Source of the DNA: Smithella sp. PtaU1.Bin162
GTDB lineage: Bacteria; Desulfobacterota; Syntrophia; Syntrophales; Smithellaceae
Length of the DNA stretch: 56,409 nucleotides
Direction: 5' to 3'
Assembly (NCBI GenBank): GCA_002068015.1
Contig: MVRV01000063.1
Location: 1 to 56,409, forward strand
Positions within the stretch are counted from its first letter, which is position 1, and each line of letters begins with the position of its first letter. Under the pieces are notes generated by a model. That model saw only the letters and a list, made by a program, of their open reading frames with translations, ran no database searches and was not told where the DNA came from. A program made the position numbers and the translations under genes. This document shows, one piece after another, positions 1 to 56,409 of the stretch.

Positions 1-2253
1 GACAAGCAGATTAATCGCTTCGGCGACGGTCGCCACATCCACACCCAGATCCGCTGCACGATCCCTGTCTATATAGACTTTATACTCCGGTTTTCCCGGT
101 TCCATGGATGTATCAACATCGACAATACCCGGTGATTTCGCCAGCTCCGCACTTATTTTGCGTGTATAATCCGTGAGCGCCGTCATATCCTGGCCGCGGA
201 TGCTGTACTGAATAGGCACCTGCCTCTGTCCGCCGCCGATCACGGAAAGGTCTTCCGCCGACACTTTGAGCCCGGGAATCCGCCGCAACTTGATACGCAC
301 TTCCTTTTTCAGGTCTTCCTGGCTTTTTTTACGGTCCGCCTTTGGCGCCAATCCGACAATCATGAGACCACGGTTGGAATAACCACCGTACCCCTGATTA
401 TAATAAACAGTTTTAATCTCCGGTATACTTTTTACGTATTCCTCCGCTTTACGGAAATATCCTTCCACCTGATCTACGGAATAATCATAGGGTGCCTCCA
501 TCCGGATCATAAAGTTACCCTGGTCTTCCGGCGGCACAAATTCCTGTTTCAGGCCATAAACAACGAGCAGAACACTTAAAACAAAAACAATCAAGGCTCC
601 GGCCAGCATTGACTTTCTGTAATTGAGCGAAAATTCGAGTACACGGCTATAGACGCTTTCCAGCCGGCGATATTGTTTTTCCAGATAATCACCCATTTTT
701 TGCATAAAATTACGCCTGACGGAAAGATTGCCGCCTCTTCCGGATTGATTCGGGACTAAAGGATTCGGCAGGGAACTTTTATGAGACTTTAGGAAAATCG
801 AGGCCATCATCGGCGTTAAGGTTAAAGATACAAGCAGAGACACAAGAACGGCAAAAACGACGGTTAGGGCAAATTGAAGAAAAAACCGCCCGATAATCCC
901 CTTCATAAAGGCAACAGGCAGGAATATGCCGACAATCGCAAATGTTGTCGCCATAACGGCAAGACCTATTTCCGACGTGGCAAAAGTAGCCGCCTCCCGC
1001 GGCGCCATACCATTCTCCACATGCCGGTAAATATTTTCAATGACAATTATCGCGTCATCGATCAGCAGTCCCACGGAAAGCGACAGCGCCAGCATCGTCA
1101 TATTGTTGAAAGTAAAACCGAAGGCGCTGATGAGTGCAAAAGTAGATATTATGGAAACAGGCAAGGCAACGGCGCTGATCAATGTTGTCCGCACATTTTT
1201 GAGGAAAATAAAGATCGCCAGTATTGCAAAGATACTGCCGATAATCAGATGGAACTGCACCTCATGAATGGAACGGAGAATGAACAAAGACTGGTCCATG
1301 GCAATATTGACTCTCATTCCCGGCGGCAGAGTCTTGTTGATGCGTTCCACTTCTTTTTTTACCCGGTCCGCCACCATAACCGTATTTGTCCCCGATTGTT
1401 TTTGAATACCAAAACCGACGGCGGGAATACCATTGAAACGTACAACCGATCTTTTTTCTTCCATACCGTCTTCAGCTCGGCCGATATCACGGATACGAAC
1501 CGGTGCACCTTTGTAGTAACTGATGATTAAGTCATTAAAATCGGGAATACGCGTAAATTCACCCTTGATACGGACGGTGTATTCCTTTGTTTTGGTTTCG
1601 ATACGCCCTCCGGGCAACTCGATGTTTTCCCGGGAAAGAGCACGGATAATATCGTTTGCGGCCACCTGATAAGCCTGCATCTTTTCTTTGTCGAGCCAGA
1701 TACGGACCTGTCTCAGGCGCAAGCCCCACAAAATCACATCCCCCACTCCGTTGATGCGCTGCAGTTGTTCTTTCAGCACTTCGTCGGCATAAGTTGAAAG
1801 ATCACGCACCGATTTGTCGCCGGAAAGGTTCATCCATAAAATCGGTGTAGCGTCCGGATCTACCTTCACAATTCTGGGTTCATCAATATCATCCGGTAAT
1901 TTCGACCGGATCAGTGATACTTTTTCCCGGACATCCTGAACGGCAAGATCAATGTTTCGCTCCAGAACAAATTCGATGGTAATGCGGGATACACCTTCCG
2001 TGCTGCTCGAAGTTATGCTCTTCACACCGTTGATCGTGTTGACTGCGCCTTCAATCATGTCGGTTACATCCACATCCATGACTTCGGGACTGGCGCCCTT
2101 CAGAGTAGTGGAAATAGTCACAATCGGAAAATCAATCTTGGGAAAAAGATCAACTCCGATACTGGGGTAACTGACAATACCCAGCACAACCAATGCCAGA
2201 ATAACCATGGTAGCGAAAACCGGCCGTTTTACCGATGTATCAGCGAGCCACAT
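1..2253 (-). CDS. RND-family efflux pump, inner membrane subunit (partial, C-terminus outside window)
   Basis: Proton-driven inner-membrane pump of the HAE-1/AcrB type, exporting drugs or other hydrophobic compounds through a tripartite complex. The first 751 codons are present. The start reads MWLADTSVKRPVFATM, followed by a first membrane helix, the usual opening of the family. The central membrane block carries ALSVGLLIDDAIIVIENI (RND helix 4, with the paired Asp residues of the proton relay), and a second periplasmic domain follows a segment near LEFSLNYRKSML. About a quarter of a typical 1,020-1,050 residue protein is missing beyond the left edge. The ATG at 2253 lies inside the adaptor gene (14-base overlap), implying translational coupling. 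The substrate cannot be told from sequence. Confidence 0.95.
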   Translation of the reverse strand, partial: MWLADTSVKRPVFATMVILALVVLGIVSYPSIGVDLFPKIDFPIVTISTTLKGASPEVMDVDVTDMIEGAVNTINGVKSITSSSTEGVSRITIEFVLERNIDLAVQDVREKVSLIRSKLPDDIDEPRIVKVDPDATPILWMNLSGDKSVRDLSTYADEVLKEQLQRINGVGDVILWGLRLRQVRIWLDKEKMQAYQVAANDIIRALSRENIELPGGRIETKTKEYTVRIKGEFTRIPDFNDLIISYYKGAPVRIRDIGRAEDGMEEKRSVVRFNGIPAVGFGIQKQSGTNTVMVADRVKKEVERINKTLPPGMRVNIAMDQSLFILRSIHEVQFHLIIGSIFAILAIFIFLKNVRTTLISAVALPVSIISTFALISAFGFTFNNMTMLALSLSVGLLIDDAIIVIENIYRHVENGMAPREAATFATSEIGLAVMATTFAIVGIFLPVAFMKGIIGRFFLQFALTVVFAVLVSLLVSLTLTPMMASIFLKSHKSSLPNPLVPNQSGRGGNLSVRRNFMQKMGDYLEKQYRRLESVYSRVLEFSLNYRKSMLAGALIVFVLSVLLVVYGLKQEFVPPEDQGNFMIRMEAPYDYSVDQVEGYFRKAEEYVKSIPEIKTVYYNQGYGGYSNRGLMIVGLAPKADRKKSQEDLKKEVRIKLRRIPGLKVSAEDLSVIGGGQRQVPIQYSIRGQDMTALTDYTRKISAELAKSPGIVDVDTSMEPGKPEYKVYIDRDRAADLGVDVATVAEAINLLV

Positions 2254-3367
2254 TCACTTTAACTCCTTCCGACAAATTGTTCTGGCCGATAACCACGATT
2301 GTTTCCGCCACGGATATACCTTCCGTAATTTCCACATATTCGCCGTATTTACCGCCGATTTTTACAATTTTCTCCCGTGCCTTATTACCGGCATCGACTA
2401 CAAAAACACGGACTGTGGAATTATCATAGAGCAAAGCAATAGACGGGATAAGAACAACTTCCCGGGGCGCGGTTGTATAAACAATAGTTTTTGCAAAAAA
2501 GCCCGGTTTCAATGCACCATTGCTGTTGGATACGACGGCTTCCGCCTGCAGAGACCGCGTTTTTTCTTCTATGTTGGGATAAAGAAGGCTTACTTTACCC
2601 CGGAATTCTTTGCCGGCATAGGAATCAACATAAAAAACAACCTCCTGCCCGATTTTTACCGCCGCCGCATCTTTCTCGCTTATCGTGAAATTGAGCTTTA
2701 ACAAATCGACTTTAATCAGCTGAAAAAGCGGCGTGCCGTTGCGCACGTAGTCACCTGAAGAAATTCTTTTTTCTTTTACCGCACCCTTAAGAGGTGAATA
2801 TATTTTTGTCCGTAAAAGTTTTTGCCGGGAAGTTTCCAGCGTAGCCTTTGCCCTCGCCAGATCGGCTTCCGCCAGAGCAAGTTTTGTGGAAATATCGTCG
2901 AATTGCTGTTTAGTGATCAATTCCTCATCGTAGAGAGTTTTTTTCCTCTGAAATTCCGCCCGGGCATTAGACAGATTGGCCCCGGCCTGTTTCAGAGCAG
3001 CTTCGGATCTTTGCCACTCAAGATTATAATCAATATCGTTAATATACGCCAGCAATGACCCTTTCTGCACCAGCGATCCTTCTTCCACCACTATATTTTT
3101 AACTATTCCATCCACTTCCGAACTTACGGTAACTTCTTCATATGCTTTTAAAGTACCTGTCGTTGCCAGATAAGGCTGAACCTGCTTTTTTTCCGCCGGT
3201 GCTACCCGGACATTGACCGATTTCTCCCGCTCAACTTTTGTCTCCTTACCGCAGGCAACTAATGTCATTCCCGCCGTAAGCAGAAGAAGAGTTAAAAAAA
3301 GCATCCGGCTGATGTGTGATCCCGATGTGTTTTTTTCCCTTTTCCCAACCGATTTCGTCTTCCTCAT
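2240..3367 (-). CDS. RND efflux periplasmic adaptor (HlyD/AcrA family lipoprotein)
   Basis: Membrane fusion protein of 375 residues bridging the inner-membrane pump and the outer-membrane channel. The N-terminus has a basic stretch, a hydrophobic helix and a lipobox ending LVAC near residue 39, so it is probably a lipid-anchored periplasmic protein. A biotinyl-lipoyl-like half motif (EVDGIVKNIVVEEGSLVQKGSLL) precedes a coiled-coil hairpin rich in Ala, Glu and Lys (about residues 120-190). The second lipoyl half (ISSGDYVRNGTPLFQL) and beta-barrel domains follow. Shine-Dalgarno GGGGGAGGA precedes the ATG. It sits between a TolC-like gene (43-base gap) and the pump gene (overlapping), a complete three-gene efflux operon. 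Confidence 0.93.
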   Translation of the reverse strand: MRKTKSVGKREKNTSGSHISRMLFLTLLLLTAGMTLVACGKETKVEREKSVNVRVAPAEKKQVQPYLATTGTLKAYEEVTVSSEVDGIVKNIVVEEGSLVQKGSLLAYINDIDYNLEWQRSEAALKQAGANLSNARAEFQRKKTLYDEELITKQQFDDISTKLALAEADLARAKATLETSRQKLLRTKIYSPLKGAVKEKRISSGDYVRNGTPLFQLIKVDLLKLNFTISEKDAAAVKIGQEVVFYVDSYAGKEFRGKVSLLYPNIEEKTRSLQAEAVVSNSNGALKPGFFAKTIVYTTAPREVVLIPSIALLYDNSTVRVFVVDAGNKAREKIVKIGGKYGEYVEITEGISVAETIVVIGQNNLSEGVKVNVAR

Positions 3368-3410
3368 GAAAATGTCCTCCCCCGGAATTTATGACCGGCA
3401 ATTCAGGCCA

Positions 3411-4712
3411 TCACCGGCCGGCTTTGACAAATTGCAGCAGCATACCACTGGTTCTCTTCAGATTCAGATCGGCGAGCTGATAATTATAATGCGCTTCGTT
3501 CACATTTTTTTCCGCAGAAAGAAGCAGTGAATTGGCATCCATCACGTCGAGGCTGGTTGCCAACCCGTTATTAAACAACCGGATTACGGAATTATAATTA
3601 TCTTCCGCAAAAATACGCTGATCTTCCAGAAAGACTAGAGTGCCCTGCTGCGTCTGCAAATCAAGATAGGCGCTTTGCAGTTCCATATCCACATTTTTTT
3701 TAAAATCAGCGTAAGCCAAGCGGGCCTGTCTTTCTTTGGCCTTTGCCTCCCTCAGTTCCGCCATTCTGAGCCCTCCTTCAAAGAAGGGGAAATTCAGCGA
3801 AATCCCGGCCAGAATACTTTCTCTGTTCAGCGTCGACGTTGGGGGGTTTTGATCCGCACCATTATAGATGGCGAATAAACCGATGGTGGGCCAGAAAGCA
3901 CCACGGGCATATTTAACCTGCTCTTCAGCTATTTTAATCTGAATGTCAAAGCTTTTCAGATCGGCCCGCGACTTTGCGGCAACGTCCCTGAGGTCATTTA
4001 AAGCAATACTTTTTTCGGCAATAAGCGGTGTTTCCTTAAGCCGGAAATCATCTTCAATACCCGCAACGCGGACCAGTAATGCCCGGGAAAGTTGGTAAGC
4101 ATTGGTGGCCTTGAGAAAATCGGAGCGTGCACCGGAGAGTTCGCCATCGGCCCGGAGCAGTGCAGTTCTTGTCAACTCGCCGACTTTGACTCGTTTTTCC
4201 ACGGAACTCCGGTACTGGGTCAGGCGTTCCATATTGGCTGCGGCGACTTCCAGTGATTTTTTTGCCTTCAGCGTGTCATAGTACGCGGCGGCAACGGCCA
4301 GCGCAAAATCGGCTTCCGTTGCGGCGAGATCATACTCGCTTTTGGTGATCGACTGCCCGGCAATATTGAGCGCATTGAGTTCACGAACGCTCATCGAGAA
4401 AGCTTCATCCATACGGACACCCCAGTTGCCGGATTCATTGGGCTGGATCAATGCTCCCGCAACACTGGTTTTTTGCTCACTAAAACGATTGTACGTACCA
4501 AATGCGGTTACTTTGGGAATTAAAAGGGACCAGGCCTTGTCTTTACCGGTTTTTGCAATATAGAGGTTTTCCCTGGCGAATTTAATTTTTTCCGAATTCT
4601 TCAGGGCATGCTGATATAAATCGCTCAACGCATACTCGGCGGCATCTGTTGCAGCAACAAAGATCGTCATTGCCGCAAAAAGAATAATTGCGCCAAACAA
4701 CACCTTTCTCAT
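3411..4712 (-). CDS. TolC-family outer membrane efflux protein
   Basis: Outer-membrane channel of the adjacent RND system, 433 residues, typical TolC/OprM length. It begins with a cleavable-looking signal peptide (MRKVLFGAIILFAAMTIFVAATDAAEYAL) and shows the two long Ala/Glu/Lys/Leu helical repeats of the family. The repeat ends are FNNGLATSLDVMDANSLLL and a final LADLNLKRTSGMLL, the usual C-terminal signature. No lipobox Cys is seen near the N-terminus, so it resembles TolC more than the lipidated OprM type. It is the first gene of the efflux operon. A broken second TolC-like C-terminus lies just upstream (4781-4981). Confidence 0.92.
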   Translation of the reverse strand: MRKVLFGAIILFAAMTIFVAATDAAEYALSDLYQHALKNSEKIKFARENLYIAKTGKDKAWSLLIPKVTAFGTYNRFSEQKTSVAGALIQPNESGNWGVRMDEAFSMSVRELNALNIAGQSITKSEYDLAATEADFALAVAAAYYDTLKAKKSLEVAAANMERLTQYRSSVEKRVKVGELTRTALLRADGELSGARSDFLKATNAYQLSRALLVRVAGIEDDFRLKETPLIAEKSIALNDLRDVAAKSRADLKSFDIQIKIAEEQVKYARGAFWPTIGLFAIYNGADQNPPTSTLNRESILAGISLNFPFFEGGLRMAELREAKAKERQARLAYADFKKNVDMELQSAYLDLQTQQGTLVFLEDQRIFAEDNYNSVIRLFNNGLATSLDVMDANSLLLSAEKNVNEAHYNYQLADLNLKRTSGMLLQFVKAGR

Positions 4713-4780
4713 CGGAACATCCTTTCACCTTCGCTATCCGTGTATCGAAGAAAGATTTAAATTATTATCCTCTCAGTTAT

Positions 4781-4981
4781 TCAGCGGGATCTTATTACTT
4801 TCGCCCTTTGTAACTTTGCACGGCTGATATCGGAATCTCCCCGAGCGTTGGCATATTCAGCTTTGGCTCTGATTAAAAGCGTTTGATCATCCAGTACTTC
4901 CGTTAATGCGGCCACGTTTTCCTTGAACCGCTCCCCGGCAATTTTCGAATGACCAGTTGTAGTTGTCCTTAGTCCCGGCGG
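4781..4981 (-). pseudogene. Relic of a second TolC-family gene (C-terminal end only)
   Basis: In the 346-base gap between the lipoprotein gene and the intact TolC-like gene, one minus-strand frame from a stop at 4984-4982 down to TGA at 4783-4781 reads ...GERFKENVAALTEVLDDQ followed by TLLIRAKAEYANARGDSDIS and RAKLQRAKV. This matches the TolC-family pattern of xxRFxxGxAxLxEVLDAQ, then A-rich helix, then ARAxLxRA at the protein end. No start codon and no homologous sequence upstream were found, so it seems to be the last 55-60 residues of a lost gene. It differs from the C-terminus of the neighbouring intact gene, so it is not a recent tandem copy. The rest of the gap shows no gene. Confidence 0.6.
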
Positions 4982-5058
4982 TTATTTCAGGAGGAAACAG
5001 CGAGGACAGCATTTGGAGTTTTACGAATAAATTTGAGCATCCGGCCGCAATGCCTTTA

Positions 5059-5763
5059 TCACTCCAGCAGGGCATCTTTGAGCTTTTGCGCCATATTTTT
5101 ATCTTGAAAAATCTTTTCGATGGCATCACTCATAGCAACATTGATCTGCTCTTCCAACCGCTCTTCAGAAAAAGTAACATGTTCCAGTGAAGAATTGCTT
5201 TCCACCGAACCACGATAAATTATCTTTCTTTTCGCACCATCGGCAAGCACAAGAGTCAATTTTATTAACGCTTGATAAGAATCCGTAGGAAATCCTTTGC
5301 GGCAGATCAACTCCAGCTCATTTATGTTCCCGCCGATAATAAGCTTGCCGTCGCTTTGGGGAATCGTTTCTTCTTTTAAATCCCACTTATGGGAATTTAC
5401 GGATATTGTATAACCGGCCTTGGCCAGATATCTCCTGACACCGGAAGCAACAGCCTGGGTCGGCTTGGTGTATTTGGGCAGAATGGAAGTTTTCGTACCG
5501 TCTTTATCCACAACACGCCCGATAATCACCGTATCATCGACATTGCGTACATCAATAAATTCGGTAATATCAATTACGGCATTACGTTCTTTCTCACCTG
5601 CTTTCAAATAAGCAGGCACAACCGCTTTTTCCGCATTATAATTCATATTAACGCTGTAGAGCCTCGGGGAACAACCGGTTATCCAAAGACAAACAATCAG
5701 CAATCCCGGCACAATAAGGGGTAATAAATTATTTCTGAAGATCGACCATCCCATCTTATTCAT
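5059..5763 (-). CDS. Putative lipoprotein of unknown function (YajG-like)
   Basis: A 234-residue exported lipoprotein. A hydrophobic segment (LLPLIVPGLLIVCLWITGC) ends in a lipobox Cys near residue 31. The mature part has alternating beta/alpha character with the motif DDTVIIGRVVDKDG and a YLAKAGY segment, resembling the broad YajG/DUF799-type group of bacterial lipoproteins that bind in the periplasm, but I do not recognise a specific family. GGAG is eight bases before the ATG. It lies upstream of the TolC relic and the efflux operon on the same strand. It might once have belonged to a transport operon, as such lipoproteins often neighbour ABC or RND systems; that is inference. Confidence 0.7.
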   Translation of the reverse strand: MNKMGWSIFRNNLLPLIVPGLLIVCLWITGCSPRLYSVNMNYNAEKAVVPAYLKAGEKERNAVIDITEFIDVRNVDDTVIIGRVVDKDGTKTSILPKYTKPTQAVASGVRRYLAKAGYTISVNSHKWDLKEETIPQSDGKLIIGGNINELELICRKGFPTDSYQALIKLTLVLADGAKRKIIYRGSVESNSSLEHVTFSEERLEEQINVAMSDAIEKIFQDKNMAQKLKDALLE

Positions 5764-5857
5764 GCTATCATCTCCTTTATTGGAAAACGTTTTTTGAACA
5801 CAACATATTCATCTCCATCCACGGCATAAACCTCTCGCCCTTGCCAACAATATTACA

Positions 5858-5883
5858 ATTGCCGATTCCGGCTTACCGGCAAT
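5858..5883 (-). terminator. Possible weak terminator after the patatin gene
   Basis: The arms ATTGCCG and CGGCAAT form a 7-bp stem with a 12-base loop, 2 bases beyond the patatin stop codon on the minus strand. The following run is only moderately T-rich (TGTAATATTGTT), so termination strength is doubtful. Confidence 0.35.
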
Positions 5884-5885
5884 GC

Positions 5886-6815
5886 TTAAATTGCTTTTTC
5901 TCCCGTATCCTCCATTATGGCCGTAAGCATTGGTATAACAAACGCCATCGCTTTTTGTCCTTCGTCAATAGCTTCGTCCGCCTGATTGAATTCCAAAAGA
6001 CCTATCGAAGAAAGCCGCGGTGAAATCAACAAATCCGGCGGATCCCCGGCCAACCGCTGCTTGGTCATGCGATCCTGCATGATATTGACGGATGCAGCGA
6101 TAACATCAAATATGGAATATCCATCGCCGAATATTTTTTGTTGCGCCCATTTTCCCGTGGGCAGAAAGTTCTTAGAAAGAAAATTTGTAAATTTCCCCGT
6201 TTCATTTTTACCGGTATTGTCGCTTTTATTTTTTCGCTTTCCGCGGTTGATATAACGAGGCAAACCGACAAGGTCGGAATTAAGATTTACGGCAACGACA
6301 ACATCGGCGCCCATTGCACGGCAGAGCGATACCGGCACGGGATTAACCAGCCCGCCGTCCACAAGCCAATGGTCTTTATATTTACAGGGAGTAAATACAC
6401 CCGGCATGGAAATGCTGGCACGAACAGCATCCATCAAAGAACCTTCCTGCAGCCATATTTCTCTTCCGGTCATAATATCCGTAGTTACCGCTCCAAAAGG
6501 AATTGCCAATTCCTCGATAGCGGCATCAGAAAAGTTCTTCCGGAAATGATTGATAATTTTATCTCCTTCGATAAAACCGGAACGGGGAAAAAGCAGATCG
6601 ATAAACCCGATAATATCCGTCCAGGTAAGGGAGCGGACCATTTTTTCCAGTCCAGACATAAAATTTCCGGCCAGGGCGGCTCCAACCAGCGCCCCGATGG
6701 ATGTTCCGCAAACAATATCAATATGAATTCCCGCCTCCTGCAGGCATTTAATAACGCCGATGTGCGCCCATCCCCTGGCCGAACCGCTGCCAAGAGCCAA
6801 ACCAAGTTTTTTCAA
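5886..6815 (-). CDS. Patatin-like phospholipase (RssA/NTE family)
   Basis: Predicted serine lipid acyl hydrolase of 309 residues. The N-terminus holds the oxyanion/glycine loop GSGSARGWAHIGV, then the nucleophile elbow GTSIG (Ser near residue 41), and later DGGLVNPVPV with the catalytic Asp. This Ser-Asp dyad defines the patatin fold. There is no signal peptide, so it is cytoplasmic or membrane-peripheral, and likely acts on phospholipids. Translation should start at TTG (6815-6813), which follows AGGAGG at 8 bases; no ATG fits. It lies 122 bases upstream of the lipoprotein gene and faces the LsrF-like gene across a 160-base divergent promoter region. Confidence 0.9.
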   Translation of the reverse strand: MKKLGLALGSGSARGWAHIGVIKCLQEAGIHIDIVCGTSIGALVGAALAGNFMSGLEKMVRSLTWTDIIGFIDLLFPRSGFIEGDKIINHFRKNFSDAAIEELAIPFGAVTTDIMTGREIWLQEGSLMDAVRASISMPGVFTPCKYKDHWLVDGGLVNPVPVSLCRAMGADVVVAVNLNSDLVGLPRYINRGKRKNKSDNTGKNETGKFTNFLSKNFLPTGKWAQQKIFGDGYSIFDVIAASVNIMQDRMTKQRLAGDPPDLLISPRLSSIGLLEFNQADEAIDEGQKAMAFVIPMLTAIMEDTGEKAI

Positions 6816-6975
6816 TCTTTATGCCTCCTGCTTTCTTCTAATATTATAACTCAATAAATCCTTTTTAAGCAATCCTTTATATAAAAGATCAAATGTTGTC
6901 ATTGAAAATTCAAAAAGCTAATGATAGAAAATAAGCATTATACAAGTTTCCGGGATAGGAAAGGAGAATACAAAA

Positions 6976-7866
6976 ATGCCTGATGCCGAAGGAATAAAAG
7001 AAGCCAAAATGTTTTATACCGGGAGTCCGCAAAAAACCGAGGGGTTTTTCCTCAAAGGCTCCAATTCACTCGATTGGGGAATGAAAAACAGGTTAGCCCG
7101 GATATTTAATCCGGCATCCGGCCGGACAGTCATGCTGGCCATCGACCACGGTTATTTTCAGGGACCAACCACCGGGCTGGAACGGGTTGATATCAATATT
7201 CTTCCTCTGGCACCTTATGCCGATACGCTTATGCTGACCCGCGGCATTCTCCGCAGCATAGTGCCGCCTTCCACTTCGCAATCCATAGTGCTCAGGGTTT
7301 CCGGAGGCACCAGCATCCTCAAAGAATTGTCCAATGAAAGCATCGCGGTTGATATTGAAGAATCCATCCGCTTGAATGTCTGTGCCATGGCCGTCCAGGT
7401 CTTTATCGGCGGCGAGTACGAAAGAGAATCGATCATCAATATGACCCGCATGGTCGATATCGGTACCCGCTACGGCATTCCGACACTTGCCGTAACCGCC
7501 GTCGGCAAGGACATGGCCCGTGATGCGCAATATTTCCGGCTGGCTTGCAGAATATGCGCGGAGCTCGGCGCCCACTACATTAAGACTTATTATGTCGAAA
7601 AAGATTTTGAGACAGTCACCGCCTCATGTCCGGTGCCAATCGTCATGGCCGGCGGCAAGAAGATACCCGAACTCGCCGCCCTGACCATGGCTTATAACGC
7701 CGTTCAACAAGGCGCCGCCGGTGTCGATATGGGGCGCAATATTTTTCAGTCGGAGGCGCCGATTGCCATGATCAAAGCGGTGCGGGCCGTAGTCCATGAT
7801 AATGAAAAACCCAAAAAGGCTTTTGATCTTTATAAGACATTGAAGGCGGAGAGACCGAGATGCTAA
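6976..7866 (+). CDS. LsrF-type class I aldolase/thiolase (3-hydroxy-5-phosphonooxypentane-2,4-dione thiolase-like)
   Basis: A 296-residue DeoC/LsrF-family TIM barrel. It is strongly reminiscent of E. coli LsrF across its length: [56 protein letters not shown]. The Schiff-base lysine lies in IKTYYVEK at residue 203, the same number as in LsrF. In enteric bacteria LsrF cleaves the phosphorylated quorum signal AI-2 by transfer to CoA. No lsr transporter, kinase or isomerase genes are seen here, so the true substrate is uncertain; fructose-bisphosphate-type aldolase activity is an alternative. GGAGA lies upstream of the ATG. It is followed after 73 bases by an alcohol dehydrogenase, probably in one operon. 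Confidence 0.85.
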
Positions 7867-7939
7867 AGACTGTCCGGAATAAATCATATACCGGCAGATA
7901 TTATTCAGTTTCCGTCTTAATCTCCTGCAGTGAGAAAAA

Positions 7940-8962
7940 ATGAAAGTCGCCTACTGGTACAACAATCAGGACATCAGGATCGAAGAAATACCGACACCAG
8001 TGCCCGGACCGAAGGAAATGCTGGTTCGTGTCATATCCTGCGGCATTTGCGGCAGTGATGTCGTTGAATGGTACCGGTTGCCCAGAGCACCTCTTGTCCA
8101 GGGTCATGAAATCGGTGCGGAGGTTGCGATAGTCGGTAACTTAGTAAAAAAATATAAGCCGGGCGACCGGGTATTTATCGCCCCTAAAGTACCCTGTGGA
8201 AAATGTTTTTACTGCAGAAACGGACATTACCCCCAATGCACGGAGGTTGGCAAACGTCTTCCCGGCGGCTTTGCCGAATACATTCTGGTCCCCGAAGTCC
8301 TGGTGGAAACAGGCACCTGCCTGCTGCCTCATAATATCACCTGCGATCAAAGCACCTTCATTGAGCCCCTTGCCTGCGTTGTCCGCGCGCAAAGGCTCGC
8401 CAACATCGGGAAAGGCACATCAGTACTGATCATGGGATGCGGCATGTCCGGTCTGCTGCATGTAAAACTTGCCCAAACCAAAGGCTGCAAAGTAATCGCC
8501 GCCGATGTAAACAAAACAAAGCTGGACTTTGCCGCGCAAATGGGCGCCGATATCATAATTGACGCGGCGAATTCAGTGGCACAGAAATTGATTGCGGAAA
8601 ACGGCAAAAAAGCCGATGCTGTGTTATTATGTACGGCAGCCGTTCCGGCAATTGATCAAGTCTGGGATTGCGTGGATAAAGGCGGCACCATCGTTCTTTT
8701 CACGGTTCCCGGACCGGATAAAAAAGTGGTCGTTCCGGTCAATGATTTCTGGATGAAGGAAATTACTATTCTCACCTCTTATTACTGCGGCCCCCCCGAC
8801 ATTGCCGAGGCTCTGAAACTAATGGAATCCGGCAGCATCAAAGTGGATGATCTGATCACACACCGGCTTCCGCTTGCCGGTATCGCCCGCGGTTTTCAAC
8901 TGGTGTCGGACGGCCGGAAATCGATCAAGGTAATCATCAAACCGAATGAAAATACGCCTTGA
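7940..8962 (+). CDS. Zinc-dependent medium-chain alcohol/polyol dehydrogenase
   Basis: A 340-residue NAD(P)-dependent dehydrogenase of the sorbitol/threonine dehydrogenase group. Visible zinc ligands are Cys37 in CGICGSD and His56-Glu57 in GHEIGAEV for the catalytic metal. Cys86, Cys89, Cys92 and Cys100 (CGKCFYC...C) are the structural site. The Rossmann motif GCGMSGLLH lies near residue 160, and Asp of VIAADVNKTK suggests NAD preference. It would oxidise a secondary alcohol or reduce a ketone. It follows the LsrF-like gene and may act on its substrate or product, an inference from position only. The ribosome binding site is weak (GCAGTGAG). Confidence 0.9.
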   Translation: MKVAYWYNNQDIRIEEIPTPVPGPKEMLVRVISCGICGSDVVEWYRLPRAPLVQGHEIGAEVAIVGNLVKKYKPGDRVFIAPKVPCGKCFYCRNGHYPQCTEVGKRLPGGFAEYILVPEVLVETGTCLLPHNITCDQSTFIEPLACVVRAQRLANIGKGTSVLIMGCGMSGLLHVKLAQTKGCKVIAADVNKTKLDFAAQMGADIIIDAANSVAQKLIAENGKKADAVLLCTAAVPAIDQVWDCVDKGGTIVLFTVPGPDKKVVVPVNDFWMKEITILTSYYCGPPDIAEALKLMESGSIKVDDLITHRLPLAGIARGFQLVSDGRKSIKVIIKPNENTP

Positions 8963-9039
8963 TTTGGAAGAGTTACTTTCCACCGTCCGCTCCAACCGGT
9001 TGATCCCTGACTATCGGCTATTTAGAAACTGCCGGGAAA

Positions 9040-9558
9040 TTACTTCATCCGTACCTCGGAAAGATGCAGATGGTCAGTTTCAATTTCCACCAGTGCTTTA
9101 AATATCTGTTTTAGTCTTTCATGGTCGGATTCTTCGGCGGCTTGTTTATAAAAATCAATTGCTCTGGTTTCCCGTTCATGCGACTCGTTGAGATTTTTTA
9201 CATTCTCTATGTAACACATCTCTTTTCCTTCAGGCGTTTTGGGAAGACGCAATATTTTTCTCCATATGGCGGCGTGTTCGGCCTCGATTTTCCCCAAAGC
9301 TTTGAACAACAGACTGCTTTCGGCATTATCCGTCTTTCCCGCTGCACAGAAATAAAACGTCGAATTACTTACCTCAACCTGAATGGCATGCTCTGCATTG
9401 GCCCTGTCTTTTTCCGTAAGAGAAATATCAAAAGTTACGACCGCTTCTTTTGCCTCTTGGATAAATTCCTGATGAGCACCGCAAAACGGACAGTTTGTCG
9501 GGGGATTTGTGCCGACATAACAATCTCCGCAAATAACACATCTCCACAATTTCACCAT
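9040..9558 (-). CDS. Rubrerythrin-type protein with N-terminal rubredoxin domain (reverse rubrerythrin-like)
   Basis: Predicted non-heme diiron peroxidase, about 172 residues from the preferred ATG at 9558; that start follows GGAGGGG, whereas an earlier TTG at 9576 would place the Shine-Dalgarno inside the gene. A rubredoxin-like FeCys4 site comes first (CVICGDCY, then CPFCGAH, about residues 6-30). A ferritin-like four-helix domain with metal-binding EAEHAA, E-x-x-H-E and EIETDHLHL follows. This order is reversed relative to classical rubrerythrin. It probably detoxifies hydrogen peroxide in the cytoplasm. It is the last of three minus-strand genes (hemerythrin-like, rubrerythrin, this one) that look like an oxidative stress set. 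Confidence 0.88.
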   Translation of the reverse strand: MVKLWRCVICGDCYVGTNPPTNCPFCGAHQEFIQEAKEAVVTFDISLTEKDRANAEHAIQVEVSNSTFYFCAAGKTDNAESSLLFKALGKIEAEHAAIWRKILRLPKTPEGKEMCYIENVKNLNESHERETRAIDFYKQAAEESDHERLKQIFKALVEIETDHLHLSEVRMK

Positions 9559-9603
9559 AATTCCCCTCCAATACAATTTATTTCCTTGTTTTTAAAAAAG
9601 TTA

Positions 9604-10101
9604 TCAATCAACTTTTTTAAAAACCTTTCCTTTAGCACCGCATACCGGACAATTCTCCGGTGCTTCCTTCTCGGCCGTATAGCCGCATACCGGACATACA
9701 TAATAGCTGTAAGATTCTTTTGCATCTTCCAGATTATCGAGAACTTGCTGATAGAGCCGGGCATGAATTTTCTCCACTTCATTGGCAAAATTAAAAGATC
9801 GCTCCGCCTCCTTATTTCCGTCAGCCTTAGCCGCTTCAATCATACCCGGATACATGTTTTTAAATTCATGAGTCTCTCCGGCTACCGCCTCTTGTAAGTT
9901 TTCTCTGGTGGATCGGATTCCTTTTAATGCCCGTAAATGGGCGTGGGCATGAATTGTTTCCGCTTCCGCAGCCGCCCGGAATAACTTTGCCGCCTGTAAA
10001 AATCCTTCCTGCTCGGCCTTAGCTGCAAAAGCAAGATATTTTCTGTTTGCCTGTGATTCTCCGGCAAAAGCCTCTTTCAATGCATCTTCTGATTTAGACA
10101 T
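9604..10101 (-). CDS. Rubrerythrin
   Basis: Diiron peroxidase of about 165 residues. The ferritin-like domain shows the family pattern FAGESQANRKYLAFA, AEAETIHAHAHL, AGETHEF and EVEKIHARLY, whose Glu and His residues bind two irons. The C-terminal rubredoxin domain has CPVCGYTA and CPVCGAKG. This is the classical domain order, opposite to the neighbour downstream. The ATG at 10101 with GAAGGAG upstream is preferred over a TTG at 10116. It reduces hydrogen peroxide using electrons from rubredoxin or NADH-dependent reductases (known for the family). Gap to the next gene is 45 bases, so co-transcription is likely. Confidence 0.93.
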   Translation of the reverse strand: MSKSEDALKEAFAGESQANRKYLAFAAKAEQEGFLQAAKLFRAAAEAETIHAHAHLRALKGIRSTRENLQEAVAGETHEFKNMYPGMIEAAKADGNKEAERSFNFANEVEKIHARLYQQVLDNLEDAKESYSYYVCPVCGYTAEKEAPENCPVCGAKGKVFKKVD

Positions 10102-10187
10102 GATTTTCTCCTTCAATTATTTTTTATCGTCTCTGATTCGTTCAGTCTTACTTCTACTACATATTCAGTTAGAGTTCAAATAGGCTT

Positions 10188-10730
10188 TCAAAAGCTGAGT
10201 TTATTGTACTCCTCAAATACTTTATTGTATTTTTCATGAATCATTTTGCGGTCAAATTCCCAGAATTCCTCAAGCATCCTGGTCTGTTCTTCTTTGGTGA
10301 AATATTCCTGACAGGGATAAAAGAAATGCTTGTCTTCTTTTTCAATATGCTGCGGGTAGAAATCACAAAGCTCCCGGGCGAGAAAAACTATTTCGGCTAA
10401 TTTACTTTCATCTCCCTGTAAATATTTGTCTTTGGCCGTAACCATTGCTGCCGTCGTCTTTCTGCCCCAGACATGCTCAGCAAGCAATTCCTGCATGATT
10501 TTTTTCAGCTCCGGTATAAGCTCTTTTTTCGCCAGATCCCGAAAGAGGATTTCCTCTTCCTTGCCATGATGCGTGCGATCGGCATAAGTTTTGATGAAAT
10601 CTACTGCCGTATCGATTACTAAAGGATTAACTTTTTTGCTTTTTTCAATTTTGTCCACATGCTTCCTTAAAGATGCCAGCATCTTTTCAATCAATCTGTG
10701 CTCCCACATTAAAGGTCCAATCGGCTTCAT
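10188..10730 (-). CDS. Hemerythrin-like (HHE domain) protein
   Basis: A soluble 180-residue helical protein with hemerythrin-type metal ligands: His near residue 10 (LMWEHRLIE), HHGKEEEILF near residue 55, a central LLAEHVWGR, and QHIEKEDKHFFYP near residue 130. The family binds a diiron centre and senses or carries oxygen or nitric oxide. The length fits the hemerythrin HHE cation-binding group (DUF438-free form). The start is the ATG at 10730 preceded by GGAGGAG; the upstream TTG is too close to it. It lies first in the minus-strand oxidative stress group and diverges from the Zur-like regulator. Confidence 0.87.
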   Translation of the reverse strand: MKPIGPLMWEHRLIEKMLASLRKHVDKIEKSKKVNPLVIDTAVDFIKTYADRTHHGKEEEILFRDLAKKELIPELKKIMQELLAEHVWGRKTTAAMVTAKDKYLQGDESKLAEIVFLARELCDFYPQHIEKEDKHFFYPCQEYFTKEEQTRMLEEFWEFDRKMIHEKYNKVFEEYNKLSF

Positions 10731-10977
10731 CAATTCTCCTCCTTTACTTAGGTGCTTCTCCTAAAGCTTTTCAACCATATCAATAATCATATCGGGTCGT
10801 TTAAAAACCGCCTTACCCTAACTCTTTCCTTAAGGATTTACGGTCTGAATTATTTTAACATTAACCGTAGAAATATCAAAAATTATTATTTTCCAAAAAC
10901 AGGCCTTCCGACAGTTAATAATTCTCCGGACGGGAGGACAGAACCATAACTATCATGGTGATCCGGTAATTAATTAT

Positions 10978-10992
10978 TGCAACATAGTTGCA
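10978..10992. promoter_or_regulatory. Palindromic operator upstream of the Zur-like gene
   Basis: The sequence TGCAAC-ATA-GTTGCA is a perfect 6+6 inverted repeat, ending 20 bases before the regulator's ATG. Fur-family regulators bind such dyads, and the gene is followed by znuACB. It is therefore probably a Zur autoregulatory operator. That assignment is inference; the symmetry is seen directly. Confidence 0.65.
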
Positions 10993-11012
10993 TTTTTGAT
11001 AAATGGGACAAC

Positions 11013-11489
11013 ATGCGCGCAGATACAAAAGCTAAAGATGTTCTTCCCATATTGCAAAATGCCGGACTTTCTAAAACACCGCAGCGGATTGCCGTTTTAA
11101 ATATATTGGCAAAGGCCGACGAACCGATTAATATAGCCGCAATGAAACAGGCGCTGAAATCAAAAATCGGCATTGACCGGGTAACACTTTACCGAACCTT
11201 GTCATTGTTCAAAAAACATGCGATTATTAGGGAAATATCTTCCGTAAACGGCACCAATTATTTTGAACTGGCAACATTGGAACATCCGGTGCATCCGCAT
11301 TTCATATGCCGGAATTGCGCCAAGCTGTCCTGTCTGGAACCGCTCACTTTTTCGCAGGCCAGTCCGCTTCTGACAACGGATAAAGATTACAGTGTCGAAC
11401 ATATCGAAATCAATATTTCCGGACTTTGCGCCGGTTGCCGAAATGCAACCAAGTTGCAAAAAAGGTCAAAAAACAATGCAAACAAGTAA
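11013..11489 (+). CDS. zur: Fur-family regulator, probable zinc uptake repressor Zur
   Basis: A 158-residue metal-dependent repressor. The winged helix includes LSKTPQRIAVLNIL and the recognition region GIDRVTLYRTLSLFKKHAIIRE. The dimerisation part has HPHFICRNCAKLSCLE (His-rich metal site and a CxxC) and CAGC near the end, giving the two CxxC pairs of the structural zinc site. Position directly before znuACB argues for Zur rather than Fur or PerR. The ATG at 11013 is chosen over the TTG at 10977, because the latter would place the operator inside the coding region. The start codon of znuA lies 14 bases inside this gene, so they are coupled. Confidence 0.85.
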   Translation: MRADTKAKDVLPILQNAGLSKTPQRIAVLNILAKADEPINIAAMKQALKSKIGIDRVTLYRTLSLFKKHAIIREISSVNGTNYFELATLEHPVHPHFICRNCAKLSCLEPLTFSQASPLLTTDKDYSVEHIEINISGLCAGCRNATKLQKRSKNNANK

Positions 11490-12435
11490 AGTGCCCCTTA
11501 AATATTTTATTTTTCTTCTGATCTTGCTGTCTTTTATTTTCTCCTGCCGGGATTCCCGGGAAGCAAATCCGGAGGAAAAAAAGTTACAGGTAATTGCCAC
11601 TATTTTCCCTCTTTATGATCTCGCCCGCCAAATCGGCGGAGACAAAGTAAAGGTGAGCATGCTGTTGCCGCCGGCGACCGACGCCCACAATTATGAATTA
11701 AAACCGGATGACATTATTCGCATCAGCAAAGCCGATCTGTTTCTTTATATAAATATGGAAATGGAACACTGGGCATACAAAATTATCCAAACAACATCAT
11801 CTAATCCCCGTCTGCTTCCGGTGGAAACGGGCAACGGTATCACCATGCTGACGGTCAGTGAAAACGATGAGGACGAAGATCATCATGATCATCACTCTGC
11901 ATCCAGATTCGATCCGCATATCTGGCTTGATTTCACAAATACACAAAAAATGGCTGATACCATCACCGCCGCCATGATAAAAGTCGATTCACGCCATAGC
12001 GATTATTATTTAAAAAACGCCGCCGAATACAAAAACAAACTGGCCGATCTGGACAATAAATACCGGATGGAATTGACCGGTTGTAAAAGTCGGACGATAT
12101 TGCATGCCGGGCACTGGGCATTCGCTTATCTGGCCAACAGATATGGCTTAAAATATTACTCCGTTTATAATGTCTCTGCCGATTCCGAACCGGAACCGCA
12201 AAAAATCGTTGCACTGATTTCACAAATCAGAAAAACAAAAGCAGCCAATATTTATTATGAAGATTTGATCAACCCGCGGCTTGCGGAAACTATCGCCAAA
12301 GAAACGGGGGTCGGCCTCCTGAAACTTAACAACGGCCATGCGATCAGCAAGGAAGAAATGTCCCGCAGTGTTTCTTTCCTGTCTCTGATGGAAGAAAACC
12401 TGGTCAGTTTAAAAAAGGGCCTGCAATGCCGGTAA
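11476..12435 (+). CDS. znuA: Zinc ABC transporter substrate-binding lipoprotein
   Basis: Periplasmic zinc-binding protein of 319 residues, cluster A-1 type. The start at 11476 gives an N-terminal hydrophobic helix and lipobox LSFIFSC. The family motif VIATIFPLYDLARQIGGD follows, with a metal-ligand His in DAHNYEL. An acidic/His-rich loop (EDHHDHH, about residues 135-141) captures zinc, and FDPHIWLD and LHAGHWAFAYLANRYGL give further ligands. The His-rich loop favours zinc over manganese. It overlaps the upstream regulator and the downstream ATPase gene (10 bases), forming a compact operon that Zur should repress when zinc is plentiful. Confidence 0.93.
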   Translation: MQTSKVPLKYFIFLLILLSFIFSCRDSREANPEEKKLQVIATIFPLYDLARQIGGDKVKVSMLLPPATDAHNYELKPDDIIRISKADLFLYINMEMEHWAYKIIQTTSSNPRLLPVETGNGITMLTVSENDEDEDHHDHHSASRFDPHIWLDFTNTQKMADTITAAMIKVDSRHSDYYLKNAAEYKNKLADLDNKYRMELTGCKSRTILHAGHWAFAYLANRYGLKYYSVYNVSADSEPEPQKIVALISQIRKTKAANIYYEDLINPRLAETIAKETGVGLLKLNNGHAISKEEMSRSVSFLSLMEENLVSLKKGLQCR

Positions 12436-13166
12436 ATATAATTCGCACTGAAAATTTAACGTTCTGCTATAACGGAATAGAAGTTCTGCAGGATATTTCC
12501 TTTAACGTAAGGCAAGGGGATTACCTTGGTGTGGCGGGACCAAATGGTTCCGGTAAAAGTACTCTTATAAAAAATATCCTGGGTATCCTCGAACCCCGGC
12601 AGGGCAACATTTATCTTTTCGGTCAGCCGCTTTCGGCTTTTCGTCAGTGGAGCAAAATCGGTTATCTGCCTCAGCGCCTGGCCTCGCTGCATTCTCATTT
12701 CCCCGGCACAGTCCGGGAAATTGTTCAACTGGGAGTTGACCGGAAAGGAGATTCCCGGGAGATAAAACGAATGCTCCAGCTTATGGACATTGAACATCTT
12801 TCTTCCCGTCTGATCGGTGAACTCTCCTACGGTGAGCAGCAAAGAGCAATGCTTGCCAGAGCACTCGCCAGCAAGCCGGAATTACTTATTTTTGATGAAC
12901 CGACAACTGCTCTCGATCCGCAGACAAGAGAAAATTTTTACTCGATCGCCCAGGAATTGAACCGGCAGCAGGGAACAACCGTTATTCTCATCACCCATGA
13001 CACCGGAGTTATTGGTAATTATGCCCGGTATCTGCTTTACCTGGACAAGAAGATTGTTTTTTCCGGAACATTTGAGAATTTCTGTTCTTCACCGGAGATG
13101 GCCGGCTTTTTCGGTCCGGTAAGCCAGCACATCATTTGTCACCAGCACGATAGGAGAAATATCTAA
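12426..13166 (+). CDS. znuC: Zinc ABC transporter ATP-binding protein
   Basis: Cytoplasmic ATPase of the zinc importer, 246 residues. It has Walker A (GPNGSGKST, near residue 38), the Q-loop region GYLPQRL, the signature LSYGEQQR, Walker B (LLIFDEPTTALD) and the switch His in LITHD. The closest known families are ZnuC/MntB-type ATPases. It starts within the last 10 bases of znuA and is followed, one base after its stop, by the permease gene. The C-terminus has a short extension after the H-loop with several Cys and His residues (HIICHQHD) which might contact metal; that is speculative. Confidence 0.93.
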   Translation: MPVNIIRTENLTFCYNGIEVLQDISFNVRQGDYLGVAGPNGSGKSTLIKNILGILEPRQGNIYLFGQPLSAFRQWSKIGYLPQRLASLHSHFPGTVREIVQLGVDRKGDSREIKRMLQLMDIEHLSSRLIGELSYGEQQRAMLARALASKPELLIFDEPTTALDPQTRENFYSIAQELNRQQGTTVILITHDTGVIGNYARYLLYLDKKIVFSGTFENFCSSPEMAGFFGPVSQHIICHQHDRRNI

Positions 13167-13167
13167 A

Positions 13168-13995
13168 ATGAGCCTTATCGAGGTTTTAAGCTTTACCTTC
13201 GTTCAGCGTGCTCTTCTGGCCGGAATTCTCATTGCGGCAATCGCCGCCATCCTGGGAATCTTTCTTGTTTTGCGCCGCCTGTCCTTAATCGGCGACGGCC
13301 TCGCCCATATAACCTTCGGCAGTGTAGCGGTAGTGCTGCTCGCCGGAATCAGCCCTTTTTATGTAACCATTTCGGCTTTACCGCTCGTCATGCTTGCATC
13401 GCTGGCCATTTTCAAACTCACCAGCTCTAAAAAAATTCACGGAGATGCGGCAATCGGCATTCTTTCCTCGGCGGGAATTGCCGCCGGAATTGTTCTGGCG
13501 AGCCTGTCCGGAGGATATAACGTGGATTTATTCAGCTATCTTTTCGGCAATATCCTGACGGTAAATCAAACCGAGATTATGCTGTCTCTGATAATTTTTG
13601 CCGCTGTTCTTTGTTATGTACTTTTTTTCTATCATGATCTTTTTGCCGTTACGTTTGATGAAGAACTTGCCCGGAGCATGGGTATCAAAACAAAAAAGTT
13701 GAATATTCTTCTTTTTCTTTTAACGGCGATCGCCGCCGTTTTAACCATGAAGATAGCGGGAATAATGATGGTTTCCGCCATGTTGATATTGCCGCCCCTT
13801 ACCGCCCTTCAACTCTCCATCAGTTTTCGAAAAACTATTATTGCTTCCGTAATTTTTTCCACCCTGTCCGTAATTTTCGGAATTATCGCTTCTTTTTTAT
13901 TGAACTTACCGGCAGGAGGAACTATAGTAATCCTCAATATTCTGTTTCTTCTGATCATTTTCGGAGTAAAAAAAATCTTGCCTGCACTGAGGTAA
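13168..13995 (+). CDS. znuB: Zinc ABC transporter permease
   Basis: Inner-membrane permease of 275 residues with about eight hydrophobic helices, ABC-3 family. Family features include FTFVQRALLAGILIA at the start, LGIFLVLRRLSLIGDGLAH, DAAIGILSSAGIAAGIV and a conserved Asp/Glu-rich loop FDEELARSMGI. With ZnuA and ZnuC it forms a complete high-affinity zinc importer. A GGAGA motif lies within the end of znuC. The 3' end carries GAGGT, which serves as ribosome binding site for the next gene, whose GTG start is six bases after the stop. Confidence 0.92.
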   Translation: MSLIEVLSFTFVQRALLAGILIAAIAAILGIFLVLRRLSLIGDGLAHITFGSVAVVLLAGISPFYVTISALPLVMLASLAIFKLTSSKKIHGDAAIGILSSAGIAAGIVLASLSGGYNVDLFSYLFGNILTVNQTEIMLSLIIFAAVLCYVLFFYHDLFAVTFDEELARSMGIKTKKLNILLFLLTAIAAVLTMKIAGIMMVSAMLILPPLTALQLSISFRKTIIASVIFSTLSVIFGIIASFLLNLPAGGTIVILNILFLLIIFGVKKILPALR

Positions 13996-14001
13996 ACTAT
14001 A

Positions 14002-14943
14002 GTGGGTTTAATCAAATACTATTTCAACCGGCCGGTCATTCTTTTTCTCCTGGCAGTGCTGACCGGTATAATCCTGCCACAGGGAGCACAAATCGGCTCA
14101 CTGCTTATCCTACCCGCGCTGACCGTTGTTCTGACAATTACCTTGTTGCGCATGCCGCGAGGTTTTTTTCGTCATCCCGGCACACTTGTTTTCCCGGCAA
14201 TCCTGGGTAATATTATGAATTACCTCATTTTAGGAAACTTTATCATCTGGTCTAGTATCTTTCTGATTAGAGATGAAAATTTATGGATCGGCATGGTTTT
14301 AATCGCAGCAGTGCCTCCGGCCGTCTCCGTAATGCCTCTTACCAAATTATTTCAGGCGGAACCAAAAACCGCTTTTGCCGGACTCGCCGGCGCCTATGTA
14401 GGGGCAATTTTAATAGCACCCTTGATAGGCATAGGATTTCTCAAATATATTCCTTTAAACTATTCCGGCATCCTTCTTCTGGTATCGGAATTAATCATAC
14501 TGCCTCTCGCCCTGTCCAGAATCGCCGTGGATAAAGACTGGGATAAAATTATCGCTCCTTACCGAGAGATGATCAGTGACTGGTGTTTTTTTATTGTCTT
14601 CTATGCACTTGCGGCCAGCTGCCGCTATCTTATTTTCCGCCGTCCCCTCGATCTGCTCTTCATATCTCTCATTGCGGCCGTCAGCACTTTTTTTCTTGGC
14701 TGCATCATTGAAAAAATATGTTCTTTTTATCAGATCCCCAAAGAAAAAATCACTGCCTTGCTCCTTTTGGGCACCCTGAAAAACTATGGATTGGCCGGTG
14801 GAATAGCTCTGGCTGTGTTTAACAGGCAAGCCGCTCTTCCGGCAATAGTGTTTCTCTTTTTTATGTACGCCTACGAAATTTGGCTGAAATACAAGATGAA
14901 GGATATAAGCATTATTACTTCCGTTCGCGAAAAAAATAACTGA
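14002..14943 (+). CDS. BASS-like (bile acid:sodium symporter superfamily) membrane protein
   Basis: A 313-residue integral membrane protein with about nine to ten hydrophobic segments. Features such as LLILPALTVVLTITLLRMP, a GMVLIAAVPPAVSVMPLT segment with central prolines, and TLKNYGLAGGIALAVF resemble the BASS/ACR3 fold with its crossover helices. The substrate is unknown: organic anions, pantoate-like acids or arsenite are possible for the family. It starts at GTG (14002) with GAGGT eight bases upstream inside znuB and so appears translationally coupled to the zinc operon, an unusual neighbour. AEC-type transporters are an alternative assignment. Confidence 0.65.
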   Translation: MGLIKYYFNRPVILFLLAVLTGIILPQGAQIGSLLILPALTVVLTITLLRMPRGFFRHPGTLVFPAILGNIMNYLILGNFIIWSSIFLIRDENLWIGMVLIAAVPPAVSVMPLTKLFQAEPKTAFAGLAGAYVGAILIAPLIGIGFLKYIPLNYSGILLLVSELIILPLALSRIAVDKDWDKIIAPYREMISDWCFFIVFYALAASCRYLIFRRPLDLLFISLIAAVSTFFLGCIIEKICSFYQIPKEKITALLLLGTLKNYGLAGGIALAVFNRQAALPAIVFLFFMYAYEIWLKYKMKDISIITSVREKNN

Positions 14944-14971
14944 TTGACAAAATGAAAGGGCTGCCTATTTT
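14944..14971 (+). promoter_or_regulatory. Probable sodB promoter
   Basis: TTGACA (14944-14949), a 16-base spacer and TATTTT (14966-14971). It begins right after the stop codon of the BASS-like gene and 66 bases before the sodB start, so sodB is probably also transcribed on its own. Confidence 0.55.
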
Positions 14972-15014
14972 AAAGAAATGGAACAAAATAAAATAAAAAG
15001 GAGATTGGATTAAT

Positions 15015-15605
15015 ATGGCTATCAGTTTACCTGCATTACCATACGAGAAAGACGCTCTGTCACCTTTTATCAGCGCCAATACACTGGAGTTTCATTACGG
15101 CAAGCATCACAAAACCTATGTTGACAATTTAAACAAGCTAATTGAAGGAACAGACCTTGCTCTACTGTCTCTGGAAGAAATCATCAAAACTTCCGCTAAA
15201 GATGCCGCTAAAACAGGCATATTCAACAATGCCGCACAGGTCTGGAACCATTCTTTCTACTGGCAATGCCTGAAAAAAGGAGGGGGCACTCCCTTGGGCG
15301 CCATTGCTGCCAAGATAAATGCGACATGGGGCAGCCATGATAAATTCGCTGAAGAATTGAAAAATGCCGGTATCGGACAATTTGGCAGCGGCTGGGTCTG
15401 GCTTATCCAGGATGGAAAAGATTTGAAAATAATAAAAACAGCCAATGCCGACACACCGATAGCGCACAGTCAAAAGCCGCTTCTGACCATAGATGTGTGG
15501 GAACATGCCTACTATCTCGATTATCAAAACCGCCGGCCGGATTATCTCACCGCCGTAATAAAAAATTTGATTAATTGGGATTTTGTCAATGCAAATCTGA
15601 ATTAA
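15015..15605 (+). CDS. sodB: Superoxide dismutase, iron type
   Basis: Cytoplasmic superoxide dismutase of 196 residues, full length for the Fe/Mn family. Metal ligands are visible: His in FHYGKHHKTYV, His in VWNHSFYW, and Asp/His in DVWEHAYYLDY. The sequence FNNAAQVWNHSFYWQCL, with its Gln two residues after the AA pair, and GSGWVWL near residue 120 are typical of the iron enzyme rather than the manganese enzyme. It has its own promoter and is followed by a strong terminator. It complements the rubrerythrins and hemerythrin-like protein upstream as part of an oxygen defence region. Confidence 0.94.
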   Translation: MAISLPALPYEKDALSPFISANTLEFHYGKHHKTYVDNLNKLIEGTDLALLSLEEIIKTSAKDAAKTGIFNNAAQVWNHSFYWQCLKKGGGTPLGAIAAKINATWGSHDKFAEELKNAGIGQFGSGWVWLIQDGKDLKIIKTANADTPIAHSQKPLLTIDVWEHAYYLDYQNRRPDYLTAVIKNLINWDFVNANLN

Positions 15606-15677
15606 ACGAAATCAATTAAGGCGAATGAGCTGGGAAGGCGACAAAGGCAGTTTAAATTATAAAGGGAAGAAAATTGG

Positions 15678-15706
15678 AAAGGGGGCTTGTTATACAAGCC
15701 CCCTTT
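15678..15706 (+). terminator. Rho-independent terminator after sodB
   Basis: Arms AAAGGGGGCTTGT and ACAAGCCCCCTTT form a perfect 13-bp stem with a TAT loop, running into TTTTTCT. It sits 72 bases after the sodB stop and 30 bases beyond the end of the convergent ihfB-like gene, so it may serve both. Confidence 0.9.
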
Positions 15707-15736
15707 TTCTATAAAAAACAAATCCGTTAAATACTG

Positions 15737-16018
15737 TTATTTTACTTTATCTACTCTGTCTTTTAATTCTTTTCCTACTTTAAAGAACGGCAATTTTTTG
15801 GGTTCTACTTTAATTTTATCACCTGTTTTGGGATTTCTACCGGTGTAGGCGCCATAGTCCTTTACCACAAAGCTGCCGAATCCTCTTATTTCAATACGGC
15901 CACCTTTTTTTAATTCATCAGTAAAACCTTTAAAAACAAGATTAACTACATCAATGGCCTTTTTTTCCGTTAAATTCAGCTTTTGGCTCAAAGCCTCAAT
16001 AAGACCTGATTTATTCAT
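15737..16018 (-). CDS. ihfB: Integration host factor beta-like DNA-bending protein (HU/IHF family)
   Basis: A 93-residue nucleoid protein. It contains the core RIEIRGFGSFVV, the DNA-intercalating arm motif GRNPKTGDKI with its Pro, and the C-terminal PFFKVGKELKDRV, which together resemble IHF beta more than HU. It starts MNKSGLIEALSQ after AAGGAGG. As a homodimer or with an alpha subunit it bends DNA sharply and supports promoters, recombination and replication. A second family member, more HU-like, is at 19256-19528. The choice between IHF beta and HU is uncertain because deltaproteobacteria carry several intermediate paralogues. Confidence 0.85.
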   Translation of the reverse strand: MNKSGLIEALSQKLNLTEKKAIDVVNLVFKGFTDELKKGGRIEIRGFGSFVVKDYGAYTGRNPKTGDKIKVEPKKLPFFKVGKELKDRVDKVK

Positions 16019-16127
16019 AGAACCTCCTTAAGACTAATTACAACCTTTCAATCGCCAGACGATAAGACAGGTTTATTTTCGTATGGTGCCGACTATTATT
16101 TATTTTCGGTCGAATGTCAAGAAAATT

Positions 16128-16859
16128 TTACCTGTGCTCAATTACAACGCTTTTCAGCAGCTGACCGACTTCTCTACCCGTCAGATAACGCCAGGAACCT
16201 TCTTTTAGCCTGCCTAACTCAATAGTTCCTATCGCCTCGCGTACCAGGCGCGCAACACGATGCCCTATTGCCTCAAATCCCCTGCGGACTATTCTGTTTT
16301 TACCTTCTCTGATAGTAAGCTGCAACCAGCAGCTTTTATCGTTCACCTTTTCTATTTGCACCTTTTCCGGCCGAAACATTCCATCCGGAAGCTTAATCCC
16401 TTTACCCAACTGCTTTATTTCATCTTTACTCAATGAACCTTGAATCTTAACACGGTAAACTTTAGGTAACTGGAAACGCGGATGCTGCATTTTCAGGGCA
16501 AAATCTCCATCATTGGTCAAAAGCAACAGTCCTTCGGAATCATAATCAAGCCTGCCCACGGGATAGACCCTTTCCGGTACATCACCCACCAAATCAACAA
16601 CCGTAGGGCGCCCTTCCGGATCAGATAAAGTAGTGACATATCCGGCAGGCTTGTGCAAGGCAATATAAACTGTTGTTTTTTCAAGCGAAATAACTTTACC
16701 ATCGACCCGGATAATATCTTTTGCCGGATCAGCCTTAGACCCCAGTTCTTTTACAACCACATCATTGACGCTTACACGACCGGCAGTAATTAATTTTTCC
16801 GCATGGCGCCTCGAATCAATACCTGCGGCTGCGATTATCTTCTGTAAACGTTCTTTCAT
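16128..16859 (-). CDS. rluB: 23S rRNA pseudouridine synthase, RluB/RsuA family
   Basis: A 243-residue pseudouridine synthase acting on 23S rRNA (position 2605 in E. coli for RluB). An N-terminal S4 RNA-binding domain (ERLQKIIAAAGIDSRRHAEKLI) comes first. The catalytic motif is GRLDYDSEGLLLLTNDG, with the nucleophilic Asp, and a C-terminal REGKNRIVRRGFEAIGH follows. The ATG at 16859 overlaps the scpB stop as ATGA, so translation is coupled. The cluster scpA-scpB-rluB is a widely conserved order, which supports RluB over RsuA. Confidence 0.92.
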   Translation of the reverse strand: MKERLQKIIAAAGIDSRRHAEKLITAGRVSVNDVVVKELGSKADPAKDIIRVDGKVISLEKTTVYIALHKPAGYVTTLSDPEGRPTVVDLVGDVPERVYPVGRLDYDSEGLLLLTNDGDFALKMQHPRFQLPKVYRVKIQGSLSKDEIKQLGKGIKLPDGMFRPEKVQIEKVNDKSCWLQLTIREGKNRIVRRGFEAIGHRVARLVREAIGTIELGRLKEGSWRYLTGREVGQLLKSVVIEHR

Positions 16860-17410
16860 GAATTAGAGAAATCCTGGATGGCTTCCGTCTGTTCGTTTAA
16901 TTCCTTAAATTCTCTCAAGGTCGGTAATTCGGAGAGATTCTTCAGGTTAAATACTTCCAGAAACTTTTTGGTTGTTCCATAAATAATCGGCTTACCGGGT
17001 ACATCTTTACGCCCGACGATACGAATGAGATTTTTATCTAAAAGACCTTTCAGCGGCGCGCTGACATCCACCCCGCGAATGCTTTCCACTTCCGACTTAA
17101 CAATAGGCTGTCGATAGGCAACAATCGCCAGTGTTTCCAAAGCGGCGGGCGATAAAGATGCCTGTTTCGTTCCCTTTAATTTCTTTACCCACAAACTCAG
17201 TTCCGGCCGGGTGCGGAACTGAAAACCACCGGCAATTTCCGCAAGATAAATACCGCTCTGACGTTCGTTATACTCGGCAATTAACTGTTCGACGGATTTT
17301 TTAACTTCCGTTTTTTCAACCTCTTCCAGAATTGCACAAATTTTCTCCAAAGCCAGCGGTGCTTCAGAGGCCAGAATCAGCGCTTCGATAACCGCTTTGC
17401 AATTTTCCAT
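16856..17410 (-). CDS. scpB: Segregation and condensation protein B
   Basis: A 184-residue winged-helix kleisin partner that dimerises and, with ScpA, bridges SMC to compact and segregate the chromosome. Family features include VIEALILASEAPLALEKI near the start, a FQFRTRPE strand, LSPAALETLAIVAYRQPIVKSEVESIRGVDV (an almost diagnostic block) and GRKDVPGKPIIYGTT. Its ATG follows the scpA stop codon without a gap. The C-terminal 25 residues are acidic and variable, as usual. SMC itself is not in the window. Confidence 0.95.
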   Translation of the reverse strand: MENCKAVIEALILASEAPLALEKICAILEEVEKTEVKKSVEQLIAEYNERQSGIYLAEIAGGFQFRTRPELSLWVKKLKGTKQASLSPAALETLAIVAYRQPIVKSEVESIRGVDVSAPLKGLLDKNLIRIVGRKDVPGKPIIYGTTKKFLEVFNLKNLSELPTLREFKELNEQTEAIQDFSNS

Positions 17411-18154
17411 TTATGACTCCACAGCCGGAAATATCCGGATTACGCCAAAAGCCGCCGTTTGATAAGCCTTGATCATCCTCATTTTGATCAATTCCAGTAT
17501 GGCCAGGAAAGTATAAACAATGCGCCGGCGATCTCTCTTCTCTCCCAGCAACTCTTCAAAGGTAATGTTTTTATCGCGGCTTAACCTTTCCATGATGTCG
17601 TTTATTATATCAGTTATCGACAGTTTTTCCAGATCAATTTCCATAAGCTCTTTTTTATCAATGCGGGAAACGAGACGATGAAAAGCTTCGATAAGCTCGA
17701 AAATATTAACTTCGATAAGGTCATCATCATTGTCTGATAAGTTTTCCGCTTTATCGCTTATTTGTGCGGCACGGGTAAACACATCCCGCTCCAAAAGCGG
17801 CCGCATCTCTAAAGCAGTCGCCGCCTCTTTAAAAGCCTGATGTTCTAAAAGCTGTCGAACCAGTTCGGCGCGCGGATCTTCTTCGGTCTCTTCATCGGAC
17901 GGTTCATCAGGTACCGGCAAAAGCATTCTTGATTTAATATGAATAAGAGTGGAAGCCATGACCAGGTATTCCCCGGCCAGATCCAGATTAAGTGATTTAA
18001 TTATTTTCAGATATTGAAGATATTGTTCAGTAACAAGCGCTATGGGAATATTATAAATATCAATTTCATTTTTTTTAATCAGGTACAAAAGCAGGTCCAG
18101 CGGTCCCTCAAAGATGTCTAACTTGATAGCATAATCTGTAGTTTCGTCGGCCAA
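17411..18154 (-). CDS. scpA: Segregation and condensation protein A (kleisin)
   Basis: A 247-residue kleisin linking SMC heads. The N-terminal block FEGPLDLLLYLIKKNEIDIYNIPIALVTEQYL is the ScpA signature, followed by ASTLIHIKSRMLLP. An acidic linker (SDEETEEDPR) and a C-terminal helical region (FLAILELIKMRMIKAYQ) come next. Translation should start at TTG (18154), with AGGAA about nine bases upstream. It follows trpS by 23 bases and is directly joined to scpB, so trpS-scpA-scpB-rluB is probably one transcript. Confidence 0.94.
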   Translation of the reverse strand: MADETTDYAIKLDIFEGPLDLLLYLIKKNEIDIYNIPIALVTEQYLQYLKIIKSLNLDLAGEYLVMASTLIHIKSRMLLPVPDEPSDEETEEDPRAELVRQLLEHQAFKEAATALEMRPLLERDVFTRAAQISDKAENLSDNDDDLIEVNIFELIEAFHRLVSRIDKKELMEIDLEKLSITDIINDIMERLSRDKNITFEELLGEKRDRRRIVYTFLAILELIKMRMIKAYQTAAFGVIRIFPAVES

Positions 18155-18177
18155 GGGAATAATTTCCTGTCTGCTTT

Positions 18178-19167
18178 TTAGATTTTAACGGCTGCACGGA
18201 CTTCGCCCATTGTCTGCCGCGCAATTTTCGTCGCTTTTTTATTGCCTTCGGCAATGATCTCCCGAATTTCATCCGGGTTTTTCAGATAATAATCCATGCG
18301 TTCATGAACCGGCTTTAATACTTCAGCTATACGCCGGGCAAGTATTTTTTTACAGTCCGTACATCCTATCGCCGCACAACGGCAATTGGCGTCTATTTCT
18401 TTTACCGTTTCCGGCTCGGAATACAAATTCTGAAAAGTAAACACATTGCATATTTCCGGATTGCCCGGGTCACTTTTTTTCACCCGCTGCGGATCGGTAA
18501 ACATGGAAGAAATTTTTTGGAGCAATACACTGCCGCGGTCACTGATATAAATCGAATTATCATAAGATTTGCTCATCTTCCTGCCGTCGGTGCCCAAAAG
18601 TTTCGGCACGCCTGTCAAAAGCGGCTCCGGAATAGGAAATATTTCCGCATAGAGGAAGTTAAAACGGCGCGCTATTTCTCTCGTCAGTTCTACATGGGGC
18701 AACTGATCAACCCCTACCGGGACACCATAAGCCTTGTACATAATAATATCGGCGGCCTGCAGAACGGGATAACCAAGAAAACCAAAAGTGGATAAATCTT
18801 TGCTCACCAGTTCCGCTTTCATTTCCTTATAAGTGGGATTGCGCTCCAGCCAGGCCAGAGGAGTGATCATCGACAGTAAAAGAAAAAGTTCCGCATGCTC
18901 TTTAATGGCGGACTGCACAAAGAGAGTGCATTTTTGCGGATCAAGACCTACGCTCAGCCAGTCAATCACCATGGAACTTATGTTATCCCTGATCTCTTTT
19001 GTGCTGGAGTATTCACTCGTCAGGGCATGCCAGTCGGCAACAAAATAAAAACAATCATATTTGCCGCTGTTTTGAAGATCCACCCAGTTTCCTAATGCCC
19101 CGTGTAAATTACCCAAATGCAACTTTCCGGTCGGACGCATTCCACTGAGAATTCTTTTAGGTGCCAA
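18178..19167 (-). CDS. trpS: Tryptophanyl-tRNA synthetase
   Basis: Class I aminoacyl-tRNA synthetase of 329 residues, typical length, charging tRNA-Trp. It shows the HIGH-like motif in GKLHLGNLHGAL and the KMSKS loop exactly as KMSKS, plus GVDQLPHVELTREIARRFN. Several Cys residues near the C-terminus (CRCAAIGCTDCK) resemble the Fe-S or zinc cluster form of TrpRS seen in some anaerobes, an interesting variant. Translation begins at TTG (19167) with AAGGAG about nine bases upstream. A large hairpin occupies the leader between hup and this start. Confidence 0.94.
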   Translation of the reverse strand: MAPKRILSGMRPTGKLHLGNLHGALGNWVDLQNSGKYDCFYFVADWHALTSEYSSTKEIRDNISSMVIDWLSVGLDPQKCTLFVQSAIKEHAELFLLLSMITPLAWLERNPTYKEMKAELVSKDLSTFGFLGYPVLQAADIIMYKAYGVPVGVDQLPHVELTREIARRFNFLYAEIFPIPEPLLTGVPKLLGTDGRKMSKSYDNSIYISDRGSVLLQKISSMFTDPQRVKKSDPGNPEICNVFTFQNLYSEPETVKEIDANCRCAAIGCTDCKKILARRIAEVLKPVHERMDYYLKNPDEIREIIAEGNKKATKIARQTMGEVRAAVKI

Positions 19168-19187
19168 AATTCAAAACTCCTTAATGC

Positions 19188-19233
19188 ACTAAGGCCTCCG
19201 AATTGTCTTTATAAATAATGCGGAGGCCTTAGT
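19188..19233 (-). promoter_or_regulatory. 13-bp stem-loop between hup and trpS
   Basis: ACTAAGGCCTCCG and CGGAGGCCTTAGT are perfect arms around a 20-base loop. It lies 22 bases after the hup stop and 20 bases before the trpS start codon on the minus strand. No T-run follows, so it is not a standard terminator. One arm contains CCTCC and could pair with GGAGG-type sequences. It may be an RNA processing or attenuation element. Confidence 0.5.
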
Positions 19234-19255
19234 TTGCTAATAGCTTATTAATTTA

Positions 19256-19528
19256 TTACTTTACTTTGTCGGCCAGAGCCTTACCAGCCTTGAATTTCAC
19301 GACTTTCTTTGCGGGAATCTTGATTGTTTTACCGGTTTGAGGATTCCTGCCTTCTCTTGCCTTCCTCTTTACCACTGAGAACGTACCAAATCCGACGAGA
19401 CCAAGTTTTCCACTCTTCTTGAGCTCTTTTGTCACTGCTGCAACGTATGCATCCAATGCCAATGCACCTGCTGCCTTGGTAATACCCGCTTCATTCGCCA
19501 TAAATCCGATCAATTCTGCTTTCGTCAT
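19256..19528 (-). CDS. hup: DNA-binding protein HU
   Basis: A 90-residue histone-like protein. It contains GKLGLVGFGTFSVVKRKAREGRNPQTGKTIKIPAKKVVKFKAGK, the HU signature, with the Pro of the DNA-intercalating arm. It begins MTKAELIGFMANEAGIT after GAAAGGGGG. It wraps and bends DNA without strong sequence preference. The 24-bp palindrome at 19548-19571 lies just upstream and may be its operator. The gene stands alone on the minus strand ahead of trpS, separated by a hairpin. Confidence 0.94.
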   Translation of the reverse strand: MTKAELIGFMANEAGITKAAGALALDAYVAAVTKELKKSGKLGLVGFGTFSVVKRKAREGRNPQTGKTIKIPAKKVVKFKAGKALADKVK

Positions 19529-19547
19529 TCTCTAAAAACCCCCTTTC

Positions 19548-19571
19548 ATAAAATTAAACGTTTAATTTTAT
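19548..19571. promoter_or_regulatory. Perfect 24-bp AT-rich palindrome upstream of hup
   Basis: ATAAAATTAAAC followed by GTTTAATTTTAT is a perfect 24-base dyad, 19-43 bases before the hup ATG. It could be an operator for a dimeric regulator or a transcript-start hairpin controlling the messenger. Its role is not known. Confidence 0.55.
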
Positions 19572-19895
19572 ATTCACCGCTATCTGCGGCTACTTCTCCA
19601 ATCAGTTTTAAAATCTCCACATTTTTTCTTCCCTGAAAACAGTACCCGTCAGGATTCGTTTCCCCGACCTTCGCGCAACCCCGCTTGGTTTCTGGTTCGG
19701 AAAGAAACATTTTGTTTCAAACTCGCGCTACGCCTAACACAAAAAAAAACAACAATCAAGAAAAAAGTTATTTTTGTAAAAACAATTTTAGCACTGCACG
19801 CTTTTCTCCGGCGGTACCTCTTCTTCGGTTATTTAACTTTTTTTATCTGGCACCCGTCATTTCATAAAACCACAAAAAATCTTCCTGATACTTCT
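19572..19895. other. Non-coding stretch between hup and the UbiA gene
   Basis: About 320 bases without a convincing reading frame. It holds a small dyad CCGC-TATCT-GCGG (19578-19590) and GAAACA-TTT-TGTTTC (19704-19718), A- and T-rich runs, and no tRNA-like cloverleaf. I see no further feature in it. Confidence 0.6.
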
Positions 19896-19924
19896 TTGAC
19901 ACATAATTTTCTTTATGTTAGTAC
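19896..19924 (+). promoter_or_regulatory. Possible promoter for the UbiA-radical SAM pair
   Basis: TTGACA (19896-19901), a 17-base spacer and TAGTAC (19919-19924). The -10 box is weak, but spacing and position, 29 bases before the chosen ATG, fit. The TTG at 19896 could otherwise be read as an earlier start codon. Confidence 0.45.
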
Positions 19925-19952
19925 CTTTCCGCGGTGCAATACAGGTATTTTT

Positions 19953-20876
19953 ATGCAACATTCCCTGAAAGAAATATTATTGAGGTGGTTTGTCCTTTCC
20001 CGACCGCCTTTTCATACGGTGGGGGTTCTGCCCTTTATCCTGGGAACAGTTCTGGCCTATAAATTTAATTCAGCAATCAGCATAACTGTTTTTTCACTGG
20101 GCGTTCTGGCCGTAATTTTGATCATGCTTTCCACTTATCACGCGGGAGAATATTTTGATTACCGGGAAGACGAACTTTCTCAGCGTTACTATAAAAGCAA
20201 TTTTGCCGGTGGTTCCGGCGTAATTCCCAAAGGACAACTGCCCCGGTCAGTGCCTCTGTGGACAAGTATTATATCGTTTTTTCTGGCCGCTGCCATCGGA
20301 TTAATCCTGCAATTCTATTTGCAGACCGGTTCTTATACATTGCTTCTTGGTTGTCTGGGGGCTTTCCCTGGTTTTTTTTACTCAACAAAACCAGTACGTC
20401 TGGTGGAACGCGGATTCGGCGAACTGTTTATAGGATTCTGTTACGGCTGGTTGACTGTCGCCTCGGCCTATTATATCCAAACCGCCAACATAATCCCCGT
20501 CATTCACTGGCTGGGGATACCGATCGGACTTACCATTTTCAATGTCATTTTATTGAATGAATTTCCCGACTACGAAGCGGACAAAGCAACCGGTAAAAGA
20601 AATTTGCTCAATCGCGCCGGTAAAAAAAACGGCATGCTCATATATGTTTTTTTATCCATCCTCGCCTCTTTGGCCATGATGGTGTCACCGCTTATGGGCA
20701 TTCCTTCCCAAGTCATTTACTTTTATCTGCCTTTTTTAATTATTTCTTTATTTATTATATTTATGATGCTCGCCGGTAAATATGAAAACCGTAAAAAGCT
20801 GGAAATCTTATGCGGCCTGAATATCGCCGTCAATCTGGGAACATCTCTCTCTTTTATCCTGGTATACATCTTATGA
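19953..20876 (+). CDS. UbiA-family prenyltransferase (MenA-like)
   Basis: Integral membrane prenyltransferase of 307 residues with about eight or nine hydrophobic helices. The two Asp-rich diphosphate-binding motifs are recognisable: HAGEYFDYREDELSQRYYKSN and NEFPDYEADKATGKRN. The family joins a polyprenyl diphosphate to an aromatic ring in quinone or heme O synthesis. Similarity to MenA suggests a naphthoate acceptor, but no men or mqn genes are nearby. The ATG at 19953 is chosen because the earlier TTG coincides with a -35 box. The stop overlaps the next gene as ATGA, tying its function to the radical SAM protein. Confidence 0.82.
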   Translation: MQHSLKEILLRWFVLSRPPFHTVGVLPFILGTVLAYKFNSAISITVFSLGVLAVILIMLSTYHAGEYFDYREDELSQRYYKSNFAGGSGVIPKGQLPRSVPLWTSIISFFLAAAIGLILQFYLQTGSYTLLLGCLGAFPGFFYSTKPVRLVERGFGELFIGFCYGWLTVASAYYIQTANIIPVIHWLGIPIGLTIFNVILLNEFPDYEADKATGKRNLLNRAGKKNGMLIYVFLSILASLAMMVSPLMGIPSQVIYFYLPFLIISLFIIFMMLAGKYENRKKLEILCGLNIAVNLGTSLSFILVYIL

Positions 20877-22102
20877 CTAAAGTCAAAGCATTTTATAACC
20901 CTCTTTCTCTTTTGGCAAGACAACTGGGCAGCGCTCTTTTCATGGGCTATCTTAACCGGTGGAGCCGTTTTCCGGGGTGGTTGCTCCGTCATAGCTTCCA
21001 ATCAATACCGGTTTCGAACGGCGCCTGGGGCATGGGTTGCATCGGCTATCCCGGACACCCGGCATGGGAAGTAACCGGCGCCTGCAATTTACGCTGCATT
21101 CACTGTCATGCCACAAGCGGCAAGCCCTCCCCGGACGAGCTCACGACCGATGAAGGTAAAAAGCTCATTGACATGCTGGCGGCGGAAAGCGACTTCCGGA
21201 CGTTAATTTACACCGGCGGAGAACCGCTGGTCCGGCCGGATATTTTCAGCCTGCTGCGGCATTCCCAAAAAGCCGGTCTGGCCAATATTATCGCCACCAA
21301 CGGCACTCTGATTGACGAAGAAACGGCTTTTAAACTGAAAGACCACGGAGTAGTCTGCAATGCCATAAGTATTGATGCCGCCGATCCGCAAACTCATGAT
21401 TTCGTAAGAAACAGATCCGGCGCTTTTGACCTGGCGCTCCGGGCTATTGAAGCAACAAAAAAAGCGGGGATTCTGCTGCAAATTAATACAACGGCAATGG
21501 AATATAACATGCCCCACCTGCCGGATCTCATCGATTTTGCCGATGACTGCGGTGCCGGAATCATGCTGATGTATCAGCTCGTCGCCGTCGGTCGCGGAGA
21601 GAAGATTGAAAAAGCCACTTTAAAGAAAAGTGCCAATAAATATTTAAGCGAACTTATCGCCGATAAGCAAAAAAACGCAAAAACCATTATTGAGCCGGTC
21701 GCCGGCCCCCAGTACTGGCCTTATCTTCTGGAAAAAAACGGCATCCGCGGGGAAAAATTGCTGAAGCTGGCCGGCAATTTATTCCATGGCTGCGCGGCCG
21801 GAAGGGGTTTTGTTTACATTAAAGCCAATGGCGATGTCTGGCCCTGTCCTTTTGTGGAAATCAATGCCGGGAACATTAGAAATGCCGGTTTCGGCAAAAT
21901 CTACCGTGAGGCACCGGTATTTCAGCATCTGCGAAAGCGGGAAGATCTTTTAAAAGGTGCTTGCCAAACTTGTAAGTATAAAACGATTTGCGGCGGCTGC
22001 CGCGGGCGGGCACTGGCCTACAGCGGTGACTATCTGGCGGAAGATCCCCGCTGCTTTATTCAGGAAAAATTAAAACCGGACGGAATAAAATTTATTTCTT
22101 GA
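20873..22102 (+). CDS. Radical SAM/SPASM domain protein
   Basis: A 409-residue radical S-adenosylmethionine enzyme. The first [4Fe-4S] cluster motif is CNLRCIHC (CxxxCxxC, near residue 72), followed by YTGGEPLVRPDIF. The C-terminal SPASM-type region has WPCPFVEINAGN and a CQTC...CGGCRGR...C set that would hold auxiliary clusters. An unusual N-terminal stretch of about 65 residues with aromatic and basic residues precedes the barrel and might touch the membrane. Function is not assigned; relatives modify peptides or make heme-type and quinone-type cofactors. It is translationally coupled to the UbiA gene and overlaps mltA end to end by 11 bases. Confidence 0.82.
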   Translation: MTKVKAFYNPLSLLARQLGSALFMGYLNRWSRFPGWLLRHSFQSIPVSNGAWGMGCIGYPGHPAWEVTGACNLRCIHCHATSGKPSPDELTTDEGKKLIDMLAAESDFRTLIYTGGEPLVRPDIFSLLRHSQKAGLANIIATNGTLIDEETAFKLKDHGVVCNAISIDAADPQTHDFVRNRSGAFDLALRAIEATKKAGILLQINTTAMEYNMPHLPDLIDFADDCGAGIMLMYQLVAVGRGEKIEKATLKKSANKYLSELIADKQKNAKTIIEPVAGPQYWPYLLEKNGIRGEKLLKLAGNLFHGCAAGRGFVYIKANGDVWPCPFVEINAGNIRNAGFGKIYREAPVFQHLRKREDLLKGACQTCKYKTICGGCRGRALAYSGDYLAEDPRCFIQEKLKPDGIKFIS

Positions 22103-23225
22103 CCAGGAAATAAAGTTCACCCCTTTCCTTGAGCGTTCCGGCGACAGACTCCGCTGTTTCTCCAAACCCGCAGAAAAGGTCAACCCGGCCCGGACCCTTG
22201 ATTGCCGATCCCTTATCCTGATTGAGAACAAAACGGGAAAAATATATGCGTTGATTGGTAAGCTTTCCTTGCCCATCAAGAACAGGTCGGCGCAAACGTA
22301 TAAAAGATAAAGCCCCCGGGGGAAATATATCAGGATCAGTAGCAATCGTTCTGCCCGTGGTGACCGGTTCACCCAACGAACCGGTAGGATCGGCTACAAA
22401 ATGAAAGAAAATATATCTTTCATTATAGCCCAGGATTTCATAAAGGTCCTCGTCTTTCTTTTCTTTCAGCAGTTTTTTGATATTACGATTGGATGATTCC
22501 CGGATGCCGATGATACCCTTTTCCAACATGTACGAGGCAATACTTCGGTACTGCCTGCCGTTTGTGCCGGCGGCACTCACCGTTAAAACAGTTCCGTTTT
22601 CCAGTTTTATTTCTCCGGAACCCTGAATATGCAAAAAAAACAATTCCACGGGATCGTCAACCCAGATCATCTCCAGATTCTTATCCCGCAAAATCCCCCC
22701 GGCATCAATTTCTTTACGGCTGTAATAGGTGCCGCTTTTCCGGGCAACAAGCTCCGGAGGCGTTTTATAAATAGGATATTTATATTTTTCCGTCCGTGTC
22801 AGTGATCCGTTAAGCAGGGGAACATAATAGCCGGTAAATAACACTCCTCCATTACCGTCCTGCCCTGCCGCCCGGTAAACATCAAAATTTCGCCTGATCT
22901 CGCTTTTTTTATCAGCAATACTGCCGCCTCTTTTAATAATTTGACGAAACGTGAGCAGAGATTCTTTCATCTGCCCTGCACTCACCAGCCTATCGGCCAG
23001 GCGATAAAAACGGTTATTACCGGAGACTTCATAATAGTGAAGACTCCGTTCAATAGCTAAATTGAGGGAATCAATATCGAGATCATCGACAAAATCAATA
23101 TCGACGGAATCAACGAGAGTCAGCGATTCTGCGGGCGGCTGCCAAACTAAGGGAGGTTTCGTAGCACATCCGGCCAAAATTCCGATTATTAATATTAAGA
23201 TAAAAAAACGGTACCGGAAGTTCAT
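22092..23225 (-). CDS. mltA: Membrane-bound lytic murein transglycosylase A
   Basis: Outer-membrane lipoprotein of 377 residues that cleaves peptidoglycan to 1,6-anhydromuramyl products. The signal and lipobox read FILILIIGILAGC. The MltA barrel contains FTGYYVPLLNGSLTRTEKYKYPIYKTP and LEMIWVDDPVELFFLHIQGSG. The C-terminal 3D domain carries the catalytic Asp region, ending KGPGRVDLFCGFGETAE. The length matches E. coli MltA (about 365). Its ATG overlaps the stop of the acetyltransferase gene (ATGA), making it the last gene of a nadK-recN-argA-mltA chain. Confidence 0.93.
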   Translation of the reverse strand: MNFRYRFFILILIIGILAGCATKPPLVWQPPAESLTLVDSVDIDFVDDLDIDSLNLAIERSLHYYEVSGNNRFYRLADRLVSAGQMKESLLTFRQIIKRGGSIADKKSEIRRNFDVYRAAGQDGNGGVLFTGYYVPLLNGSLTRTEKYKYPIYKTPPELVARKSGTYYSRKEIDAGGILRDKNLEMIWVDDPVELFFLHIQGSGEIKLENGTVLTVSAAGTNGRQYRSIASYMLEKGIIGIRESSNRNIKKLLKEKKDEDLYEILGYNERYIFFHFVADPTGSLGEPVTTGRTIATDPDIFPPGALSFIRLRRPVLDGQGKLTNQRIYFSRFVLNQDKGSAIKGPGRVDLFCGFGETAESVAGTLKERGELYFLVKK

Positions 23226-23680
23226 AATTCCACAATCATTGCCACTTCATCACAATAATCGGGATATTTGGAACACCGGAAACAATCCGACCAGATTTTT
23301 TCCGGCAAGGTTGTACGGTCTACTTCTTTAAATCCAACCCTGGAAAAAAAATCCTTCTTGTAGGTTAGTGTAAAAATTTTGAAAAGCTCCAGCGTAATCG
23401 CCTCGGAAATACAGGCTTCGACAAGTTGTCTGCCGATACCTCTTTTCCGGTAATTTTCGTCAACATAAAGCGACCGGACTTCCGCAAGATTTTCCCAGAT
23501 GATATTCATTGCACAGATGCCGATTATTGATGTGTCATCGGTATCGTAATAGACGAAGAAATCCCGCAGGGAATTATATATATCCATCAAGGAACGCGAC
23601 AACATTTCACCTTTACCGGCCGATAAATTTATCAGACGATGAATGGTCTTTACGTCACCGATGCGCGCTTTTCTCAGCAT
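23222..23680 (-). CDS. argA: Short-form N-acetylglutamate synthase (GNAT family)
   Basis: A 152-residue acetyltransferase for the first step of arginine synthesis (acetyl-CoA + glutamate). The pattern MLRKARIGDVKTIHRLIN, SLRDFFVYY, LAEVRSLYVDENYRKRGIGRQLVEACISEA (acetyl-CoA loop RKRGIG), FTLTYKKDFFSRVGFKEVD and KIWSDCFRC matches the short N-acetylglutamate synthases of many anaerobes, which lack the kinase-like domain. The ATG at 23680 follows GGAGG by nine bases, better than starts further upstream. It overlaps recN by 26 bases and mltA by 4. Confidence 0.85.
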   Translation of the reverse strand: MLRKARIGDVKTIHRLINLSAGKGEMLSRSLMDIYNSLRDFFVYYDTDDTSIIGICAMNIIWENLAEVRSLYVDENYRKRGIGRQLVEACISEAITLELFKIFTLTYKKDFFSRVGFKEVDRTTLPEKIWSDCFRCSKYPDYCDEVAMIVEL

Positions 23681-25391
23681 TTCTCTTGTCCTCCCCATTA
23701 TCTGAAACGGATATTTTGGCGCCTGAAAGCATTTCCCGGGCATGATCCCTTGTTGTTTCAGTTAAATCCACGCCACCCAGCATACGGCTGATTTCCTCCA
23801 CCTTTTGTTCGTCATCGAGTTTAAAAACGGTGGTGGTGGTGCGGCCGCCGGCAATTTTTTTAGCCACGTGTAAATGATTATCTGCATAACAGGCAATCTG
23901 CGGCAGATGGGTAATGCAAATAACCTGATGGCTGCCAGAAACATCTTTCAGCTTACGGCCGACGATCTCCGCCGTAGCTCCGCCAATACCGCTGTCCACC
24001 TCATCAAAAACAATCGTATCTACGGAACCGGTATGCGCCAGCACATTCTTCAAGGCCAGGACGATTCTGGAAAGCTCGCCGCCCGATGCAATCTTATGCA
24101 GGGGTTTTGTCTCCTCACCGACATTGGCCGTAAGATAAAATTCCAGTTCATCGCCGCCGCGGGCACCAAAAGAACATGTCTTCCCTCCGGCGGCGCAGAC
24201 AGCAAAATTAATTTCAAAAGATGCATGCGGCATATTTAAAGCATGAATTTCCCTGTTTACGGCTTTCTGCAATTTTTCCGCCGACCGCTTGCGCAGTTGC
24301 GAAAGATTTTGTGCATTTTCGTACAGTCTTGCTTTAATTTTTATCTCTTCCTGCACCAGTTTATTTAACTCTTCTTCAACAGAAGAGACTTCCGCAAGCT
24401 CTTTTTCCATCGCCTGCTGCCTCATCAATACGGTCGAAAGTGATCCCCCGTGTTTGCGCTTCAGCCGGTTTATCATTTCCAGGCGCTCATCAATTCCGGC
24501 AAGTCTTTCCGGATCAAAGAAAAGTTTTTTACCGTAATCGCGCAACAGCAATGCCGTTTCCTGCAAAGTAAAAAAACAGCTTTCAATATCTGCTTCCGAT
24601 AATTGCAGATTCGCATCAATTTTCTTTATCTCTTTTACCCGGGATTGCGCCTCTTTTATCCTTTCCACTGCCGAACCGGCTTCTCCGTAAAGCAAATCAT
24701 AAGCTTCTCCGGCATACTCATTGAGTTTCCGGGCATTGGCAAGAACTTTTTTTTCTTCGCTTAAAATTCTGTCTTCATCAGGCTGCGGATCAATATCGGC
24801 GATTTCCTTTAACTGAAATTTAATTAAATCAATTTTTTCTTCCTTGCTTCGCCGCAGGCTTTCCAATTTTTCCTTTTGCAATTTTATCTGCTGAAACCGA
24901 TTATATGTTTCTGCATAAACCGCCCGCAACGGCAGGCAACCGCCAAACTCATCCAATATGTCGATGTGGTTTTCCGCATCGAGAATAACCTGATGCTCAT
25001 GCTGTCCGCAGATATTAATCAGTGACTCGCTGATTGCTGCCAGATTGGCCAATGTCGCCATTTGAGAGTTGATAAGCACTTTGTTTTTACCGGTACGGGA
25101 AATAATCCTCCGGATAACAAGCTCATCCCCTTCTTCCAATCCCATTTCCTGAATTTTTTTCTTCAAGACTTTATTGGAAGCAATATCAAAGAGCGCCTCC
25201 ACCATTGCCTCATCCGCCTGTGTCCTGATCATTTCGGCGGAAGCCCTGTCGCCCAAAAGCAGACTTACGGCACCGATAAGAATTGATTTACCGGCGCCTG
25301 TTTCCCCGGAAATAACGGTGAGACCGCCATTGAATGAAACATGAAGTTCATCGATAATGGCGAAATTTTTAATGCTCAAGTCATTAAGCAT
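23655..25391 (-). CDS. recN: DNA repair protein RecN
   Basis: SMC-like ATPase of 578 residues used in double-strand break repair. It has Walker A (VISGETGAGKSILIGA) near the N-terminus, an R-x-ISRTGKNKVLIN block, central coiled-coil arms (about residues 160-370), the signature LHKIASGGELSRIVLALK, and Walker B VFDEVDSGIGG. The start MLNDLSIKNF at 25391 is standard for RecN; the longer upstream frame overlaps nadK and lacks similarity. The start lies 8 bases inside nadK, consistent with coupled translation. Confidence 0.95.
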   Translation of the reverse strand: MLNDLSIKNFAIIDELHVSFNGGLTVISGETGAGKSILIGAVSLLLGDRASAEMIRTQADEAMVEALFDIASNKVLKKKIQEMGLEEGDELVIRRIISRTGKNKVLINSQMATLANLAAISESLINICGQHEHQVILDAENHIDILDEFGGCLPLRAVYAETYNRFQQIKLQKEKLESLRRSKEEKIDLIKFQLKEIADIDPQPDEDRILSEEKKVLANARKLNEYAGEAYDLLYGEAGSAVERIKEAQSRVKEIKKIDANLQLSEADIESCFFTLQETALLLRDYGKKLFFDPERLAGIDERLEMINRLKRKHGGSLSTVLMRQQAMEKELAEVSSVEEELNKLVQEEIKIKARLYENAQNLSQLRKRSAEKLQKAVNREIHALNMPHASFEINFAVCAAGGKTCSFGARGGDELEFYLTANVGEETKPLHKIASGGELSRIVLALKNVLAHTGSVDTIVFDEVDSGIGGATAEIVGRKLKDVSGSHQVICITHLPQIACYADNHLHVAKKIAGGRTTTTVFKLDDEQKVEEISRMLGGVDLTETTRDHAREMLSGAKISVSDNGEDKRNAEKSAHR

Positions 25392-26274
25392 TTTTTCGTC
25401 TTTTAGCTCCTGAGGGTAGACCGCCCCAGCCCAACTTGGAACGCAGAATTTCCCAGTAGCTCCGGTGCGGCGAAAGAACAAGCTTGGTTATGTGCTTCGA
25501 TTTTTTTATGGCAATACCATCGCCTGATCTGACCTGATATGATTCCTGCCCGTCCAGCGTTACAGTAGCACCCTTTCCCTTGGACCAGACCCGTACATGC
25601 AAATCCGAATCTTCTGGAAAAATTATCGGACGGTTGGTCAAGGTATGCGGACAAATTGGATTAATAATAATTAAATCCTTTTCCGGATAGACGATAGGAC
25701 CACCGGCGGAGAGCGAATAAGCGGTTGAGCCGGTAGGCGTGGAAATAATGAGCCCGTCCGCCTTATATGTGGTCAGATATTTATTATTAATAGTTGTTTC
25801 CATCTCCACTATCCGGGAAAGATTGCCCCGGTTGATCACAATATCGTTTAAAACTGTACCGGTAGCGGTAATCTCCTTGCCGCGGGTAATTGATACATCG
25901 AGCATCATCCTCTTTTCAGTGAGGAAATTACCTTTCAAAATCAATTCCAGCGCCGAATGCATTTCGTTGAGATTGACTTCGGTCAGATATCCGAAGCTGC
26001 CCATATTAATGCCGACGATGGAAACATTATATTTAGCCACATTGCGCGCCGTCCGGAGCATTGTCCCATCACCACCCAGCACGGCAACAAGCTGTACCTC
26101 CCGGGCAAGCCCGTTCCAGGCGAGTCCTCCTCGGATACCTATTTTAGCGGCAATCTCCGCTTCGACAAATACCTCGATACCCCTTTCCTCCAGCCACTCT
26201 TTTAATGACTTGGCGTACTCGGCAATTTTTTCTTTTTCTGCGTTGGCGACAATGCCGACTTTACGAATTTTCAT
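25384..26274 (-). CDS. nadK: NAD kinase
   Basis: A 296-residue ATP (or polyphosphate) NAD kinase producing NADP. The GGDGTMLRTAR motif with the catalytic Asp is near residue 68, followed by NDIVINRG and the SPTGSTAYSLSAGGPIV block, all diagnostic. It is first in the nadK-recN-argA-mltA chain, and the nadK-recN neighbourhood is common in bacteria. A GGGTGA ribosome site precedes the ATG. Its final 15 residues (rich in Lys/Arg) overlap the recN start. Confidence 0.95.
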   Translation of the reverse strand: MKIRKVGIVANAEKEKIAEYAKSLKEWLEERGIEVFVEAEIAAKIGIRGGLAWNGLAREVQLVAVLGGDGTMLRTARNVAKYNVSIVGINMGSFGYLTEVNLNEMHSALELILKGNFLTEKRMMLDVSITRGKEITATGTVLNDIVINRGNLSRIVEMETTINNKYLTTYKADGLIISTPTGSTAYSLSAGGPIVYPEKDLIIINPICPHTLTNRPIIFPEDSDLHVRVWSKGKGATVTLDGQESYQVRSGDGIAIKKSKHITKLVLSPHRSYWEILRSKLGWGGLPSGAKRRKNA

Positions 26275-26397
26275 CTTTTTTCACCCAAAAATATGAAGCT
26301 CACTAACATAAAAAAAAGCCGCTGTCTATGGATAAATATTTCGCTTGTTCATTCGTAAACCGTTTGATTTTGCAAGATAATTTCGAATCATAAATTC

Positions 26398-26425
26398 TTG
26401 ACAGACACATGCTTTATAATATACA
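26398..26425 (+). promoter_or_regulatory. Probable promoter of the RdgC-like gene
   Basis: TTGACA (26398-26403), a 16-base spacer and TATACA (26420-26425), 26 bases before the ATG at 26451. A perfect TATAAT at 26415-26420 is only 11 bases from the -35 box and is probably not the one used with it. Confidence 0.6.
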
Positions 26426-26450
26426 TGTAGCCTCATGTGAGGTGCTTACT

Positions 26451-27530
26451 ATGGGTTTACTTAAAGGCAATTTTTCTTTTGCACGATTTCATGTAACAGG
26501 TCCATTGCCAAAAGCGTTTTTAAATTTTGTTGAAAGCCGGATTAAAGCCAATTCTTTCCGGGAAACACTAAAATCTGCTGAAGAAAAACGATCGGGCTGG
26601 GTCTCCGTAATGGATATTTTGGATGCTGATTTTGATAAAGCCAGTTATGCACTGGGGAACTATCTCATCTTTTCCCTGCGCATCGATCGTAAAATAATTC
26701 CACCTAAACTGCTGAAGATCAAAATTTTGGAGGAAGAGCGGCAATTTCTCGCCCAAACCGGTAAAACCCGTATTCACAAGCAGATGGCCGACGGCATTAA
26801 AGACAAAGTAAAGCTGGAACTTCTTTCCCGGCTTGACCCGGTGCCGTCCTTTTATGATGTCTGCTGGGCATTGGGGAAAAATACAGTTTATTTTTCTTCA
26901 CTTTCCGACAAAATAACGGATGACTTTATTGATTTATTTAAAAAAACTTTTTCTCTGGGACTTACCCGCAAATTGCCTCAGGATCATGAGCTCGTTGCAA
27001 AAAATGTTGCCGCAGGATCTGCAAAGCAGGCAGAGGAGGCTCTTGTCGGCCGCGAGTTTATGACCTGGCTCTGGTTTAAATCGGAAGAACGCAACGGCAG
27101 AATAAGCCTGCCTCGCGGCAATGAAGTCGAGCTCAATTTTGCAAGGAGAATTGCCCTTGCGGCCGGTGAAGGCGAATATTCGCAGGGTGTCGCCTGCCAT
27201 GGAATTCATTCCGAGCTCACCGAAGGCAAGGAAGCCATACGGCAAGGTAAAAAAGTCACCGAAGCGGGAATTCGCCTCATTGCCGATCAAAACGAATGGG
27301 AATTCACGCTGAAAGCGGACAATTTCCATTTCCAGTCTTTAAAACTTCCTCCGGCGGAATGGCAGGAGACGTCAGAAGATCAATCCGGAAAACTGCTGGA
27401 GAGGATTTACCTTATCGAAAATGCCGCCGGAATAATTGACGAACTTTATAATGAATTTCTCTCCATTCACTATTCACCCCGCTGGGACGAAAATGAAATG
27501 AAGCTCGTCACCAAATGGCTGCACCAATAG
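26451..27530 (+). CDS. RdgC-like recombination-associated protein
   Basis: A 359-residue soluble protein resembling the RdgC family (ring-shaped double-stranded DNA binding protein that limits RecA). Family-like features are the N-terminal FARFHVTGPLP, the GWVSVMDILD segment, a basic central LKDEV-type stretch (MADGIKDKVKLELLSR) and GREFMTWLWFKSE, a block common in RdgC homologues outside enterics. It is some 55 residues longer than E. coli RdgC. The ATG at 26451 follows GAGGTG; the TTG/ATG candidates upstream lie in the promoter. It appears monocistronic, 213 bases from the phasin-like genes. Confidence 0.72.
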   Translation: MGLLKGNFSFARFHVTGPLPKAFLNFVESRIKANSFRETLKSAEEKRSGWVSVMDILDADFDKASYALGNYLIFSLRIDRKIIPPKLLKIKILEEERQFLAQTGKTRIHKQMADGIKDKVKLELLSRLDPVPSFYDVCWALGKNTVYFSSLSDKITDDFIDLFKKTFSLGLTRKLPQDHELVAKNVAAGSAKQAEEALVGREFMTWLWFKSEERNGRISLPRGNEVELNFARRIALAAGEGEYSQGVACHGIHSELTEGKEAIRQGKKVTEAGIRLIADQNEWEFTLKADNFHFQSLKLPPAEWQETSEDQSGKLLERIYLIENAAGIIDELYNEFLSIHYSPRWDENEMKLVTKWLHQ

Positions 27531-27571
27531 GGTCTGTTGTATTAATTACCGGAATGACTGTGTTTTCGGGG

Positions 27572-27600
27572 TTGATGTTTTTTTGTATTTATTATATCAT
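27572..27600 (+). promoter_or_regulatory. Possible promoter of the phasin-like genes
   Basis: TTGATG (27572-27577), a 17-base spacer and TATCAT (27595-27600), about 140 bases before the first phasin-like start. The leader downstream has a perfect hairpin CAACAGC-CAAC-GCTGTTG (27646-27663). Confidence 0.45.
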
Positions 27601-27742
27601 ATACTTAATTTCACATGCTGATTCATAAAAATCATGAAAATTCAGCAACAGCCAACGCTGTTGATAAATGTATCATTAAACAAGCCAACACAGCGAAAAA
27701 AAACCGGAAACCGAAAGCAAATGCTCGAAAGGAGGTTACACG

Positions 27743-28036
27743 ATGGATCAAAAACAAATTGCCAAACAAATGATGGATTTTAACAAGGCGGCATTTGACA
27801 ACACTTTCAACGCCATGACAATCCTGCAGGATCAAACGGAAAAACTTGTCTTTCGCTTTTTAGATAAAGCCCCCTGGTTTCCGGAAGACGGAAAGAAGGC
27901 CATCAATGACTGGGTACGCGCCTATAAAAAAGGCCGTGAAGACTTCAAATCCGCAGCCGATGAAAGCTACAAAAAAGTAAACGATTATTTCGCCAAAGCG
28001 GAAAAGGAAGAAACACCAAAATCCGGGAAAAAATAA
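27743..28036 (+). CDS. Phasin-like protein 1
   Basis: A 97-residue helical protein, MDQKQIAKQMMDFNKAAFDN and onward, with aromatic and amphipathic stretches (DKAPWFPEDGKKAINDWVRAYKKGREDFK) and a lysine-rich tail. This resembles phasin-family proteins that coat polyhydroxyalkanoate granules; the reading is moderately sure. A very strong ribosome site (AAAGGAGG) suggests abundant expression. It is the first of two tandem paralogues, 30 bases apart, sharing QIAKQM, FNK, AFDN and a Pro-containing loop. No polyhydroxyalkanoate synthase is in the window. Confidence 0.65.
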   Translation: MDQKQIAKQMMDFNKAAFDNTFNAMTILQDQTEKLVFRFLDKAPWFPEDGKKAINDWVRAYKKGREDFKSAADESYKKVNDYFAKAEKEETPKSGKK

Positions 28037-28066
28037 TAATCCGGAAAATGTATTCTGGAGGATGCA

Positions 28067-28330
28067 ATGGATACAAAACAAATCGCCAAACAAATGATCG
28101 CCTTCAATAAGACTGCTTTTGATAATAATTTTAATGCAATGAAGACATTGCATGACCAGATGGAACGGGTGATCAATAAATTTTGGGAAAAAACACCTAT
28201 GTTCCCCGAAGAAGGCAAAAAGGCTGTCGCCGAATGGATGAAGTCATACAAAAAAGGCTGTGAAGATTATAAAAAGATAGTGGATGAAAATTTCAAAAAA
28301 GTGGAAGATTTTTTCAACGAGCACAGCTAA
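28067..28330 (+). CDS. Phasin-like protein 2
   Basis: An 87-residue paralogue of the preceding protein (MDTKQIAKQMIAFNKTAFDN, then FWEKTPMFPEEGKKAVAEWM), again all-helical and highly charged, with a shorter tail. A strong ribosome site (TGGAGGATG) precedes it. About half the residues match between the two copies, so the duplication is old. It probably works as a heteromer or alternative coat with copy 1, an inference from pairing. Two perfect hairpins lie after its stop. Confidence 0.65.
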   Translation: MDTKQIAKQMIAFNKTAFDNNFNAMKTLHDQMERVINKFWEKTPMFPEEGKKAVAEWMKSYKKGCEDYKKIVDENFKKVEDFFNEHS

Positions 28331-28408
28331 CAGCTTTTTCCCCGCAATTCCCGGTGGAATAGTCTCTGCGCCAAACTAAACTTCTGGGGCATATTTCTTT
28401 CCGGTGCC

Positions 28409-28432
28409 TTAATTTCAGAATACTGAAATTAA
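28409..28432. terminator. First of two tandem hairpins after the phasin-like genes
   Basis: TTAATTTCAG-AATA-CTGAAATTAA is a perfect 10-bp stem with a 4-base loop. It lies between convergent genes. No T-run follows, so it may protect the transcript end rather than terminate alone. Confidence 0.5.
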
Positions 28433-28438
28433 CCGTGT

Positions 28439-28462
28439 ATAAGGAAGATAAAGCTTCCTTAT
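28439..28462. terminator. Second tandem hairpin after the phasin-like genes
   Basis: ATAAGGAAG-ATAAAG-CTTCCTTAT is a perfect 9-bp stem with a 6-base loop, 6 bases after the first hairpin. A run of eight T residues follows only 28 bases later (near 28490), so standard intrinsic termination is uncertain. Confidence 0.45.
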
Positions 28463-28497
28463 GCAGAAATTGTTTTAAAGTTCCGGATGATTTTTTT

Positions 28498-29154
28498 TCA
28501 GGGCTCGAGATACGGCTGCATGATTGTCTGCAGCATCAGTCTCTGATCTTCGAAATCAGATGCTGATTGCAGCGGCGGCAGGTGAATTCTTTCTCCGAAA
28601 TTAATGATCACTCGAGAAAACGGTTTAGGGAGCATAAACTTATCCCAGCTGTGAAAATACCACGCCTTTTCCGCCTTCACAAAAATGGGCACAATAACCG
28701 CCCCTGTTGCCTGAGCCATACTGATTATACCGGATTTGACCACACCGGCAGGACCACGGGGCCCATCCAGAATATGACCAGCCAGACCATGACCGGGCTT
28801 GGTTAACCTCGCCACCATTTCCTTAAGGGCGACTCCGCCGTCGCGGGAAGAAGAACCACGAACAGTGTGCCAGCCGGTCTGTTCGGCAATATTGGCGATG
28901 ATTTCGCCGTCGCGGCTCTGAGAGATCATGAGACTTGGAAAATACTTTTTATACCTTTTAAAGTGACGAATAACGGAAAAGAATTGTTGATGCCAGGCAC
29001 AAAGTATAACACGCCTTCCTTGCTCCAGATCATTTAGCCATTCATTTTCATTCACGACCGTCAGGCGAAAAGTTGCACAATAGAAATGCACTATCCGGCA
29101 TAAAATTTTGCCGGCCAGTTTTGTTGTCGCCAAATTGCGCAGTTTTTTAAACAT
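28498..29154 (-). CDS. Lysophospholipid acyltransferase-like protein (DUF374)
   Basis: A 218-residue protein of the DUF374/LPLAT type. Recognisable elements are AWHQQFFSVIRHFKRYK (acyltransferase His region), ISQSRDGEIIANI, VRGSSSRDGGVALKEM, DGPRGPAGVVKSGI and PIFVKAEKAWYFHSWDKFMLP. It is probably peripheral to the inner membrane and may add acyl chains to lipid A or other lipids. No full-length transmembrane segment is evident. It faces the phasin genes convergently and shares a 146-base divergent region with the kinase fusion. Confidence 0.85.
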   Translation of the reverse strand: MFKKLRNLATTKLAGKILCRIVHFYCATFRLTVVNENEWLNDLEQGRRVILCAWHQQFFSVIRHFKRYKKYFPSLMISQSRDGEIIANIAEQTGWHTVRGSSSRDGGVALKEMVARLTKPGHGLAGHILDGPRGPAGVVKSGIISMAQATGAVIVPIFVKAEKAWYFHSWDKFMLPKPFSRVIINFGERIHLPPLQSASDFEDQRLMLQTIMQPYLEP

Positions 29155-29300
29155 TTATTCATCCCGGAATTGATATTGATTAAGCAAAGCATGAATAGCC
29201 GGGAAGCACAAGGATAAATATATTTTTATCTTGATTATCTATTTATGTTTGTTTAGATTTACACATATCTATCGGCATATTGACCTACTGGAGAAATTTT

Positions 29301-30887
29301 ATGACTCATCCCGAACTACTTACTTTTATGAACAACCCGGGCTCCTACCCGCATAAACCCGCTTCCGTCGAACTCGTACAAACTCATATTTCTTATGTGT
29401 TTATTGCCGGGGATGTCGTCTATAAAATAAAAAAACCGGTTAATTTCGGTTTTCTTGATTTCACCGACCTGGCAAAAAGGAAGTTTTACTGCGGCGAAGA
29501 ACTGCGCTTAAATAAACGCCTTGCCCCCGGCATCTATCTTGACGTTGTCCCTCTGGCACAGAATCCGGAAGGAAACATCATCTTCAGCTCTGAAGGGAAA
29601 GTTATTGATTATGCCGTCCGGATGAAAAAATTGCCGCTCGACAATATGTTGAAAACATTGCTCTCCCGCGGCCTGGCCAATGAAAAAATAATAGCTGACG
29701 TAGCCCGCAAAATCGCCGCCTTTCACCAAGTTGCGGAAACGGGGGAACGCATCAACGAAATGGGCAGCCTTGCCACTATCCGCCATAATTCTGAAGAAAA
29801 CTTCACCCAGACTGAAAAATATATAAATACAACCATTCCCGCTTATCAGTATGTTTTTATCAAAGATTACGTGAGTAAATTTCTCACGGAGAAAAAAACA
29901 TTACTGGAAAGAAGAGTGACCGATTCAAAAATCCGCGATTGCCATGGCGATTTGCATCTGGAACACATCTGTGTGGACAATGATGAAATAATTATTTTTG
30001 ACTGTATTGAATTTAATGAACGTTTCCGTTTCGCTGATGTTGCCGCCGAAGTTGCTTTTTTAACCATGGATCTTGATTTCAACGGCTACCCCAAGCAGGC
30101 CGAATTTTTTGTAAAATCTTATCTTCAATATGCAAAAGACACCGACCTGCCGCACTTGCTCAATTTCTACCGCTGTTATTATGCCTATGTCCGGGGCAAG
30201 GTAATAAGTTTCCGGCTTGATCAAAAAGATATTCCGGCGGATGAACGGGCTGAAATCACTAAAACCGCCGGCCGTTACTTTGATCTGGCTTATCAATACG
30301 CCGTTTGTCTGGAGAATCCGGCCCTGATTTTAACCGCCGGACTCATGGGATCGGGAAAAAGTTACCAGGCGCGTCACTTAGCCGCAAGCCTCCGGGCCGA
30401 GATAATCCGTACCGACGTTCTGCGCAAAGAACTCTTGAATATCAACCCCACGGACCGGCATCATGTAGGGTTTGGTGAGGAGATTTACTCCGCTGATGTT
30501 TCCCGCCGTACTTACGGCAAAGCTTACGAACTGGCCGCAGCAATGATTAAGGCGGGCAAACCGGTCATTATTGATGCTTCATTTAAAAGCCGCACCGAAC
30601 GTCAGGAGGCTGTGGAGCTTTCCCGTAATCTTGGTGTCCCTTTTTACATGATCGAATGCATCTGCCGCGATGAAATCATCAAAATGCGGCTGGATAAGAG
30701 AGCACGGGAAAAAGACAACGCCTCGGACGGCCGCTGGGAAATATATGCGGCACAAAAAAAAGATTTTGATGAAATCAATGAAATACCGGCGGACCGGCAT
30801 TTTAAAATCGATACTGCAGAAAATGCTGAAAACAGAAGACAGGAAATTATTCGCCGGATCAAACTGGGGAAACAATCATCCGGCTGA
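29301..30887 (+). CDS. Two-domain kinase: aminoglycoside phosphotransferase-like + AAA/P-loop kinase
   Basis: A 528-residue cytoplasmic fusion. The N-terminal half (to about residue 330) has a phosphotransferase fold with CHGDLHLEHICVDNDEIIIFDCIEFNERF, the catalytic HGDLHxxHI and metal-binding Asp. The C-terminal half is a P-loop kinase with LTAGLMGSGKSYQARHLA and VIIDASFKSRTER, as in AAA_33/zeta-toxin-like proteins. Such fusions are common in proteobacteria with an unknown substrate; antibiotic resistance is not implied. The ATG at 29301 follows GGAG at 8 bases; the TTG at 29280 is less likely. Confidence 0.85.
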   Translation: MTHPELLTFMNNPGSYPHKPASVELVQTHISYVFIAGDVVYKIKKPVNFGFLDFTDLAKRKFYCGEELRLNKRLAPGIYLDVVPLAQNPEGNIIFSSEGKVIDYAVRMKKLPLDNMLKTLLSRGLANEKIIADVARKIAAFHQVAETGERINEMGSLATIRHNSEENFTQTEKYINTTIPAYQYVFIKDYVSKFLTEKKTLLERRVTDSKIRDCHGDLHLEHICVDNDEIIIFDCIEFNERFRFADVAAEVAFLTMDLDFNGYPKQAEFFVKSYLQYAKDTDLPHLLNFYRCYYAYVRGKVISFRLDQKDIPADERAEITKTAGRYFDLAYQYAVCLENPALILTAGLMGSGKSYQARHLAASLRAEIIRTDVLRKELLNINPTDRHHVGFGEEIYSADVSRRTYGKAYELAAAMIKAGKPVIIDASFKSRTERQEAVELSRNLGVPFYMIECICRDEIIKMRLDKRAREKDNASDGRWEIYAAQKKDFDEINEIPADRHFKIDTAENAENRRQEIIRRIKLGKQSSG

Positions 30888-30948
30888 CGGTAATACGTTT
30901 TGCGGAATTTACGGGATTGACGTTATTCGGCTTTAGAGGGGCAATTTT

Positions 30949-31665
30949 TTAAGGTTTTTTCTTCTGCTTTTCCCCGGCATCCTTTTTTACTTTTTCTTCT
31001 TCGGCAAGCTTTCTTTTAGTTTCATTGATATAGTATTCTATTTTATAATCAAGGCCGATGTTGGCATAATTCCGTGCAATATTTTCAAACCGGCCCAGCG
31101 CGGCCTGATATTTTTTCTGTTTGAAATAGAACCGGCCAACATAAAACTCCTGTTCGGCAATTTCCTGCTTGCATTCGCGCAACAATTTTCCGGCCGCCAC
31201 GGAAAACTTGCTGTCCGGAAAACGGGTTATCAGCCGTTCAAATTCTATTCTGGCTTTTATGGTTTCCGTTTGATCGCGGTCAATTGTCCCTTTAAGGTTA
31301 TAATGACACATCCCCAGCTGATAAAGGACATAGGGGATATTCTCATTATTCGGATGCATGTTGAGGAATTCATTATAAGCATTTTCCGCTTCCATATACT
31401 GTTTATCGGTAAAAAATGAGTCGGCAATACCCAGTTCGGCCAGTATAGCCAGAGAATGCAGGGGATGTTCATCTTTCAATCTTGTAAAATATTCCCGGGC
31501 CTTTTTGTAATAACCATCCTGAAATTCAGAGGCGCCACGGGCATAAAGAGCCTCCGGCACATTTTTGACCATGGGATCCCTGCGAAACAGGGAACAAGCG
31601 CTGATGCAGCACAGGAGAAGCAATACAAGAAAAATTACCCCGGATTTTATTCTCTTTCCCGCCAT
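30949..31665 (-). CDS. bamD: Outer membrane assembly lipoprotein BamD
   Basis: A 238-residue lipoprotein of the BAM complex that inserts beta-barrel proteins into the outer membrane. The signal and lipobox end LLLLCCISAC. The mature protein contains several TPR repeats: EALYARGASEFQDGYYKKAREYFTRL, AELGIADSFFTDKQYMEAENAYNEFL, and further pairs to about residue 215. A Lys-rich tail follows. The ATG at 31665 is preferred; a GTG three bases earlier is possible. It follows trxA on the same strand, six bases after its stop. Confidence 0.9.
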   Translation of the reverse strand: MAGKRIKSGVIFLVLLLLCCISACSLFRRDPMVKNVPEALYARGASEFQDGYYKKAREYFTRLKDEHPLHSLAILAELGIADSFFTDKQYMEAENAYNEFLNMHPNNENIPYVLYQLGMCHYNLKGTIDRDQTETIKARIEFERLITRFPDSKFSVAAGKLLRECKQEIAEQEFYVGRFYFKQKKYQAALGRFENIARNYANIGLDYKIEYYINETKRKLAEEEKVKKDAGEKQKKKP

Positions 31666-31671
31666 CACTGC

Positions 31672-32001
31672 CTACAGAGCCTTCCTGACCAGGTTTTCCA
31701 GTTTTTCTTTGGGAACAAGGCCGACTATTGTATCTACAGCTTGCCCGTCCTTAAAAAGAATAAGAGTGGGAATGCTGCGCACATTAAAGTTAATTGCCGT
31801 TTTCTGACTGTCATCAACATTCAGCTTCATGACTTTCACGCCGTCCTTAAACTGTTCCGCCAACTCTTCCACAATCGGGCCGATAGCTTTGCAGGGACCG
31901 CACCAGGGTGCCCAGAAATCAACCAGCACCGGTTTAGTGCTTTTTAATACCTCGGCGGCAAAGTTATCGTCGGTAGCTGCGGTTATATACTGATTACTCA
32001 T
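31672..32001 (-). CDS. trxA: Thioredoxin
   Basis: A 109-residue cytoplasmic disulfide reductant with the active site WAPWCGPCKAIGP, the cis-Pro region SIPTLILFKDG and a correct length. It reduces ribonucleotide reductase and other partners (known for the family). It is directly followed by bamD and probably shares a transcript. A Shine-Dalgarno of AGGAGG precedes the ATG. No thioredoxin reductase is seen in the window. Confidence 0.95.
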   Translation of the reverse strand: MSNQYITAATDDNFAAEVLKSTKPVLVDFWAPWCGPCKAIGPIVEELAEQFKDGVKVMKLNVDDSQKTAINFNVRSIPTLILFKDGQAVDTIVGLVPKEKLENLVRKAL

Positions 32002-32205
32002 TTCCTGTACCTCCTTCTCTTCAGGTAGGGTAATTTTATGTCATATCAGCGAGAAAAAAGTCAACCGCTATTTGACGGAACTTTTTGATTGCCAAACAAG
32101 CAATTGTTTTATATTACTTATCCGTCTTTAACCGGCAGCAGATACTTAAGATTTATACGGTAATAACAAACTGGGACATATCTCTTAAAAAAACAAGGAG
32201 GAATT

Positions 32206-32916
32206 ATGGCTCTTCTGGGAGTAATTTCCGGCACGATAATAGTGGAAAAAAGTAATTTGCTGAAAAACTGCCGGAATGTTGCAATAGAAAACGAGTTTGG
32301 GAAATCATTTGCCTTCGTAAACGATAAAATAGCCCTGATTCCCCGGCACGGCAATGATCCCGCAAATCATATTCTGCCGCATTCGATCAATTCCCGCGCC
32401 AATTTAAAGGCACTTTTGGATCTGGGTGCAGCGGAAGTAGTGGGAATCAACTCCACCGGCTCATTAAAAAGTAATTTGCATCCCGGAATGATTGTAATTC
32501 CGGATGATTTTATTCTGCTTGCGGCCGCTCCCGCCGTTCATCAAAACAAAGCCGTTCATATTACCCCGTCACTTAATGACAAAGTACGGCGGAAGCTGAT
32601 TACCGCGGCCGGTAACCGTGGAGTTCCGGTAATACAGCAGGGAACTTACTGGCAGACGATCGGACCGCGCCTGGAAACAAAAGCGGAAATCCGTATGATG
32701 GCGAATTATGCGGATCTGGTGGGCATGACGATGGCCTCGGAGGCGGTAATTGCACAGGAGCTCGATCTGCCTTATGCTTCGGCCTGTTCTATTGATAATT
32801 ACGGCAACGGGCTTACGGAAAAACCTCTGAGTTTGGAGGCAATTCTCGCCGGAGCGCGGAAAAATGCGGATTTAATGATACAGTTGATCCAGGGCTATCT
32901 GGAATTAGGCTCTTAA
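32206..32916 (+). CDS. Purine nucleoside/5'-methylthioadenosine phosphorylase family protein
   Basis: A 236-residue nucleoside phosphorylase of the PNP/MTAP type that cleaves a purine nucleoside with phosphate. Visible motifs are GTI at the start, FVNDKIALIPRHGND (phosphate-binding His), GINSTGSLKSNLHPGMIVIPDDF, GPRLETKAEIRMMA and LVGMTMASEAVIAQELDLPYA (purine-binding Met/Glu). The closest group is S-methyl-5'-thioinosine phosphorylase/MTA phosphorylase, but the exact substrate is not decided by the motifs. It has a strong ribosome site (AAGGAGGAA) and appears monocistronic. Confidence 0.87.
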   Translation: MALLGVISGTIIVEKSNLLKNCRNVAIENEFGKSFAFVNDKIALIPRHGNDPANHILPHSINSRANLKALLDLGAAEVVGINSTGSLKSNLHPGMIVIPDDFILLAAAPAVHQNKAVHITPSLNDKVRRKLITAAGNRGVPVIQQGTYWQTIGPRLETKAEIRMMANYADLVGMTMASEAVIAQELDLPYASACSIDNYGNGLTEKPLSLEAILAGARKNADLMIQLIQGYLELGS

Positions 32917-33011
32917 GAAAAAACACGCCACCCTCAGGCGATATCAACTCCAAAGGCCTTTCGGGCAACAGGCCGTTTGGAAATTCAAGATGAGTTTATT
33001 TTCTTTACCGG

Positions 33012-33464
33012 TTATTTTGCGCCGAGTGACGGTTCCATCGCCGAAAGCGCTTTTGTGTCCAGCGTCTGGAACCCGTGCTTTTCCAGGAGTTTCTCCGTTT
33101 TTTCCATTTGATCCACATCCACGACAAACACCGCTTTTTTAGAACTCTCCAGAACAAAGCCGTAGGCATTGTTGATATTGACGGACTCGCGGTAAAGCAA
33201 CTGAGTAAGGCTGTCGAGTCCGCCCGGTTTGTCGGGAATAAGGACGGCCAGAACTCCCCGCAGATGCACGGTCATTCCCGCTTTGGAAAGCGCAGCCTCC
33301 GCCCGCTTAGGGTCATCAACAATCAGATTAACAACACCGAAAGTATCCGAGGTCGATATCGTCGTCGCCCGGATGCTGATATTTTCCCTGGCCAGCACAG
33401 AGGTGACGGAAGCCAGCTTCCCCGGTTTATTCTCTGCAAAAATGGACAGTTGATAAGCAACCAT
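33012..33464 (-). CDS. Tandem ACT-domain regulatory protein
   Basis: A 150-residue protein with two ACT domains: residues 1-70 (QLSIFAENKPGKLASVTSVLARENISIRA) and 72-145 (LIPDKPGGLDSLTQLLYRESVNINNAYGF). Both hold the Gly-containing turn that binds amino acids or similar ligands. Such proteins are usually encoded beside phenylacetate-CoA ligase, as here, and may sense an aromatic acid. It starts with MVAYQLS after GGAGAAG. It lies 204 bases beyond paaK, separated by the 141-bp hairpin element, and the two may still be one unit. Confidence 0.85.
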   Translation of the reverse strand: MVAYQLSIFAENKPGKLASVTSVLARENISIRATTISTSDTFGVVNLIVDDPKRAEAALSKAGMTVHLRGVLAVLIPDKPGGLDSLTQLLYRESVNINNAYGFVLESSKKAVFVVDVDQMEKTEKLLEKHGFQTLDTKALSAMEPSLGAK

Positions 33465-33525
33465 AGTCTTCTCCTGGATTGAGCATCATTAATTATGTGA
33501 TTTTAAAATCCCTGCAACTAATTTT

Positions 33526-33666
33526 TGATGATGACTAAAATGCCTCAGAGGCAAGACGCGCAAGTTTCGCGGAGTGAGGCGTACTTTTGCGTACGCCGCA
33601 GCGACACGAAACGCATCCGGCATTCGCCGGATTTACTTCGCATATGAGCATTTTAGCGCATCATCA
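33526..33666. repeat. 141-bp multi-hairpin palindromic element (repeat-like)
   Basis: The outer arms TGATGATGACTAAAATGC (33526-33543) and GCATTTTAGCGCATCATCA (33648-33666) are complementary save one bulge. Inside are GTTTCG/CGAAAC, GGCGTAC-TTTTGC-GTACGCC (33578-33597) and ATCCGGC-ATTC-GCCGGAT (33615-33632), all perfect. The element ends two bases before the paaK stop codon. It looks like a dispersed REP/MITE-type element or structured RNA; no second copy was noticed in the window. Confidence 0.7.
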
Positions 33667-33668
33667 CC

Positions 33669-34967
33669 TCAATCTTTGCGGTTATCGATAACCCGTACCG
33701 CCTTCCCTTCTCCCTTGGGAATGCTGTCGGGTTCAACCAGATCAATTTGGGGCGTAATCAGGATTTCGCTTTTCAATTCTTCCACTATCTTCCTGCGCAG
33801 CGCTTCCAATTGCTTCAATTCACCGGAAAACAACTCCCTGTTTACTTCCACTTTCACCATCATGGAATCGTTAAATTCTTTCCGCTCCAGAATAATCAGG
33901 AAGTTAGTACCCACACCGGGAATTTCCATGAGTTTCTTTTCGATCTGCATGGGGAATATATTAACCCCTTTGAGAATCAGCATATCATCGGTCCGGCCTT
34001 TGATCCGTTCAATCCGGCGGTGTGTACGGCCGCAGCTGCATGGTTCGGGAATTATCCGGGTTAAATCCTTTGTCCGGTAGCGCAGAAGAGGCATGCCCTC
34101 CCGCTTCAGAGTCGTCAGCACAAGTTCGCCTTCTTCTCCGTCGGCAACCGGTGCGAGTGTCCGGGGATTAATTATTTCCACAAGAAAATTGTCTTCCCAG
34201 ATATGCATGCCGTCCTGGCAGGGACACTCAAAAGCCACTCCCGGACCGTTCATTTCCGACAAGCCGTAAGAATTAAAAGCTTTATAGCCGTAAATTTCTT
34301 CGATTTTCCTGCGCATTTTTTCCGTATGCGGTTCCGCTCCGACAAAAGCAATCCGAACTTTGGTATCTTTGCGCGGATCAAGATGAAGATCGGAAAACAC
34401 CGTGGAAAGATGCAGGGCGTAGCTGGGAATCACATGGACTGCGGTTGTGGCAAAATCCATCATCAGCTGAATCTGGCGTTTCGAGTTGCCTGCTCCCGCC
34501 GGAATAACCAGCGCACCGATTTTTTCCACGGCATAATGAAAACCCAAGCCTCCGGTAAAAAGACCGTAAGTCATCATATTCTGAAAAACGTCGCTTTTCC
34601 TAAGACCGGCCATATAAACACTGCGCGCCAGAAGATCAGTCCAGGCGGCAATATCGGCAGCGGTATGAAATACTACGGTAGCTCTGCCGGTAGTGCCGGA
34701 AGACGAATGCATCCGGACAAGCTCGTCCTTAGATACGGCGATAAAGCCATAGGGCCAATTTTCACGTAAATCATCTTTTGTCGTAAAGGGGATTTTCTGA
34801 ATGTCATGCAGAGATTTAACCGAATCCGCATTAATTTTTTTTTCTTTAAATATTTTATCGTAATAATAAGATTTCCCGGCTTTGACCAGGGTATTTTTCA
34901 ATCCGACGAGTTGAAATTCTTCCAGTTTTTTCCGGTCAATTGTTTCCACATCTTTTTCCCAGTACAC
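33669..34967 (-). CDS. paaK: Phenylacetate-CoA ligase (AMP-forming)
   Basis: A 432-residue adenylate-forming ligase that activates phenylacetate (or another aromatic acid) with ATP and CoA. It contains the phosphate loop HSSSGTTGRATVVFHT, the adenylation motif YGLSEMNGPGVAFEC, and GEEGELVLTTLKREGMPLLRYRTKDLTRI. A Cys-rich EPCSCGRTHRRIERIKGR follows, as is usual. C-terminal lid residues are in GKAVRVIDNRKD. In anaerobes this feeds phenylacetate into benzoyl-CoA type routes; phenylacetate-CoA oxidation genes are not in view. The ACT protein lies just downstream. Confidence 0.93.
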   Translation of the reverse strand: MYWEKDVETIDRKKLEEFQLVGLKNTLVKAGKSYYYDKIFKEKKINADSVKSLHDIQKIPFTTKDDLRENWPYGFIAVSKDELVRMHSSSGTTGRATVVFHTAADIAAWTDLLARSVYMAGLRKSDVFQNMMTYGLFTGGLGFHYAVEKIGALVIPAGAGNSKRQIQLMMDFATTAVHVIPSYALHLSTVFSDLHLDPRKDTKVRIAFVGAEPHTEKMRRKIEEIYGYKAFNSYGLSEMNGPGVAFECPCQDGMHIWEDNFLVEIINPRTLAPVADGEEGELVLTTLKREGMPLLRYRTKDLTRIIPEPCSCGRTHRRIERIKGRTDDMLILKGVNIFPMQIEKKLMEIPGVGTNFLIILERKEFNDSMMVKVEVNRELFSGELKQLEALRRKIVEELKSEILITPQIDLVEPDSIPKGEGKAVRVIDNRKD

Positions 34968-35156
34968 TTCAGGCCTCCCATTTTTTAATTGCGGAATTTT
35001 TACAACTCTGAAGACATTTTATCAAGTCAATTCTGTTCCTGTTATTCAGGCAGTAAAATAACGAGTAATCACCGGGTCTTCGTACACCCGGGCATAAGAC
35101 GAATATACGGCACCGATTGCCGGAAAATAAATCAGCAAACCAAATGACAACGCAAC

Positions 35157-35471
35157 CTAATCTCCCATAAAAAATTTCTTAATATTGCGCCCGAAATCAC
35201 GAAACCAATCTCCAATACCCCGACCTGCCTTTTTTGCATCCCGAGCAGCTTCTTTGGCATCCTGTCTCATCTTCTCGCCGGCCTCTTGAGAATCTTTTTT
35301 AACAGCGTCACCAGTTTCCTTTCCGAACTTCTTTATATCCCTGCCGGCTTCCTGGACGCCTTCTTTGACATCGCGCTGGATTTTTTTGGCCGTATCTTTA
35401 AATGAATTATCGGACAGAGCCGGACTTGTTAATAAAAAAACAGCCGTGATAATCATCATTATTACTTTCAT
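35157..35471 (-). CDS. Small exported helical protein, LEA-like, unknown function
   Basis: A 104-residue protein with a clear signal peptide (MIITAVFLLTSPALS, cleavage near residue 20). The mature part is one long amphipathic, alternating Lys/Glu/Ala helix with approximate 11-residue periods (KKIQRDVKEGVQEAGRDIKKFGKE...AVKKDSQEAGEKMRQDAKEAARDAKKAG), ending in aromatic WFRDFGRNIKKFF. It resembles late-embryogenesis-abundant and periplasmic stress proteins, a resemblance rather than an assignment. A strong ribosome site (AAGGAGG) precedes the ATG. It stands alone upstream of the histidine kinase's end. Confidence 0.7.
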   Translation of the reverse strand: MKVIMMIITAVFLLTSPALSDNSFKDTAKKIQRDVKEGVQEAGRDIKKFGKETGDAVKKDSQEAGEKMRQDAKEAARDAKKAGRGIGDWFRDFGRNIKKFFMGD

Positions 35472-35533
35472 TTCCGCCTCCTTATTAACTTATAAATTCA
35501 AGACAAATTATCCTACAGATGCATTACTGCATT

Positions 35534-38494
35534 CTAAAGATCCTTATTCTGACGCAACTCGCCATCCAGAACTTCCCGAATCGCCTGAGCCATTTCCTTT
35601 TTAAGAAAAGGTTTCATAATAAAGCGGCGAATACCCAGTTCCCGCGCTTTTTCTTCCGAAATCATATCACTGAAACCACTGCAGAGGATAATGGGAATAT
35701 CCGGACGTATTTTGAGAATTTCCCGGGCCAGTTCATCGCCCCTCATGTCCGGCATGGTCATATCCGTGATCACCAGATTAAAATCGCGCGCACCGGCACG
35801 AAATATCTTAAGTGCTTCACTGCTATTTGTGCCGGATGTAACACGATAGCCCAGAGAAGAAAGCATAATACCCCCCAGTTCAACAAGCGCAGGCTCATCA
35901 TCAACAAAGAGAATTCTTTCATTCCCTCCCAAAGCCGTTTCCGTAAATTGTTCCAAAAGCGGTTCTCCCGTATCCTTGAACGGGAAATAGACACTGACTG
36001 TCGTTCCTCGGCCGGGTTCACTTTCTACATCAATGGCACCGCCGTGATCCCGCACAATTCCGTATACAACGGATAGTCCCAGACCCGTGCCTTCCCCCGG
36101 ACCTTTAGTGGTAAAAAAGGGATCGAATATTCTTTCCATAATAGCCGGATCAATTCCGCGTCCCGTATCACTGACCGTCAATCTCACATATTCTCCCGCC
36201 TTGAGATCAAAAGGATGAAGCGCCCTGGCCGCAACAACCTTTTCTTTTTTCAGTTGAATATCCAGGATCCCTCCTTTTTCCCGCATCGCATGGGCGGCAT
36301 TGGTACACAGATTCATCAGAACCTGATGAATCTGTGTAGGATCGGCGAGAATCAGTGTCGGCGTTGTTGTAATACTGCGGACAATTTGAATGGTGGAAGG
36401 AAGCGATGATCTAAGCAGCTTTATCCCTTCCTTGATAATAGGTGCAATCATCACCGGTTCACGCTCCTGCTCGTGCCTGCGGCTGAAGGCAAGAATCTGT
36501 CTTACCAGATCCCGGGCCCGTTCGCCGGCTTTATGAATCTGTTCGAGGTAATGCCGGAGATGTTCGCCTGCATCCGCTTCTCCCTGCGCCATTTCCGTGT
36601 AGCCAATGACGGCGCTCAGAATATTATTGAAATCGTGCGCAATCCCTCCGGCCAGTGTGCCGATGGCCTCCATTTTCTGGTTCTGGCGAAGCTGGTTTTC
36701 CAGCTTCCGCTGATCGGTAATGTCGTAAAATATGGAAAGGACATATTTTTCATTATTCAGTTTTATGATTTCAGCGGACAAAAGAACATAGCGTATATCT
36801 CCGGACTTGTTGCGTAAATGAAGCAATTCTCCCCGCAGGAAGCCCTGTGCGGACAACTTTTGACCGGCTTTTTGACGATCATCGTAATTTGCCCAGACAT
36901 TGAGCTCGGCAGCCGTGTGTCCGATCATTTCTTCCCGTAAATAACCCAGCATGCGCAGGAAACTTTCATTCACATCAATATAACGGCCGTCATCGAGAGT
37001 GCTGATAATCGTAGGTGAAGGACTGATATGAAAGGCTTTGGAAAAACGTTCTTCCGAATGCCGCAACGCTTCTTCCGCGCGTTTGCGTTCGCTGATATCT
37101 CTCGTGATCCCCGTAATTCCTACGGGCTCCCCGTCTTTATTGCGCAAAAATCCGGCGATCACTTCCACCCAGACGGTTGACCCGTCTTTACGGTACTCCT
37201 CAATCTCCAGCCGGCGGGTTCTTTTCGGATCGGCGCCTGCTTCTTTCTCCAGCAACCTTTCTTCCTCAATGACTTTTACAACCGTCGCCAGTGAATCCGG
37301 CGGCATAATTTTCTGCAGGCGAAACGATTTAAATTCTTCCGCCGTCCATCCCTGTACTTTCTCAATGGACGGACTGACAAAAACAAAGTTAAAATTCAAA
37401 TCCGTCGACCAGATGACATCGGAAGCATTTTCCGCAAGCAGCCGGTATTTCTCTTCGCTTTCGCGTAACGCATCTTCCGTCCTTTGCCTTCGCCTGATTT
37501 CATCGGTCAGCATTCCGGTTTTAAATAATATATAAAACAAAAATCCCGTTCCGATTGCAAAAATAACGGCAAGCAACAATAACCGGTTACGGAAGCCCTG
37601 CAATGCTCCCACTGCTTCCTCTTCCGGAGAAGCAACAACGATAGACCAGAAATTATTTCCGAGGCGGATGGGCAGAAAAACGGCCTGTTTGGTCATTTTT
37701 TCCATAACGTTTCCCCGGACCATATTGAACTGATAAGTCGCAACACCCTCCTCGCCCTTCACCATTCTTTCCGCCATAGATAAAATATCGGGAAAATCCC
37801 GGCAATTGTCGAAAACGGAATTTCCGACATGCCCGGGTACAGGGCAGGACAGTTCAACGCCTTTCTTACTGATAACCCAGGCATAACCATCCTGGCCGAT
37901 CCGTATATCTTCGACGTAACGTCTGGCGATAAAATCAAAAGGAAAAGATAATGCCAGCGTTCCGTTGAAAACATTGCCCTGAAAAACCGGAACATGAACA
38001 ATAATGGTCTTGAAACCACGCCGGTTGATGAAAACATCGCTGACCGCAACCTGACCGGTACGCTCGACTTCCCGAAAGACTTCCAGTTCCGTTACCGGCT
38101 GACTGATAGCTCCTTTATCATACGGTTCCGGGTGAAGGATATTTCCCTTTTTATCAATCCGGGCAATAATACTTAATTCTCCGGCATGGGAGGCGTAAAA
38201 ATCATGCAGAATTATTTTCCCGGTTTCATCAAAATCCACAATATGCCTGTTTTTAGCCATGTGCCGGAGCATGGCAATGTGATCATTGACAAAAGATTCA
38301 ATGCCCCGGGCGGCCTGCCGGGCGAGAATCATCTGCTTGGCATTGAGGTTTTCAATCATGGCCTCCCGGACATTATTATAGGTCAAATAAAATATAAAGG
38401 AGCCGACGCCGAGAAAAAGAACGAAAATAAAAATGTACTTTCCATAGCGCTTTAAAAATTTGTCTTTTTCCGTTTTTCCCCGGTCACCAATCAT
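35534..38494 (-). CDS. Hybrid sensor histidine kinase with dCache, two PAS and REC domains
   Basis: A 986-residue membrane sensor. A transmembrane helix lies near residues 20-40. A large extracytoplasmic dCache-like domain (about 45-295) and a second helix (about 300-325) follow. Two PAS domains (about 340-460, with a PAC end, and 475-590) come next, then a HisKA domain with [11 protein letters not shown] (phospho-acceptor His620). The ATPase has DTGRGIDP and [14 protein letters not shown], and a C-terminal receiver has [13 protein letters not shown] (Asp911). The ATG at 38494 is preferred to a GTG at 38536. No separate response regulator is beside it, so output probably goes elsewhere. Confidence 0.92.
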
Positions 38495-38595
38495 TTTTCC
38501 AAACCCGCTTCCAATTGCCAACGATTTACACAGCACAGCACTATTGGCTTATGAAACATTTTTTTCTCATATCCAAATAAACAGACAGGGAAATC

Positions 38596-39441
38596 TTATT
38601 GCCCGGGCTGAGTTTCCGCCGTCTCTTTCCGCTCCTCCGGTTTCCGGTTTTCCGTTTCACCCTCTGAAGGCGGCGGGCTTTCCTGTCCCAGTTCCGGTTG
38701 ATCGGTGGATACCGGGTCCGGCCCGCAGGCTATGGCTGACTGCCCGGTAACTGTTTCGCCTGCAGCGTGATTCTGTTCAATTTCGTCAAGCCACAGACTA
38801 TGGCGGTGCCGGGCATAATCGAGACGCACGGATCCGGTGAAAATACCGCGTACCATCGGCCAGTTGGGTCTCAAGACAATCGCCGCCATATGCGCCCCAA
38901 AAGCCAGAAAAAAAAGGATAAAAAATATATTGTGAATCCAGGTGGCGAAGAGGAGAACCGTGTGAGACATATCCGGCGCATAGATGTTTTTATATGTTTT
39001 CAACAACCCGGAAAGTATCAGCATAAGCATGATAAAGGCCATGCCGACATAGGCCAGCCGCTGTTCCGGCAGATATTTGTGCATCGGTGGCTCTTCCCCC
39101 CAGCCGAAAAGACTTTTGATAACGGCAAGAGACTGCGCAAAATCACCCTTCCGGGGAAGCAAACCCTTTTCCCCCCGCCAACCATGATAAAACAGATGGA
39201 ATATTCCCGCCGCCGTGAAAACAATTGCCGCTGAATAGTGCAGATACAGAGACGTAATGAAATCGGCCGACCATTCCAGGCCGGGGATAGTGATGATATA
39301 ATAGCGTTTGCCGACAGGCAGTTCAAAAATACCGGTAAGGAGCAGCACAAGACCGGAAACGGCAATTGCCCAGTGTTCGATCAATTCCAGCTTGCTGTGA
39401 CGAATAACAAGGTTTTTTTCGGTAATAATTTTCTCAGTCAT
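38596..39441 (-). CDS. Cytochrome b subunit (formate dehydrogenase gamma/FdnI-like)
   Basis: A 281-residue membrane protein with four main hydrophobic helices (residues about 25-45, 70-90, 130-150, 165-190). It carries haem-ligand-type His residues (HYSAAIVFTAAGIFHLFYHGW, WIHNIFFILFFLAFGAHMAAI). The family anchors periplasmic oxidoreductases and passes electrons to quinone. A C-terminal tail of about 65 residues is Pro/Glu-rich and unusual. It overlaps the preceding Fe-S protein by 8 bases. No catalytic subunit is adjacent, so the pair is an orphan module. Confidence 0.82.
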   Translation of the reverse strand: MTEKIITEKNLVIRHSKLELIEHWAIAVSGLVLLLTGIFELPVGKRYYIITIPGLEWSADFITSLYLHYSAAIVFTAAGIFHLFYHGWRGEKGLLPRKGDFAQSLAVIKSLFGWGEEPPMHKYLPEQRLAYVGMAFIMLMLILSGLLKTYKNIYAPDMSHTVLLFATWIHNIFFILFFLAFGAHMAAIVLRPNWPMVRGIFTGSVRLDYARHRHSLWLDEIEQNHAAGETVTGQSAIACGPDPVSTDQPELGQESPPPSEGETENRKPEERKETAETQPGQ

Positions 39442-40444
39442 TTCCTTCCTCCTTCTTTACCTGTTCCCTGCGCCGGAAAAACCGGTTGCAGGCATAGGCA
39501 AAACCGGCTGCAGCGAGCCCCAGAAGAGGGGCAGCCAGAACTGCTTTACCCAGAGGATCCGTGCCGGCCATCCGGCGAACGACATCCGGCTGCATAGCCG
39601 GTTGCCCCGGTTTTTTCTCCATCGTTTTATTGAGAAGTTCGAAAGGCACCGGTGAAATGTAAAGAGTGGAAGTTCCGCCGTTTTCTTTTTTCCCATAGAT
39701 ACAACCGTTTTGCGCACGGGCGCGTTCCCCGGCGATTTTTTCCATATCACTGCGCCGTCCGATCAGCAGCGCCTCGCGGGGGCAGGCTTCCACGCATCCC
39801 GGCAAATTTCCTTCTTTCAGCCGCTCGTTGCAAAGATCGCATTTATACATAACGCCGTTACCCATAAAACCGGGCAGCACCTTAAGGTAGATACCCACAC
39901 CGGATTGACGCTGGGGGATTTCCCAGGGGCAGACATCTTTGCATTTCGCTCCGCCGAAGCAGAGATTCTGATCGATTACGACGGCACCGTTTTTCTTTTT
40001 GGAATTTGCGGAAAAAGGACAAATCGTTGCACAGGCGGGATTATCACAATGCATACAGCGGCGCGGCACAAAGATAGTTTTCGGCCCGCCTGCCATATCT
40101 ATTTCGGCCTTATGCACATAGATAAAGTTATACGGCGTCAGACGATCCGTAACATCTTTCTTTTTCGACCAATCCTCAATGGTTTTGCGCGGCCATGGTT
40201 CGGGAATGTTGGCAACGACCGGAGGAATTCTATTTTTGTTGATGGTTCGACAGGCGTCCACACAGGCGGGAATTTTTCTTCCGGTACAGCCATCGCACAA
40301 GTTAAGGTCGATAATAGTTGACAGTTGTGTTTCCGTCCCGGTTGCCGCCTCAGCAGGCAAAGACAGGCAATTTAGAGCAGCAGCTCCGGCACTGATTTTT
40401 AAAAAAGACCGTCGGCTTAAATCCGTGGATTTTTTCTCCTGCAT
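39434..40444 (-). CDS. Tat-exported four-cluster Fe-S protein (HybA/FdnH-like) with C-terminal membrane anchor
   Basis: A 336-residue electron-transfer subunit. The twin-arginine signal is DLSRRSFLKISAGAAAL. Four cysteine groups for [4Fe-4S] clusters follow: CDGCTGRKIPACVDAC, CMHCDNPACATICP, CFGGAKCKDVCPW, and CDLCNERLKEGNLPGCVEACP. A hydrophobic segment near residues 305-322 (AAPLLGLAAAGFAYACNRFF) anchors it to the membrane. This resembles the beta subunits of formate dehydrogenase N and hydrogenase 2. It overlaps the cytochrome b gene. No molybdenum or nickel catalytic subunit is beside it. Confidence 0.85.
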   Translation of the reverse strand: MQEKKSTDLSRRSFLKISAGAAALNCLSLPAEAATGTETQLSTIIDLNLCDGCTGRKIPACVDACRTINKNRIPPVVANIPEPWPRKTIEDWSKKKDVTDRLTPYNFIYVHKAEIDMAGGPKTIFVPRRCMHCDNPACATICPFSANSKKKNGAVVIDQNLCFGGAKCKDVCPWEIPQRQSGVGIYLKVLPGFMGNGVMYKCDLCNERLKEGNLPGCVEACPREALLIGRRSDMEKIAGERARAQNGCIYGKKENGGTSTLYISPVPFELLNKTMEKKPGQPAMQPDVVRRMAGTDPLGKAVLAAPLLGLAAAGFAYACNRFFRRREQVKKEEGND

Positions 40445-40560
40445 AATACTTCCCCCTCCCGGCCTGACATGCTTCCGTTGCGGACATTCAGCATTTTTTC
40501 TGCCTTCTTAATGCGACCGATGAATCTTACCTTCGATTATTATAGATTATACCTACCCGA

Positions 40561-40589
40561 TTGACAACGTCAATTTTGTAAGATATTGT
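40561..40589 (+). promoter_or_regulatory. Probable promoter of the LysE-type gene
   Basis: TTGACA (40561-40566), a 17-base spacer and TATTGT (40584-40589). It lies in the divergent region from the Fe-S protein gene, 34 bases before the inferred CTG start. Confidence 0.6.
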
Positions 40590-40622
40590 TTTCTCCATAT
40601 TAATTACTGAGGGACTTTTTTT

Positions 40623-41255
40623 CTGGAAAAATATTCACTGCTGCAAAATATTCTCCTGGGACTAACGCTGGCGGCTCCAATCGGACCGGTCAACCTGGAG
40701 ATAATCAAACGCGGTTTGAACTCGGGATTCCGCAATGCTTTCCTCACCGGGTCCGGGGCAATGTCGGCCGATGCAACTTATCTGATTTTAATATTTTTTG
40801 GTCTGACTGCGTTTTTAAATAATCCGCTGATGAAAATTGTTTTGGGTTTTGCCGGCAGTGTTATCCTGATATATCTCGGCATTGTCAGCGGAAAAGATTT
40901 TTTTCGTCCGCCTGACAATACCGTTTCGGCTCCGCGGCGGCTCTTTAAAAGCTCTTTTGCGACGGGTTATGTCCTGGCTATTGCGAGTCCCCTGACTATT
41001 GTCTGGTGGACCGGTGTTTTCGGAGCATTACTGGCCTCGCAGCCGGCAGCAACAACTTTGTCCGCCCTTTTTTCCTGCTTTTCAATCTTGCTGGGATGCT
41101 TTGCCTGGGTACTAGGCCTGGCCATTGCGCTGCATTTCGGCAGGCAATTCATCAATCAAAAAATTACTGGACTTATTTCCTTAATTGCCGGAATATTTCT
41201 TATCGGTTTCGGTCTGTATTTTATGTATCGTACAACAACACTGCTGATCCATTAA
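40623..41255 (+). CDS. LysE/RhtB-family amino acid exporter-like protein
   Basis: A membrane protein of about 211 residues with five or six hydrophobic helices. The true N-terminus reads LLGLTLAAPIGPVNLEIIKRGLNSGF, the LysE signature, and this region begins before any ATG, GTG or TTG. An in-frame stop (TGA) lies just upstream, so the start is probably CTG at 40623, nine bases after the Shine-Dalgarno TGAGGG. The later TTG at 40716 would drop the conserved motif. Substrate is unknown for the family here. Confidence 0.78.
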   Translation: MEKYSLLQNILLGLTLAAPIGPVNLEIIKRGLNSGFRNAFLTGSGAMSADATYLILIFFGLTAFLNNPLMKIVLGFAGSVILIYLGIVSGKDFFRPPDNTVSAPRRLFKSSFATGYVLAIASPLTIVWWTGVFGALLASQPAATTLSALFSCFSILLGCFAWVLGLAIALHFGRQFINQKITGLISLIAGIFLIGFGLYFMYRTTTLLIH

Positions 41256-41288
41256 CAACTTTCTAACGAACGGTCACTGCAATTATTG

Positions 41289-44200
41289 ATGAGAACGAAT
41301 ATCATGCCAAAAAGAATATTGAAAATATTAGAGCTGGAAATTTTTATAGGAATGCTGATTGTCTGTACGGCTAATTTTGGTTTCGCCCAGAAAACAGCAC
41401 CTGCCGGAACTCCGCCGGCACCGGAGATATTTGTCCAACTGGGACATTCCAGCACCATAAAATCTGTTTTGTTTACTTCCGACAATAAATATCTTGTTTC
41501 CGGCGGAGAAGACAAAACCATTAAAATATGGGAAGCGGCTACCGGCAGGGAAATAAGGACGCTGCGTCAGAGCGATAAAATGACTGCTTTTGCCGTTTCT
41601 CCGGATAATCAAAAAATCCTTGCCGGCGATGAAAAAGGCAATCTTAACCTCTGGGACATGATTACGGGAAAAGCATTGGGAAAATTCACCGGCAAAGCAC
41701 CGGGAGCCGTGGCCACAATAGCCATTTCTCCTGATGGCCGCCATGCCGTCTCCACCCATTACCGGGATCTCGTCTATTGGGACATGGCCAAGAAGAAGCA
41801 GATATTTGTTCTGGACAGAAATGAGCAAATAATTACCAAAGGTTATGCTCCCGAGGCCAAGGCGGCCGCTTTCTTCCCGGACGGCAATAAAATCGCCATA
41901 GGCGTGGAAATTGTGGACAGAAACTACAAAACCCGGGCCTTTAATATTGAAATTTATGACGTCCGCAAAAGAAAAACGGTAAAAAATTATGAAATTATCA
42001 AAGGTCAGGTGCATATCACTTCTTTTGCCTTCTCACCGGATGAAAAGTATTTTTTTGCGGCACTCGCTGCTGTCAAGCCCGGCAGCACCATAGACAGCAC
42101 GGGGAAATTATTGGTTGTTGATTCCGGTAACGGAAAGATTGTTAAGGAAGTTTCTTTTCCGGAACCTTTTTATAACGTCGCTTTTTCGCCGCGCGGTGAT
42201 TACGCGGCAGCGGCCAATTACGGAGAAGTTATCGTTTATGAGACGGGAAACTGGAACGAAGTGAAGAAAATCGGCGGGGCGCGCCTGCCGGTTTCCTTTG
42301 CACCCGACGGACAGTCTCTTCTTCACGGCAACAATTCGGAAAGGGCTTACTACGGGGAGAGTGTTTACAAAGAGGGCCTCGATTTAGTTGATTTGAAAAG
42401 CTGGCAGAGAGTTCAACGTTATTCCGGCAATGTCGATTTTGTAACGTCCGGCAGATTTCTTCCTCAGGAAAATGAAATTATCTCTCCGCACCAGCTGATG
42501 CTTTACTGGGATAAAAAAAGGGGGATGCTGAACAAAGCCGTTACTTTGCAAGATGCCGCCAATAGGAAAGTCACCGCGGTATGGGGCAATGCATTCAGTC
42601 CAGACGGAAATCATGCTCTCGTGCGCAATGATTTCGGAAGTTACCTCTATGATTTAAAAAACGGCCAACTGCGAAAAATTATGGATAAAGGCATGGCACT
42701 TGCAGATTTTGCACCGGACAGCAAAACATTTCTTTTTGCCACGCATGACCGGAAAATAATTTTGTGGGATGCGGAAAACAACAGAAGTCTGCGTCAGCTA
42801 GCCGACTGGACATCGCAAGAGAAACTCTTCATTCATTTTGTTAAATTGTCCGGCGACGGTAAATATGCCATAGCTGCCTTCGAAGATTATGATCTGCAGG
42901 AAGAAAAAAAAGGAATTATCTTCTGGGATGTACAAACCGGCCGGGAGGCAGGAAAAAGTAATTTGAAAAGTTCTATTTTTTCTCTTGTCCCGTCTCCGGA
43001 CGGTAAATATCTTTTCTCGGGTGAATATAGCGGCAAGGACGAAAACCACGAAATCGTAAAGAGAGAAATAAAGGGAGGCAAAGTCGTCGGGAGATTTCAA
43101 GGTCACAAAGACATAATCAGCGCCCTTACCTTTTCCCGGGACGGGAAACTTATCCTTTCCGGAAGCTATGATCAGAATATCATTCTCTGGGAAACCGGAA
43201 GCGGTAAAAAGATAAAAACGTTTGCCGGCCATTCCGGATTAATTCAGTCCCTGGATTTTTCATTAAACTCGGGAAGTTTTATTTCAACAAGCATGGACGG
43301 CACCTTGCGCCTCTGGGATATAAACGCAGGCCGGGAAATCGCGCAATTCATAACTTTTGTTGATGGTGAATGGATTGTCATTACGCCGGAAGGCTATTTC
43401 AACGCCTCACCAAATGGTGCGAAGCATCTCAATGTCCGCCTCGGCAACAGGGTTTTTTCCATTGACAGTCTGTACGAAAAATTCTTCAATCCGATATATG
43501 TCGCCTCCGTCCTGCAAGGTAAAAAAGCGGAAGGATTGGCCGATGTCCGCAAAGGAATCCAATCACCGCCCGATATACACATTGTTTCTCCTCAGCCGGA
43601 TACTTCATTCAACACCGACACCATTACCATCAAAGTTGCAGCAAAAGACACCGGAGGAGGTCTTGACGAAATAAGGCTTTATCACAATGGTAAGGCGCTG
43701 GGCGATGACCGGCGGGGGGTAAAGATTGTCGAAACCGGAGCAAAGACGGAGAAAGACTATACGGTCACACTGGTGGACGGGCTCAATACCTTCCGGGCGG
43801 TTGGGTTCAGCAGAGATAGAACTGAATCCAATCCCTCCGAAATCTCAATCCGGCTTTCGGCACCTTCCAAGGATGTTTCGCTTTATATCTTTGCCGCAGG
43901 GATCAATAAATACAAAAATCCCGCGCTGAACCTGAACTATGCCGTGCCTGATGCCAAAGGAATTGCCGGTTTTTTCCGGCAGGAAAGCCGGCTTTTCAAG
44001 AAGGTGAAAATCAGCGAAATTTACGATGAAGAGGCGACTAAAGAAGGCATTCTGGCAAAACTTAAAGAGATGGAAGAAACCAATCCACAGGATGCCGTGC
44101 TAATATATCTTGCCGGTCACGGCGAGAATGTCAAAGACGTATGGTATTTCCTTCCCCACGAACTTACTTATCCCGAACGCGAAGAGCATGTGCAGACAAA

Positions 44201-44615
44201 AGGGATTTCTTCTATGGAAATTGCCGCATCGATGAAAAACATCAGGGCGCAGAAAATCCTCATGCTGGTTGATGCCTGCAAGTCCGGTGCCGTCCTTGTT
44301 GCCTTCCGTGGATTCGAGGATAGAAAAGCTCTCTCTCAGCTCTCCCGTTCCACAGGGACACATGTTGTCGCCGCATCGACCAAAGACCAGTTTGCCGCTG
44401 AAGTGAAAGACCTGGGACATGGTGTTTTTACCTATACCTTGCTGGAAGGATTAAGAGGAAAAGCCGCCGGTGGAAGCGACACCGTAACTGTGCGCAAGCT
44501 CATGGGGTATATAGAGGAACAGCTGCCGGAAATTACAAAGAAATATAAACAGGAGGCACAGTTTCCGGTAGTGAATTCACGGGGCATGGATTTCCCGCTG
44601 GTGATTGTGAGGTAA
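41289..44615 (+). CDS. Exported WD40-repeat protein with C-terminal caspase (peptidase C14) domain
   Basis: A 1,108-residue protein. An N-terminal hydrophobic segment (IFIGMLIVCTANFGFAQ) predicts export. Residues about 50-690 hold WD40 repeats forming probably two beta-propellers (for example VSGGEDKTIKIWEA, ILSGSYDQNIILWE, ISTSMDGTLRLWD). A conserved linker WIVITPEGYFNASPNGAKHLNVR follows, then an Ig-like region (about 760-860), then the caspase-like domain. The dyad is visible: His944 in YLAGHGE and Cys997 in VDACKSG. Bacterial caspases cut after Arg or Lys. Start codon is uncertain (ATG 41289 or 41304). The DUF4384 gene follows after 57 bases. Confidence 0.88.
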   Translation: MRTNIMPKRILKILELEIFIGMLIVCTANFGFAQKTAPAGTPPAPEIFVQLGHSSTIKSVLFTSDNKYLVSGGEDKTIKIWEAATGREIRTLRQSDKMTAFAVSPDNQKILAGDEKGNLNLWDMITGKALGKFTGKAPGAVATIAISPDGRHAVSTHYRDLVYWDMAKKKQIFVLDRNEQIITKGYAPEAKAAAFFPDGNKIAIGVEIVDRNYKTRAFNIEIYDVRKRKTVKNYEIIKGQVHITSFAFSPDEKYFFAALAAVKPGSTIDSTGKLLVVDSGNGKIVKEVSFPEPFYNVAFSPRGDYAAAANYGEVIVYETGNWNEVKKIGGARLPVSFAPDGQSLLHGNNSERAYYGESVYKEGLDLVDLKSWQRVQRYSGNVDFVTSGRFLPQENEIISPHQLMLYWDKKRGMLNKAVTLQDAANRKVTAVWGNAFSPDGNHALVRNDFGSYLYDLKNGQLRKIMDKGMALADFAPDSKTFLFATHDRKIILWDAENNRSLRQLADWTSQEKLFIHFVKLSGDGKYAIAAFEDYDLQEEKKGIIFWDVQTGREAGKSNLKSSIFSLVPSPDGKYLFSGEYSGKDENHEIVKREIKGGKVVGRFQGHKDIISALTFSRDGKLILSGSYDQNIILWETGSGKKIKTFAGHSGLIQSLDFSLNSGSFISTSMDGTLRLWDINAGREIAQFITFVDGEWIVITPEGYFNASPNGAKHLNVRLGNRVFSIDSLYEKFFNPIYVASVLQGKKAEGLADVRKGIQSPPDIHIVSPQPDTSFNTDTITIKVAAKDTGGGLDEIRLYHNGKALGDDRRGVKIVETGAKTEKDYTVTLVDGLNTFRAVGFSRDRTESNPSEISIRLSAPSKDVSLYIFAAGINKYKNPALNLNYAVPDAKGIAGFFRQESRLFKKVKISEIYDEEATKEGILAKLKEMEETNPQDAVLIYLAGHGENVKDVWYFLPHELTYPEREEHVQTKGISSMEIAASMKNIRAQKILMLVDACKSGAVLVAFRGFEDRKALSQLSRSTGTHVVAASTKDQFAAEVKDLGHGVFTYTLLEGLRGKAAGGSDTVTVRKLMGYIEEQLPEITKKYKQEAQFPVVNSRGMDFPLVIVR

Positions 44616-44672
44616 TTATTCTATTTTTATTTTTTTTATTCGGGACAGGAAAATTAAAAGGAAAATCCGCAA

Positions 44673-45509
44673 ATGGCAAGTAGGAATAACTTAAAGAAAC
44701 TGCTGTTGACGATTCTGGCGTGCGCTGTGATTCCTTTTTCCGCTTACGCCGCCGATAAGCCCCTCTGGGTAACAGCTACCGGTGAGGCCTATCAGGGAGA
44801 GGCGGAAACACCGAAAGAAGTAATGGAAAGAGCAAAACGCGACGCTCAGGCGAAAGCCATCGAACAGGCTACAGGCATATTTTTGAAATCGCACACCGTA
44901 GTGCACAACAGCCAGGTTGCCGACGATCTGATTTATGCCGCCGTCCGGGGTAAAATAAAAGAAACGGCTGTTTTAAATACGGGCTGGGACAAAGAGGATC
45001 GGAACTTATACCGGATCACGATAAAAGCCCTGGTGGAACCGGTTTATCCGGAAGCAGGAAAAGGCCTTTCCGCAAAGATTAATCTTTCCAGAATAAAACT
45101 TCACGAGGGGGAAGAAGTAAAAATTTATTACGAAACAAGCAGCGATTGCCACATTTATCTTTTTTCCGTTGCCGCCGACGGCTCCGTAACTCTTCTCTTC
45201 CCCAACTCCCGCGAGCAGGAAAACAAAGTCAGCGGAGGCAAAGCTTATGAGTTTCCGGCGGCGGGAAGTACCGTCCGCTTAAAAGCTATGTTTCTGCCGG
45301 ATTTTCAGGACAAGTCCGCCCGTGAAAAGATCAAACTGATTGCCACAAAAAAAAAGGAAAATCTTCTGCCGCTGGGGTTCCAGGAAGGAATGTTTCAGGC
45401 CTATGACGCCAAATCCACCGGGCTTGTGAGCGATCTTATTAAAAAGCTCAATCAGATTGAGCCTACCGAATGGACGGAAGCAACAGTCGAATACGTAATT
45501 GAGCGATAG
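44673..45509 (+). CDS. Exported DUF4384 domain protein
   Basis: A 278-residue protein with a signal peptide (LLLTILACAVIPFSAYA). The region about 30-130 is a FlgT_N-like/LPP20-like part (VMERAKRDAQAKAIEQATGIFLKSHT). The C-terminal part is DUF4384 (about 150-275), with LHEGEEVKIYYETSSDCHIYLFSVAADGSVTLLFPN. DUF4384 commonly appears with bacterial caspase domains, fused or adjacent, and is thought to bind partners outside the cytoplasm. AAGGA precedes the ATG. It sits 57 bases after the caspase gene, suggesting a shared operon. Confidence 0.85.
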   Translation: MASRNNLKKLLLTILACAVIPFSAYAADKPLWVTATGEAYQGEAETPKEVMERAKRDAQAKAIEQATGIFLKSHTVVHNSQVADDLIYAAVRGKIKETAVLNTGWDKEDRNLYRITIKALVEPVYPEAGKGLSAKINLSRIKLHEGEEVKIYYETSSDCHIYLFSVAADGSVTLLFPNSREQENKVSGGKAYEFPAAGSTVRLKAMFLPDFQDKSAREKIKLIATKKKENLLPLGFQEGMFQAYDAKSTGLVSDLIKKLNQIEPTEWTEATVEYVIER

Positions 45510-45577
45510 AACAGATCCCTTTTTCAACAACCTGCCCATCGACCCGGCAGATATCTTGCCGGCAACGTCTCTGCAGC

Positions 45578-46354
45578 TTATTTGCCGCGGAAAACAGGAT
45601 CTTTTTTTTCGTAAAATGCCCGAATACCTTCTTTATTATCATCAGACGAAAGGCATATCGCCTGTCCCATCCCCTCATATTGCAGCATATCCCGTAAATT
45701 GCTCGTCAAACTCCTGGCTAAAAGTGTTTTGGCAAGACCAATGGCAAAGGGAGGACCGGCGGCAAGTTTATCAGCTAAAGACATGGCCTCGTCCTCAAGC
45801 TTTTCCGGAGAAACCAATTTATTAATGATTCCCATCTGCAAAGCTTCTTCGGCCCGGACAGGTCTTGCCGTCCAGATAAGTTCCTTGGCTTTGTGCATCC
45901 CCACCACGCGCGGCAGGAAATAAAACGAACCAAGATCGGGAATAAGCCCCACTTTGGCAAAGGCCTGCATAAACAGAGCATTAGTCGAAGCGACAATCAG
46001 ATCGCAGGCCAGGGCAATACTGAACCCGGCACCGGCCGCCGCTCCATTCACTGAGGCAATTACGGGCTTGGGCGTATCCGTAATCAGTTCAATGATTTCT
46101 TCGCTCGCTTTCATTATCTGATAAAATTCAACAGCAGATAAGGCACTGCCCAGTTCTTCCAGATCGCCGCCGGCGCAGAAGGCCCTGCCGCTGCCGGTTA
46201 AAATCGCCACCCGGCTCTCCGCGTTGCCTTTAAATTGCCGCAGGGCATCCTTGAGGTCATTTTGCAGATCTTTTTGCAGGCAGTTCATTCTTTCGGGAAG
46301 ATTCATCCGGATAACCGTGACAAATCCTTTTTGTTCCGTCAATATTTTGGTCAT
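45578..46354 (-). CDS. Enoyl-CoA hydratase/isomerase family protein, PaaG-like
   Basis: A 258-residue crotonase-fold protein. The CoA-binding region is FCAGGDLEEL and the oxyanion part GAAAGAGFSIALACDLIVA. In place of the two catalytic Glu of hydratases it has Ser and Phe/Ala. An Asp at residue 140 (GLIPDLGSFYFLPRVVG) matches the single catalytic Asp of PaaG (1,2-epoxyphenylacetyl-CoA isomerase) and of delta3-delta2 isomerases. It is therefore likely an isomerase, not a hydratase. It is the last gene of the catabolic cluster and converges on the DUF4384 gene. Confidence 0.87.
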   Translation of the reverse strand: MTKILTEQKGFVTVIRMNLPERMNCLQKDLQNDLKDALRQFKGNAESRVAILTGSGRAFCAGGDLEELGSALSAVEFYQIMKASEEIIELITDTPKPVIASVNGAAAGAGFSIALACDLIVASTNALFMQAFAKVGLIPDLGSFYFLPRVVGMHKAKELIWTARPVRAEEALQMGIINKLVSPEKLEDEAMSLADKLAAGPPFAIGLAKTLLARSLTSNLRDMLQYEGMGQAICLSSDDNKEGIRAFYEKKDPVFRGK

Positions 46355-46378
46355 TTTAAATTACCTCTTTATTTATGC

Positions 46379-47515
46379 TTATTTATCAACAGAGAGTATC
46401 CCGGCTTCCAGAAAAGCCTTAATTTCATCCTTGGTAAAACCGTAATCGGTAAGAACGTCATCCGTATCCTGTCCCGGAGAATGCATTCCGTGGCTGATTA
46501 CGGCCTCAGTGCGGCTGTACCGCGGTGCCGGCGCAGCCTGAATAATTCCATCCAGTTTAATGTAGGTACTGCGCTCCCGATTCTGCGGATGCTCATAAGC
46601 CTCCGGAATCGAAAGAACGGGTGTAAAACAGGCATCTGCATCTCCCATTAGATTACACCATTCATCCCGCGTTTTCAATTTAAACAGGCTCGCGAATTTT
46701 TCCTTACATTCCGGCCAGGCGTTCCTGTCCATATAGTTTCCGAATTCGACGGGATCAAGACCGAGTTTATCAATCAGCGCCTTGTAAAATTGCGGTTCAA
46801 TGGCTCCCACCGATATGTACTTACCGTCTTTCGTTTCGTAAACATTATAAAAATGTGCTCCGGTATCAAATATGTTGGTCCCGCGTTCTCCTGAAAAACG
46901 GGGATCGGAATACCGGCTCAAAAACATGGCCATCAAAAGCGCCGATCCGTCAATCATGGCGGCATCCACTACCTGCCCCTTGCCTGATTTTTGCACCTCC
47001 AGCAGGGCACAAGCTATTCCGAAAGCCAGCAGCATTCCGCCTCCTCCGAAATCAGCTATCAGGTTAAGCGGAGGCATAGGGGGTTGTGCTTTCCTGCCGA
47101 TTGCCTGCAAAACTCCGGCTACCGATATATAGTTGATGTCATGTCCGGCTTTCTGATTGAGAGGCCCTCCCTGCCCCCAACCGGTTATCCGGCCGTAAAC
47201 AAGTTTAGGATTTACGGCAAGACATACCTCCGGTCCCAGCCCCAATCGTTCCATTACGCCGGGACGAAATCCTTCGATCAGAGCGTCGGCTTTTTTACAG
47301 AATTTAAGAACTAATTGCACTCCTTCCGGCCGCTTTAAATTCACGACCAGACTTTTTTTCCCCCGTTCGAACATAATCTGTTCGTCCGGTCTTCCGGATC
47401 GGGCGCGGTTAATGCAAATAACTTCCGCCCCCATATCGGCAAGCATCATCCCGCAAAAAGGAGCAGGCCCCATCCCGGCCAGTTCAATAACTCGAATTCC
47501 CGACAACGGTCCCAT
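46379..47515 (-). CDS. Alpha-methylacyl-CoA racemase (family III CoA-transferase fold)
   Basis: A 378-residue enzyme that inverts the chiral centre of 2-methylacyl-CoA thioesters. The sequence follows the racemase subgroup closely: GPLSGIRVIELAGMGPAPFCGMMLADMGAEV at the start, GRITGWGQGGPLNQKAGHDINYI (catalytic His125) and PPLNLIADFGGGGML (catalytic Asp155), equivalent to His126 and Asp156 in the mycobacterial enzyme. It works before beta-oxidation, which needs the S isomer. It lies 24 bases before the PaaG-like gene on the same strand. Confidence 0.9.
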   Translation of the reverse strand: MGPLSGIRVIELAGMGPAPFCGMMLADMGAEVICINRARSGRPDEQIMFERGKKSLVVNLKRPEGVQLVLKFCKKADALIEGFRPGVMERLGLGPEVCLAVNPKLVYGRITGWGQGGPLNQKAGHDINYISVAGVLQAIGRKAQPPMPPLNLIADFGGGGMLLAFGIACALLEVQKSGKGQVVDAAMIDGSALLMAMFLSRYSDPRFSGERGTNIFDTGAHFYNVYETKDGKYISVGAIEPQFYKALIDKLGLDPVEFGNYMDRNAWPECKEKFASLFKLKTRDEWCNLMGDADACFTPVLSIPEAYEHPQNRERSTYIKLDGIIQAAPAPRYSRTEAVISHGMHSPGQDTDDVLTDYGFTKDEIKAFLEAGILSVDK

Positions 47516-47732
47516 ACGATTTCTCTCCGCAAAGTTATTCTCTATGCTTAATATTAATCCGGAATTGTAAATAAAATACGATTAATTAATAGCACATCCG
47601 GGGGAAAAATCCAGATTTACCGGTAAAAGCAGCTCTCTGCGTTTTCCATCCGAATTTTTCTGAAGAGAGCTTTTGTTATGTTATCTTAAAGGAACTATTC
47701 GTCCCCGTGGCACCGGGACAAGCAGATTTTTT

Positions 47733-48923
47733 TCAGCCGAGAGCTCCTTTTGCTTTCAGGTCGGCGATTTTTTTATCATCATAGCCCATTTTAGTTTTCA
47801 ATATCTCCAGACTATGCTGCCCCAGTGCCGGTGTTGCTTTGATTTTCCCCGGCGTTTTGGAGAATTTTATGCCGACACCCCGGGATTTGATCCTGCCTGC
47901 GGGAATAGCCGGCACCTCCAGGTCAACAACCATTCCCCGGGCAATCAAATGCCCGTCTTTCATCAAATCAACCGGTTCATTTACCTTACAACAGGGAATG
48001 CCGTTTCCATCCAGCAGCGCAACCACTTCATCCACGCTTTCATACTCTTTCAACCATGATTCAATAATGGGAATTAATTTTTCCTGATTCTTTACCCTGT
48101 TTCCATTGGTGGCATAATCAGGATCGGTAACAAACTCCTCCTTTTTCAAAAGAACACAGACCTTTTGCCATAATTTGTCGTTGGCCGTCGCGATTACGAT
48201 ATCGCCGTCTTTACCCTGGAAAATTCCGTAGGGACAGAGGTAGGCCTGGTGATTACCGAGCCTTTTGGGAACGGGAAACCCGTTAAACGCAGGCTCACAA
48301 TATTCATTTGCACTGTAGAGACAATCCACCAAGGCAATGTCGATGTATTGTCCTTCACCGGTTTTAGCGCGATGATAAAGAGCGGCCGAAATGGCACCGA
48401 AAGCGTTATAGCTGCCCGTCCAGTCGCCTATTGCGGTTGCCGATTTGATCGGGGGACCGCCCTTTAATCCGTTTACGGAAGCGAACCCGCTTAAAGCTTG
48501 GGCAATCAGATCGTAACCGGGTTTCTGACTTTTAGGTCCAGTTTGTCCGAATCCGGATACTGAGCACATGATGATATCCGGTTTTATTTTGATAATATCT
48601 TCGTATCCTATACCCAGTCTTTTCATAACTCCCGGGCGAAAGCTTTCCACTACAACATCGGCTTTTGCAATCAAACCTTTTAAAACTTCCATTCCCTCCG
48701 GTTTTGTTATATCCAGTACAATAGATTTTTTCCCTCGATTGAGCCACACGGAAGTAACACTGGTACCTTCGATAAAAGGCGGCCATTTACGACTGTCGTC
48801 GCCGCCGGGCTTTTCCACCTTTATTACTTCCGCACCGAAATCAGCCAGCAGCGATGCCGTATTGGGTCCGGCCAGATTGTTCGTCAAATCAACAACCACT
48901 ATCCCGTCAAAAATATTTGCCAT
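47733..48923 (-). CDS. CaiB/BaiF-type family III CoA-transferase
   Basis: A 396-residue CoA-transferase moving CoA from one acyl-CoA to a free acid. The N-terminus reads FDGIVVVDLTNNLAGPNTASLLADFGAEVIKVEKPGGDDSRKWPP, and later GFGQTGPKSQKPGYDLIAQALSGF. Next comes a likely catalytic Asp region (ATAIGDWTGSYNAFGAISAAL). It differs from the racemase downstream by lacking the His-Asp pair. In this cluster it would activate the imported acid using acetyl-CoA or another acyl-CoA, an inference. A 217-base gap separates it from the racemase gene, with no clear feature. Confidence 0.88.
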   Translation of the reverse strand: MANIFDGIVVVDLTNNLAGPNTASLLADFGAEVIKVEKPGGDDSRKWPPFIEGTSVTSVWLNRGKKSIVLDITKPEGMEVLKGLIAKADVVVESFRPGVMKRLGIGYEDIIKIKPDIIMCSVSGFGQTGPKSQKPGYDLIAQALSGFASVNGLKGGPPIKSATAIGDWTGSYNAFGAISAALYHRAKTGEGQYIDIALVDCLYSANEYCEPAFNGFPVPKRLGNHQAYLCPYGIFQGKDGDIVIATANDKLWQKVCVLLKKEEFVTDPDYATNGNRVKNQEKLIPIIESWLKEYESVDEVVALLDGNGIPCCKVNEPVDLMKDGHLIARGMVVDLEVPAIPAGRIKSRGVGIKFSKTPGKIKATPALGQHSLEILKTKMGYDDKKIADLKAKGALG

Positions 48924-49028
48924 ATTATCGCCTCCTTACAATTAAATAAAACCGCAAAATCTATAAATGTTTTATTCTTTAAATCTTTTTTTTCGGCTGG
49001 CTGATCTGCATTCACTGTTTTTTTAACT

Positions 49029-50306
49029 CTATTTTTTAATTAAACACAGAGAAATCTCAGGCACATACGTAATCAGCAGCAAACAAACCAATGCCCCGAT
49101 CCAGAACGGCACCAGTGCCCGTCCTATCGTCTGCAAAGGTATTTTGGTAAAGCTTGATGTCACAAAAACAGAAGAGCCGACGGGAGGAGTTGTCAGCCCC
49201 AGAAGAAGGTTGAAACACATTATCAGTCCGAAATGGATCGGATGAAGGCCGTAATTTTCCACCGCGATGGGCACGAATATCGGGGCCAATACGATGCAGG
49301 CTGCCGTAGTATCCATAATGGCACCGAGAATCAGAAGAAATATATTGATGATCAAAAGAAATAATATTTTATCATCGGTTATCGAAATAAGGAAGCCGGA
49401 AATCGCCTGGGGAACACTTTCCACGGCCATAAAACGGGCAAAACCGCAGGCAAAGGCAATAACAACCATCATGACGATAGTGAGCTTTGCCGATACGGCA
49501 GTCAGCCTGTAGACATCTTTTAAATTGAGCGTCCTGTAAATAAAAAGAGCGACAATAACGGCATACAGACAGGCTACCGTTCCCGCTTCCGTCGGTGTAA
49601 ATATTCCGGAATAAATTCCGCCCATGATAATCACCGGCACCAGGAGAGCCAGAGATGATCTTTTCAGTGTCAGCCATACATTTTCAAAACTGCGGTTGGC
49701 GGGCAATCCCTGATACCCATACTTTCTGGAAATAAAATAAGATGTAACCGATAACGACACTGCAAGCATCAATCCGGGAATGATTCCCGCGATGAACAAA
49801 TCACTGATCGATGTGCCGGTCACCGCACCGAAGATAACAAAAGTCAGACTGGGAGGAATGAGCGCCCCGATAATCCCGGATATACAGAGCACTGCGGCGG
49901 AAAAAGGCCGGGGGTAATTGGCCTTATCCATTCCCGGCAGCATTATACCGCCGATAGCTACCGTTGTTGCCACAGCCGAACCGGAAATGGCACCGAAGAT
50001 CGTACAACTCAAGGTGGCAATCACAGCCAGGCCTCCGGCAATTTTCCCCACTATCAGGTTAGCCAGAGCTACCAGCCGCTCCGATATTCCACCTTCTTCC
50101 ATCAACTTACCGGCCAGCACAAAGAAGGGAATAGCCATCAGCGGAAAAGAATCCATACCGGTAAGGGCACTCGTTGCAAACAGAGAGATATCTATACTCG
50201 AAAAGAAAAACATCGATGCTACCGCCGCTATTCCGATAGCATAAGCGATGGGCATACCGACAGCAAACAGCGCAAACATAATTATAAGCATATATACTAC
50301 GACCAT
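49029..50306 (-). CDS. dctM: TRAP transporter large permease (DctM)
   Basis: A 425-residue membrane protein with about 12 hydrophobic helices, the transport-driving subunit of a tripartite ATP-independent periplasmic transporter. Typical motifs are FPLMAIPFFVLAGKLMEEGGISERLVALANLIVGKIAGGLAV, GSAVATTVAIGGIMLPGM and TEAGTVACLYAVIVALFIYRTL. It uses a sodium gradient to import carboxylic acids delivered by DctP. The gap to dctQ is three bases, so the two are coupled. Confidence 0.93.
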   Translation of the reverse strand: MVVVYMLIIMFALFAVGMPIAYAIGIAAVASMFFFSSIDISLFATSALTGMDSFPLMAIPFFVLAGKLMEEGGISERLVALANLIVGKIAGGLAVIATLSCTIFGAISGSAVATTVAIGGIMLPGMDKANYPRPFSAAVLCISGIIGALIPPSLTFVIFGAVTGTSISDLFIAGIIPGLMLAVSLSVTSYFISRKYGYQGLPANRSFENVWLTLKRSSLALLVPVIIMGGIYSGIFTPTEAGTVACLYAVIVALFIYRTLNLKDVYRLTAVSAKLTIVMMVVIAFACGFARFMAVESVPQAISGFLISITDDKILFLLIINIFLLILGAIMDTTAACIVLAPIFVPIAVENYGLHPIHFGLIMCFNLLLGLTTPPVGSSVFVTSSFTKIPLQTIGRALVPFWIGALVCLLLITYVPEISLCLIKK

Positions 50307-50309
50307 TTT

Positions 50310-50807
50310 TTATACCCCCTGCCTGGACAATTTAAATATTCTCTGAACGGAACGGATAACAACCAATAAAGCCGACACCGGAAAGGATAAATAGACGATC
50401 CACATGGGCAGACCGGAAGCAGCAAGAGTTTGTCCCATTGTTACCTGCTTCATGAATATTTTATAGCCGTAACCGACCATTACTATGGAAAACAACACAA
50501 TGATGATGCTGATTATTATTTCCAGAATCCTGAGTGTGGCGGGCGAGATCACCATTTTGATCATGTCCACTTTCAGGTGAGAGTCGTCCTTAATGCACCA
50601 GGAAATGCCGATATACATACACCACACAAAGAGGTATCTGGCTATTTCTTCCGTCCAAACAAGGGAATACTCCGCCGGCAATACATACCTGGTTATTACC
50701 TGCAGGTTCGATAATATGACAAACAAGAGAAATGTCGTAGCACACACAGTTTCTTCGGCATATTTATTTAAAAAACTAAAAATTTTCAAAATGGACACTC
50801 CTTTCAT
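50310..50807 (-). CDS. dctQ: TRAP transporter small permease (DctQ)
   Basis: A 165-residue membrane protein with four hydrophobic helices, the small subunit that supports DctM. Family features include VITRYVLPAEYSLVWTEEIARYLFVWCMYIGISWCIKDDSHLKVDMI, with the conserved Trp-Thr-Glu-Glu segment. It lies between dctP (87-base gap) and dctM (three-base gap). The 5' end follows GGAGTG. The family works with an acidic substrate captured by DctP. Confidence 0.9.
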   Translation of the reverse strand: MKGVSILKIFSFLNKYAEETVCATTFLLFVILSNLQVITRYVLPAEYSLVWTEEIARYLFVWCMYIGISWCIKDDSHLKVDMIKMVISPATLRILEIIISIIIVLFSIVMVGYGYKIFMKQVTMGQTLAASGLPMWIVYLSFPVSALLVVIRSVQRIFKLSRQGV

Positions 50808-50894
50808 CCCGCCTGAAATTATACTTAGACTGTTCGGGACGGCCGGCCCGTTTTTTTGATCAGGCCGGTCATCCCTTCTTCCTGAGATGAAAAT

Positions 50895-51926
50895 TTACTT
50901 CTTCGCTTTTTTCGCTTTTTCTACAAATGCCTTGGTGTCATCAAAAATTTCGGCGCCGATTTTATCACGCCAGGATTTATAAATAGGTTCCAGTATCTTC
51001 TGGAACGGTTCCATTTCTTTGGCATTGAGGGAATAGAACTTCAAGCCTGTCTTTTCCATCGCCTGAACTACTCTTCTATCCTGCTCTTCCGTTGCTTTTC
51101 TCAGTGATGCGGTATAGGCGGCTCCGGCTTTCTCGAGAGCAGCCTGTTCTTCCTTGGAAAGCGAATTGAATTTTTTCAGATTCATTACCAGATAAGCCAT
51201 ACAATAAACATTATTAAGCTGAGTAAGTTCTTTGGCGACTTCGTATGTTTTGGTCATATGAACCAGAGGAGTTGTCGTATAAAGACCATCCATGACACCC
51301 TGCTGGAAAGCGGTAAAAAGTTCGCCGAAGTTTACCACGACGGGTTTAACGTTCATAGCTTTGAACACATCGACAATCAGAGGATTTTCACCGGTTCTAA
51401 TTTTCATTCCCACAACATCCGCCGGAGTCCGGATGGGTTTCTTGGCCAGAATGGCAAAAGATCCGATGTCTCCCGCACCCATAAATTTAATACCTTTGGC
51501 TTCCAGTTTTTCCTTAATTGTTTTGAAACTTTTTGATTCGGCAAAAGCGCGGTAGTAGATATCTCTGTCGCCGATCAGCCAGGGCATTTCGTAAACCAGC
51601 AGTTCCTTCATTCCGGTAAGATTGCTGAGCGTAAAACCGGTGGTGATGCCCAAATCAACATTGCCCATCATCAAAGCTTCAATGAATTCACGTTCCGGTC
51701 CTAAAGCGGCATTGGGGAAAATAGTTACTTCCAGAGAGCCTTTGGAATCCTGTTCGGCAACTTTTTTAAATTCCAGGCTGGCCGGATGCATACTGAAATC
51801 CGTGCGCGCCCCATGGGCATATTTAAGTGTAGTTTTCGCCTGGGCCGACGTTACACTCAGTCCCCAACCGGTTACGATAAAGGCCGCAACCAACAACAAT
51901 GTTCCGACAATTTTCATCTTTTTCAT
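50895..51926 (-). CDS. dctP: TRAP transporter substrate-binding protein (DctP)
   Basis: A 343-residue periplasmic binding protein with a signal peptide (IVGTLLLVAAFIVTGWGLSVTSAQA). The DctP fold shows TLKYAHGARTDFSMHPASLEFKKVAEQDSKGSLEVTIFPNAALG, and the carboxylate-binding Arg region in GMKIRTGENPLIVDVFKAMNVKPVVVNFGELFTAFQQGVMDGLYTT. Substrate cannot be read directly. It is first in the DctPQM order, 124 bases after the FMN oxidoreductase gene. Confidence 0.92.
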   Translation of the reverse strand: MKKMKIVGTLLLVAAFIVTGWGLSVTSAQAKTTLKYAHGARTDFSMHPASLEFKKVAEQDSKGSLEVTIFPNAALGPEREFIEALMMGNVDLGITTGFTLSNLTGMKELLVYEMPWLIGDRDIYYRAFAESKSFKTIKEKLEAKGIKFMGAGDIGSFAILAKKPIRTPADVVGMKIRTGENPLIVDVFKAMNVKPVVVNFGELFTAFQQGVMDGLYTTTPLVHMTKTYEVAKELTQLNNVYCMAYLVMNLKKFNSLSKEEQAALEKAGAAYTASLRKATEEQDRRVVQAMEKTGLKFYSLNAKEMEPFQKILEPIYKSWRDKIGAEIFDDTKAFVEKAKKAKK

Positions 51927-52050
51927 TTAACTCTTCCTCCTGTTTAAAAATAAATTATTTCCTGCTCTTACAAAGGGACTATTGACATCCGTCCCTCTCC
52001 TCCGTTTTCCTCTTCTTCTGGAGATACAACAAAATCCATTTACTTTACCC

Positions 52051-53103
52051 TTATGACAAACGTTTTTTATTTAAAGACTCTATCGCCCGATCCGCCTCGT
52101 TGATGATTCTCTCTACGACCTCGCCCACCGCCGGAATATCCTGAATACCGCCGATGTTTTGTCCGGCAAAAACGAAGCCTTTCTCCATATCGCCTTCGTA
52201 GATGGCTTTCATATGGCGCACCGCACCGACAGCCTGGCTCGCCTGCGACCAAAGCGAAAGACCGTCATCACCGGCCATTGCCGTCTTAAGTCCCATAGCC
52301 AGGAAATCCCCGTAAGACAGATTCAGGACTTTCCGGATTTTCAAACCAGCCTGGAAGCGTTCCAGAAAACCGAAGCGTATTTTTTGCATCTCCAGCGCTC
52401 CCTTGCTTTTCAAGGCGCGCCCCCACATTCCGTCAAATTTCGTATCGTATATTGTATCCTGTTCCGATGCCGCCAGACACAGATTTTTAAAATTATCATG
52501 CAGAACGCATTCCTTAGTCAGCATAAACCGGGTTCCCATGGAAACTCCCTCGGCCCCCAGAGCAAGCGCCGCCGCCAAACCCCGGCCGTCATAAATACCG
52601 CCCGCGGCGATGACCGGCACCTTGACCCGGCTTGCCGCAACGGGAATGAGCACCATGGATGTAGCCTTGTCACCATGCGCCGCCGCCTCGTGTCCCGTTA
52701 CTACAACGGCATCGCAACCCAGTTGAGCGGCTTTGGCGGCATGCTTGGCCACAGCCGTTGTTCCCAGAACCTTTCCTCCGTAGGCATGAACCTGCTCGAC
52801 AAACCAGGGCTTTCCCAAAGTATAGTTAAGAACCGGAACTTTTTCTTCAATAGCAACTTTAATTTTGTCGGCCGAATCGTAACGCAGGACTACATTGACA
52901 CCAAAAGGATTATTTGTCCTTTTTCTGATTTCCCTGATGCTTTCCCGCATTTCCTCCGGTGTGCAGCGGGCGGTGGCGAAGATTCCCAATCCGCCGGCGT
53001 TACTTACGGCCGTCACCAGGTTAATATCCGTAATCCAGTTCATGCCCGCGAGCATCAAAGGATGTTTAATGCCGAATAGTTCAGTCATTCTTGTTTTAAA
53101 CAC
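52051..53103 (-). CDS. FMN-dependent nitronate monooxygenase/enoyl reductase-type oxidoreductase
   Basis: A 350-residue TIM-barrel flavoprotein. Motifs are LMLAGMNWITDINLVTAVSNAGGLGIFATA, VVVTGHEAAAHGD (catalytic His), PVIAAGGIYDGRGLAAALALGAEGVSMGTRF (phosphate-binding Gly loop), all of the 2-nitropropane dioxygenase/FabK family. In an acyl-CoA degradation cluster it may reduce or oxidise an unsaturated CoA ester, as often suggested for such neighbours. It starts with GTG (53103) after GGAGGGAG, and follows the crotonase by 15 bases. Confidence 0.85.
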   Translation of the reverse strand: MFKTRMTELFGIKHPLMLAGMNWITDINLVTAVSNAGGLGIFATARCTPEEMRESIREIRKRTNNPFGVNVVLRYDSADKIKVAIEEKVPVLNYTLGKPWFVEQVHAYGGKVLGTTAVAKHAAKAAQLGCDAVVVTGHEAAAHGDKATSMVLIPVAASRVKVPVIAAGGIYDGRGLAAALALGAEGVSMGTRFMLTKECVLHDNFKNLCLAASEQDTIYDTKFDGMWGRALKSKGALEMQKIRFGFLERFQAGLKIRKVLNLSYGDFLAMGLKTAMAGDDGLSLWSQASQAVGAVRHMKAIYEGDMEKGFVFAGQNIGGIQDIPAVGEVVERIINEADRAIESLNKKRLS

Positions 53104-53118
53104 TGTGTACTCCCTCCT

Positions 53119-53904
53119 TTATTTACCTTTAAACACCGGTTTGCGTTTTTCCGTAAACGCCCGGATTCCCTCCTGCAGATCTTCCGTCATGAAGCAGCAA
53201 ATTGATTGCGCCTGCTCAAACAGCAGGCCGGATGTTACTGAGCTTTCCGCAGCAAGATTAATTCCCTTTTTCGCCCAGCGCATACCCATCGGCGGCATTT
53301 CCGACATTTTTTTGGCGAGATTCATGGCCCGCTCTTCCAGCATCGCGACGGGTACGACGATTTCCACAAGACCGATTCTGAGAGCCTCTTCCGCTTTTAT
53401 TTCCTCGTTACCCATAATGATGCGTTTGGCCTGTCCCGGTCCCACGAGTTTTGTTAATCTCGTTGTTCCGCCCATATCCGGAGATATGCCCAGACCGACT
53501 TCCGGCAACCGGAAAAAAGAATTGTCGGCGGCAATGCGGATATCGAGTGCCAGTACCAATTCCATAGCTCCGCCAATGCAGGCGCCGTGAATGGCAGCGA
53601 TTACCGGAACGGGCAATTCCTGCCAGCGGGTCCAAACGCGCTGAATCCAATCCAGCTTCCTAAGCATATACTGCGTATCCGTCGCTTTCAGCGTTTCCAG
53701 ATTGACCCCGGTGGAAAAATGTTTTCCTTCTCCCTTGATGACAACAGCTTTTATCGTAACATCATTTTCTATTGCCGCCTGAATTTTTTCCATATCTTCC
53801 AGCAATTCCCAATTAAGGGTATTCATCTTTTGCGGGTTATTCAGTGTTATCAGGGCAACGGCATCAATTTTTTGAAACAAAATCCAATTCTTGCTGATGT
53901 TCAT
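53119..53904 (-). CDS. Enoyl-CoA hydratase/isomerase family protein
   Basis: A 261-residue crotonase. The acidic residues are Glu115 (GGAMELVLALD), Glu135 (LPEVGLG) and Asp143 (SPDMGG). Two Glu match hydratases, while the Glu135/Asp143 spacing also fits dienoyl-CoA isomerases, in which the first position is Asp. It could thus be a hydratase or a dienoyl-CoA isomerase. It overlaps the preceding gene by four bases (ATGA) and is followed after 15 bases by the FMN oxidoreductase. Confidence 0.87.
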   Translation of the reverse strand: MNISKNWILFQKIDAVALITLNNPQKMNTLNWELLEDMEKIQAAIENDVTIKAVVIKGEGKHFSTGVNLETLKATDTQYMLRKLDWIQRVWTRWQELPVPVIAAIHGACIGGAMELVLALDIRIAADNSFFRLPEVGLGISPDMGGTTRLTKLVGPGQAKRIIMGNEEIKAEEALRIGLVEIVVPVAMLEERAMNLAKKMSEMPPMGMRWAKKGINLAAESSVTSGLLFEQAQSICCFMTEDLQEGIRAFTEKRKPVFKGK

Positions 53905-55046
53905 TTTTTCGTCTCCAGTTTATTTTCAGCCTGTACATTTCTTTGAAAACCGAAAGATATGACGTTTTCGGGCAGGACTTCCTTTACTCCCCTGCCTTTG
54001 ACGATTTGCATAAACTGCTCGGCGGTATCTTCATAGGGAATACCGGGTTTGCCTTCCTTCGGCGTGAGGGCACGTGCCTTGACCGGGCAGGTGGTTACAC
54101 ATAAACCGCAACCGATACAGCGGCGGAGGTTGAGATCGGCCTTCCCGTCCGCGGCGTTCATCGCAACGGCTCCCATACCGCAGCGTTTTTCGCATGTACC
54201 GCAGCCGGTACATTTGTCCCGGTCGACCGTAATCCGGTAGTTCGAAAATACCAGCTCCGCCGGATTTTCCGTTTTGCTCACGGCACGAAGGAATCCGCAG
54301 CAATCAACACAGCAGTTACACAAATCAAAAGGTTTCTTTGATGTCGCGGCCTGGGTAATAAGACCGGCCTTATTGGCCATTTCCAGAATGGCGAGTGCTT
54401 CGGAAAGTTCCACTTTGCGCCCCCACCCGTTGTCGATATAATACTGTCCCATCGGACCAAACATAAAACATACTTCCTGAGGTTGCCCGCAGTCCATTCC
54501 GAAGAGGGACAAGCCTTGACGGCAGGCGCACTTGGTAACGACAATCAAATCAGCATCCTTGAGTATTTTCTTCGCGTCTTCGTAAGGCGTAACGTAATTT
54601 TCGCTTGCTATCGAATCATCTATCGGTATTGTGCGGATAAACGGCCGCATACCCTGTGCCATGTTGTGTTTGTATACTTCATTGATGTATTGACCGGTCA
54701 GTTTGACGAGCTTCTTCCCGAGACGTGTAATCTGAAACTCATAGAGTCCGTGAAGAAAAGGATTTGTGCAGTATTCGACAATATCCTCCGTACGTCTGCG
54801 GAAAAGAAGACCCTTGCCGGCCATATCCTCAAGCCTTGCCGCAATTTCGCAAACCGGTTGATTAATTCTTTGGGCTATCGCTTCCGGCGTTTCCAGTTCG
54901 GCCGTCATTTGGGTAAACATGACGGCCTCCTCTTCCGTAAACATGAGTTTTAAGATTTCCATCTCCACGCCGGACTTTGTCTCCGGATAACCAAAAGCAT
55001 AATTGTCCAATTGCTTACGCAACTTTCGGAAAACATCTGTTGCCAT
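53901..55046 (-). CDS. Winged-helix-like protein with C-terminal ferredoxin clusters
   Basis: A 381-residue protein. Residues about 25-125 look like a winged helix (EEEAVMFTQMTAELETPEAIAQRINQP...LEDMAGKGLLFRRRTEDI). The middle has a Cys-rich part (TKCACRQG, DCGQ, CNCCVDCCGF) which might bind metal. The C-terminal part is a two [4Fe-4S] ferredoxin: CTGCGTCEKRCGMGAV and CIGCGLCVTTCPVKA. The combination is frequent in deltaproteobacterial acyl-CoA clusters but has no assigned role. It is between two crotonase genes. Confidence 0.82.
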   Translation of the reverse strand: MATDVFRKLRKQLDNYAFGYPETKSGVEMEILKLMFTEEEAVMFTQMTAELETPEAIAQRINQPVCEIAARLEDMAGKGLLFRRRTEDIVEYCTNPFLHGLYEFQITRLGKKLVKLTGQYINEVYKHNMAQGMRPFIRTIPIDDSIASENYVTPYEDAKKILKDADLIVVTKCACRQGLSLFGMDCGQPQEVCFMFGPMGQYYIDNGWGRKVELSEALAILEMANKAGLITQAATSKKPFDLCNCCVDCCGFLRAVSKTENPAELVFSNYRITVDRDKCTGCGTCEKRCGMGAVAMNAADGKADLNLRRCIGCGLCVTTCPVKARALTPKEGKPGIPYEDTAEQFMQIVKGRGVKEVLPENVISFGFQRNVQAENKLETKK

Positions 55047-55069
55047 CTTTTCTTCTTTCCTTTTAAGAT

Positions 55070-55852
55070 TTACCTGCCTTTAAATACCGCTTTTCTCTTC
55101 TCCCTAAACGCTTTCATGCCCTCCTGCTGGTCATAAGTCGAAAAGAGAATTTCAAAGCAACGGGCCTCATAGGCAATGGCGGACTTGATATCCAGATTAA
55201 TGCCGCCGTCAACAGCCAACTTTATCATCTTCACTGCCGCTGCCGGGCGGGCGGCAATCTTTTTTGCCAGAGCATATGTTTCTTCCGGCAGTTTTTCGAC
55301 CGGAACAACTTTATTGACCAATCCGATCCGGAGGGCTTCCTGCGCATCAATATTATCGCCGGTATATAAAAGTTCCTTGGCCTTTGTTGTTCCCACAAGC
55401 CTCGGCAAGCGCTGCGTGCCGCCGCCGCCCGGCAGAACTCCTATTTTAATCTCCGGCAGACCGAAAACGGCTGATTCCGAAACTATGCGCAAATCGCAAA
55501 CGAGAGTCAGCTCACAACCTCCGCCCAGCGCAAAGCCGCTCACGGCGGCAATAAGCGGTTTCTCGGCGGCTTCTATCTGCCGGAAGACCTCACGGCTCAG
55601 CCTTGCATAACGCTGTACATCAAGAGGTGTTGCGATATTCGCCAGCTCCATAATATCGGCACCGGCGGCAAAAAATTTCTCACTGCCGGTAATAACAACC
55701 ACCTTGACATCATCGTCAGTCTCGGTGCGGCTGAAGATATGCTGCAACTCCCCGAATACCTGGGTATTGAGTGCATTCATGCTGGCCGGACGGTTCAGCG
55801 TCACGGTGGCAATGCCATCCTTTTTTGTATAATTAATGGTCTTGTATTCCAT
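55070..55852 (-). CDS. Enoyl-CoA hydratase (crotonase)
   Basis: A 260-residue crotonase with both catalytic residues of hydratases: Glu114 (GGGCELTLVCD) and Glu134 (GLPEIKIGVLPGGGGTQRLPRLVG). The CoA-binding segment is KFFAAGADIMELA. It hydrates trans-2-enoyl-CoA in beta-oxidation; in this window it is the clearest hydratase of the three. It lies 32 bases after the thiolase and 23 bases before the winged-helix ferredoxin gene. Confidence 0.93.
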   Translation of the reverse strand: MEYKTINYTKKDGIATVTLNRPASMNALNTQVFGELQHIFSRTETDDDVKVVVITGSEKFFAAGADIMELANIATPLDVQRYARLSREVFRQIEAAEKPLIAAVSGFALGGGCELTLVCDLRIVSESAVFGLPEIKIGVLPGGGGTQRLPRLVGTTKAKELLYTGDNIDAQEALRIGLVNKVVPVEKLPEETYALAKKIAARPAAAVKMIKLAVDGGINLDIKSAIAYEARCFEILFSTYDQQEGMKAFREKRKAVFKGR

Positions 55853-55884
55853 TTGTTTTCTCCTTTAACTTCAATATCGGCAAA

Positions 55885-56409
55885 TCATACTTTGATCAGT
55901 ATGGCTTCGCCCTGGGCAAGACCGCCGCAGATTGCGGCAATACCGTATCCGCCGCCGCGTCTCGCCAGCTCACGCGCCAAAGTCATGGTTATTCTGTTGG
56001 CGCTCGCGCCTACGGGATGACCAATGGCTACTGCTCCGCCGTTGACATTGGTCTTCTCCTGAAGCTCTTTCCACTTCTTCTCATCATTTTTCGCCAGAAT
56101 CTTCGTGGAAACAAGCGGCATGGCGGCAAATGCTTCATTGATTTCGATCAGTTTTATATCGTCGAGGGTCATATCGTTGCGCTCGAGAATCTTCGCTATG
56201 CTCTGACCGGGAACAACGGCAATCTCCCGGGCTGCTCGCGCCTGGGCAATAACATCGATAATCTGGGCGAGCGGCTTTAAGTTACGTTTTTCCGCCTCGG
56301 AACGCGTCATGAACAGTATCGCGGAAGCACCGGCGGAAAGCGGCGGTGCATTGCCGGCCGTAATGGTCGGACTGCCGTATACGGTCCCCAACTTGGAAAG
56401 TGCCTCTAT
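55885..56409 (-). CDS. Acetyl-CoA acetyltransferase/thiolase (partial, N-terminus outside window)
   Basis: The last 174 residues of a thiolase, running off the right edge. It has TVYGSPTITAGNAPPLSAGASAILFM, EINEAFAAMPLV, NGGAVAIGHPVGASANRI (catalytic His) and the C-terminal CGGLAQGEAILIKV (catalytic Cys). These are diagnostic of the acetyl-CoA C-acetyltransferase family. In this cluster it would cleave a 3-oxoacyl-CoA at the end of a beta-oxidation round. The N-terminal nucleophile Cys region lies beyond the window. Confidence 0.93.
   Translation of the reverse strand: MEALSKLGTVYGSPTITAGNAPPLSAGASAILFMTRSEAEKRNLKPLAQIIDVIAQARAAREIAVVPGQSIAKILERNDMTLDDIKLIEINEAFAAMPLVSTKILAKNDEKKWKELQEKTNVNGGAVAIGHPVGASANRITMTLARELARRGGGYGIAAICGGLAQGEAILIKV

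Follow-up and report, generated by a model that had tools for sequence, protein, structure and literature searches.

Do an exported WD40-caspase and the DUF4384 gene that follows it form a working pair, or are they only neighbours? Discussion of bacterial caspases centres mostly on cytoplasmic enzymes of cell death or defence. The question arises at one locus of Smithella sp. PtaU1.Bin162, within the 56,409-nucleotide stretch of DNA analysed here (the window), and gene adjacency on one strand is in itself no proof of a common function. The caspase reading frame (41286–44615, + strand) has its ATG at 41289, 33 bp after the end of a LysE-family transporter gene, which is a possible operon mate and whose frame stays open in the 5' direction to about 40623 with no ATG, GTG or TTG. 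The DUF4384 gene starts 57 bp 3' of the caspase stop, and a scan of the + strand between these two genes gave no terminator-like site. The neighbouring genes, as read, have transport and metabolic functions. The features of the locus are collected in Table 1.

Table 1. Coordinates of the caspase–DUF4384 locus in the window, with the basis of each assignment.
Feature	Position	Strand	Basis
LysE-family transporter gene	40716..41255	+	Listed ORF; Pfam LysE E 3.5e-27
Exported WD40-Ig-caspase (orthocaspase type), predicted, 1108 aa	41289..44615	+	ORF, Pfam, alignment of 33 relatives
Predicted Sec signal peptide, aa 1-33	41289..41387	+	Rule-based scan; like N-termini in relatives
First WD40 propeller, aa 48-373	41430..42407	+	AlphaFold; VIA-align Z 33 to 5yzv
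Second WD40 propeller, aa ~380-691	42426..43361	+	Pfam WD40; model; two-propeller matches
Big_7 Ig-like domain, aa 761-827	43569..43769	+	Pfam PF17957 E 5e-9
Caspase (Peptidase_C14) domain, aa 871-1096	43899..44576	+	Pfam E 3e-14; AlphaFold; profile search
Putative catalytic His944 codon	44118..44120	+	Invariant in 33-relative alignment and distant homologues
Putative catalytic Cys997 codon	44277..44279	+	Only Cys of mature protein; alignments
Exported DUF4384 protein, predicted, 278 aa	44673..45509	+	ORF; Pfam; terminator scan
Predicted signal peptide, aa 1-26	44673..44750	+	Rule-based scan; same pattern in relatives
Lpp20/FlgT_N/FlgP-like domain, aa 31-129	44763..45059	+	Profile and fold similarity
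Ig/FnIII-like sandwich with DUF4384 (Pfam stretch 45099-45353)	45060..45506	+	Pfam; VIA-align

The Peptidase_C14 domain scores 53.6 bits, above the Pfam cut-off of 21.4. The sequence-only reading had described its His–Cys dyad as intact, and this is borne out: His944 lies in the motif LAGHG and Cys997 in DACKSG, and both are invariant across the alignment of 33 full-length relatives. Two acidic residues, Asp888 and Asp995, are invariant in the same 33-member family and in its distant homologues, and match by alignment position Asp95 and Asp211 of TbMC2, the S1-pocket residues for a basic P1 residue (PMC6426788). Such an acidic S1 pair would be as expected for Arg/Lys cleavage. By its Pfam domain, dyad and S1 Asp pair the window protein is, on sequence grounds, an orthocaspase (C14B, a p20 caspase homologue). 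A profile of related caspases matches metacaspase and MALT1 structures; the window caspase domain as sole query found no match among PDB sequences.

The two propellers proposed to precede the caspase domain are recovered by Pfam WD40 matches, by the AlphaFold model and by matches to the two-propeller proteins 2ymu and Apaf-1; both are seven-bladed, and they fill the Foldseek matches obtained with the full-length caspase model. The caspase domain is mostly modelled at pLDDT >90. Residues 690–858 are of low confidence in the model, and the Big_7 Ig-like domain, overlooked in the sequence-only reading, falls within this region.

Export was claimed for both proteins, and a simple rule-based scan predicts as much, finding in each N-terminus a basic n-region, a hydrophobic h-region and a signal-peptidase I site, with cleavage predicted at GFA|QK in the caspase (for which Met6 at 41304 is an alternative start) and at AYA|AD in the DUF4384 protein. 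The relatives are alike: by the same scan, a signal-peptidase I site or a lipoprotein signal is found in 38 of 40 large caspases and in 59 of 61 DUF4384 proteins, versus 118 of 389 other genes. Both proteins are thus predicted to be Sec-exported and extracytoplasmic. A lipoprotein assignment was rejected for the caspase, which has no lipobox, and for the window DUF4384 protein, in which the ILAC within the signal is not conserved. The mature caspase would retain a single cysteine, the catalytic Cys997.

The partner carries DUF4384 (PF14326) at residues 143–227, as claimed, with E 6e-18 and 65.2 bits against a gathering score of 27. The sandwich containing it reaches a best VIA-align Z of 8.9, an unspecific Ig-like match without a specific relative, and Foldseek with the model of the whole protein returned nothing at E ≤ 0.001. 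The Lpp20/FlgT_N-like first domain, which had also been overlooked, matches FlgP-type lipoprotein chains by profile (9hmf, E 6e-5; 9yec, E 5e-4) and Lpp20 5ok8 by fold (Z 7.5, rmsd 3.3, 86 aligned residues), and Pfam FlgT_N is seen in a relative at 4e-4, below the cut-off. This likeness to proteins of the Lpp20/FlgP/FlgT_N/Tip-alpha fold, weak at the profile level, comes with differences: here the domain is fused to DUF4384, most relatives have no lipobox, and no flagellar genes were noted among the neighbours read.

A link between the two families extends well beyond the window. In a scan with named organisms that was seeded with DUF4384 only (72 loci, with 54 evaluable DUF4384 genes), a caspase ends within 150 bp upstream in 34 of the 54 and within 1.5 kb in 39, often with the caspase stop codon overlapping the start codon of DUF4384. 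Linked pairs occur in Desulfobacterota, Nitrospirota, Nitrospinota and Deferribacterota, and Pfam confirmed all 81 caspases scanned. Solitary genes also exist: for 15 of the 54 window-type DUF4384 genes, the 5 kb upstream contain no caspase. Twenty loci from a phylum-wide DUF4384 Pfam search include three with caspase–DUF4384 fusions, a type reported in cyanobacteria (PMC8283722), and 11 more with a caspase within ~1.1 kb; the fusions come in both domain orders and have hydrophobic N-termini. The front part of the caspase varies, comprising an ankyrin lipoprotein, a DUF2846 lipoprotein, a PDZ-S41 protease, a PDZ-thioredoxin-WD40 arrangement, TPR or WD40. Adjacency and fusion together argue strongly for a tie between DUF4384 and exported caspases at the family level.

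The expectation that the pair co-occurs therefore holds for the families but not for this particular pair. Among nine close WD40-caspase relatives with a visible next gene, DUF4384 is missing from that position in six, and in the other three it is of another subtype (~25% identical to that of the window) and lies 4–257 bp downstream, whereas the window-type DUF4384 is normally preceded by caspases of 430–540 aa, which in many cases have an ankyrin-repeat lipoprotein front. The exact pair was accordingly rejected as a conserved unit in close relatives, WD40-caspases often lacking DUF4384 and DUF4384 following other caspases. In a sister species (G003), the end of the LysE gene is followed by two other caspases and DUF4384, so that other caspases hold the slot of the window caspase; the last 31 codons of the LysE gene (71% identical) lie directly before this caspase–caspase–DUF4384 cluster. 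At the level of sequence comparison, the caspase gene is seen to have been exchanged, like a cassette, while the DUF4384 gene behind it is conserved.

One could suppose instead that the WD40-caspase acts alone and that the DUF4384 gene, left over from an earlier caspase cassette, has no present functional link to it, in keeping with the WD40-caspases close to the window's in G006, G007 (C45) and G059, which stand alone, and with the same-genus DUF4384 orthologues, which belong to other caspases. We consider this unlikely: the DUF4384 gene of the window remains intact, with 76–78% identity to those orthologues, three close WD40-caspases do have another subtype downstream, and the pattern survives an exchange of the preceding caspase, since DUF4384 occurs fused or adjacent to caspases of many types.

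We favour, with moderate confidence, a two-gene modular envelope proteolysis system that would combine a swappable caspase sensor with a constant DUF4384 partner. Both proteins are predicted to leave the cytoplasm by Sec. The caspase would be an Arg/Lys-specific orthocaspase held behind a sensor region, comprising the two WD40 propellers and the Ig domain, which may bind an envelope client or ligand and so position or unleash the protease. The DUF4384 protein would be the constant accessory, probably placed or oligomerised at the envelope by its Lpp20/FlgP-like domain; judging from adjacency and fusion, the Ig-like DUF4384 domain may dock on or regulate either the caspase or the client. Fusions of PDZ, S41 protease and thioredoxin domains to some sister caspases make regulated proteolysis or envelope protein quality control the most likely role; the sensor function for DUF4384 and the surveillance role proposed earlier are conjectural.

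The frequent 3' adjacency and overlapping codons, together with a second component that stays constant while the caspase sensor varies, would also suit a DUF4384 protein that is the substrate of the caspase, or that inhibits it until cut at a basic residue, like a propeptide, and our literature search found no paper on what DUF4384 does. This is nevertheless improbable, as solitary DUF4384 genes exist, and as an adaptor or binding domain accords better with fused proteins in which DUF4384 may precede or follow the caspase, and with its additional fusion to non-caspase catalytic domains such as kinases (PMC6426788). An anti-phage or programmed cell death module, in which the pair would sense infection or damage and kill the cell, is very improbable: bacterial conflict systems use caspases as effectors (PMC7159879) and the PADLOC generic caspase model matches the window caspase (E 4.5e-14), but that model is uninformative for defence because it matches 77 of 81 homologues, DUF4384 has no PADLOC match, none of the neighbours looked at was identified as a defence gene, and the predicted location is outside the cytoplasm.

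The sequence-only reading had suggested that a paired, exported protease module might be undescribed for this group, which stands in part. Exported and WD40 caspases are already known (PMC3501461, PMC3355149): the survey of Asplund-Samuelsson et al. 2012 describes WD40 as the commonest accessory domain of prokaryotic orthocaspases, notes N-terminal helices, probably signal peptides, and records several caspases per operon in Deltaproteobacteria (PMC3501461). The window caspase shares with these orthocaspases (MEROPS C14B) the His–Cys dyad, the basic-pocket Asp pair and WD40, and since signal-peptide and WD40 caspases are known, the system is not new as a kind, only a variant of one already known. 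It differs in its exported DUF4384 partner, DUF4384 not being mentioned in that survey. Our literature searches gave nothing specific on exported caspase–DUF4384 pairs, S41-caspase fusions or caspases in Syntrophaceae, and in the literature on known systems we did not find a recurrent exported DUF4384 partner with sensor-domain exchange in front of it.

The locus may represent a widespread, undescribed envelope caspase class in Desulfobacterota, Nitrospirota, Nitrospinota and Deferribacterota, in which a constant exported Lpp20-DUF4384 protein would accompany exported caspases with cassette-swapped sensor or co-effector domains (ankyrin lipoprotein, PDZ-S41 protease, PDZ-thioredoxin-WD40, TPR, double WD40), as the periplasmic equivalent of caspase systems that serve conflict or quality control in the cytoplasm; this broader proposal is tentative, a little short of evenly balanced. 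A recurrent exported caspase with one constant partner offers a concrete way into the role of caspases in the bacterial envelope, and the pairing gives DUF4384 a testable role, with single-chain caspase–DUF4384 fusions and Geobacter relatives as tractable members for biochemistry.

The EACC1-caspase conflict system (System 4 of Kaur et al. 2020, PMC7159879) likewise consists of two genes, one for a small constant envelope component and one for a caspase whose additional domains vary widely. However, EACC1 is a 5' transmembrane protein and the caspase domain there is N-terminal, whereas in the present system the constant component is exported and usually encoded on the 3' side, and the caspase domain is C-terminal. 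Membership in that system was rejected, as NCBIfam caspase_w_EACC1 scores 74.9 against a cut-off of 140 bits, which no caspase of the genome reaches, and the 5' gene encodes a LysE transporter, not the single-TM-helix EACC1. Gingipain (C25) and clostripain (C11) are exported clan CD proteases with a caspase fold and a basic P1 preference, in families distinct from that of the window caspase; we know of no WD40 or DUF4384 partner for either. The cyanobacterial and alphaproteobacterial caspase–DUF4384 fusions (PMC8283722, PMC6426788) join caspase and DUF4384 as one unit within the same polypeptide, whereas in the window the two are separate genes and the partner adds an Lpp20-like domain and a predicted signal peptide of its own.

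The window locus is a real, well-formed case of a recurrent caspase module with predicted export, and what recurs is DUF4384 together with caspases of many types rather than the particular pair seen here. What the sequences show of this putative caspase–DUF4384 module is its domain content, predicted export signals, gene linkage and fusions.

By Pfam, the caspase protein has WD40 repeats and, well over the cut-off, a C-terminal Peptidase_C14 (caspase) domain. As the sequence-only reading had it, two WD40 propellers precede the caspase: AlphaFold models both propellers and the caspase core with confidence, and two-propeller structures, including 2ymu and Apaf-1, match in structure comparison. 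The model is weak between propellers and core because the alignment there lacks close relatives. The His–Cys dyad is indeed intact, His944 and Cys997 being invariant, together with Asp888 and Asp995, in an alignment of 33 family members and likewise among more distant caspases. In TbMC2, two aspartates of this kind accommodate basic substrate residues (PMC6426788), to which Asp888 and Asp995 appear equivalent by alignment.

The first domain of the DUF4384 partner appears to resemble Lpp20, Tip-alpha and FlgP-type lipoproteins, with a profile match to 9hmf (E 6e-5), a Z of 7.5 against 5ok8 in structure comparison and, in a relative, a Pfam FlgT_N match (4e-4, under the cut-off). The C-terminal part is an Ig/FnIII-like sandwich with DUF4384 inside; it carries no functional information, because it matches many unrelated proteins at Z 8–9. 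We note that a TPR protein lying between two WD40-caspase genes in genome G002 matches this first domain in its N-terminal part.

Features of the window, of the two proteins and of related loci (L-numbers, with positions inside each locus)
Feature	Position	Strand	Remark
Tat-signal ferredoxin resembling HmcB/HybA, then b-type cytochrome	window 38596-40444	-	electron-transfer pair adjoining the caspase locus
LysE-type transporter gene	window 40623-41255		open frame reaches ~40623 but lacks any ATG, GTG or TTG start upstream of the TTG at 40716
WD40-Ig-caspase gene	window 41289-44615	+	1108 residues
DUF4384 partner gene	window 44673-45509	+	278 residues
Caspase protein, beta-propellers	aa ~48-373, ~380-691		AlphaFold
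Caspase protein, Big_7 Ig-like domain	aa 761-827		between WD40 and Peptidase_C14; Pfam, E 5e-9
Caspase protein, caspase core	aa ~860-1000, ~1040-1090		AlphaFold
Partner, first domain	aa 31-129
TPR protein	L072:7175-8776	+	534 aa
PDZ + Peptidase_S41 + caspase, exported	L131:283-2478	+	Pfam 1e-50 (S41), 3e-18 (caspase)
Region of the same architecture	L130:6406-8643
PDZ, thioredoxin, WD40, caspase, exported	L103:9513-12515	-	thioredoxin with CAPC motif, Pfam 1e-20
Caspase–DUF4384 single chains	L236:5260-7035, L236:9026-10396, L245:5722-7152, L246:5460-6899, L246:12206-13756		both orders; hydrophobic N-termini

In a simple rule scan, both N-termini are Sec-signal-like with a signal-peptidase I site, and relatives carry such or lipoprotein signals in 38/40 large caspases and 59/61 DUF4384 proteins, against 118/389 other genes. 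Export of both proteins is accordingly predicted, and the earlier core idea, that of a protease and a partner which both leave the cytoplasm, is a reasonable one. The predicted extracytoplasmic location is further supported by the domains that accompany the caspase in relatives, i.e., PDZ, thioredoxin and WD40 (L103), PDZ and S41 protease (L131), and the ankyrin and DUF2846 lipoproteins. After signal removal the caspase retains one cysteine, the catalytic one; non-catalytic cysteines are rare across the family (0.21 per 100 residues).

The two genes, both on the + strand, are 57 bp apart, and a terminator scan found no terminator-like site on that strand in the gap. The LysE-type gene ends 33 bp before the caspase gene and may share a transcript with the pair. 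In one sister genome (G003; L091, L130), only its last 31 codons are left, just 5' of a caspase–caspase–DUF4384 cluster, an arrangement which suggests, from gene order, that both genomes share one site at which the caspases between LysE and DUF4384 were exchanged.

The proposed pairing holds at the family level, whereas the exact WD40-caspase/DUF4384 pair is not kept in close relatives. The nearest WD40-caspases, in G006 (64% identical), G007 and G059, are solitary; those of L075, L080 and L086 (55–85% identical over the aligned part) are directly followed by another DUF4384 subtype (~25% identical); and the nearest DUF4384 relatives, of the same genus (76–78% identical), are preceded by two other caspases. 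A scan with the DUF4384 alignment as query, blind to caspases and with one genome per species, gave 72 loci, spread over Desulfobacterota (Geobacter relatives among them), Nitrospirota, Nitrospinota and Deferribacterota. Upstream sequence of 1.5 kb or more is available for 54 of the DUF4384 genes; a caspase gene ends within 150 bp upstream in 34 of these and within 1.5 kb in 39, whereas the chance expectation is well below one (~10 caspases per ~3000-gene genome). Pfam assigns every one of the 81 scanned caspase neighbours to Peptidase_C14, with additional ankyrin (35), PDZ (9), S41 (4), TPR (3), DUF2846 (3) or WD40 (2) domains. The Pfam DUF4384 model, searched phylum-wide, matches in 28/118 genomes; of 20 loci fetched, a few of which share contigs with the first scan, three hold caspase–DUF4384 single chains, in both domain orders, and 11 more a caspase gene within ~1.1 kb. 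Such fusions are known in cyanobacteria and alphaproteobacteria (PMC8283722, PMC6426788).

In the most likely mechanism, the DUF4384 protein would be the constant component, and the caspase would supply the protease and a changeable sensor, here the double WD40 propeller. The propellers would bind a client or ligand and thereby control or direct cleavage after Arg or Lys, and the Lpp20–DUF4384 protein would position or regulate the caspase in the envelope. The EACC1–caspase system (PMC7159879) likewise combines a constant component with caspases of variable domains, but has the caspase domain at the opposite protein end; the window pair was rejected as a member, its NCBIfam score being under the cut-off and its 5' gene not EACC1. 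A 2012 survey of prokaryotic caspase homologues (PMC3501461) has WD40 as their most frequent accessory domain and describes N-terminal helices, maybe signal peptides, and several-caspase operons in Deltaproteobacteria; a secreted caspase was also noted that year (PMC3355149). We found no description of an exported caspase–DUF4384 pairing in a literature search of partial coverage, and novelty is thus unproven.

Other architectures occur in relatives. The PDZ–S41–caspase chain, upstream of a lipoprotein-caspase and DUF4384, joins two protease domains of different classes, and the PDZ–thioredoxin–WD40–caspase chain, also present at L105, L106 and L080, sets a redox domain beside a cysteine protease. 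Tandem WD40-caspases reach three per array (L083, L084). In the host genome, which comprises 3.6 Mb in 191 contigs, Peptidase_C14 matches ten times and DUF4384 twice; the nine Peptidase_C14 matches beyond the window lie on contigs C26, C31, C52, C72, C73, C85, C104, C142 and C189, several in frames of more than 800 aa.
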